Positions 1-34,710 of a DNA stretch of 34,710 nt are shown here, piece by piece; the stretch's first letter is position 1, and every line of letters begins with the position of its first letter. This DNA comes from an uncultured Nitrospira sp. (GTDB taxonomy: Bacteria > Nitrospirota > Nitrospiria > Nitrospirales > Nitrospiraceae), in the NCBI GenBank assembly GCA_902500785.1, contig CABVRW010000032.1:4450-39159 (forward strand). The letters are read 5' to 3'. Made by a program: the position numbers and the translations under genes. Under the pieces are notes generated by a model. The model did no database searches, had not been told where the DNA came from, and saw nothing but the letters and a program-made list of their open reading frames with translations.

Positions 1-51
1 GATTTCCCGGCGAAGCTCGGCAATCCGTTCTGCGTCTGTCTGATGAGGCAT
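1..51 (-). CDS. 5' end of an unidentified gene (partial)
   Basis: An ATG on the minus strand at 51 opens a frame that runs off the window edge. The 17 visible codons read MPHQTDAERIAELRREI, a charged, probably helical start. It begins 7 bases after the stop codon of the upstream gene, so it is probably the third gene of a minus-strand operon with the AAA+ ATPase and the 632-residue protein. AAA+ ATPases of this type are often followed by metal-binding VWA proteins, but nothing visible here confirms that. The product is unknown. Confidence 0.5.
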   Translation of the reverse strand, partial: MPHQTDAERIAELRREI

Positions 52-58
52 AGGCTGG

Positions 59-1957
59 TCACTCACGAATAAATTGTGCGGCGAAGCTGCGGATCTCGTG
101 TCCGTTCAACACATGGAACCGCCGCAATCGGTCGATCATTTGACCGGAAAATCGACTTAACGGAATCGGTACCAGTCGCCGGCCGAACTGTGTGGCGATC
201 TGCCGCCAGCGCGCCTTGGGCGCAACCGGTGTGACGAGGGCCAGGTGTGTTTCGCGTGAATGGACCGCTCCGGCTGCAATCAACCGTTCCTCGAGGGTTT
301 TGGCAAATCCAAGCGCTTGATCGGTCCAGATGTCGGGAATCGGGCGAGGCGGAAAAATAAACAGGGCGCCACCATAGCGGGATTGTCCGATACCCGGGGC
401 GATCATGTTATCTAAGAACGGGGTGGCGTAGAAACAGAGGGTGGACTCCTGTGCATGTTCGGCATACCAGGTGGCGTGCCAGCTGTACTGCTGGGGATCG
501 CCCAGGGTGTCGAACAGAAAGATCACCGTATCGACATTGCCGCGCGCGGGAGGAATGTCTTTGACGTAAATCTCCAGCCGTTTGGGGTGGCCTGATTTCT
601 GCCGTTGATGCCAGTGGCGCAGACTCTCCCGGATATCGATCCCATCCTTCATCGAGGTTGTAAACTTCTCGCTCTTGGCGAGGTCGGCCCCGATGATGGC
701 CTTCGCCTGCTCGCGGACATGGGTATGGAAGCTTTCGATTTTCGAATCTTCGGGCGGCCAGGAACATTGCCGATGAGGATTCCAGAGATACGACCACCGC
801 TGGCTCGTACGGCGCGGTGGACGAGGCTGCAACGAGAGCGACCTCCAGGCCAAGGGGGTGCCTTGGAGCCGGTTCGTGGCTTGCACAACCTGCCCGTCCG
901 GCAGGGCGAATCGGCTGAGCCCCGCCGAGAGGTGCGGCACGTGGGTCTGCTCGATCTCCTGATAGGAATAACTCTTGGCGGTTTCGAGCAGACGAATGGC
1001 GAAATCGTCACCCGCCATTTGTTTCCCGGCGAGCACCAGCGTGTACAGGTCGGGTGTGAGGCGGCGGTCCAGCAGCGCGTGGTTCCGTACGTATTGCAAG
1101 TAGGCCTGCAGCAACTGCGGGGTCACCCACGTGGGGACGGACTGCCCCTCCTCGTCATGGATGGTTTGCCAGCGCGTGCGTGTTTCAAGCAGCAGCTCTT
1201 TGATCCCGTCGATGGAGAGGTGGCGGTCCGAATGGACGGTGGCGCGTCGTCGCTCATAGAGCTCCGTGAGAAACGGCAGCTCACCCAAGACAAAATAGAG
1301 TGAGGCCGGTTCGACGAGGTAGCGTTCGGGACGGCCGACGTCGAGCTCGGGCAGGCGATAGTCGGTTCGCTGCTGATACGCCTGGCGAATCCACGGCCAA
1401 TCGGCGAAGTGGCATAAGCAGAGAATGTGCTCGTACTCCAGTTCCAGCCGATGGAGCTGAAATGCCATCCAGGCGATGCGCGCCTGTTGCTGCGAACCGT
1501 CGGCAGGGGGTGTGAGCGTGGGCACCATGGCGGCGGCAAAAGTCGCGTAAGGCAACCGTTTCAGCGCATAGGCATCGGGAGAGACGAAAGGTACCGGTTC
1601 GACGACCGCCGTGTCGCGATCGATATAGGCCCGGGGGATTCCTTCTCCCATCGCGACGCGAATCCCCATGATGACCGCCTGACAGGGATCGACCGGCACA
1701 TAGTTGACCGTTGCGGCGCGTTCTGACTCGCGTTCCGGCTGGACGATGACGCTGATCGTCGGCAGCTCGAGCACGGCTTCTTCCAGCGGATGTTCGAAGG
1801 CCGGTGGGAGTGGAACCGCCAGGCAGTCGACTCGTCGGTCGGTCAGCCTGTCACGCACTTCCTGGGCGACGTCCCCGCTGCCGTGCAAGAGCGGAAACAA
1901 TTCGAGACGCGGCGAGAGGCGGAAGACGGAGTCGGCGGTGAAAGATGACACTGCCAT
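59..1957 (-). CDS. Protein of unknown function, partner of MoxR-like ATPase (possibly TraB/DUF5682-like)
   Basis: This 632-residue protein has no signal peptide or clear membrane segment and is probably cytoplasmic. The start ATG overlaps the stop of the AAA+ gene by one base (TAATG), which indicates translational coupling. I do not recognise the family with certainty. The N-terminal third (residues about 20-220) has a pattern reminiscent of TraB/DUF5682 proteins: LLHGSGDVAQEVRDRL followed by hydrophobic strands, then IPRAYIDRD and EHILCLCHFADWPWI, where those families carry conserved acidic and His motifs. The C-terminal part has a strand-like VDTVIFLFD but no DxSxS MIDAS motif, so it is not a standard VWA domain. 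DUF5682 genes are known neighbours of MoxR ATPase plus VWA genes, which agrees with the context. The function assignment is inference only; the ORF itself is certain. Confidence 0.8.
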   Translation of the reverse strand: MAVSSFTADSVFRLSPRLELFPLLHGSGDVAQEVRDRLTDRRVDCLAVPLPPAFEHPLEEAVLELPTISVIVQPERESERAATVNYVPVDPCQAVIMGIRVAMGEGIPRAYIDRDTAVVEPVPFVSPDAYALKRLPYATFAAAMVPTLTPPADGSQQQARIAWMAFQLHRLELEYEHILCLCHFADWPWIRQAYQQRTDYRLPELDVGRPERYLVEPASLYFVLGELPFLTELYERRRATVHSDRHLSIDGIKELLLETRTRWQTIHDEEGQSVPTWVTPQLLQAYLQYVRNHALLDRRLTPDLYTLVLAGKQMAGDDFAIRLLETAKSYSYQEIEQTHVPHLSAGLSRFALPDGQVVQATNRLQGTPLAWRSLSLQPRPPRRTSQRWSYLWNPHRQCSWPPEDSKIESFHTHVREQAKAIIGADLAKSEKFTTSMKDGIDIRESLRHWHQRQKSGHPKRLEIYVKDIPPARGNVDTVIFLFDTLGDPQQYSWHATWYAEHAQESTLCFYATPFLDNMIAPGIGQSRYGGALFIFPPRPIPDIWTDQALGFAKTLEERLIAAGAVHSRETHLALVTPVAPKARWRQIATQFGRRLVPIPLSRFSGQMIDRLRRFHVLNGHEIRSFAAQFIRE

Positions 1958-2910
1958 TATCGGCCGGGATGTAGAGGATCGTCGCTTTCGAAAAAGAAAT
2001 CGCCGAGGCCTTGCGGCAAGGCCTGATCGCCTAAAGCGCGCTTTCGGCGGCGTGACTGAGTCTGGAGATCAAGCGCTTCTTCGCCGAGGACTTTCATCAG
2101 AGATTCCCGCCAGGCCGCATCGGTCGACAGGGGGTGCGCCGGGTCTTGTGCACGACGCTTCAGCGCATATTGCAACAGATGGATGCCGTCACGCACGGAG
2201 TAGTCCAGGCTGAGTTGATGCGCTTCTTGAAGAAAGTCGACCGTCATGGCGAGCATGTCCGCCGGGGCGAAGGGCAAATGGTAACGAAGGATGGCCAGCT
2301 CGTCTTCGCGCGCGGGAAATCCCATGCCGAGCGTCGGCTGCAAGCGCGACAGAATATAGTCGGGCACCTCATAGGTGGAAGCGTCTTCGTTCATCGTGAC
2401 GCAGCAGCGAAAATCGGCATGAGCGTTGATCAGAATGCCCGCGATGATCGATTCGACGCAGCGACGGTGGTCCAGGAGGGGCGCGAGAGAGGCCCAGCTT
2501 TTCTCGTTCATGCGGTTGCCCTCGTCCAGTACGCAGATACTGCCTGTGAGGACGGCCGTAATCAGCGGCGAGGCGTGGTAACTGATGGTGCCGGATTCCG
2601 CCAGGACGGGCGTGATCAGCAGATCTTCCGGACGGGTATCCGCGGTGCATTGAAACACATAGAGCTGTTGCTCGCGCTCGCGGGCTCCGGCCATCGCCAG
2701 AGTGGTTTTGCCGATGCCGGGTTGACCGGTAATGCGCGGAGAGAGGGGCAGGTCACGCTCATCGATCACGAGCCAGCAGGCCAGTAGCTGTTTGAGAATT
2801 TCCCGGTTCCCGATCCATTCCTGGCCCATCGTCATGGGTTGTGCCAGGTGAAGGGTGATGCCCTCGATGGTGAGCGTGCGGGAAGCGGCCGATGGTGCGC
2901 GAGGTGACAT
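1957..2910 (-). CDS. MoxR-like AAA+ ATPase
   Basis: This 317-residue AAA+ ATPase has Walker A GQPGIGKT at residues 62-69 and a Walker B region [11 protein letters not shown], whose LDE-x-N/R pattern is typical of MoxR/CbbQ-type ATPases. A later [10 protein letters not shown] segment matches the sensor 1 region and SRLQPT the arginine-finger region. MoxR proteins act as chaperone-like ATPases that remodel or load cofactors into partner proteins, usually encoded next door. The partner here is probably the 632-residue product that starts on this gene's stop codon. The frame is open upstream to 3132, but that part is low-complexity and basic. I chose the ATG at 2910 because the conserved domain follows soon after and a plausible promoter ends just upstream. 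ATG 2973 is an alternative. Confidence 0.85.
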
Positions 2911-2934
2911 GGGCTTTCGTATCGGCGATTGGAT

Positions 2935-2964
2935 AGAATAGGCGGAACGACAATCTCGTGCGAA
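2935..2964 (-). promoter_or_regulatory. Possible sigma-70 promoter for the AAA+ operon
   Basis: On the minus strand TTCGCA (2964-2959) is followed after 18 bases by TATTCT (2940-2935), each matching four of six consensus bases. Transcription would begin near 2928, 18 bases before the ATG chosen for the AAA+ gene, which would exclude the longer start at 3132. Confidence 0.3.
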
Positions 2965-3016
2965 CGGTAGCATAGGGGTGGGGAGAGGGTCAAACACCGT
3001 GTCGCCCTGTTTCACT

Positions 3017-3045
3017 TTGACTTTCGCTGCCTTGGACCGTATTCT
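3017..3045 (+). promoter_or_regulatory. Predicted sigma-70 promoter of the LysM-trp operon
   Basis: TTGACT (3017-3022), a 17-base spacer and TATTCT (3040-3045) match five of six and four of six consensus bases at ideal spacing. Transcription would start near 3052 and leave a leader of about 100 bases. The leader holds a 22-codon frame (3088-3156) without any Trp codon, so a classical trp leader-peptide attenuator is not visible. Confidence 0.5.
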
Positions 3046-3155
3046 ACCCACTTTCGCAGGCGCGGCAAAGCGGGAGCGGTTGGGGCCATGAAATCGTCTT
3101 CTCGTTCGCATTCGGAAACCTCCCCTGGACATGACCGCAACGAAGGAGCGACATA

Positions 3156-3851
3156 ATGAGTGAGCGAAACGGACGAATCAGATGCGCGGCAGTGGTGCCC
3201 ATCAGTCTGCTGGTAGTGAGCAGTCTGAGTGTGAGCGGATGTGTGATGTCGGAAAAATATGAAGCCGAGAAGGCGCGTAGCCTGAATTTTCAACGTCTCC
3301 TGGCGCAAGAAGAAAAGCGCAGCGCCGAATTGGACGGTGAAGTCAAACGGAGCAAACGCGAACTGAGTGAGTATGAGGCGCGGAATCGAGAACTCGGCGC
3401 CCAGGTCGAAGCCGTGCGCCAGCAGGCGGCCCAGATTCAAGAAGAAGCGCAGGCGATGAAGGAAGCCAGCCTGCTGGAGAAGCGGGCGCATGAGGACATG
3501 AAGCGCCTGACCACGATTCCTTCAAAGGGGAAAAAGGCGGTGTCGGTGCCCAAGAAAGATTTTACGTCGACCATGGATGAGGCGCTGAAGGCGGATGTGT
3601 CGTCGGAGTTGAGCGTGGAATCGGCGAGGGAAGCGGCCAAGGATGCGTTCGATCGAGACCCGGCGGCGGTAGACTCCTTCGGCGCGGCTCCGTCGTCGGC
3701 AGCCGCGACCACCCATACCGTGCGTTCGGGTGACACCCTGTACCGCATCGGTCAAAAGTACCATGTCGGGCTCGATCAGTTACGCAACTGGAACAACTTG
3801 CACGATAACATGCTCGTGGTCGGACAGAAATTGATCGTCAGCCAACCCTAG
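3156..3851 (+). CDS. LysM-domain lipoprotein with coiled coil
   Basis: This 231-residue predicted lipoprotein has a signal peptide with lipobox VSGC (Cys29), then a long charged coiled coil (about residues 32-120, rich in E, K, R and Q), a linker, and one C-terminal LysM domain (about residues 185-231, starting [16 protein letters not shown] and ending GQKLIVSQP). LysM domains bind N-acetylglucosamine-containing glycans such as peptidoglycan, so the protein probably tethers an envelope membrane to the cell wall. The start at 3156 has AAGGAG seven bases upstream. Only 20 bases separate its stop from trpE and no terminator lies between, so it appears to be the first gene of the trp operon. That is an odd place for an envelope gene. 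Confidence 0.85.
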
Positions 3852-3871
3852 CGCGATGGTAACAGCCTCGT

Positions 3872-5368
3872 ATGAGCAGACAGCAGTACTCACTCACGCT
3901 GGATGAGTTTCGAGCCCTGGCGGAGAACGGCAACCTGATTCCGCTGTACCGGGAGATTCTGGCAGATTACGAGACGCCGGTGTCGGCGTTTGCCAAGATC
4001 GACCACGGGCCGACTGCCTATTTGCTGGAGAGTGTGGCCGGCGGTGAAAATTGGGCGCGGTATTCCTTTTTGGGCAGCGGCTCCTCGGCGGTCATTCGCG
4101 AGGAGAAGGGCGATTTGGTCCTGACCCGCGGCAAGAAAAGCCTGCGGATTCAGAGTCGAGGCAATCCATTGGAGCGGTTGCGCGAATTGATGGAAGAGTA
4201 CCGGCCGGTGACGGTGCCGGGCTTGCCTCGGTTTGTCGGCGGCGCCGTCGGCTATTTCAGCTATGACATGGTACGGACCTTCGAGGAGCTGCCCGCTATG
4301 CGCAAGGACAGCCTTGGGATGCCGGATGTCGCGTTTCTGCTCACCGACACGCTCCTGATCTTCGACAATGTGTCGCAAAAAATAAAAGTTGTCGCGAACG
4401 CTTATCTGGAGTCGACCACGGAACGCAGGATCCGCGACGCCTACCGTCATGCGACGGCACGGATTGAAAAGATGATCGCGCGGTTGAAACGGCCGGTACG
4501 CCAGCCACGGCAGAAACGCCGTCGGAAGCCGATCACCTTCACCTCCAACATGAACAAGGCCGATTTCGAGAAGATGGTCATGCGCACGAAGGAATACATC
4601 CGCTCAGGCGATATCGTGCAGGCCGTGTTGTCTCAACGCTGGGAAACGCAGATCCATACGAGCCCGTTTCAACTGTATCGCGCGCTCCGGGTCATCAATC
4701 CGTCACCCTATATGTATTACTTGCGTGTGGCCGGGGTGGAGTTGGTGGGGTCCTCGCCGGAGACCCTGGTGCGTTGTGAGGAGGGACAGATCTCGTTGCG
4801 CCCCATTGCCGGAACCCGTCGACGCGGGCAGACGCCGGAAGAGGATCAGGAGCTCGGACGACGGCTCCTGGCGGACGATAAAGAGCGAGCCGAACATGTG
4901 ATGCTGGTGGATCTTGGACGGAACGACGTGGGACGGGTGGCGGTCCGTGGTTCGGTGAAGGTGGAGTCGCTCATGCAGGTCGAGCGCTACTCCCATGTCA
5001 TGCATATCGTGTCGCAGGTGACGGGACAGGTGGAACAAGGGAAATCCGCCTATGACGTGATGCGAGCCTGTTTCCCGGCCGGAACGGTGTCCGGCGCGCC
5101 GAAGATCCGCGCCATGGAGATCATCGAAGAATTGGAGCCGACGCGGCGCGGCCCCTATGCGGGTGCCGTGGGTTATTTCAGCTTTTCCGGTAATATGGAC
5201 ATGTGCATCAACATTCGGACCGTGGTGATCAAAGGGCGACAGGCTTATATCCAAGCGGGGGCCGGGATCGTGGCCGATTCGATTCCTGAACATGAGTACG
5301 AAGAGACCTGTAGTAAGGCACGAGCCATGATGAAGGCCATCGAACTGGCCGAGCAGGGACTGGAGTAG
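3872..5368 (+). CDS. trpE: Anthranilate synthase component I
   Basis: This 498-residue protein makes anthranilate from chorismate, with ammonia supplied by TrpG; it is the first committed step to tryptophan. The N-terminal domain carries LLES at residues 51-54, the motif that forms the tryptophan feedback site in TrpE. The C-terminal chorismate-binding domain shows PIAGTRRRG, DLGRNDVGRV, FPAGTVSGAPKIRAMEII and the final GAGIVADSIPEHEYEET block, all typical of TrpE. Length is normal. Feedback inhibition by Trp is expected from the LLES motif. There is no strong Shine-Dalgarno before the ATG, so translation may depend partly on the LysM gene 20 bases upstream. PabB is an alternative, but the trp context and LLES favour TrpE. 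Confidence 0.97.
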   Translation: MSRQQYSLTLDEFRALAENGNLIPLYREILADYETPVSAFAKIDHGPTAYLLESVAGGENWARYSFLGSGSSAVIREEKGDLVLTRGKKSLRIQSRGNPLERLRELMEEYRPVTVPGLPRFVGGAVGYFSYDMVRTFEELPAMRKDSLGMPDVAFLLTDTLLIFDNVSQKIKVVANAYLESTTERRIRDAYRHATARIEKMIARLKRPVRQPRQKRRRKPITFTSNMNKADFEKMVMRTKEYIRSGDIVQAVLSQRWETQIHTSPFQLYRALRVINPSPYMYYLRVAGVELVGSSPETLVRCEEGQISLRPIAGTRRRGQTPEEDQELGRRLLADDKERAEHVMLVDLGRNDVGRVAVRGSVKVESLMQVERYSHVMHIVSQVTGQVEQGKSAYDVMRACFPAGTVSGAPKIRAMEIIEELEPTRRGPYAGAVGYFSFSGNMDMCINIRTVVIKGRQAYIQAGAGIVADSIPEHEYEETCSKARAMMKAIELAEQGLE

Positions 5369-5459
5369 GAGAAGAGCATAGGGCGAATCGCCTCTAGCTG
5401 ATCGGAGAGGATGTCCTGTCCGTGTGATGCGCCATCTGCCACAGGCTCCGAGCATTCAT

Positions 5460-6023
5460 ATGTTGTTGATGATCGACAATTATGACTCCTTCACGTACAA
5501 CCTCGTGCAGTACTTCGGCGAGTTGGGGGAAGAGGTGGAGGTCTATCGGAACGATAAGATTTCCATTCAGGAGATCGAAGCGCTGAAGCCGCGCCGCCTC
5601 GTCATTTCGCCGGGCCCCCGCACGCCGAAAGAGGCAGGGATCTCAGTGGAGGCGATTCGGCATTTCGGCGGCAAATTGCCGTTGCTGGGCGTTTGTCTGG
5701 GCCACCAATCATTGGCGGTCGCGTTCGGCGGCGAAGTCATTCGGGCCGAGCGTCTCATGCATGGAAAAACCTCCATGGTCCGCCATGACGGCCGCACGAT
5801 CTTCCGCAATCTGCCGAACCCGTTCGAAGCCACCCGCTATCACTCGCTCATCGTGAACCGCCAGAATTTGCCGGACTGTTTCGAGGTCAGCGCCGAGACA
5901 GCCGAAGGCGAGATCATGGGGATGCGCCACAAGACGTTGGGCATCGAAGGTGTGCAATTCCATCCGGAGTCGATTCTCACCACCGCGGGCAAGGAGCTGC
6001 TCAGGAATTTCTTGAAACTCTAG
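5460..6023 (+). CDS. trpG: Anthranilate synthase component II (glutamine amidotransferase)
   Basis: This 187-residue class I glutamine amidotransferase releases ammonia from glutamine for TrpE. The catalytic triad is visible: Cys79 in GVCLGHQS, and His168 and Glu170 in VQFHPESIL. The oxyanion segment [11 protein letters not shown] and the N-terminal [20 protein letters not shown] are characteristic of TrpG/PabA. I took ATG 5460; GTG 5424, ATG 5427 and ATG 5469 are also in frame, but the conserved family start is at or just before MIDNYDSF. The gene lies 91 bases after trpE. No second pabA-like gene is seen here, so this subunit may also serve folate synthesis; that is only a possibility. Confidence 0.95.
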
Positions 6024-6042
6024 CCATAGCCCTCGGCGATCC

Positions 6043-6079
6043 GCGCTCAGCTGTTATCTTGAAGAGTTCCGCTGAGCGC
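6043..6079 (+). repeat. 9-bp inverted repeat between trpG and trpD
   Basis: GCGCTCAGC (6043-6051) and GCTGAGCGC (6071-6079) form a perfect 9-bp GC-rich stem around a 19-base loop. No T-run follows, so it is not a simple intrinsic terminator. It could be an mRNA processing or stability element, or an operator, between trpG and trpD. Confidence 0.45.
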
Positions 6080-6107
6080 CGACAACCGATTGCTGTATGC
6101 GCCCTGC

Positions 6108-7124
6108 ATGATCAAAGACGCGATCCAAAAATTGGCCGAACGGTCTGATCTCACCGAGCAAGAAGCCGAGACCGTCATGGGTGAGATCATGGACGGCGCA
6201 GCGACCTGCGCCCAGATCGCCGGCTACCTCATGGGGCTTCGGATGAAGGGGGAGACCGTCGCGGAGATCGCCGGATCCGTGCAGGCCATGCGGACTCGCG
6301 CCACGAAAATCCGAGTCAGAGACTCCCAGGTCGTGGATACCTGCGGAACCGGGGGAGATCGAGCGCAAACCTTCAACATCTCGACCACGGCGGCGTTCAT
6401 CGTGTCGGGAGCCGGTCTGACGGTCGCCAAACACGGCAACCGGTCGGTTTCGTCCAAATCCGGCAGCGCCGACGTGTTGGAGGCGCTGGGCGTGGCGATC
6501 GATCTTCCGGCTGAGCGGGTTGCCGATTGCGTGAATGAGGTGGGGATCGGGTTCCTCTTCGCTCCGCTCTACCATAGCGCGATGAAACACTGTGCCCAGC
6601 CTCGGCAGGAACTGGGGATTCGTACCCTCTTGAATATCCTTGGTCCGTTGACCAATCCGGCCGGAGCCCGCCTGCAACTTGTCGGCGTGTTCGATGCAGG
6701 CCTGACGGAGTTGTTGGCGAAGGTATTGCTTCACTTGGGCGCGCAACATTGTTTCGTCGTGCACGGCATGGACGGGTTGGACGAAATCACGCTCACGGGC
6801 CGGACGCGAATCTCAGAGGGCAAGGCCGGCGTGGTGTCGAGTTACACCGTCGATCCGACCGAGTTCGGGCTGTCGCGTGTCAACCCGAAGGAACTGATCG
6901 GCGGGAGTGCCGAGGACAATGCGGCCATCACGCGCGATATTTTCCGGGGACGAAAAGGACCGAAGCGCGACATCGTGTGTCTCAACGCGGCGCCGGCGTT
7001 CGTGGCCGGACGCAAGGCGAAGACCCTGCAGGAAGGGTTTCAACTGGCCCAGCGGACGATTGATTCGGGCGCCGCCATGGAGAAACTGGATCAGCTCATC
7101 GCATTTACGAAGAAGGCGTCGTGA
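6108..7124 (+). CDS. trpD: Anthranilate phosphoribosyltransferase
   Basis: This 338-residue enzyme transfers the phosphoribosyl group of PRPP to anthranilate. It shows the family's glycine-rich PRPP site DTCGTGGDRAQTFNIST, the KHGNRSVSSKSGSADVLEALG block, and NILGPLTNPA, all hallmark motifs of TrpD. The helical N-terminal domain and overall length (about 340) are normal. The start is ATG 6108 (MIKDAIQKL); the frame is open to a TTG at 6090, but the conserved family start is at MIKDAI. It stands alone, not fused to trpG as in enterics. It is followed after 4 bases by trpC. Confidence 0.96.
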   Translation: MIKDAIQKLAERSDLTEQEAETVMGEIMDGAATCAQIAGYLMGLRMKGETVAEIAGSVQAMRTRATKIRVRDSQVVDTCGTGGDRAQTFNISTTAAFIVSGAGLTVAKHGNRSVSSKSGSADVLEALGVAIDLPAERVADCVNEVGIGFLFAPLYHSAMKHCAQPRQELGIRTLLNILGPLTNPAGARLQLVGVFDAGLTELLAKVLLHLGAQHCFVVHGMDGLDEITLTGRTRISEGKAGVVSSYTVDPTEFGLSRVNPKELIGGSAEDNAAITRDIFRGRKGPKRDIVCLNAAPAFVAGRKAKTLQEGFQLAQRTIDSGAAMEKLDQLIAFTKKAS

Positions 7125-7128
7125 CCTC

Positions 7129-7953
7129 GTGATTCTCGATCGGATTCTGGAACATAAGAGAGCGGAAATTCGCCGCAAGAACAGCCGCGGGTATCTTGCG
7201 GATCTGAAGACCAGGATTCGTGATGCCGGGCCGACGATGGGATTCGCCGTTACGCTCGATGCGCGACGCACTCCGACCCGACCGGCGCTCATTGCCGAGG
7301 TCAAGAAGGCCTCGCCGAGCCTGGGCCTGTTGCGGCCGGAGTTCGAGCAACGGTTTGATCCGGTGGCCATCGCCGAAGCCTATCGGGAGCAGGGAGCCAC
7401 AGCCCTCTCCGTGTTGACGGACAAGGATTATTTTCAGGGGAGTCTGGAGTATTTGGCCGACGTGAAGCGGAAGGTCGACCTGCCCGCCCTGAATAAAGAA
7501 TTCATGGTCGCGGAGATTCAATTCTACGAAGCCCGGGCCTATGGTGCGGACGCTGTGCTGCTGATTGTGGCCGGGCTGGAGAAACGCCAATTGCTCGACT
7601 TCGCCGCGCTTGCGAAAGAGTTGTCGCTCGATGTCCTGGTCGAGACGCATCACGAGCGCGAATTGGATATTGTGCTTGAATGGTTGCCCGACGTCCGGAT
7701 GATCGGCATCAACAATCGTGACCTCAAGACCTTCTCGACGGACCTTGGCGTGACCCAGCGGCTGGCGAAGCGTATTCCCAGCGACAAGTTGATCGTGAGC
7801 GAGAGCGGGATTCACAAGCGGGCCGATGTCGTGCGGGTGGTCGAGGCGGGCGTCCATGCCATGCTGATCGGCGAGTCGTTGATTCGGGCTCACAATATCG
7901 GCGCGAAAATTCGCGAGCTACTGGACGATGATACGAACAAGGAGAAGCCATGA
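7129..7953 (+). CDS. trpC: Indole-3-glycerol phosphate synthase
   Basis: This 274-residue TIM-barrel enzyme closes the indole ring of CdRP to give indole-3-glycerol phosphate. Family motifs seen are IAEVKKASPSLG, ALSVLTDKDYFQGS, GINNRDLKTF, VSESGIHKRADV and AMLIGESLI. The usual LRKDF catalytic segment reads LNKEF here, keeping the lysine and an acidic residue. The gene begins with GTG 7129, four bases after the trpD stop. The frame is open far upstream inside trpD, but the conserved start MILDRILEHKR fixes the beginning. It overlaps the next gene by the ATGA arrangement, so the lipoprotein that follows is probably coupled to its translation. It is not fused to trpF. Confidence 0.95.
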   Translation: MILDRILEHKRAEIRRKNSRGYLADLKTRIRDAGPTMGFAVTLDARRTPTRPALIAEVKKASPSLGLLRPEFEQRFDPVAIAEAYREQGATALSVLTDKDYFQGSLEYLADVKRKVDLPALNKEFMVAEIQFYEARAYGADAVLLIVAGLEKRQLLDFAALAKELSLDVLVETHHERELDIVLEWLPDVRMIGINNRDLKTFSTDLGVTQRLAKRIPSDKLIVSESGIHKRADVVRVVEAGVHAMLIGESLIRAHNIGAKIRELLDDDTNKEKP

Positions 7954-8264
7954 AGACGCGACTGTCTCTCGGTATGATGGCGGGAATGTTGACCTTGGCC
8001 GGCTGCCTGAATCAGGAAATCCTCGAATACTCTCCGAAGTGGGATTCCTGGATGGGCAGTAGCAAAGACGAGCGTATCAAGGAAATGGGGATTCCCACGC
8101 GGTGCCATTCCTTCAAAGACGGGGGAGAGGTCTGCGAATGGTCTATTCCCCAACAGGACGGACGCCAGGACCTGATCGGACTGACGTTCAACACCAAGGG
8201 CCAAGCCTGTCAGTGGTCCTATCGTGGGTTTTACGGCATGCAGAAGAGCAAGACTGGTTGTTGA
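7950..8264 (+). CDS. Small lipoprotein embedded in the trp operon
   Basis: This 104-residue predicted lipoprotein has a short basic start, a hydrophobic stretch and lipobox LAGC (Cys19). The mature part is about 85 residues with four further cysteines and reads like a small beta-rich domain: WMGSSKDERIKEMGIPTRC, then CEWSIPQQ and LIGLTFNTKGQACQW. The order 'G-x-S-K-D, G-I-P, W, F-x-x-K-G' resembles the BamE/SmpA-OmlA fold, but I cannot assign a family. The start ATG overlaps the trpC stop (ATGA) and the stop lies 4 bases before trpF, so it is an integral cistron of the operon. Why an envelope protein is made with tryptophan enzymes is unknown. Confidence 0.85.
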   Translation: MKTRLSLGMMAGMLTLAGCLNQEILEYSPKWDSWMGSSKDERIKEMGIPTRCHSFKDGGEVCEWSIPQQDGRQDLIGLTFNTKGQACQWSYRGFYGMQKSKTGC

Positions 8265-8268
8265 GGCC

Positions 8269-8901
8269 ATGTCTGTGAAGGTGAAGATTTGCGGTCTGAC
8301 GAACGCAGAAGATGCGGCCGTGGCTGTGGCGGCCGGCGCCGACGCGATTGGGTTCGTGTTCCATAAGAAGAGCCCTCGTTGCGCTGAGCAGGCGGTGGTG
8401 AAGGCGATTGTGAAGGACCTGCCCCCGTTTGTCTTGCCGGTCGGCGTATTCGTGAATGAGGATGCCAAGGTGGTGCGCGACATCATGGACAGTTGTGGCC
8501 TCGCGCTTGCTCAGCTCCATGGCGACGAGACGGCCGCCTATTGCGAGACGCTTGGGCGTCCGGTGCTGAAGGCGATTCGCCTCAGGGATCGTCGCTCCTT
8601 TTTGGCCTTGGCCGAATTTCAAGGACGGGCCGGTGTGCGGGGATTCCTCGTAGATGCGTTTTCGCCCGATGCCTACGGTGGCACAGGACAAATCGCCGAT
8701 TGGTCGTTGGCGGCGGAAGCGGCAGGAGTGGCGCGTATTCTGCTGGCGGGTGGATTGACGCCGGATAATGTTGCACAAGCCATCGAGCAGGTCCGACCAT
8801 ACGGGGTCGATGTCAGTAGCGGTGTCGAGGCCAACCCCGGCAAGAAAGACCATGAGAAGGTACGGGCCTTCGTGCAGGCCGTCAGGCTTGTCTCCCGCTA
8901 G
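8269..8901 (+). CDS. trpF: Phosphoribosylanthranilate isomerase
   Basis: This 210-residue TIM-barrel isomerase converts phosphoribosylanthranilate to CdRP by Amadori rearrangement. It begins [14 protein letters not shown], where the cysteine is the conserved catalytic base, and has [31 protein letters not shown] (the Asp is the conserved general acid) and [13 protein letters not shown] followed by GVDVSSGVE, all diagnostic. I chose ATG 8269, 4 bases after the lipoprotein stop; an upstream extension to 8224 would overlap that gene without homology. Length is normal. Confidence 0.96.
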
Positions 8902-8916
8902 GTCAGCGGCTATACT
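8888..8916 (+). promoter_or_regulatory. Possible internal promoter before trpB
   Basis: TTGTCT (8888-8893), a 17-base spacer and TATACT (8911-8916) lie at the end of trpF and in the short gap before trpB. They match four and five of six consensus bases. An internal promoter would allow trpBA to be expressed apart from the upstream genes. Confidence 0.35.
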
Positions 8917-8948
8917 TTTATGTTGCACGACTAGCTGAAGGAAAATGC

Positions 8949-10139
8949 ATGGCGATACCAGATGGACAGGGGCGGTTCGGAGCTTACGGAGGGCGGTATG
9001 TCCCTGAGACCCTCATGCCGGCGTTGTTGGAGTTGGAGGAAGTTTACCAACGCACGCGTCGGGACAAGAAGTTTCAAGCCGAGCTGAGACATTATTTGAA
9101 GGAATATGTCGGCCGGCCGACGCCCCTTTATTTCGCGCAACGTCTGACGAAGCGGTTGGGTGGCGCGAAGATTTATCTCAAGCGGGAAGACCTGTGCCAT
9201 ACCGGCGCCCACAAGATCAATAACGCCATCGGACAGGCCCTTCTTGCTCGTCGCATGAGGAAGCCGCGTCTCATTGCCGAGACCGGCGCGGGCCAGCATG
9301 GAGTGGCGACGGCGACGGTGGCCGCGATGTTCGGTCTCGAATGTGAAATCTACATGGGCACGGAAGATATGCAGCGCCAAGCGTTGAACGTCTTCCGGAT
9401 GCGGCTCCTCGGATCCACGGTGACGGGCGTCGATGCCGGCAGCCGAACGTTAAAGGACGCCATCAGCGAAGCGATGCGGGATTGGACGACCAATGTGCGG
9501 ACGACTCACTATGTGCTCGGCTCGGTCCTCGGCGCACATCCCTATCCGATGATGATCCGGGATTTTCAATCCGTGATCGGGCGCGAAGCCCGCAAGCAAA
9601 TTCTGACGGCGGAAGGCCGGCTTCCCGATTGCCTGATCGCCTGTGTCGGCGGCGGGAGTAATGCGATGGGGCTGTTCCATGCCTTCGTCCCGGACAAGAA
9701 GGTCAAGATGGTGGGGGTCGAAGCCGGCGGGCTTGGCGTCGCAAGCGGCAAACATGCGGCCCGGTTCGAAGGCGGGCGTCCTGGCGTGCTCCAAGGGACG
9801 ATGACCTATCTGCTGCAGGACGAGAACGGCCAGGTGAATCTCACCCATTCCGTGTCGGCAGGACTGGACTATGCGGCGGTGGGTCCGGAACACAGCTATT
9901 ACAAAGAAACGAATCGCGCCCAGTATACGTCGGTGACGGACGACGAAGCGTTGACCGCATTCGATCTCCTCGCGCGGGAGGAGGGGATTATGCCCGCGCT
10001 GGAAAGCGCCCACGCCATTGCCGAGGTCATGAAGTGCGCGCCCAAGATGAAAAAGAGCCAGATCCTCATCGTGAACTTATCCGGGCGAGGGGATAAGGAT
10101 GTGCAGCAAGTGGCCAGAATCAAGGGCGTGACGCTGTAG
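8949..10139 (+). CDS. trpB: Tryptophan synthase beta chain
   Basis: This 396-residue PLP enzyme condenses indole with serine to make tryptophan. The PLP lysine is Lys89 in [13 protein letters not shown]. Other motifs are [19 protein letters not shown] at the N-terminus, [13 protein letters not shown], the phosphate-binding [10 protein letters not shown], and NLSGRGDKD near the end. This is the classical TrpB1 type that pairs with TrpA, not the TrpB2 type. ATG 8949 has AAGGA just upstream (gaaggaaaatgc). A second ATG four bases upstream is out of frame. trpA follows after 63 bases. Confidence 0.98.
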
Positions 10140-10202
10140 CAGGTGGTTGGAACGTCATGAAATTCGTGTTGAAGGACAAACGAGAGGCGTAGATATATCC
10201 AC

Positions 10203-11003
10203 ATGAATCGCTTGGATCACACATTGACTCAGTTGAGGGCGAAGGGGGAGAAAGCGCTTATCACCTACATCATGGCCGGTGATCCGTCGTTGCAAGAGAC
10301 GGAACAACTGGTGCTTGAATTGGAACGGGCCGGCGCCGACGTGATTGAATTGGGTGTTCCCTTTTCCGATCCCATCGCCGACGGACCGGTCATTCAGAAA
10401 GCCGCCGAGCGCGGCCTGCGAAGCGGCACCTCTCTTCGAAAGATTCTGGAGTCGGTGAGACATCTGCGTATCTCGACCCAAATTCCCATCGTGTTGATGG
10501 CCTATTACAACAACATCCATGCCTTCGGCGAAGCAGACTTCTGCCGGAGCGCTGCGGATGCCGGGGTGGATGGCCTGATCGTGCCGGACATGCCGCCGGA
10601 TGAGGCGGGACCGCTGCGTGGCCCGGCTGATGCAGTCGGACTCCACCTGATTTTTCTATTGGCGCCGACCAGCACGGCTTCGCGGCGTGCCTATGTGGCA
10701 AAGGAGTCCGGCGGATTTGTCTATTATGTTTCCATCACGGGCATTACTGGCGCTAAACTACACGACATGGCGGGGGTGCGCGATAACGTCGCCAAGATCA
10801 GGAAGCACACCAAAACGCCTGTTGCCGTCGGATTTGGAGTGGCGACTCCGGACGATGCCGCGCGCGTCGCCAGCGTCGCTGACGGCGTCATTGTAGGCAG
10901 CGCGATTGTCCGTCGTGTTGGGGACCATGGTCAGGATGGCCGACTTGTTCAGGAAGTGGGTGCCTTCGTTCGATCCCTCAAGGTGGCGATGCAGCCTGTC
11001 TAG
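10203..11003 (+). CDS. trpA: Tryptophan synthase alpha chain
   Basis: This 266-residue TIM-barrel subunit cleaves indole-3-glycerol phosphate and passes indole through the tunnel to TrpB. The catalytic Glu49 and Asp60 stand in the segment IELGVPFSDPIADGP, at the same numbering as the enteric enzyme. PVGFGVATPDDA and DGVIVGSAIV form the phosphate-binding end of the barrel. FVYYVSITGITGAK is the usual loop 6 region with its glycine and threonine. It is the last gene of the operon; a GC-rich stem-loop overlaps its stop codon. Confidence 0.97.
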   Translation: MNRLDHTLTQLRAKGEKALITYIMAGDPSLQETEQLVLELERAGADVIELGVPFSDPIADGPVIQKAAERGLRSGTSLRKILESVRHLRISTQIPIVLMAYYNNIHAFGEADFCRSAADAGVDGLIVPDMPPDEAGPLRGPADAVGLHLIFLLAPTSTASRRAYVAKESGGFVYYVSITGITGAKLHDMAGVRDNVAKIRKHTKTPVAVGFGVATPDDAARVASVADGVIVGSAIVRRVGDHGQDGRLVQEVGAFVRSLKVAMQPV

Positions 11004-11022
11004 CCGGCGGGTCTCGCCGGCT
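11002..11022 (+). terminator. GC-rich stem-loop at the end of the trp operon
   Basis: AGCCGGCG (11002-11009) pairs with CGCCGGCT (11015-11022) around a 5-base loop, directly at the trpA stop codon. There is no good T-run after it (gttcgatattcc), so termination would be weak or factor-assisted. Its position at the operon end supports a 3' end function. Confidence 0.4.
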
Positions 11023-11207
11023 GTTCGATATTCCCTCACCATTTTCGATCGATCTTCTCGGGAGTCATTCCCATGGAGCCCAGTCCGTATGGTCGTCCAG
11101 ACCACGGGTAGGGTGACCGCGTGCCCGTTTCCGACCAGATTCGATGCGTCTATGGCAGCGGTTCCATGCCTGCCTTGCAATGATTGTCCTTCACATGAGG
11201 AGATGCC

Positions 11208-12284
11208 ATGGCCCTAGCTCGCCGGAAGGTCAGCCGAATCGCTCGCAAAACGAGTTCTCAATCCACATCGGTCGCTCCACGCCGGACCACGTCACGCAAG
11301 CCCACACCGATGGGAGACGAGCGCTTGATCCGCACCCTGCAACAACGATTGTTTGAGACCGTGTGTAATCCGGACGGGGAGGCCCGTTCACCCATCGGTG
11401 TGTCGGCGTCGTTCGTGCAGCTCTTCCGGCAGCTGACGAAAGTCGAGGGCATTGCCGTGTATGTGCGTGACGAGCAGACGCGAGAAATGACCTGTCTGGC
11501 CGAGGCCGGTTGCGCCAATAGCTCCCTGGCTGGACAGTGGCGGGAGATGCTGGCGAAGGCGGAACAGCAGGGGCAGATCGTGAGCGGAGGCTTACATGGG
11601 TTTCGGTTGCATCGTATCGGACGGATGGAAGGGCTCATCATGGTGCAAACCGAGAAATCGCCGCGCCTGACCTCGCGCAAGCTGCGCGCCGTCGTCGAGG
11701 CCGTCGAGCCGTGGTTGGCGGTGGCCCTGGACCATGCCAGGTTGACAGTCAAATATGCCGCGAAAATTCTGCGGATTCAGCATATGGAGCAGGTCAGCGA
11801 TCTCTTGAATTCGTCCCTGGGCGAGGAAGAAAAATTACGTCGCGCGTTAGATGCCGCGATTCGTTTGGTTGAAGCCGAGGCCGGGGCGTTGTTTCTCGGT
11901 GCCGTCGACGGAACATTGAAGCTCTATGCGGTTGCCGGGGAGCACGCGGCTGGATTGTCGGCTCTTCAGTCGGCCATCGCTGCCGCAGTTCATCGCACAG
12001 GCCAGGCCGTTCTCATCACTCAGGGAGTACAGGATGCCCGATTGGTCTCCGGTCAAGGATGGCAGACCGCCATCTCGGTGGCGTCTCTCGTCTCCGTTCC
12101 CGTCCGCACGGGGGCACAGGCTGTGGGCGTCTTGGAAGTGGTCAACCGACGCAGCGGTAAACCATTCAGCAATTGGGATGTGTTGGAACTGGCGAGTCTC
12201 TCGAATCAGTTCGGGTTGGCGATCGATAACTTACGGAGACGAGCGGTCGGAACAGGCGGCACGAAACCGGTCGGGCAAGGTTAA
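11208..12284 (+). CDS. GAF-domain protein
   Basis: This 358-residue soluble protein has a basic, Ser/Thr/Arg-rich N-terminal tail (residues 1-40), a first sensory-like region (about 45-165, with GIAVYVRDEQTREMTCLAE), a short helix, and a clear C-terminal GAF domain (about 195-345: LLNSSLGEEEKLRRALDAAIRLVEAEAGALFL and SLVSVPVRTGAQAVGVLEVVNRRSGKPFSNWDVLELASLSNQFGLAI). GAF domains bind small ligands such as cyclic nucleotides or hemes. No kinase, GGDEF, HD-GYP or DNA-binding output domain is present, so it probably acts by protein-protein contact. ATG 11208 has AGGAGA five bases upstream. Its stop overlaps the stop of the convergent lipoprotein gene within TTAA. Confidence 0.85.
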   Translation: MALARRKVSRIARKTSSQSTSVAPRRTTSRKPTPMGDERLIRTLQQRLFETVCNPDGEARSPIGVSASFVQLFRQLTKVEGIAVYVRDEQTREMTCLAEAGCANSSLAGQWREMLAKAEQQGQIVSGGLHGFRLHRIGRMEGLIMVQTEKSPRLTSRKLRAVVEAVEPWLAVALDHARLTVKYAAKILRIQHMEQVSDLLNSSLGEEEKLRRALDAAIRLVEAEAGALFLGAVDGTLKLYAVAGEHAAGLSALQSAIAAAVHRTGQAVLITQGVQDARLVSGQGWQTAISVASLVSVPVRTGAQAVGVLEVVNRRSGKPFSNWDVLELASLSNQFGLAIDNLRRRAVGTGGTKPVGQG

Positions 12285-12886
12285 CGTTTCTCCGGCGGCA
12301 TGTACTTGATCATGTCCGACGCCAGCTTGGTCGCAAGATCCCGCATATCCGGACGAATGAACAGGTAACTTTCCTGCACCTGGTGACGCGCCTTCCACAC
12401 GATGGCGCCGTTCACGGCATCCACCAGTCGCATGCTCAGGCCTACGCGGGCGATATTATCGCCCTCCTCTCTCGTATACTCCCAGGCATTCACCTTGACC
12501 ACCAGCAGAGAGTCGGCTCCCAGCGCCTGTCCGATCTTAATCGCGGAATTTTTGTCCGATTGACCGGTCGTTTCCATGCGTGAGAAGTAGGTCACGAGCG
12601 CATCGAACGCGTCTTTGGTGGTCTGGAAGGTATCGGTCACCTGGTCTGGTGGAACCACTTTTTCCACGCGGCGACTCTTGATCAGTACCTTGGCCACGAC
12701 TTCTTCGACGTCTTCGCGGGCGCTATCGTAGTTTCCGGAAATCGGGAGAATCGCCATCGTTTTGGGGTAGAAGCCTCGCGCGGCCGGCCCTTCCCACATC
12801 TCTTGCAAGCCCCCGCAGCCGGCGAGGAGGCCGGTCATCATGAGGCAAAGCACAACGCTGATTGTGGAGCAGATGTGTCGTGTCAT
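12281..12886 (-). CDS. LpoB/CsgG-like (DUF799-type) lipoprotein
   Basis: This 201-residue predicted lipoprotein has signal peptide MTRHICSTISVVLCLMMTGL and lipobox LAGC (Cys24). The mature domain begins with YPKTMAILPISG, followed by DVEEVVAKVLIKSRRVEKVV, IGQALGADSLLVVKVNAWEY, a segment ending VNGAIVWKARHQ and a final helix. This alpha/beta order is that of the TolB-N/CsgG/LpoB-like lipoproteins and of GNA1162 (DUF799). The family's roles include activating penicillin-binding proteins or building secretion pores; the role here is not known. I chose ATG 12886 because it gives a proper signal peptide; a TTG at 12919 is open but adds residues without support. It lies 47 bases after the outer-membrane protein gene and probably shares its promoter. 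Confidence 0.8.
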   Translation of the reverse strand: MTRHICSTISVVLCLMMTGLLAGCGGLQEMWEGPAARGFYPKTMAILPISGNYDSAREDVEEVVAKVLIKSRRVEKVVPPDQVTDTFQTTKDAFDALVTYFSRMETTGQSDKNSAIKIGQALGADSLLVVKVNAWEYTREEGDNIARVGLSMRLVDAVNGAIVWKARHQVQESYLFIRPDMRDLATKLASDMIKYMPPEKR

Positions 12887-12933
12887 GGTTCGTACAACAA
12901 GTGTAGCAGAATGGTTCAATGCCGAAGGCGATC

Positions 12934-14079
12934 TTAGAAGGTCAAGGCTATAGATCCCGACGCCAAGGCGGCCTGGTCCCTGAAATCATACCCGCCGGCG
13001 ATGTCGATCCGCAAGGCAAGGATACGGAGACCGAAGCCGGCGGTCGGAATGAACGGCGTTTTTGCATCCTGCATATTCTTCAATGCACCGACCCTGAAGG
13101 AGAGGAGCTCCGACAAGATAGTCTGCTCGGCTCCCAGGCTCAGGAGCTGACTATGGACGCCGGGGGTGAGCGTGTTGTTCTTCGTAATATCCACATCCGC
13201 GCTCAACGTCAAGGAATTGTAGGGGTTGACGGCGAGGCCGGTCCGGATCTGCGGGAGCAATTTGAATTTATCCCCATTGGGCGCATCGAAGGTCGGCGCG
13301 TTGATGTCCTTGGCCACGATACCCATCCGCAACCAGGATGAGGGTCGAAACATGGCACCCACGTCGATGCCTATGGCGGTCGAAATTTTGGCGCGCCCGA
13401 TGTCCTCGAACACTCTCACGTCGTCGCTGGCGCCGCGGATGTTGGTCGCGCCCGTGTAGGCCGCCCCCTGGATGACCTTGCCGGTCACACCGATCGAAAA
13501 CACCCGGTCCATGAAGGCGTAGGCATAGGAGAGGGCGGCTTGCCGGACTTCGAGCCCGTTCATGGCGAATTGCCCGTTGACGGTGAGATTGGTGCCGTTA
13601 TTGGTAAATCCCACCGGGCTTCGCAGGAATCCGCCGGACGTGGCGACATCCGAGACATTGAATCCCAGCGCATGTTCGCCGAAGTTGCCCTTGACGTAGA
13701 AGCCGCCCGAGGCGGCCGCAGTGAGGTTGGTGCCTGGCCGGTTGATGCGATTGATCTGTTGTTGAAGTCGGGCGATGTTGGCGGCCGACGTATCGTTCAA
13801 GTTTAGATTGTTGATGTCTTTCAAGGAGTCAAAGACGTCGCCGCGATCGACGACCTGTCCGCTGCCCTGAAAGCGAATATCGAATTTCTTGCTCATCGCC
13901 ATCCCGGCGGGATTCCAATAGGTCGCGAGAGAGTCGGTGGTCGTGGCCACGCCGGCCCCACCCATGCCCATTTGACGTGACCCTACGATGACAAACTCCA
14001 CTGCGGCCGCCTGGAGCGGCAAGAGAATGGCCAGGAACAGGGTCGTCAACCGGACGTACGAGGTGAGCGGTCGGTTCAT
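12934..14079 (-). CDS. Outer-membrane beta-barrel protein (TraF_2/FadL-PorV-like)
   Basis: This 381-residue protein has a signal peptide ending LPLQAAA (cleavage near residue 26). The mature start VEFVIVGSRQMGMGGAGVATTTDSLATYWNPAGMA is the classic N-terminal block of the conjugal-transfer TraF-like/FadL/PorV barrels. The rest alternates hydrophobic and polar residues as in beta strands (for example RIDIAGGYDF and SGSIALTF) and ends in Phe, the usual BAM recognition residue. Residues about 85-120 form a helical insert (NNLNLNDTSAANIARLQQQI). The presence of a TraF-type barrel does not imply conjugation; no transfer genes are near. ATG 14079 lies about 33 bases from a predicted transcription start. 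Hydrophobic-substrate transport or an assembly role are both possible. Confidence 0.85.
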   Translation of the reverse strand: MNRPLTSYVRLTTLFLAILLPLQAAAVEFVIVGSRQMGMGGAGVATTTDSLATYWNPAGMAMSKKFDIRFQGSGQVVDRGDVFDSLKDINNLNLNDTSAANIARLQQQINRINRPGTNLTAAASGGFYVKGNFGEHALGFNVSDVATSGGFLRSPVGFTNNGTNLTVNGQFAMNGLEVRQAALSYAYAFMDRVFSIGVTGKVIQGAAYTGATNIRGASDDVRVFEDIGRAKISTAIGIDVGAMFRPSSWLRMGIVAKDINAPTFDAPNGDKFKLLPQIRTGLAVNPYNSLTLSADVDITKNNTLTPGVHSQLLSLGAEQTILSELLSFRVGALKNMQDAKTPFIPTAGFGLRILALRIDIAGGYDFRDQAALASGSIALTF

Positions 14080-14118
14080 AGAGCGGTCGAACTCCAATTT
14101 CAGCGATGAGGCTGGCTC

Positions 14119-14147
14119 AGTCTACGCAAAGATCCTGAAGGCGTCAA
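14119..14147 (-). promoter_or_regulatory. Predicted sigma-70 promoter for the outer-membrane protein and lipoprotein pair
   Basis: On the minus strand TTGACG (14147-14142), a 17-base spacer and TAGACT (14124-14119) match five of six and four of six consensus bases. Transcription would begin near 14112. This suggests that the pair is transcribed separately from the lnt-lolD group upstream. Confidence 0.5.
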
Positions 14148-14221
14148 GAAATCACCGTCGAGGTCTGAGACGTCGTTCATGCCGCATGAGCAGCCGATGG
14201 CTGTCAGCTTGTGCTGATGCG

Positions 14222-14965
14222 TTACGAGGACACGATCATCCCATCTTGCATGGATACGATACGGTCGGCTTGGGAGGATAGTTTGTCGTTATGAGTGACG
14301 ATCACGAACGTCGTCCCGCGTGACCGGTTCAATTGACGAAGCAAGGCGAATAAGGCGTCCCCTGTGTGCGTATCGAGGTTGCCCGTCGGTTCATCGGCCA
14401 GCACGAGATCCGGTTGTTGCATCAAGGCGCGCGCGACGGAGACCCGTTGTTGTTCACCGCCTGACAGTTCGCCTGGTTTGTGGTGGAGTCGATCGGCCAA
14501 CCCCACCTCGCCGAGGAGTTTCGTCGCTTCGCCGACGACATCAGCCATGTCACGCTTCTGAATCATCGCCGGGAGACAGGCGTTTTCCAGAGCCGAGAAT
14601 TCAGGGAGCAGATGGTGAAATTGAAACACGAAGCCGACGCGTTTGTTTCGAAACTCTGCCTGCTGGTGCTCCGTGAGCTGAAAGAGATTTTGCCCATCGA
14701 ACGACACGGTGCCCTTCGTGGGTCGATCCAAGGTGCCGAGGATTTGGAGCAACGTGCTCTTGCCTGCTCCGGACGCTCCCATGATGGCGATCAGTTCACC
14801 GCGTGCGATGTGCAGGTTGATGGAGTTCAGCACCACCAATTCCCGACCACCCATCGGAAACGACTTATAGAGATCGACGACGTCAATCATGTCTGTATGG
14901 CAATCTGTGATGTGCGATGGTCCATCTTCATGCTCAGAAATATCCTGATCTTCGGCTGCCGTCAC
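14222..14965 (-). CDS. lolD: Lipoprotein-releasing ABC transporter ATPase LolD
   Basis: This 247-residue ABC ATPase powers release of lipoproteins from the inner membrane with LolC/E. Walker A is GASGAGKST (residues 63-71), the Q-loop region is [16 protein letters not shown], the signature is [15 protein letters not shown], Walker B is [12 protein letters not shown] and the H-loop is FVIVTHN. The FHHLLPEF element is typical of LolD within the MacB/FtsE-like family. The GTG at 14965 overlaps the upstream permease stop (GTGA), supporting coupled translation. An internal ATG at 14890 gives the canonical start [11 protein letters not shown] and may be the true one, because the first 25 residues are not conserved in the family. 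Confidence 0.93.
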
Positions 14966-16239
14966 TCATAGCGGAGGGCGGCGGCCGGGTCGAGTTTTGC
15001 CGCTTGGAGCGACGGGTACAGCGTGGCGACAAAACTGATCAGGATGGCCGAACCTGCGACAAGCAACACATCGGAGCCGAGCACGTGAACCGGGATACGG
15101 GAGATGTAGTAGACCGTCGGGTCGAAGGTCCAAAAGGTCTGGATCAGCCACAGAAACGTATACCCCAGGGGGACGCCGATGGCTGCCCCGGAACAACCGA
15201 TAATCAGGCCGTTCAGCATAAAAATACGCATGATGCCTTTACGTGTCGCTCCCATCGCTTTGAGGATCGCGATCTCACGCTGTTTTTCCGTCACGATCAT
15301 CGTCAGGGTGCTGACGATATTGAAGGAGGCGACGATGGTGATGAGGACCAACAACAGGAACATCATCGTCTTTTCCAATTTGAGCGCTGAGAAAAGGTTG
15401 CGATTCATCTGCATCCAGTCCCTTGCCCAGAAGGAAAAGCCTAGATGCTGCTCAATCGCCCGCGCGATGTCCGCGGCACGAAACACGTCGGTGACTTTGA
15501 CCTCGATGCCGGTCACGCTGGCGCCCATGTTGAAAAACTTCTGGGCCTCTCCGAGTTCGATGTAGGCAAGAGAGGAATCGTATTCGTACATGCCGGATTG
15601 AAAAATGCCGACGACGACGAACTGTCGAATCTTCGGCGTCATGCTGGCGCCTGTGACCGGACCGACCGGGGAGACCACGTTCAACGTATCGCCGGGGAAG
15701 GCGCCGAGCCGCATCGAGAGCTCTTTTCCGAGCACGATTCCCGGCCGCATGGCCGTGTCGGGACCGTTCGGCTCCCGTTCCTTCTCGGGAATGGCCACTT
15801 TATTCGGACGGGAGAGGTCGTCAAGGTGGCCGCTGACGAGGTTGTGGGCCAGCTCGGTGACGGTGCCTTCCCTCGCGGGATCGATCCCGCGAAGAATGAT
15901 GCCCTGGACACCCGTTGGAGAGGTGAGGAGGACTTGTCGGAAAATGAACGGGGTCGCGGCGACGACATCAGGAACAGCCGCGACCTTCTTCACCTGGTCC
16001 TCGTAGTCGACCATCGATTCTTTCATGCGGTCGTTCACGAGGATGTGCGCAGTCGTGCCGAGAATCTTGGCCTGCACATCTTCCTTGAACCCGGTCATGA
16101 TCCCGACCGTGCCGATCAACGCGGCCACGCCGAGCGTAATTCCGGCGATGGAGACGATCGTGTTGAAGGAGATGGTGCGGTTGCGTCGTTTCGCACGCAG
16201 GTAGCGCAATCCGATAAAGATTTCATAGGGCAGCGCCAT
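14962..16239 (-). CDS. lolC: Lipoprotein-releasing ABC transporter permease LolC/LolE
   Basis: This 425-residue inner-membrane permease has the LolCE/MacB topology. TM1 is near residues 25-48 (SFNTIVSIAGITLGVAALIGTV), then comes a large periplasmic domain (about 50-275), followed by three C-terminal TM segments (FLLLVLITIVASFNIVSTL, LNGLIIGCSGAAIGVPLGYTF and LLVAGSAILISFVATLY). The start IFIGLRYLRAKRRNRTISFNT and the TEKQREIAILKAMGATRKGIMRIF coupling helix are typical. With LolD it extracts lipoproteins for delivery to the outer membrane. Only one permease gene is present, so it may form a homodimer (the LolF-type situation) and stand for both LolC and LolE. It starts 2 bases after the lysS stop. 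Confidence 0.93.
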   Translation of the reverse strand: MALPYEIFIGLRYLRAKRRNRTISFNTIVSIAGITLGVAALIGTVGIMTGFKEDVQAKILGTTAHILVNDRMKESMVDYEDQVKKVAAVPDVVAATPFIFRQVLLTSPTGVQGIILRGIDPAREGTVTELAHNLVSGHLDDLSRPNKVAIPEKEREPNGPDTAMRPGIVLGKELSMRLGAFPGDTLNVVSPVGPVTGASMTPKIRQFVVVGIFQSGMYEYDSSLAYIELGEAQKFFNMGASVTGIEVKVTDVFRAADIARAIEQHLGFSFWARDWMQMNRNLFSALKLEKTMMFLLLVLITIVASFNIVSTLTMIVTEKQREIAILKAMGATRKGIMRIFMLNGLIIGCSGAAIGVPLGYTFLWLIQTFWTFDPTVYYISRIPVHVLGSDVLLVAGSAILISFVATLYPSLQAAKLDPAAALRYE

Positions 16240-16241
16240 GT

Positions 16242-17723
16242 CTACTTTTCAGGCCTCAGCTGCGGGAAGAGGACGACATCCCGAATGGAGGCCTGATTGG
16301 TGAAGAGCATGACCAGGCGATCGATGCCGATCCCTTCCCCTGCGGTCGGCGGCATGCCGTACTCGAGCGCGCGCAAGAAGTCTTCATCCACCCGATGGGC
16401 TTCTTCGTCGCCGGCCGCATGTTGCGCAGCCTGCGCTTCGAATCGCTCACGTTGATCGAGGGGATCGTTCAACTCGGAGAAGGCGTTGGCGATTTCCCGG
16501 CCGGCGATGTAGAGCTCGAACCGGTCGGTGAGGGAGGGATCGGAATCCTTCCGGCGCGCGAGCGGGGAAATCTCGATCGGGTAGTCGGTGATGAAGGTCG
16601 GCTGCTGGAGGCGCGGTTCGACGGTCTCTTCGAAGATCTCGTTCAGGATATTCACGAGCGATTCCTTGGGGGAGACGTCGACACCGAGGCGCTGGGCTGC
16701 GGCGAGCGCCTCGTCCCGATTGGTGAGCACGCTTGGCGGCAGGCTATTCACTTCCAGAATGGCCTGGTGGTACGACCACCTTCGCCACGGCGATTTCAGA
16801 TTGATCTGCGTGCCCTGATAGTCGATCGTCGTGGTGCCGAGAGTGTCCTGCGCCAGTCGGCCGAACAGTTCTTCCGTCAGCACAATCAAGTCGTGGTAGT
16901 CGGCATAGGAGACGTAGAACTCCAGCATGGTGAACTCGGGATTGTGAATCGTCGAGATGCCTTCGTTCCTGAAGTTACGGTTGATCTCAAACACGCGCGG
17001 AAAGCCACCGACGATCAGCCGTTTGAGGTAGAGTTCCGGCGCGATGCGGAGATAGAGCTCGGCTCCCAGGGCGTTGTGGTGAGTGACGAAGGGCTTCGCC
17101 GCGGCGCCTCCGGGAATCGGATGCATCATCGGCGTTTCCACTTCGAGGAAGCCGCGTTCGATCAGAAACGCGCGAATCCCGGACACAATGCGGCTGCGTA
17201 GCGCAAAGATCTGGTGCACCTGGGGATTGGCGATGAGATCGACGTATCGCTGTCGGTAGCGGGTCTCGACATCGGTGAGCCCATGCCACTTTTCCGGCAG
17301 CGGGCGGAGCGCTTTGCTGAGGAAGGTGAGCGTTTTCACTTCAACCGTGAACTCGTTGGTTTTGGTGCGGAACAGGATGCCCGTCACACCGATCCAGTCT
17401 CCGAGATCCAGCCCCTCGGAAATCTGGTGGGCGTGGTCGCCCAGCGTATCTTTTTTCAAATAGACCTGCAGGCGGTCCGATCCGTCTTGCAGGACCGCGA
17501 AGGCGGCTTTGCCGAACCGGCGTAATCCGACGATGCGGCCGGCGATGGTGCACTCGATCCGTTCCTGTTCGAGCACCTCTTTGGTTTTTTCACCATGGAG
17601 GCGTGTGAGCTGTCCGGCTCGGTCCTTGACCTCGAAGCGCGTTCCGTAAGGCGCCACTCCCATCTGCCGCAGCTGGTCGAGTTTCTTGATACGTTGTTGG
17701 CGTTGGTCGTTTATTTCATCCAT
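16242..17723 (-). CDS. lysS: Lysyl-tRNA synthetase, class II
   Basis: This 493-residue class II enzyme charges tRNA-Lys. It has an N-terminal OB-fold anticodon-binding domain (about residues 55-155, AGRIVGLRRFGKAAFAVLQDG) and a class II catalytic core. Motif 1 is near VSGIRAFLIERGFLEVETPMM, motif 2 is FEINRNFRNEGISTIHNPEFTMLE, and motif 3 is GIGIDRLVMLFTNQASIRDV. The segment AGREIANAFSELNDPLDQRERF is highly conserved in LysS. Length is normal. It lies 50 bases after prfB and 2 bases before the Lol permease, in the same direction. Confidence 0.97.
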   Translation of the reverse strand: MDEINDQRQQRIKKLDQLRQMGVAPYGTRFEVKDRAGQLTRLHGEKTKEVLEQERIECTIAGRIVGLRRFGKAAFAVLQDGSDRLQVYLKKDTLGDHAHQISEGLDLGDWIGVTGILFRTKTNEFTVEVKTLTFLSKALRPLPEKWHGLTDVETRYRQRYVDLIANPQVHQIFALRSRIVSGIRAFLIERGFLEVETPMMHPIPGGAAAKPFVTHHNALGAELYLRIAPELYLKRLIVGGFPRVFEINRNFRNEGISTIHNPEFTMLEFYVSYADYHDLIVLTEELFGRLAQDTLGTTTIDYQGTQINLKSPWRRWSYHQAILEVNSLPPSVLTNRDEALAAAQRLGVDVSPKESLVNILNEIFEETVEPRLQQPTFITDYPIEISPLARRKDSDPSLTDRFELYIAGREIANAFSELNDPLDQRERFEAQAAQHAAGDEEAHRVDEDFLRALEYGMPPTAGEGIGIDRLVMLFTNQASIRDVVLFPQLRPEK

Positions 17724-17773
17724 GTGTCAGGGTCTCTCGTCGTGCGTCTCTCGTTGGTGAACGCCGCGTCACA

Positions 17774-18917
17774 CTATAGATCGTCATCCTTCATCGCCAC
17801 CGGATCGAGGGTCTTTCCGCCGGTCAGTTTTCGCTGGAGATAGGCTTCGATGAAACCGTCCAGCTCACCATCCATCACGGCGGAAACCTGGCCGACTTCG
17901 TATCCTGTCCGGTGGTCCTTCACCATCTGATAGGGCTGAAAGACATAGGACCGGATCTGACTGCCCCAGGCAATGTCTTTCTTTTCTCCCACGATGGCGT
18001 TGAACTCAGCTTCTTTCTTGCGCTGTTCGACTTCAAAGAGGCGGGCTTTCAAAATTTTCATGGCGCCGTTGCGATTTTGCAGTTGCGACCGTTCATTTTG
18101 ACATTGCACCACGATATTGGTGGGAATGTGAGTGATACGAATGGCGGTCTCAACCTTATTCACGTTCTGACCCCCGGCGCCACCGGCTCGAAACGTGTCG
18201 ATTCGGAGGTCTTTGTCGTCGATCACCACTTGGACATCGTCGTCGAGCTCCGGATAGACAAAGACCGACGCGAAGGAGGTATGCCGTCGTTTGTTGGCGT
18301 CGAACGGAGAGATCCGCACGAGGCGATGCACGCCGGCTTCGGCTTTGAGGTAGCCATAGGCGTACGGTCCGGTCACGGACAGCGTCGCGCTCTTGATGCC
18401 GGCTTCGTCTCCCGCGAGCAGATCCAATGTGTCCACCTTAAATCCCTTCTGTTCGGCCCACCGCACATACATTCGCAGCAGCATTTGCGCCCAATCTTGC
18501 GACTCGGTGCCCCCGGCTCCGGGATGGATCGCGAAGATCGCATTGCTCGAGTCCAACTCGCCGGACAGCAGCAATTCGATACGGAATTGGGCGACGGCTT
18601 TCTCGAATGGTTCAAGTTCAGCGGTGAGCTCGCGCTCCAGCCCTGCATCTCCGGACTCCTGTGCCAACTCCAGGAGTGCCTCGAGGTCGTTCTGTCTGCG
18701 TTCGGTTTCCCGCCAGCGGGACAGCTCGCGATCAAGAGCCGCCTTGCGTCGGTTCACCTTCGTGGCCGCCTGCGTATCTTTCCAGAAATCCGGCTGGGAG
18801 GTTTTGACTTCGATGTCGTTGAGCTCAGCGGTCATCCGAGCCAGGTCAAAGATGCCCCCGTAGCTGAGTCAACTGGTCGCCGAGGGTACGCACACGGGTC
18901 CGGACATCATCCAACAT
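17774..18917 (-). CDS. prfB: Peptide chain release factor 2, with programmed +1 frameshift
   Basis: RF2 terminates translation at UGA and UAA. The gene starts at ATG 18917 ([23 protein letters not shown], 23 codons), meets an in-frame TGA at 18848-18846, and continues in the +1 frame ([14 protein letters not shown]...) to TAG at 17774, giving about 380 residues. The +1 frame shows SPF (residues about 203-205), the UGA-reading motif of RF2, and GGQ (about 248-250), the peptidyl-tRNA hydrolysis motif, close to the positions in E. coli RF2. GAGAGAAAGGA precedes the ATG. The gene follows lnt by 18 bases. An annotation starting at ATG 18835 would miss the first 27 residues. Synthesis is probably autoregulated: low RF2 gives more frameshifting. 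Confidence 0.95.
18845..18860 (-). promoter_or_regulatory. prfB +1 programmed ribosomal frameshift site
   Basis: On the minus strand the sequence is CGG GGG CAT CTT TGA C. CTT-TGA-C is the conserved RF2 shift site, with a purine-rich Shine-Dalgarno-like CGGGGG three bases before the CTT. Slippage of tRNA-Leu from CTT to TTT followed by GAC restores the RF2 frame. Confidence 0.93.
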
Positions 18918-18935
18918 GGCACGGTCCTTTCTCTC

Positions 18936-20570
18936 TCAGGCTGGTCGCCCGGCTGGTTCGCCACCGGCGGGTTCTGTGTCGTGTGAGAAATAGCCGGTCA
19001 GGCACAAAAGCGCGATGAGTATAGCACAGGCATAGGCAAAGACATCACCGTACTTCGAGTAAAAGGTTCGTTGATGACCGACGGCAATCGATCCCCTCAG
19101 CGCTTCTTGCGTGAAGATGGCTGACTGTTGCAAGACACGCCCGTATGGGTCGATGAATCCGGAGATGCCAGTATTGGCCGCCCGTGCGAAGGCGACGTGA
19201 TTTTCCACCGCACGAAAGACCACCATTCCAAAATGCTGATAGGGGGCCGACGATGGACCGAACCAGGCGTCATTCGTGACCGTGACCATGAAGTCCGCTC
19301 CATTGGCCGCAAACTGCCGCACCAGATTGGGAAAGATCACTTCGTAACAAATGACCACGCCGAATTTCACATGAAAGTCAGGAATGGTGGCTGCGGCGGC
19401 CATTGGAGGGTTTTTCTCCTGCGGCTTGAACATCAACAACGTCGATCCCGGACCGGCCTCGAAGTCCCCGATCCCTTCTACGAGTTTGTCGAGAAAGAAG
19501 AGCAACGAGTTGTGAAACGGAATGTACTCGCCGAACGGAACCAGATGTTGTTTATCGTAGCGACCGAGAATCTGACCGTCCGTCGCGAGCAGGTATGCGC
19601 TATTGAGTAAAAAGGGCCGTCCGTCCTGGTGGCGCCGCAACGCCGGACTGCCGAACAGTAGCGGGGCATCGGCGCGGCGAGCCATGTCGCCGAGCAGGGT
19701 GCGGTAGTGCGGTTCCATTTCAAACACGAAGGGCGTGGCGGCTTCCGGCCAAACGATCAGATCCAGGTTCTCGCCCAATTCTGTGGTGAGACGGTCATAG
19801 CGCGCCATGGTTTCTTGGCGAAACGCCACATCCCATTTCTGCGCCTGTTCGACGTTCGGTTGCACGATTCCTACGGACAGGGTGCGGGTGGTCGCATGTT
19901 GGGCGGCAGACAAGAGGGTGGTGCCATAAAACAAGGCCACACCGAATCCGGCTGCGGCGGCGACTGAAGAGGGCCAGGGAAACGAACGAATCTGAAATCC
20001 GCGATAGGCTTTGAGGCTCCAGATAATCGTTTCTGCCAGCGCGGCATTGACCAGCACCAGCAGGAATGAGACCCCATAGACCCCGAAATGGTCCGCCAGC
20101 TGGATGATCGGGAGCCATTGATATTGGGAATAGCCGAACAGTGCCCAGGGCAAGCCGGAGAGGAAGTAGGTACGGATCAACTCCAATGTCACCCAAAGAA
20201 ACGGCGCCGGCAAGAAGCCCAGAGTCGGAAACGCCGTCCTGATCCATGACAGTCCGCCCGCATAGATGGCCATATAGAGGCCGAGGTAGACGGTGAGCAA
20301 CAACATCACCAGGGTGGCAATCGGGAACGGCACCTTGCCGTAGACATTCATGGCGGTGATGACCCAGAACATGGCGCCCGTGAAGGCCAGGGTGCCGGAG
20401 AGCCATCCGATACGGAAGGCGCGGCCCGGGGGCAGGTACTCAACTGCGATATGCAGAGGCACCAGCGCGAACCAGGCCAACAGGCCAAGGTCGAAGGCTG
20501 GGAAGGAGAGGGGATAGAGGAGACCGCTCGCGCAGGCAAGCAGGATGAGGCGTGCGCGGGAGATGGTCAT
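18936..20570 (-). CDS. lnt: Apolipoprotein N-acyltransferase
   Basis: This 544-residue inner-membrane enzyme adds the third acyl chain to lipoproteins. The N-terminal half (about residues 5-225) has several hydrophobic TM segments. The C-terminal half is a nitrilase-like periplasmic domain followed by a last TM helix (VFAYACAILIALLCLTGYF). The catalytic triad is visible: Glu276 in IVWPEAATP, Lys340 in YDKQHLVPFGEYIPF and Cys408 in VVICYEVIFP. I chose ATG 20570; the frame is open to a TTG at 20606. It is the first gene of lnt-prfB-lysS-lolC-lolD, so lipoprotein maturation and export genes are grouped around two translation genes. Confidence 0.95.
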   Translation of the reverse strand: MTISRARLILLACASGLLYPLSFPAFDLGLLAWFALVPLHIAVEYLPPGRAFRIGWLSGTLAFTGAMFWVITAMNVYGKVPFPIATLVMLLLTVYLGLYMAIYAGGLSWIRTAFPTLGFLPAPFLWVTLELIRTYFLSGLPWALFGYSQYQWLPIIQLADHFGVYGVSFLLVLVNAALAETIIWSLKAYRGFQIRSFPWPSSVAAAAGFGVALFYGTTLLSAAQHATTRTLSVGIVQPNVEQAQKWDVAFRQETMARYDRLTTELGENLDLIVWPEAATPFVFEMEPHYRTLLGDMARRADAPLLFGSPALRRHQDGRPFLLNSAYLLATDGQILGRYDKQHLVPFGEYIPFHNSLLFFLDKLVEGIGDFEAGPGSTLLMFKPQEKNPPMAAAATIPDFHVKFGVVICYEVIFPNLVRQFAANGADFMVTVTNDAWFGPSSAPYQHFGMVVFRAVENHVAFARAANTGISGFIDPYGRVLQQSAIFTQEALRGSIAVGHQRTFYSKYGDVFAYACAILIALLCLTGYFSHDTEPAGGEPAGRPA

Positions 20571-21570
20571 TGTCCGTAACTTAACGAAAGCCCTGAAGAG
20601 ATTCAACCGTGCTCTTTTGAGGTGAGACGCATGCGACCCTGATCGGAGGGGTAATCGCGCAATGGGCTATCGACTTGGTCGTCCACTGAAGGGAGCATAT
20701 CCGCTCAGCCCACCGGACGATGCGGGAGCTTGCGAGCACGGCGTCGCCATGCCACGAGGGTGGAGCGGCAGCAGCGGTGCAGGTGTCAAGAGATTCGGTG
20801 GTGTCGGAGTTCCAAACGGTGTGATTGAGTCGGACAGGTGCCATGAGGTGAACTGAATGGCGGAGGAGAAATATCGGATTTGCGATGGGTGCCGCCTCTA
20901 TTTCCGCGCGCGTCGGACTAGATGGCATTGGGGTCATTCAGCGGAAGGAGTATGTCGCTAGCGTCGTCGCGTGGTTGAATAGTCGATGGCTGGGAGTCGG
21001 CCTTGGAGGTTGGGCCGATAAGCGTCCAGACGGCAAGGAACATTAGCATGACGCTGTGGCGCGTGGAGCACCTCCCGGTTGAGCATGACTTGGGACCCCA
21101 GGCGATATCGTACTGCAGGTCGTGCCTGTTTAGGTGTGTCATCGTCGTATGTCCTGGTGCGAGATGGCCCATGCCCTGCAGCGCGCGTCCGTTCTGAGTT
21201 CTTGCCGTATTGACTGCTTTGTAGGCGAAGCATAGACTAATCCATCAAGCAATTGAGTACCGCCCTTTCTGTAGGTGGTCGCATGGTCCTCCGTGGCGAA
21301 TATGACCGCCGCTGTGACCAAGCCAGTCTTGTCCTCTCGCTTCCGCTCGGTACTCTCTATCATCGACATGCCGCGTCAAGTTCCTGCACTCGGCCGTGGC
21401 CCCCTGCAAGGTCGAGAATACGGATCCGTCCTACAGGTATTCCGTCCCGAGAGAGGAGGCTTGCCCCATGCACAGACGACTGCGATTTCGTGCGGATCAA
21501 ATTCCAGCGCGCCGGCATCCTGCCTGTTTGCCGCGCGCCGAGTTATCCGAGGCAGGACTAGGAGGGCCTC
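20571..21570. other. Gene-poor kilobase between lnt and the plus-strand gene at 21571
   Basis: This stretch has only short overlapping frames on both strands, none with a recognisable domain. The best candidate is a 74-residue minus-strand protein with a hydrophobic segment (20918-21142), listed separately. A 34-codon plus-strand frame at 20857-20961 has a CxxC pair (ICDGC) and an AGGTG upstream, but overlaps the 3' end of that candidate. A 76-codon minus-strand frame (21139-21369) ends in ATGA with it. No tRNA, rRNA or transposase signature was seen. Confidence 0.6.
20918..21142 (-). CDS. Possible small secreted or membrane protein
   Basis: A 74-residue frame starts MTHLNRHDLQYDIAWGPKSC. 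It has a hydrophobic stretch SVMLMFLAVWTLIG at about residues 38-51, followed by a polar, acidic tail of about 23 residues (DDASDILLPLNDPNAI). The pattern is a signal peptide or single TM helix after an unusually long N-terminal region. AGGA lies about 11 bases before the ATG. An in-frame ATG at 21172 is an alternative. The product is unknown. The gap around it is otherwise empty, which supports a real gene somewhat, but a chance frame cannot be excluded. Confidence 0.35.
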   Translation of the reverse strand: MTHLNRHDLQYDIAWGPKSCSTGRCSTRHSVMLMFLAVWTLIGPTSKADSQPSTIQPRDDASDILLPLNDPNAI

Positions 21571-22518
21571 ATGGGAAGAAAATATGACCTCGTTGATGTC
21601 ATGGCCGCCATCGGATTGGTTGCCACCTTGTTCGGAGGGTACTTATTGGTCACGGCGGCGGACGGGTTCTGGCAAGCCCCAATTACTCCCGTTCTGAAGA
21701 CAGTTGCGATCAGCAGCGATCCGGCCGCCGGAATGCAGTACCTCCAACCGGTCTTGGGCCAAGCCATCGTTCAGGATGTGTTGCTGGATCGGGAGGCTGG
21801 CGTGGCCTTGTCAGCCGCTGTGATGGAGTTGAACCGAGCGGTGAGGGAGTCGCAACTGATGTCGACCACACTGCTGAGTCCGCTGGTCTTGGCGGAGTTG
21901 CGTGCGTTCGGACAGGAAATCGATCACCGAGCGCGTGTGCAGTATGTCATGGGCAAGGCGGTCGTCAATCAGACTCGGCGCGGAATCACAAGTGGAGTGC
22001 TCTCGGCCGAACAATACGCCGGAGCGTTCAACGCGACTTTGATCCGGAGAGCCGAATTAATCGGACAGCGCATGCATGACCAGTTTGAATCAACCAGACA
22101 AGCGATCCTCGGTCGCTCGATCGTCGAGGCTATTCAGGAAGAAGATCAGATGGCGGCAATGGTGCAGGAGCAAATCGGACGTTCCGTCGTCCAGGTCACG
22201 CAGGCGCAGGACCATTATGGAGAGGCGAAGGCTGCCGGGCAGACTCAATTGGCGAGTGCGATGAGCGCGGCGGTGCGCGCCGATGCGATGGTGGAGCGGC
22301 TGGCGCTGGAAGAGGAGATGCCGGTTGAACGTACGATGGTCGCGCGCCACACGAGTGCGTCCGCGGATATCGCCCGTGGTTCCCTAGTATTGGCCTGTCT
22401 GGGCCTGATTGCGTTGTTCGTCGGCGGGCTCGCCTTCAGCAGCAGAAAAGGCGACGTGGACAGCATTCCGGTCTGGAAGTTGGAAACGCTGTTGCAGTTG
22501 CACCGTTCAGGCAGGTAA
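21571..22518 (+). CDS. Two-TM membrane protein of unknown function
   Basis: This 315-residue protein has an N-terminal TM segment (residues about 9-30, VMAAIGLVATLFGGYLLVTAAD) and a C-terminal one (about 272-292, GSLVLACLGLIALFVGGLAF). Between them lies a long helical domain of about 240 residues, rich in Ala, Gln, Glu and Arg (RRAELIGQRMHDQFESTRQA and similar), presumably periplasmic. The frame of two TM helices around a helical sensor-like domain resembles chemoreceptor ligand domains, but no HAMP or output domain follows. ATG 21571 has a perfect AGGAGG. The next gene, a 40-residue single-TM protein, follows after 55 bases and is probably its partner. I do not recognise the family. Confidence 0.8.
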   Translation: MGRKYDLVDVMAAIGLVATLFGGYLLVTAADGFWQAPITPVLKTVAISSDPAAGMQYLQPVLGQAIVQDVLLDREAGVALSAAVMELNRAVRESQLMSTTLLSPLVLAELRAFGQEIDHRARVQYVMGKAVVNQTRRGITSGVLSAEQYAGAFNATLIRRAELIGQRMHDQFESTRQAILGRSIVEAIQEEDQMAAMVQEQIGRSVVQVTQAQDHYGEAKAAGQTQLASAMSAAVRADAMVERLALEEEMPVERTMVARHTSASADIARGSLVLACLGLIALFVGGLAFSSRKGDVDSIPVWKLETLLQLHRSGR

Positions 22519-22573
22519 TGGAGCGCTCTGGGAATCGGCCGGCCGACTCTCAGGGGGTGAGAGGAGGTCGATC

Positions 22574-22696
22574 ATGTCGTGGGAAAACTGGGCCGTGGCC
22601 ATCGGGCTCGGCGCACTGCTCATGATGTTCTTCGTGCTGATGGAGTTGTTTTTTTCCGGCCCGCGTCATCCATTGGATCATTCACGACGAAAATGA
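22574..22696 (+). CDS. 40-residue single-TM membrane protein
   Basis: The ATG at 22574 is preceded by GAGGAGGTCGATC, a strong Shine-Dalgarno at good spacing. The product starts MSWENWAVAIGLGALLMMFF, continues with a hydrophobic run to about residue 28, and ends in a short basic tail (DHSRRK). It is one membrane helix with little else, like small accessory subunits of membrane complexes. It follows the two-TM protein by 55 bases in the same direction. The function is unknown. Confidence 0.7.
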   Translation: MSWENWAVAIGLGALLMMFFVLMELFFSGPRHPLDHSRRK

Positions 22697-22814
22697 GCGC
22701 GAGACAGATTCCGACTGCGTGAGTGAGAATGGAGTCAGGCCACAACCGGGACGAACAGGGGTTCGGTGATCCGGCAGGCATAGGCGCGAACGGTCCGAGC
22801 GGGTGACGCGCCAC

Positions 22815-23156
22815 TCAGTTTAGGCAGGACCAGAGGCCAGGCAGCATCACCTTGGCCATGGCTTTGAGCTCCGATTCAGATTGCGGGGGAACGTCTGAAA
22901 GGGCGATGCCGAAGTCGTGGCCTTTTGACCACCGTACGGTGCCGCGCCGAACCAGCATGGGGATATCAGGAGTGGGCTGGATGACGATCACCACGAGTTC
23001 CATCCCCACACTGACCTGCTCTTTGCCGCGTATGCGCCCGCCGGAAGGATTGAAGTCTTCGGTCACGCCGATAGTCTGAAATGTGCCGTTTGAATAATAG
23101 ATCGGGTATTGGACGGAAATGCGCCTGGCTCGGCGTTCGCGGTGGGCAGTGTTCAT
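22815..23156 (-). CDS. PilZ-domain protein
   Basis: This 113-residue protein is a single PilZ domain. It begins with an Arg-rich segment (RERRARR, residues 6-12) that supplies the RxxxR motif, followed by EDFNPSGGRIRG, where DFNPSG (residues 34-39) aligns with D-x-S-x-x-G and has Asn in place of the usual Ser. The later strands VGMELVVIVI, RRGTVRWSKG and DFGIALSD complete the barrel. PilZ domains bind c-di-GMP and relay it to motility, secretion or polysaccharide systems. I chose ATG 23156, which overlaps the VanZ-like stop (ATGA); the longer frame upstream is antisense-type noise. The pair is probably co-expressed. Confidence 0.85.
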   Translation of the reverse strand: MNTAHRERRARRISVQYPIYYSNGTFQTIGVTEDFNPSGGRIRGKEQVSVGMELVVIVIQPTPDIPMLVRRGTVRWSKGHDFGIALSDVPPQSESELKAMAKVMLPGLWSCLN

Positions 23157-23593
23157 CTCGATAACATTCCTTTCATGAGATCTCGCTGATTCGTCCTCCG
23201 ACTCAGTAAAATTGGTTGCACCCTGTGGGAGACGCGGTGCTGCCATAGTACCAGCGCCCCGGCCATCATGCCGCCCAACAGATCGTGCAGCACATCGTCC
23301 AGGGAGGCCTCCCGTCCGGGAGCAGCGCCCTGCGCGACCTCCGTCCACAATCCGAATACCACTGTCGATAAGACTCCGACGAAGAGGGCATAGCTGAGCG
23401 GCCAGCCACGTAGGCGAAATCCCGTCATGACCAACCAGGCCAGGACCCCATAGGCAGGCACGTGCGCCCAATCACGCCAGCCACCCGGTACGAGGTCAAT
23501 GAGCGATCCGGTGAAACCGATGCCGGGTGCGGCGACGGCAAGCCCGACCAAGAGCAACATATAGCCGACAATCACGAACACGACGAACAGCAT
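23153..23593 (-). CDS. VanZ-like membrane protein
   Basis: This 146-residue protein has four predicted TM segments. VanZ family landmarks are DWAHVPAYGVLAWLVM (the K/W-x-x-H-x-x-x-Y element) and the segment GLWTEVAQGAAPGREASLDD followed by VLHDLLGG, matching the E-x-x-Q...R-x-x-x-x-D-x-x-x-D/N-x-x-G pattern. The family is named after a teicoplanin-resistance protein, but most members are of unknown function and are common in envelope contexts. AAAGGA lies before ATG 23593. The stop overlaps the PilZ gene start. Confidence 0.85.
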   Translation of the reverse strand: MLFVVFVIVGYMLLLVGLAVAAPGIGFTGSLIDLVPGGWRDWAHVPAYGVLAWLVMTGFRLRGWPLSYALFVGVLSTVVFGLWTEVAQGAAPGREASLDDVLHDLLGGMMAGALVLWQHRVSHRVQPILLSRRTNQRDLMKGMLSR

Positions 23594-23758
23594 GGAGGGA
23601 AATCCTTTCGGCGAACTCGCGTAACCCTGCGCAGAGTACGGCGCAGAGTGCGTGAACCACCATCGGTCCTTCGGCCGAGAGGCTACTGCTTTGGAGGGGC
23701 AACGCGTATGAGGCGCCGGGGAATGTCGATGACGGTGCGGTGCTGCGAATGAGGCAGG

Positions 23759-24271
23759 TCAGGACTTTTTTTCAGGCTTCTGATGGTGCCACTGTCTCGG
23801 CGCGGTTAAGCCGGACTGGTACGCGTGACCGAATCCGAGCACGAGGTGGGCGTCGCTCATCTGCAGCGCCCATAAGGCGAAGTCACCGAAGCCGAACATC
23901 ATCTGTGCTTGGGGAAACTTTTCTAGATAGCGCTGTTTGACCGACTCATACGACTCATGGGTCGGGGGCAGGATCGAGGCGGTCCCCTGCAAATTCATAC
24001 GCTGCAGGGCAGAGGGGTTTTTGCCTGGCCTATCCGACTCGGCGATAAACAGGCTGACCCTGGCATCTTGCAGCAGTTGCTGCGTATGCAATGCCAGCCG
24101 GCTCAGGTGGAGATAGACGCGCGTCCAATCGTCTCCAATGAGGTAGAGGACATGAGAGCCGAACGGATGCCCGTTCCGGAGCGTCAGGAGTACTCCTGTA
24201 CGTGCCTGCTCAACTAAGGCCCACCAAGCTGCCTCAACGTCGTCATTCGACATGGCATCCGGCATCGGCAT
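23759..24271 (-). CDS. Pyridoxamine 5'-phosphate oxidase-like flavin-binding protein
   Basis: This 170-residue protein has the split-barrel FMN-binding fold of the PNPOx/HugZ superfamily. After a helix (DDVEAAWWALVEQARTGVLL) come strands TLRNGHPFGSHVLYLIGDDW, VYLHLSRLALHTQQLLQDARVSLFI and LQRMNLQGTASIL, then the helix YESVKQRYLEKFPQA and FGFGDFALWALQMSDAHLVLGFGHA. The order matches HugZ-like proteins, including the 'S-x-L-A-x-H-T-x-N/Q-L' element. Such proteins act in heme breakdown or flavin/F420 redox reactions; the substrate here is unknown. GGAGG seven bases before ATG 24271 fixes the start; the frame is open to 24388 without support. It is divergent from the lipoprotein cluster. Confidence 0.85.
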   Translation of the reverse strand: MPMPDAMSNDDVEAAWWALVEQARTGVLLTLRNGHPFGSHVLYLIGDDWTRVYLHLSRLALHTQQLLQDARVSLFIAESDRPGKNPSALQRMNLQGTASILPPTHESYESVKQRYLEKFPQAQMMFGFGDFALWALQMSDAHLVLGFGHAYQSGLTAPRQWHHQKPEKKS

Positions 24272-24372
24272 CGAGACACCTCCCGTTGAGAACATTGTAG
24301 CGGTCTCCATGGAATTGTCCAGCACCGGATGGACACTGGTGGAAGCCGAGGTAACACCGGTCAAATCCCCCT

Positions 24373-24401
24373 TTGCCTCGGGAATCATCGCAGGATAAGA
24401 T
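24373..24401 (+). promoter_or_regulatory. Possible promoter of the lipoprotein cluster
   Basis: TTGCCT (24373-24378), a 17-base spacer and TAAGAT (24396-24401) each match four of six consensus bases. The predicted transcription start (about 24408) sits directly before a GC-rich inverted repeat. Confidence 0.35.
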
Positions 24402-24411
24402 GTGCCATCGG

Positions 24412-24427
24412 CCGGGTGTTCACCCGG
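24412..24427 (+). repeat. Inverted repeat at the 5' end of the lipoprotein cluster
   Basis: CCGGGTG (24412-24418) and CACCCGG (24421-24427) form a perfect 7-bp dyad with 2 bases between. It lies 18 bases before the ATG of the first gene and just after a predicted promoter, so it may be an operator or a 5' mRNA hairpin. Confidence 0.45.
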
Positions 24428-24444
24428 TCACCCGAGGAAGGGAG

Positions 24445-24855
24445 ATGTCAACGATGAGACACAAGCGATGGGGATCCGTACTGGTGGTGTTGTGCATTCT
24501 GATTGGGGTAAACGGCTGCGGTGGAACACAAGCGGAGATCAAAGAAGACCGGCTCACCGTCGGCCGGGTACAGGGTGAGGTCAAAGTCGGCATGTCGGCT
24601 GCGCAGGTGGCGGAACTTCTGGGTTCGCCCAATATCGTCACGACCGACGAGAAGCGCCGAGAAGTTTGGATTTACGACAAGGTGTCGACGGATCGCGTCG
24701 ATACCGCGAGTTCCTCCTACGCCGGGCTGATTATTCTAGGGACCAACTCCAGCGACCGCTCCAGCTCGCAGCGTCAGCGCACGCTCACTATTATCATCAA
24801 GTACGACGAGGAGAAGAAGGTCAGGGACTTTGCCTACAACTCCACCCAATTCTGA
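24445..24855 (+). CDS. BamE/SmpA-like lipoprotein
   Basis: This 136-residue predicted lipoprotein has signal peptide MRHKRWGSVLVVLCILIG and lipobox VNGC (Cys25 from the chosen start). The mature part contains VKVGMSAAQVAELLGSPNIV, followed by EKRREVWIYDKVS, the typical 'G-M-s-x-x-x-V-x-x-x-L-G-x-P' and 'W-x-Y' elements of BamE/SmpA-OmlA-type small domains. A Ser/Thr-rich loop (SSYAGLIILGTNSSDRSSSQ) is followed by strands TLTIIIKYDEEKKVRDFAYN. BamE assists beta-barrel assembly, but many lipoproteins share this fold, so the role is open. ATG 24445 has GAGGAAGGGAG just upstream. It heads a run of four lipoprotein genes. Confidence 0.85.
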   Translation: MSTMRHKRWGSVLVVLCILIGVNGCGGTQAEIKEDRLTVGRVQGEVKVGMSAAQVAELLGSPNIVTTDEKRREVWIYDKVSTDRVDTASSSYAGLIILGTNSSDRSSSQRQRTLTIIIKYDEEKKVRDFAYNSTQF

Positions 24856-24880
24856 GCGAGAGGATCGTCTGCTTCATCGC

Positions 24881-25447
24881 GTGCTCACGACCATGATCCT
24901 TCTCGTGGTGTTGCCGATCGGACTCAGCGGCTGCGTGCAGCCGACGCAGCCGGCCGAGCTCTTTCAACTCTCGCCGGAGAGCAGCGCTCATCGGGCCATG
25001 CAGACTCGTTTCTTTGAGACGGAGAACGGGCATGAATTGTTGTCGGCCTCGGCCGCCGCGCTCCAGGATCTCGGGTTTCAAGTCGAGGAAAGTGTCCGAG
25101 AGGTCGGTTTTCTGAGAGCAGCGAAAGAACGGAGTGCTCGTGAGTATGGCCAGTATCGCAATCGCTTCTTTGTCTGGCTGCTGTCGCTCGGACACTTGGT
25201 CATACCCGTCGACCTGCATCAAAAAATCGCGGCCAGTCTGGTGATGCGACCGCTGAATCAGACAGCCTCGCGGCAGGAAGTCCGTATCATCTTCTACCGA
25301 GCGGTGTGGAAAGGGGATGGACAGGCAGACCGCAATTACATTCCCCCCGGTGAGCAAAAGATGGAAATGATCCGGGACCCTGAGATTTATCAGCAATTTT
25401 TTGCGGAGCTCTCCAAGGCGGTCTTCCTGGAGCCGCATACGATTTAG
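24881..25447 (+). CDS. Lipoprotein, tandem paralogue 1
   Basis: This protein of about 188 residues has hydrophobic MILLVVLPIGLSG and lipobox LSGC (Cys18). It shares a pattern with the next two genes: MQTRFFETENGHELLSASAA, then ALQDLGFQVEES, REVGFLRAAKE and a C-terminal RDPEIYQQFFAELSKAVFLE. This one has an insert of about 40 residues in the middle with a hydrophobic run (FFVWLLSLGHLVIPV). The start is uncertain: GTG 24881, ATG 24893, CTG 24869 (with AGGA close upstream) and TTG 24830 are all in frame; I took GTG 24881. It follows the BamE-like gene by 25 bases. The function is unknown; I do not recognise a named family. Confidence 0.8.
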   Translation: MLTTMILLVVLPIGLSGCVQPTQPAELFQLSPESSAHRAMQTRFFETENGHELLSASAAALQDLGFQVEESVREVGFLRAAKERSAREYGQYRNRFFVWLLSLGHLVIPVDLHQKIAASLVMRPLNQTASRQEVRIIFYRAVWKGDGQADRNYIPPGEQKMEMIRDPEIYQQFFAELSKAVFLEPHTI

Positions 25448-25459
25448 CCACGAGGATTT

Positions 25460-25897
25460 ATGAATTGGATACAGGTCGTCGGTACGGTCGTGATTGCTAT
25501 GGGAAGCATCATACTGCACGGCTGCGCCGCGCCGGAGCCACGACAGGAGCTTTTCGCACCGACTGATGCGCAGATGAAGATCAGGAGCGCGCAGACCCGC
25601 ACATTCGAGGTCAAGGACCACACGGCCGCGATGCGCGGCGTTCTCGCCGCCCTGCAAGATCTGGGCTTTATCATCGAGCGCGCCAATGAACCGCTCGGCC
25701 TGGTGACGGCGGCCCGGTTTGCCGAACCGAACTATTACGATGTCCTTGGCGTGACGGTGACTGTGCGTCCACAGCAGGACGGCAAGACCATGGTCCGCGC
25801 CAATGCCATCTACAATAGCAAGCCGATCGAAGACCCCAAGGTGTATCAGAATTTTTTCGCGGCCGTGGAACGTTCGTTATTTCTGGTGAAGGACTAG
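25460..25897 (+). CDS. Lipoprotein, tandem paralogue 2
   Basis: This 145-residue predicted lipoprotein has lipobox LHGC (Cys22). It is the shortest member and shows the shared core most clearly: IRSAQTRTFEVKDHTAAMRG, LAALQDLGFIIERANEPLGLV, TVTVRPQQDGKTMVRANAIY and EDPKVYQNFFAAVERSLFL. The core reads as helix-strand-helix followed by a beta hairpin, with the C-terminal helix carrying the Y-Q-x-F-F signature. GAGGA lies seven bases before ATG 25460. The gene starts 12 bases after its predecessor. It is presumably anchored in an envelope membrane; the role is unknown. Confidence 0.85.
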   Translation: MNWIQVVGTVVIAMGSIILHGCAAPEPRQELFAPTDAQMKIRSAQTRTFEVKDHTAAMRGVLAALQDLGFIIERANEPLGLVTAARFAEPNYYDVLGVTVTVRPQQDGKTMVRANAIYNSKPIEDPKVYQNFFAAVERSLFLVKD

Positions 25898-25900
25898 CCG

Positions 25901-26509
25901 GTGCCATGCCCCGTTCATCCCGTTGGATTTCAAGGCCGCTGGTCGAGCGGTCGTTCGTTCCTGGCCGGACTCGTCTCGCTGGCGTCTGTATCGTTCGCGG
26001 CCGGCTGCTCGCCGTATGAGTGGCGACATGAGAACCAGTGGGAGTCGCGCGACCAGATCTGGCTGTCTGAATCGAGTCAGGTCAAAGTGCGGGCCGCCCA
26101 AAGCCGGGTCTTCGACACTGCCGATCGCCTCAAAACGATTCAGGCGGTCGTCTCCACCTGTCAGGACCTTGGGTTTGCCGTCGAAGTGTTGGATGAAACT
26201 CTCGGCATCGTCTCCGGCAAGAAGTTTGACGATTACGAACCGTCGCAATGGGGCGATCCTGCTTATCACCTGTATCGGGACGACGGGCTCCTGATCTTAA
26301 CCCGGCAGTTCCGGAGTTGGGGACCGTTTTATCATCGCAGCAATCTTGTGCGCCTCACGGTCACTGTTCGACCCCGCGGCGAGACGCAATTGGTGGTCCG
26401 CGCCAGCGCGCAGTATTACCTCAAGGCCGTCGAGTCTCCGGAGCCCTACCAGCAATTCTTTCGCACGCTGGAGCAGGCGCTCTTCATTCAGGCGAACGCA
26501 CTGCAATAA
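25901..26509 (+). CDS. Lipoprotein, tandem paralogue 3
   Basis: This 202-residue predicted lipoprotein has a long N-terminal region and lipobox AAGC (Cys36). The shared core is VRAAQSRVFDTADRLKTIQA, CQDLGFAVEVLDETLGIVSG, LVRLTVTVRPRGETQLVVRA and EPYQQFFRTLEQALFI. Like paralogue 1 it has a mid-protein insert of about 35 residues (YHLYRDDGLLILTRQFRSWG). The start is GTG 25901 with GAAGGA nine bases upstream; it is 3 bases after the previous stop. It is the last gene of the cluster, followed by a small stem-loop. Confidence 0.83.
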   Translation: MPCPVHPVGFQGRWSSGRSFLAGLVSLASVSFAAGCSPYEWRHENQWESRDQIWLSESSQVKVRAAQSRVFDTADRLKTIQAVVSTCQDLGFAVEVLDETLGIVSGKKFDDYEPSQWGDPAYHLYRDDGLLILTRQFRSWGPFYHRSNLVRLTVTVRPRGETQLVVRASAQYYLKAVESPEPYQQFFRTLEQALFIQANALQ

Positions 26510-26512
26510 CCT

Positions 26513-26527
26513 GGCTCCATGGGAGCC
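26513..26527 (+). terminator. Small stem-loop after the lipoprotein cluster
   Basis: GGCTCC (26513-26518) and GGAGCC (26522-26527) form a perfect 6-bp stem around ATG, three bases after the stop of paralogue 3. No T-run follows, so a terminator role is only suggested by position. Confidence 0.3.
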
Positions 26528-26583
26528 GATTCACGACCGTTCCGCCCTGTGCGGCGATTCGTATTCCTATCGTATCTCGCGGC

Positions 26584-26612
26584 TTGACAGGGCCTTGCGG
26601 TCGGCCTAGCCT
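26584..26612 (+). promoter_or_regulatory. Predicted promoter for dodecin
   Basis: A perfect -35 TTGACA (26584-26589) is followed after 17 bases by TAGCCT (26607-26612), which matches three of six bases. Transcription would begin near 26619, leaving a 40-base leader before dodecin. Confidence 0.5.
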
Positions 26613-26658
26613 GATGCCTGACTGGAAGCAGTCCTCACCCTCAACCAGGAGGTCCATC

Positions 26659-26862
26659 ATGTCTGTCGCACGAGTGACGGAAATTATTGCCGCTTCACCG
26701 AAGAGTTTCGACGATGCGATCCATATGGGAATCGCTCGCGCGAACAAGACGCTGCAAAACGTGAAGAGCGCCTGGATCGAGGATCAAAAAGTGGATATCG
26801 AAGACGGCAAAATCACGCAATATCGTGTGGCCCTGAAAGTCACATTTGTCCTGAAGGATTAG
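26659..26862 (+). CDS. Dodecin, flavin-storage protein
   Basis: This 67-residue protein has the usual dodecin length and sequence: VARVTEIIAASPKSFDDAI, then ARANKTLQNVKSAWIEDQKV and ITQYRVALKVTFVLKD. Dodecins form hollow dodecamers that bind flavins between tryptophans; Trp39 here is the conserved stacking residue (SAWIEDQ). They buffer free flavins and limit photochemical damage. AGGAGG stands seven bases before ATG 26659. The frame is open further upstream, but the Shine-Dalgarno and family length fix the start. A second small gene follows 9 bases later. Confidence 0.95.
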   Translation: MSVARVTEIIAASPKSFDDAIHMGIARANKTLQNVKSAWIEDQKVDIEDGKITQYRVALKVTFVLKD

Positions 26863-26871
26863 AGGAGCGTC

Positions 26872-27048
26872 ATGAAGAATGTGGAGATGACCGTCGAGGG
26901 GACTGTATTGACCATTAAGGTCGATTTATCCAAGGAGTTCGGTCCATCGGCTTCGGGGAAGACCACGATTATTGCTTCGACGGAAGGAAACGTCACGATT
27001 CCTGGACGAGAGGAAAAAATCGGGTTGAATGTGTACCGGAAAAAATGA
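26872..27048 (+). CDS. 58-residue conserved protein of unknown function
   Basis: The ATG at 26872 is preceded by GAGGAG at good spacing and lies 9 bases after dodecin. The product begins MKNVEMTVEGTVLTIKVDLS and continues with KEFGPSASGKTTIIASTEGN and GLNVYRKK. It is predicted to be all beta strand. The pattern (MKN-x-E-M-x-V-E-G...L-x-I-K-V-D-L-S-K-x-F-G-x-S-x-S-G-K-T...I-A-S-T-E-G-N) is one I recall from small hypothetical proteins in varied bacteria. SGKT is not a P-loop here, because the protein is too short. The function is unknown; co-transcription with dodecin is likely. Confidence 0.8.
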   Translation: MKNVEMTVEGTVLTIKVDLSKEFGPSASGKTTIIASTEGNVTIPGREEKIGLNVYRKK

Positions 27049-27141
27049 GGCGTCCTGAGCGGAAAGCCGTGCATCGAGGCGTCGAGTATTGAGCAGTAGG
27101 CGGTCGGACTCGCGCCACATTCTTGTCCGTAACCATGTAGG

Positions 27142-27160
27142 AGCCGTCACGCTGACGGCT
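27142..27160 (+). repeat. 8-bp inverted repeat between the small protein and the response regulator
   Basis: AGCCGTCA (27142-27149) and TGACGGCT (27153-27160) form a perfect 8-bp stem with a 3-base loop. Six bases further the 10-bp palindrome TTGACGTCAA (27167-27176) occurs. No T-run follows on the plus strand. It may end the dodecin transcript or bind a regulator. Confidence 0.4.
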
Positions 27161-27226
27161 GGATTCTTGACGTCAAAAAGAAGACAATGACTCCCGAAGC
27201 AATGGAACGGTCGGACGAGGACTCTC

Positions 27227-27678
27227 TTGGTTTCGTTGACCGCCATATCAAAGCCTGAGCCCAACGCGACCGAGCTTCTCCCTCCCACGATCCTCATCGT
27301 TGACGACGATCCCGACATCGTACTCGTGCTGCATGATCTCCTGCAGCACGTCGGTTATCGTGTATTGGACGCCGGCACTGGTGCCGACGCGCTCGCCAAG
27401 ACCAAGGCCACGTCCCCGTCGGCGGTGTTGTTGGACTTGATGTTGCCTGACATGGACGGACTCTCGGTGCTCACTCTCCTGAAACAACTTGATCCTGTGC
27501 TCCCCGTGATCATGCTGACGGCCTTTGTCGAAGTGCGAAGAAGCATGCTTCCCTCACCGAGGGTGCCTTCGGATATTTGACCAAACCCTATGATGCCGAA
27601 GAATTAAAAGCGCTGATTCGGCGAGCCGTGGGAGTGAAGCATCTGTCCATCGAAGCCGCGGCTGCCAAGCAGGCTTGA
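27227..27678 (+). pseudogene. CheY-like response regulator receiver, frameshifted
   Basis: Frame 1 (27227-27580) encodes most of a receiver domain: ILIVDDDPDIVLVL with the acidic pocket (Asp26, Asp27), the phospho-acceptor Asp70 in AVLLDLMLPDMDG, and Thr98 in VIMLTAF. It then loses homology (VEVRRSMLPSPRV). The expected continuation lies in the -1 frame: SAKKHASLTEGAFGYLTKPY, then DAEELKALIRRAVG, ending at TGA 27676-27678, and includes the conserved Lys of the TKP motif. A single missing base near 27530-27540 (for example an A in gtcgaagtg) would join the two. Either the gene is disrupted or the sequence has an error. The start (TTG 27227) is uncertain. The stop overlaps the PAS gene start (TTGA). 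Confidence 0.8.
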
Positions 27679-28808
27679 CGGCCAGCGAGGATCGGTTTCG
27701 AGAAGTGGTGCAGACCGCTCCTGATGCCATCGTGCTCGCGGATGAAGAAGGGCGGATGTTGTCCTGGAACAGCGCGGCCGAGCGACTGTTCGGGTATGGG
27801 GCTTGGGAGGTGCTGGGGGAGTGCCTGACCGTGATCATGCCTGAACGGTACCGAGCCGACCACGAACGGGCATTGGGCCGGGTCCGCACCACGGGGGATG
27901 TACGGTTGAAGGGCACCATTGTGACCATGCACGGTCTGCGCAAGGATGGTCGGGAATTTCCGATTGAGATGTCACTCAGCAGTTGGATGTCGAATGGTCA
28001 GCGCGTTCACTGCGGCATCGTGAGGGACATCACGGCCCGGAAGGAATCGGAAGCGCGGCTCTTGCAACAGCAGATCCAGCAACAGGTCCTATTGGATTTG
28101 ATCCCGGCCATGGTTTGGTACAAGGACTCTCACAATCGCATTCTGCGCATCAATCGGCGCGCGGCGGAATCCATCAAGAAGACCGTGGCCGAGGTGGAGG
28201 GCCGGTCGACCGATGAATTGTATCCGGAGGAAGCCGAGCGGTATCACCAGGACGACTTGGAGGTGATGGTCTCAGGGCGGCCGAAGCTCGGAATCATCGA
28301 GCCCTACCAAACTGGGGCAGGTGAAAAGCGGTGGGTGCAAACCGACAAGGTTCCATATCTCGACACGCAGGGGAATGTGATTGGAGTGTTGGTGTTCGCG
28401 CAAGACATCACTGAGTGGAAACGGACTGAGGAGGCGTTGCACGAGAGTGTAGACGTGCTCCGTGCCGTGTTGGAGTCTGCGCTGAACGGCATCGTCATGG
28501 TCGATGCCGGAGGAACGATTCTGCTGGTGAATACGCATTTTGAAAGGCAATTCGGATACGAGCCAGGCGAACTGCCGGGGGAGTCCATTGAACGCCTGAT
28601 TCCGACGCGATGTCGCGCTCAGAGTCCTGACGAGTCGTCCATCTTTTGGGTCCATCCCGACGATCTGTCGTCGAGCCGTCGCCGTGATCTGGTCGGCTTG
28701 CGAAAAGACGGAGCGGAGTTTATCCTCACGATCACTCTCACCCCCCAGAGGACGTCGAAGGGCGTCTGCGTGGTGGCGGCCATCAACCGGATATACGAGT
28801 CTTCATGA
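27675..28808 (+). CDS. Protein with three PAS domains, no output domain
   Basis: This 377-residue soluble protein has three consecutive PAS domains: about 4-120 (FREVVQTAPDAIVLADEEGR followed by MLSWNSAAERLFGY, ending GIVRDITARKESEARL), about 132-250 (LLDLIPAMVWYKDSHNRILR, ending FAQDITEWKRTEEAL) and about 258-375 (LRAVLESALNGIVMVDAGGT, ending CVVAAINRIYESS). The first two end in the DIT-x-x-K/R linker that normally leads to the next sensor or to a kinase. No histidine kinase, GGDEF or EAL domain follows; the frame stops cleanly and the next gene overlaps it (ATGA). The start TTG 27675 overlaps the receiver stop. With the receiver it looks like part of a sensory system whose kinase is elsewhere or lost. 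Confidence 0.85.
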   Translation: MTASEDRFREVVQTAPDAIVLADEEGRMLSWNSAAERLFGYGAWEVLGECLTVIMPERYRADHERALGRVRTTGDVRLKGTIVTMHGLRKDGREFPIEMSLSSWMSNGQRVHCGIVRDITARKESEARLLQQQIQQQVLLDLIPAMVWYKDSHNRILRINRRAAESIKKTVAEVEGRSTDELYPEEAERYHQDDLEVMVSGRPKLGIIEPYQTGAGEKRWVQTDKVPYLDTQGNVIGVLVFAQDITEWKRTEEALHESVDVLRAVLESALNGIVMVDAGGTILLVNTHFERQFGYEPGELPGESIERLIPTRCRAQSPDESSIFWVHPDDLSSSRRRDLVGLRKDGAEFILTITLTPQRTSKGVCVVAAINRIYESS

Positions 28809-29278
28809 ATGTTCGCCTGGTGTTGATCCTCGCCGTTCTGGTCTTTATTGTCCTCGTATTGGTGATCGGAGTTCGTACCGTAGTTCGCTGGCTGAGGATT
28901 CACTACCCTCGGCGCGCCAACGCCATTCTCGCGGGATTGGGCGTGATCGTGATCGGGACGGGGGTGTTGGTTGTCCTCGAGATGACGGACCAACCGACGT
29001 TCAGACCGAATGATTTGATCACGCTCCAAGAGCCGGTGGTGGCAAAAACCATCGCCGCTGATCGTCAATCGAGGGTCGGCACCTGCGTCGTGGACCTCCG
29101 TGAACATCTCGGTGTCCTGGAGGTGGACATCGAAGCTGCGGCGTTGCGGGTGCTGGTCGAAAGTAACAACAGCTCCGAGCCGGTGTTTTGTCCTATCGGG
29201 CAAGAAGTCATCGTTCCGGTGGCCTGGCTTCGTCGCCTTACCGTCACGCATCGGCAGGACAACATCGAGGTTCCTTGA
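28805..29278 (+). CDS. Two-TM membrane protein of unknown function
   Basis: This 157-residue protein has two TM segments near residues 4-27 (RLVLILAVLVFIVLVLVIGV) and about 40-60 (AILAGLGVIVIGTGVLVVLE), separated by a short basic loop (RTVVRWLRIHYPRRAN). A C-terminal domain of about 95 residues with beta-strand character follows (LGVLEVDIEAAALRVLVES, EVIVPVAWLRRLTV). The start ATG overlaps the PAS gene stop (ATGA), indicating a coupled function. It could be a membrane anchor or effector for the PAS protein, but that is inference. I do not recognise a family. Confidence 0.75.
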   Translation: MNVRLVLILAVLVFIVLVLVIGVRTVVRWLRIHYPRRANAILAGLGVIVIGTGVLVVLEMTDQPTFRPNDLITLQEPVVAKTIAADRQSRVGTCVVDLREHLGVLEVDIEAAALRVLVESNNSSEPVFCPIGQEVIVPVAWLRRLTVTHRQDNIEVP

Positions 29279-29310
29279 TATCGTAGGCGGACCTCCCTCG
29301 ACAACTGCGA

Positions 29311-30444
29311 TTACTGTGGATCTCCTGACGGCCGCCGAGTGAGCACCTTGACGATGGATATCAAAGCCAAGCCGATGCCCAGTCGCCCGATTTTGAGTGC
29401 GACGGCTCTTCCAGTCGGTCCGGACGTCCCGCCCTGAGCAATCCTTTCTCCCGCTCGTTGGTTCCCACGTCCTGTTCGAAGGCCAATGTTTTGTTGGGTT
29501 TGTGTCGGGCTTGAGTCCGAAGTCCGGCTGCGTGCCTTGGTGAGGTCGATCTGTGCGGCCTGCTGGGTGGGGTGAATCTGAACACCTCGGCTGTGTGCAT
29601 AGACCTGTGTGAACTCCGCTCCGAACAGAAAGATCTGTGCCGAATAGTAGACCCAGACCAAGAGGATCACCAAGGAACCGGCTGCGCCGTAGGCCGATCC
29701 CACATCGCTCTTCCCGAGATAGAGTCCGATGGCGAATTTTCCCATGGTGAACAGAAACGCAGTCAGCGCAGCTCCGATCCAGACGTCCGTCCAGTCGATC
29801 CGCACATCGGGCAGGACCTTGAACATCATGGCGAAGAGTCCGGTGATGACCGCGAGGGAGAGGACAAAGTTCAGGCTTTGAAGCACCATCTCAGGTGCGG
29901 GCAGCCACCCGCCGAACCACTTTCCAAAGGCCGCGAGGCCTGCGCTGAGGACGAGCGATACCAACAGCATGAAGCTTGTGCCGACCACAGCGAGGAATGA
30001 GAAAAACCGATCTTGAATGACGCCCCAGATGCCACGGTCTTGGGACTCCACGCCCCAGATCGTGTTGAGGGCATCCTGGAGTTGTCCGAAAAGCCCGGAG
30101 GCTCCGAACAGGAGGGTCACGAGTGCGATGACCGTCGCCAGGATGCCCCTGGTCGGCTGACTGGCCCGCTGGATCATGTCCTTGATCGCCTCCGTGCTCT
30201 GCTCGCCGAGCAGGTCTGACAGCTGTTGCAGGATATAGCTCTCCGCCGCCTCCTGCCCGAACACCAGTCCGATGATCGCTATAATGATCACCAACAAGGG
30301 CACAATCGAAAAGACGGTGTAGTAGGCGAGGGCTGCGCCCAGTCGTGGAACCTTGTCTTGGCTCCACTCACCGGCCGTCCGCTTGAGCAGGCCCCAAAGG
30401 GAGAGAGCGGCTGGATCTGATTCACTCGATCGACTGGTTTCCAT
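29311..30444 (-). CDS. YihY/BrkB family membrane protein
   Basis: This 377-residue inner-membrane protein has six predicted TM segments and the family landmarks: LGAALAYYTVFSIVPLLVIIIA, GILATVIALVTLLFGASGLF, QLQDALNTIWGV, the FKVLPDVRIDWTDVWIGA block and GSAYGAAGSLVILLVWVYYS followed by AQIFLFGAEFTQVYA. The C-terminal tail (about residues 300-370) is polar and low-complexity, and ends in a short hydrophobic run (IGRLGIGLALISIV). The family was once called ribonuclease BN in error; its function is still unclear, possibly transport. ATG 30444 has GAGGAAGAGCTG directly before it; ATG 30459, five codons upstream, is the alternative. It is convergent with the small membrane protein gene. Confidence 0.92.
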   Translation of the reverse strand: METSRSSESDPAALSLWGLLKRTAGEWSQDKVPRLGAALAYYTVFSIVPLLVIIIAIIGLVFGQEAAESYILQQLSDLLGEQSTEAIKDMIQRASQPTRGILATVIALVTLLFGASGLFGQLQDALNTIWGVESQDRGIWGVIQDRFFSFLAVVGTSFMLLVSLVLSAGLAAFGKWFGGWLPAPEMVLQSLNFVLSLAVITGLFAMMFKVLPDVRIDWTDVWIGAALTAFLFTMGKFAIGLYLGKSDVGSAYGAAGSLVILLVWVYYSAQIFLFGAEFTQVYAHSRGVQIHPTQQAAQIDLTKARSRTSDSSPTQTQQNIGLRTGRGNQRAGERIAQGGTSGPTGRAVALKIGRLGIGLALISIVKVLTRRPSGDPQ

Positions 30445-30617
30445 CAGCTCTTCCTCCATCTACCCCGACACTTCCCGACGTTTTTCAAAGCATGCCACAG
30501 TCCTCCCTCGCATTTAACTAGGGGTTATCCGAGCTCGCGAGAATTCAGGAGCATGGTAGCCTGCGAGGTATCAATTCTTCTCTTCAACTTATTACCGTAC
30601 TGAAAGGGGTTGATCAC

Positions 30618-31139
30618 ATGGCTGGGAAAGCGGGATTCGCATCGGGAGTCGTGGACATGCTGAAAGAGGACCATAGGAAGGTGAAGGGACTCTTCGAAGA
30701 GTATCAGGACGCCACTGGACGGGAGAAAGCAAAGATTGCCGACACCGTTATCCAGGAGCTGGAGGTCCATGCGGACCTCGAAGAGCGGTTGATCTACCCC
30801 GCCATTCGAAAGGAGATCGGGGAGGATTCGCTCATGAACGAGGCGGTCGAAGAGCACCATCTTGTGCACGTGGTGATCGCCGAGTTGAAGAAACTGAAAC
30901 CCAGCGATGAAAAGTTCCAGGCCAAATTCACCGTCTTGGGCGAACTCGTTAAACACCACATCGAAGAAGAAGAGGGCGAAATGTTGCCCCTGGCCGAAGA
31001 CAGCAGCATCGATTGGGAGAGGTTGGAAGCGCAAGTCATGAAGCGAAAAGAGCAGCTGATGATGAAAGCTTCCGGGCGTGGCAAGGCCGGTGCCCGCTCC
31101 TCCTCCCGATCACGATCACCAAAAAAATCCACTCGTTAG
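30618..31139 (+). CDS. Hemerythrin (HHE) domain protein
   Basis: This 173-residue soluble four-helix protein has the hemerythrin cation-binding pattern: His19 (KEDHRKVKGLF), His51 and Glu55 (EVHADLEERLIYPAI), His80/81 (EEHHLVHVVI), and His113/114 with Glu118 (VKHHIEEEEGEMLP). It should bind a di-iron centre and oxygen or nitric oxide, for storage, sensing or protection. The tail (residues 155-173) is very basic and Ser/Arg/Lys-rich (GRGKAGARSSSRSRSPKKS), like DNA- or RNA-binding tails. AAAGGGG precedes ATG 30618. The catalase gene begins 36 bases after its stop, so the two are probably co-expressed against oxidative stress. Confidence 0.93.
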   Translation: MAGKAGFASGVVDMLKEDHRKVKGLFEEYQDATGREKAKIADTVIQELEVHADLEERLIYPAIRKEIGEDSLMNEAVEEHHLVHVVIAELKKLKPSDEKFQAKFTVLGELVKHHIEEEEGEMLPLAEDSSIDWERLEAQVMKRKEQLMMKASGRGKAGARSSSRSRSPKKSTR

Positions 31140-31175
31140 GCAGGAAGCGTTGACCGACTTCCCAGAAGGATTGCC

Positions 31176-33356
31176 ATGCCCAAGGAACGATCGAAACCAA
31201 CCAATAAGAAGCTTCGCGAACTCGAACAGGCCAAGGAAGAGTCCCATGACCAGCACTTGACCACGAATCAGGGGCTCCGCATCAACGACGACCAGAATAG
31301 CTTGAAGGCCGGGGCGCGTGGGCCCTCGCTGCTGGAAGATTTTATTCTCCGTGAAAAAATCACCCACTTCGATCACGAACGCATCCCGGAACGGGTGGTC
31401 CATGCGAGGGGGTCGGCCGCCCATGGATATTTTCAAGTCTATAAACCGATGGCTCACTTGACCAGGGCCAAATTTCTTCAAGACCCTTCGGCCCGGACGC
31501 CGGTCTTTGTGCGGTTCTCCACGGTGGCCGGCTCGCGCGGTTCCACCGACTTGGCCCGGGATGTGCGGGGGTTCGCGGTAAAGTTCTACACGGAGGAAGG
31601 GAATTACGATCTAGTGGGCAACAACATGCCCGTCTTTTTCATTCAGGATGCCGTGAAATTCCCCGACCTTATCCATGCGGTAAAGCCGGAGCCGCACAAT
31701 GAGATCCCTCAGGCGGCGTCGGCCCATGACACGTTCTGGGATTTTATTTCACTGATGCCGGAATCGATGCACATGATCATGTGGGTCATGTCCGATCGCG
31801 CCATCCCTCGGAGCTTCCGTATGATGGAAGGGTTCGGCGTCCATACCTTTCGGTTCGTGAACGACCAGGGCGTCGGCCGATTCGTCAAGTTTCACTGGAA
31901 ACCCCTCCTGGGCGTCCATTCGGTGCTCTGGGACGAGGCACAGAAGATTTCAGGATTGGATCCCGATTTCCTCCGCCGCGACCTGTGGGAGGCGATTGAA
32001 GCCGGAAACTATCCCGAGTGGGAGCTTGGGGTCCAGGTGGTGGAAGAGAAGGACGAACAGAAGTTCGAATTCGATCTCCTCGACCCGACCAAGCTCATTC
32101 CGGAGGAAGTGGTCCCCGTGATGCGCATCGGAAAAATGACGCTCGATCGGAATCCGGACAATTTTTTCGCGGAAACCGAGCAGGTTGCCTTCCATCCGGG
32201 GCATCTCGTGCCGGGCATCGATTTCACCAACGATCCTTTGTTACAGGGGCGGCTCTTTTCCTACACGGATACCCAGCTCATCCGCTTGGGAGGGCCGAAC
32301 TTCCATGAGATTCCCATCAATCGCCCTGTCGCGCCGCTGCACAACAATCAACGGGACGGTCATATGCGGCAGACCATCAATGTCGGGGAGTCGAGTTATC
32401 ACCCGAACTCGGTAGGGGGTGGATGCCCGATGCAGGCTAAGGCGGATATGGGCGGCTTTCTTAGTTATGCGGAAAAGCTGATCGGCTCGAAAGTCCGGGA
32501 ACGGAGCAAGAGTTTCTTCGATCACTTCAGCCAGGCGGCTCTGTTCTATCGAAGTCAGTCCGCCCCCGAGCAGGAACACATGGTCCAGGCATTGCAGTTT
32601 GAGCTTGGGAAGGTGGACAGGCCTGCCATCCGGGAACGCATGGTCGGTCTGCTCGCGCATGTCGACAAGACCCTCGCGACACGTGTTGCCGCTGGACTAG
32701 GACTGCCGGTGATGAAGCTCGAAGGAACCCTGAATCTGAGCATTCCCGCGGATGGCGATCCGAGAGACTATCAGCCAAAGCGTGCCGCGGCGACGAGTGA
32801 AAAATCGTCGGCATTGAGCATGGTGCTGGCACCGAAAGAAGGAATTCGGACCAGGAAGATCGCGGTACTCGCCGCCGACGGGGTCGATGGTGATGCCCTG
32901 TCGACAATGCAGACGGCGCTGAAGGCGGCAGGGGCTCAAGCGATGTTGGTAGCGCCGAGATCGGGCAGCCTGAAGACGGCTCAAGGCCGCGAGGTGAAGA
33001 TCGACTTCAGCCTGCTGACCACGGGATCGGTCCTGTTTGACGCCGTCTACATACCGGGCGGCGAGCAGAGCGTCAACACGCTTCTGCGAACACCCAAGGC
33101 GCAGATGTTCGTGCAGGAAGCCTACTTGCATTGCAAGGCCATCGCCGCCGTTGCCGCGGGCGTCGATGTCGTCCAACACGCGATCACAGCGCCGGGCATG
33201 CCCAACTCAAACGAGAAGAGCGGAGACTTTCAGCAAGACGAAGGACTGGTCGTGGCGCGAGACGCTTCCGCCAAGCAGGTCGCGGCACGGTTCATCAAAG
33301 CCATTGAACCGCATCGCCATTGGGCGCGGGAGAAGGCGCTGGCCTCCCCTCTCTAA
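31176..33356 (+). CDS. katE: Large-subunit (clade II) catalase, HPII type
   Basis: This 726-residue heme enzyme breaks hydrogen peroxide into water and oxygen. The catalytic His76 stands in [13 protein letters not shown], Asn149 in [16 protein letters not shown], and the heme-ligand Tyr363 in [15 protein letters not shown]; the spacings equal those of E. coli HPII. His340 ([11 protein letters not shown]) matches HPII His392, which bonds to the heme Tyr, suggesting heme d. After the core, residues from about 570 form the extra flavodoxin/GATase1-like domain of large catalases ([34 protein letters not shown]). GAAGGA precedes ATG 31176. It follows hemerythrin closely. A strong 12-bp hairpin lies after the stop. 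Confidence 0.97.
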
Positions 33357-33384
33357 GCGGAAGGAAGCGAGAGAGCATCCTCTG

Positions 33385-33417
33385 CTGCAGGCCTGGGTCC
33401 TATCTCCAGGCCTGCAG
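33385..33417 (+). terminator. 12-bp perfect hairpin after katE
   Basis: CTGCAGGCCTGG (33385-33396) and CCAGGCCTGCAG (33406-33417) pair perfectly around a 9-base loop, 28 bases after the katE stop. No T-run follows, so it may stop transcription with help or protect the mRNA 3' end. It also lies downstream of the small minus-strand gene, so it could serve both directions. Confidence 0.5.
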
Positions 33418-33449
33418 TGAGCTGCGCGGTCGTCCGTTGAAAAGTTTCC

Positions 33450-33530
33450 TCAGAATCCAATGACTCCGAATAGCCACAAGACCAGCACGAGACTTAACGG
33501 TGCGCCGAGTAACCACAGCAAAATAGGCAT
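33450..33530 (-). CDS. 26-residue single-TM peptide
   Basis: On the minus strand ATG 33530 opens a 26-codon frame reading MPILLWLLGAPLSLVLVLWL and then FGVIGF, ending at TGA 33452-33450. It is one hydrophobic helix from end to end. GGAG stands eight bases before the ATG. Very short membrane peptides of the form 'LLWL-G-x-P...V-L-W-L-x-G-V' are known in many bacteria as unnamed proteins. It lies between two strong inverted repeats. Function is unknown; it could be an accessory or stress-linked membrane peptide. Confidence 0.5.
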   Translation of the reverse strand: MPILLWLLGAPLSLVLVLWLFGVIGF

Positions 33531-33561
33531 AGTCGAGTCTCCAGTTCATTTGAGGACAATG

Positions 33562-33613
33562 ATCGGGAAGGAAAGGACAACGATCTATTTAGGGCTCGCC
33601 CTTCCTTCCCGAT
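33562..33613. repeat. 12-bp inverted repeat upstream of the 26-residue peptide gene
   Basis: ATCGGGAAGGAA (33562-33573) and TTCCTTCCCGAT (33602-33613) form a perfect 12-bp stem around 28 bases. It lies upstream of the small minus-strand gene, within its probable leader. It might be an operator or a long RNA hairpin. Confidence 0.45.
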
Positions 33614-34189
33614 TGTGCGGACACCTCCGATGGGTACGGGCGCGGAGATGTGCGCGGTAATGTATGCTTGAGGTTGCATCAGAAGACGCACAATAAGAAC
33701 TAGAAGAATCCCTGGGTGGACCACTATTCTGTCCCCTGGCGGCGAATATCTCGGTCGGTGCCTCCGCACTCTTGACTCACCGGCGTGAGGGGGCCTATCG
33801 TAATCAAGTGGGGGGAGATAACGCCCCGAGGGAATATGTACTAAAAGGGGATTGAGTGTTGAGGATGGTGTGCATGCCCAGCTTGTACTGGGAAGCCTGA
33901 AATCCTCCCGAGATCTCCGCCGTATCTACCTCTCCTCGGTAGGTGCGTCCTCCTCCCACCCAAACTTCCTTCAGACCCTCGTCCCGTCGATTCTTTCCTT
34001 TCCCATTGGACCACATCGGCTTCGCACGGCAGGCGCGAGGCCTGTGTCTCCGGCAGTAGATGACGCCGAGAATGCGCTCAAGGCTTGACTCTCCTTCCCG
34101 TTCCCTGTAAACGACGATGAGTGTACGTATCGTTCAGTGTGCATCCTGTTGATCCGTTCCGGTACGAATTTGCTTGCGTGAGAGGTTGA
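33614..34189. other. Intergenic region before the topoisomerase VI gene
   Basis: No convincing gene is seen in this stretch. A possible promoter TTGACT-18-TATCGT (33772-33777 and 33796-33801) would read to the right. A 70-codon minus-strand frame (33804-34016) reads more protein-like than most chance frames (GGGRTYRGEVDTAEISGGFQ) but has no Shine-Dalgarno and no known domain. A small GC hairpin CAGGC-GCGAG-GCCTG occurs near 34030-34045. No tRNA or known RNA motif was recognised. Confidence 0.5.
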
Positions 34190-34710
34190 ATGGCCACCAA
34201 GACATCATCGCGGCATCATGAGTCCCCCGTGCCTCCGTCCCCATCCGAATCCACAGTCTCCGAGTCGGGCGCATCACGAAAAAAACCGTCGCTCATCGAG
34301 AAATCCACGTCTGCGGTCACGGCTGTCGAAATGGGAGCACGGCAACGGGAAATTTCCGTCTCCGAATTCTTCACGAAGAATCGGCATCTCCTGGGGTTCG
34401 ACAATCCCAGAAAGGCGTTGCTGACCTGCGTGAAAGAAGCCGTGGATAACTCGCTGGATGCGTGCGAAGAGGCAGGCATTCTGCCTGATGTGACGGTGAG
34501 GCTTGAAACAGTCACGAACGGGCAGGCGCCCGTTGCGCCGAGTCAGGCCACGCGCTTCCGGATCACGGTGACCGATAACGGACCGGGCATTGTGCGTCAG
34601 CAGATTCCACGGGTGTTTGCGAAATTGCTGTACGGCTCGAAATTTCATCGCATGCGGATGAGCCGGGGGCAACAAGGCATCGGTATTTCTGCCGCCGGAA
34701 TGTATGGCCA
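34190..34710 (+). CDS. top6B: DNA topoisomerase VI subunit B (partial, 5' end)
   Basis: The ATG at 34190, with GAGAGG upstream, opens a frame that runs off the window (173 complete codons seen). After a polar Ser/Pro-rich extension of about 50 residues comes ISVSEFFTKNRHLLGFDNPR, the start of the GHKL ATPase domain. The Bergerat motifs are KEAVDNSLDACEEAGI (Glu83 general base, Asn87 for Mg), DNGPGI (129-134) and the glycine-rich RGQQGIGISAAGMYG (159-173). The N-terminal FF-x-x-N-x-x-x-L-G-F-x and KLLYGSKFHR blocks separate it from GyrB, MutL and Hsp90. Topo VI is an ATP-dependent type IIB enzyme, mainly archaeal. Subunit A should lie just beyond the window. Confidence 0.93.
   Translation, partial: MATKTSSRHHESPVPPSPSESTVSESGASRKKPSLIEKSTSAVTAVEMGARQREISVSEFFTKNRHLLGFDNPRKALLTCVKEAVDNSLDACEEAGILPDVTVRLETVTNGQAPVAPSQATRFRITVTDNGPGIVRQQIPRVFAKLLYGSKFHRMRMSRGQQGIGISAAGMYG

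Follow-up and report, generated by a model that had tools for sequence, protein, structure and literature searches.

A BamE-like lipoprotein linked to three paralogous lipoproteins of predicted helix-grip fold in Nitrospira: a candidate accessory set for outer-membrane barrel assembly

What might four adjacent lipoprotein genes do in the envelope of Nitrospira, and do they belong together? The genes lie in a window of 34,710 nucleotides (the whole stretch of DNA analysed) from an uncultured Nitrospira sp. The first-pass annotation had described three lipoprotein reading frames, here LpA, LpB and LpC (collectively the Lp proteins), closely packed behind a gene for a BamE-like lipoprotein, and this arrangement is confirmed: all four genes share one orientation, and LpA, LpB and LpC are preceded by gaps of 25, 12 and 3 bases, respectively (Table 1). 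LpB is 99% identical to its nearest named record. For the BamE-like gene, conservation across 16 aligned Nitrospira upstream regions makes the ATG the more likely start, rather than the opening at 24445. The conserved blocks ahead of it are possibly the promoter and ribosome-binding site of the cassette; a consensus scan for a sigma-70 promoter upstream of the cassette gave no match, the region being a poor sigma-70 consensus, and two terminator-like sites from the same scan were no better than chance. On the 5′ side lie a divergent HutZ/PNPOx-like gene (window 23759-24388, minus strand) and, about 4 kb away, the apolipoprotein N-acyltransferase gene lnt (PF20154; window 18936-20606, minus strand), whose position is kept in close Nitrospira. 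A dodecin gene (PF07311, E-value 2.5e-25; window 26659-26862) follows on the 3′ side, and both it and a downstream PAS gene accompany the cassette only within close Nitrospira.

Table 1. Features of the four-gene cassette and its upstream region in the window.
Feature	Position	Strand	Description
Upstream region	24370..24453	+	Blocks TTTGC ... GCAGGATAAGATG ... GAAGGGAG kept in 16 Nitrospira loci (alignment)
BamE-like lipoprotein	24454..24855	+	133 aa; lipobox Cys codon 24517; ORF also opens at 24445
LpA	24881..25447	+	188 aa, GTG start; Cys codon 24932; predicted helix-grip lipoprotein with inserts
LpB	25460..25897	+	145 aa; Cys codon 25523; predicted minimal helix-grip lipoprotein
LpC	25901..26509	+	202 aa, GTG start; Cys codon 26006; paralogue with mid-protein insert

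The BamE-like assignment of the first gene, originally made from the sequence alone, stood up in Pfam. In the gathering-score test, applied to the protein at 24445-24855 only, PF04355 was matched with an E-value of 1.4e-5 and 25.2 bits against a gathering score of 23.2, a weak match that spans only model positions 11-41 of 71. This protein is the sole match to PF04355 above the cut-off in its own genome; it also matches PHROGs, themselves of unknown function.

The three genes behind it had been proposed to result from duplication and divergence, which profile-profile comparison, shuffling and the tree all bear out. Local alignments scored above all 1000 shuffled controls, with Z-scores of 17 for LpA and LpB, 40 for LpB and LpC and 11 for LpA and LpC, and the hhalign E-values for the same pairs are 3.9e-22, 1.9e-33 and 1.9e-18; when each of them was compared with the BamE-like protein, the same shuffle test gave Z about 0. 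The shared core described earlier (Q-[TS]-R-x-F, [LC]-Q-D-L-G-F-x-[VI]-E, P-x-x-Y-Q-x-F-F and [LV]-F-[LI]) falls in a single alignment register, except that the [ED] placed before the proline is absent from LpC, which has S-P. Judged by these comparisons, LpA, LpB and LpC are true paralogues. Searches of Pfam, NCBIfam, PADLOC and PHROGs with all three returned no family match, and the two profiles, searched against PDB sequences, yielded chance-level matches only. In the tree, LpA, LpC and the single-copy Lp proteins of other genomes each form one supported clade, and LpB joins LpC. The simplest reading would be one ancestral partner that split into A and B/C, followed by a split of B from C, all before spread between phyla, an order inferred from an unrooted topology.

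A survey of genome neighbourhoods, suggested as a check on the original proposal, points to a fixed unit, with near-perfect co-occurrence of the BamE-like and Lp genes and a constant order. Scanning one genome per species yielded 76 loci, 67 of them with all four genes readable, and in every one of the 67 the order is BamE-like, A, B, C. These carriers include Nitrospira, Nitrospinaceae, contigs of metagenome-assembled genomes (MAGs) labelled Myxococcota, Methylomonas and others, although several of the non-Nitrospirota carriers (Methylomonas, Planctomycetota and other labels) are short MAG contigs, so that their taxonomy may reflect binning error. An Lp match was obtained in 51 of 121 related genomes and a strong BamE-like match (E-value below 1e-20) in 49, every one of which belongs to the 51; of the two exceptions, one is a contig edge (G002) and the other has only a 46-residue fragment (G061). 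Outside close Nitrospira the flanking genes vary, no conserved fifth gene or other partner was found around the loci, and the cassette contains neither bamA nor bamD. Searches of phage, plasmid and viral-contig collections for Lp gave no relative. One locus carries a second, partial LpC-like copy (L093:10329-10676) about 3 kb downstream of an intact cassette. Short open frames (75 aa) remote from the cassette in two genomes (G066:C3:227573-227707 and G061:C9:321934-322071) match the Lp family in its C-terminal third alone and are possibly remnants or a separate small protein.

Smaller versions of the cassette also occur, and in these the BamE-like gene is the constant partner. It is accompanied by two Lp genes in three gammaproteobacterial genomes and by a single one in Thalassotalea, two other gammaproteobacteria and several relatives within the order; cassette relatives are present in 6 of 395 genomes in the Thalassotalea order. 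In Thalassotalea the pair follows a VapE-type gene within an island (L109:362-9353) that comprises a P4-type integrase, AlpA, the VapE-like protein, the pair itself and a second integrase, both integrases being of phage type; a mobile island was seen at only one of the loci examined. In one gammaproteobacterium (L122:5514-14000), an Hsp70-family gene comes after the version with two Lp genes, as do two large genes of unknown product that resemble each other; PADLOC gave no match in this region.

Carriage is not obligatory. The cassette was undetected in two genomes of the same genus that are 99-100% complete (G001 and G006). In N. moscoviensis (L091:5470-6927), the cassette is decayed: there is no BamE-like gene, roughly 52 residues are missing from the start of LpA, LpB has no signal peptide, and LpC alone is intact. 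A separate canonical BamE is present in all six gammaproteobacterial carriers examined, and a canonical BamC in Thalassotalea, the one carrier checked for it. Non-detection in near-complete genomes, decay and the canonical BamE and BamC of carriers together argue against a housekeeping set, and on this genomic record the cassette is optional.

All four proteins appear to be sorted to the same place. The lipobox Cys occupies the aligned column in 68 of 70 BamE-like, 70 of 72 LpA, 73 of 75 LpB and all 74 LpC homologues, and none of the 286 sequences of the four families has an Asp after it. Under the E. coli sorting rule, the missing Asp predicts an outer-membrane location, and we thus predict four outer-membrane lipoproteins facing the periplasm. 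Given their linkage and joint loss, the four probably act in one physical complex.

Structure prediction gives the BamE-like neighbour its meaning. AF2 models of LpB (mean pLDDT 86.7) and LpA (mean pLDDT 75.8, low within the inserts), built on different alignments, each contain a single alpha/beta helix-grip domain of about 100 core residues; they agree in one fold rather than in unrelated ones. LpA, LpB and, through paralogy, LpC are thus predicted to share one helix-grip fold resembling that of BamC, and it is this resemblance, missed in the first-pass annotation, that makes a BamE-like partner significant. The BamC likeness had been recorded as a lead ahead of the Foldseek comparison with the PDB, in which E. 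coli BamC occupies ranks 1 to 13 for LpB (best E-value 1.3e-6) and ranks 1 to 4 for LpA (best E-value 4.6e-3, with none below 1e-3). VIA gives a match to the BamC N-domain (2laf) with a Z-score of 9.9 and an rmsd of 3.4 over 101 residues; however, Flpp3 reaches 10.9 and AMPK/KA1 and Bet v 1-like proteins 8-10, with At1g24000 and cytokinin-binding Bet v 1-like proteins ranked level with or above BamC, and TM-scores to BamC are no higher than about 0.5. Helix-grip is a common fold, and since VIA scores these other proteins as well as BamC or better, the fold alone is no proof of kinship with BamC.

At the level of sequence, kinship of the Lp family with BamC is suggestive only. The BamC model PF06804 has no match among the window proteins and is reached by one of 71 Lp family members (E-value 0.0091). 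With hhalign, P-values to the BamC C-domain are about 4e-4 for LpA and LpB and 0.007 for LpC, against yardsticks of 1e-5 for BamC's own two domains and 0.16-0.31 for reversed controls; matches of LpA and LpB to BamC columns 28-70 were discarded as signal-peptide matches. Only about 20 residues separate the Cys of LpB from its grip domain, so a BamC-type lasso is absent, as is a second tandem grip domain from the LpA and LpB models. We did not classify the Lp proteins as BamC, since the lasso and the second domain are missing and the sequence link is no more than suggestive. This weak link, the missing lasso and the retention of canonical BamE in gammaproteobacterial carriers point to a second, optional BamE/BamC-like set rather than to BamC itself.

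Our best explanation overall, offered tentatively, is a four-lipoprotein complex that docks on BAM as an optional accessory set. A BamE-like protein linked to one to three lipoproteins of BamC fold is most economically read as a BAM-accessory module. The BamE-like protein would assemble at the outer membrane with the three helix-grip subunits, each a single domain and all derived by duplication of one ancestral partner, and the complex would dock through its BamE-like subunit on the POTRA domains of BamA and on BamD. In support, a BamD-family protein is encoded in the genome (E-value 1.3e-30). The helix-grip subunits might then take the roles of BamC's two grip domains, holding BAM conformations or contacting chaperones or substrates, and the set could be used for particular substrates or under stress. 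Docking on BAM, suggested by the resemblance to BamE and BamC, is conceivable but somewhat doubtful, and a role in barrel assembly more doubtful still. With similar reserve, we propose that the cassette could be a second BAM-accessory module, transferable between phyla and taken on by BAM in Nitrospira and others to handle special barrel substrates. In that case, BamE and BamC would be just one instance of a wider BamE/helix-grip partnership, extending through Nitrospirota and other lineages, mobile and independent of housekeeping BAM. Versions with one, two and three Lp genes offer small, defined gene sets for probing BamC's role, and proteins so far without any family gain a predicted fold and a hypothesis.

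The main rival places the complex at the outer membrane without BAM contact, its grip subunits binding a lipid or hydrophobic ligand in the manner of START or Bet v 1-type proteins and serving lipid or envelope upkeep. The VIA ranking of Flpp3, At1g24000 and Bet v 1-like proteins speaks for it, as do the unlinked BAM core genes and the genomes that manage without the cassette; yet Foldseek favours BamC for both models and the constant partner is BamE-like, that is, of BAM type, and we regard this alternative as rather unlikely. More unlikely again is a scaffold for some other envelope machine (secretion, efflux or surface layer) with its main parts encoded elsewhere: the varying neighbours outside the genus would allow distant partners, but only the four genes are conserved together and their carriers belong to very different lineages.

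The sparse presence in the Thalassotalea order and the island with its phage-type integrases and AlpA could also indicate a mobile protective cassette, conferring immunity to envelope-targeting toxins or excluding phage, especially as BamE-like proteins act as immunity proteins elsewhere (PMC12419801). However, known immunity proteins are described as fast-evolving (PMC12419801), whereas the BamE-like protein is 60-70% identical across phylum-labelled lineages; no toxin-like gene was recognised beside the cassette, PADLOC gave no match, the phage, plasmid and viral collections held no relative, and the mobile island is confined to one examined locus. The patchy distribution, the island in Thalassotalea and the precedent of BamE-like immunity proteins keep this reading alive at low odds. 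A last reading, that the cassette is nothing more than Nitrospira's own housekeeping BamE/BamC, would fit its sole PF04355 match above cut-off in a genome where a search for BamC (PF06804) returned nothing at E 1. Against this stand the near-complete genomes in which it was undetected, its decay in N. moscoviensis, the canonical BamE of gammaproteobacterial carriers and the canonical BamC of Thalassotalea, which make it very improbable.

How, then, does the set compare with known systems? With BamE (SmpA/OmlA, PF04355), the BamE-like protein shares its lipoprotein nature, the L-T...V-x-x-G-M...L-G-x-P core and a score above the Pfam cut-off; it differs by a Ser/Gly-rich insert ahead of a conserved T-L-T-I-I-I-K-x-D strand and by coexisting with a separate canonical BamE in gammaproteobacteria. 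Flpp3 of Francisella is likewise a single-domain protein and has the same fold overall, with a VIA rmsd of 2.7 over 93 residues, but sequence identity is 8-10%, and we know of no BamE-like partner for it. Like BamC (NlpB, PF06804), which partners BamE in E. coli BAM, the Lp proteins are predicted outer-membrane lipoproteins with a helix-grip domain. Whereas BamC has two such domains and a long N-terminal, BamD-binding lasso, described in the BAM literature (PMC13067283), Lp proteins have one domain each, form three paralogues in one operon, are only marginally similar to BamC in sequence and stand beside canonical BamC in Thalassotalea. The grip domains of BamC touch POTRA-2 in the SurA-bound state, and BamC-BamE contacts have been reported (PMC13067283; PMC3359395). 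This four-gene set did not turn up in our literature searches, which covered BamE with Nitrospira, BamE-like lipoproteins and DUF2242 lipoproteins. Extra BAM lipoproteins particular to one lineage have a precedent in BamF of alphaproteobacteria, which differs in having an N-terminal motif in common with BamC, no predicted helix-grip and no paralogue cassette (PMC3359395). BAM accessory lipoproteins indeed differ by lineage (PMC13067283; PMC3359395), and according to a 2026 review BamC and BamE arose within Proteobacteria, BAM elsewhere consisting mostly of BamA-BamD with varying extras (PMC13067283).
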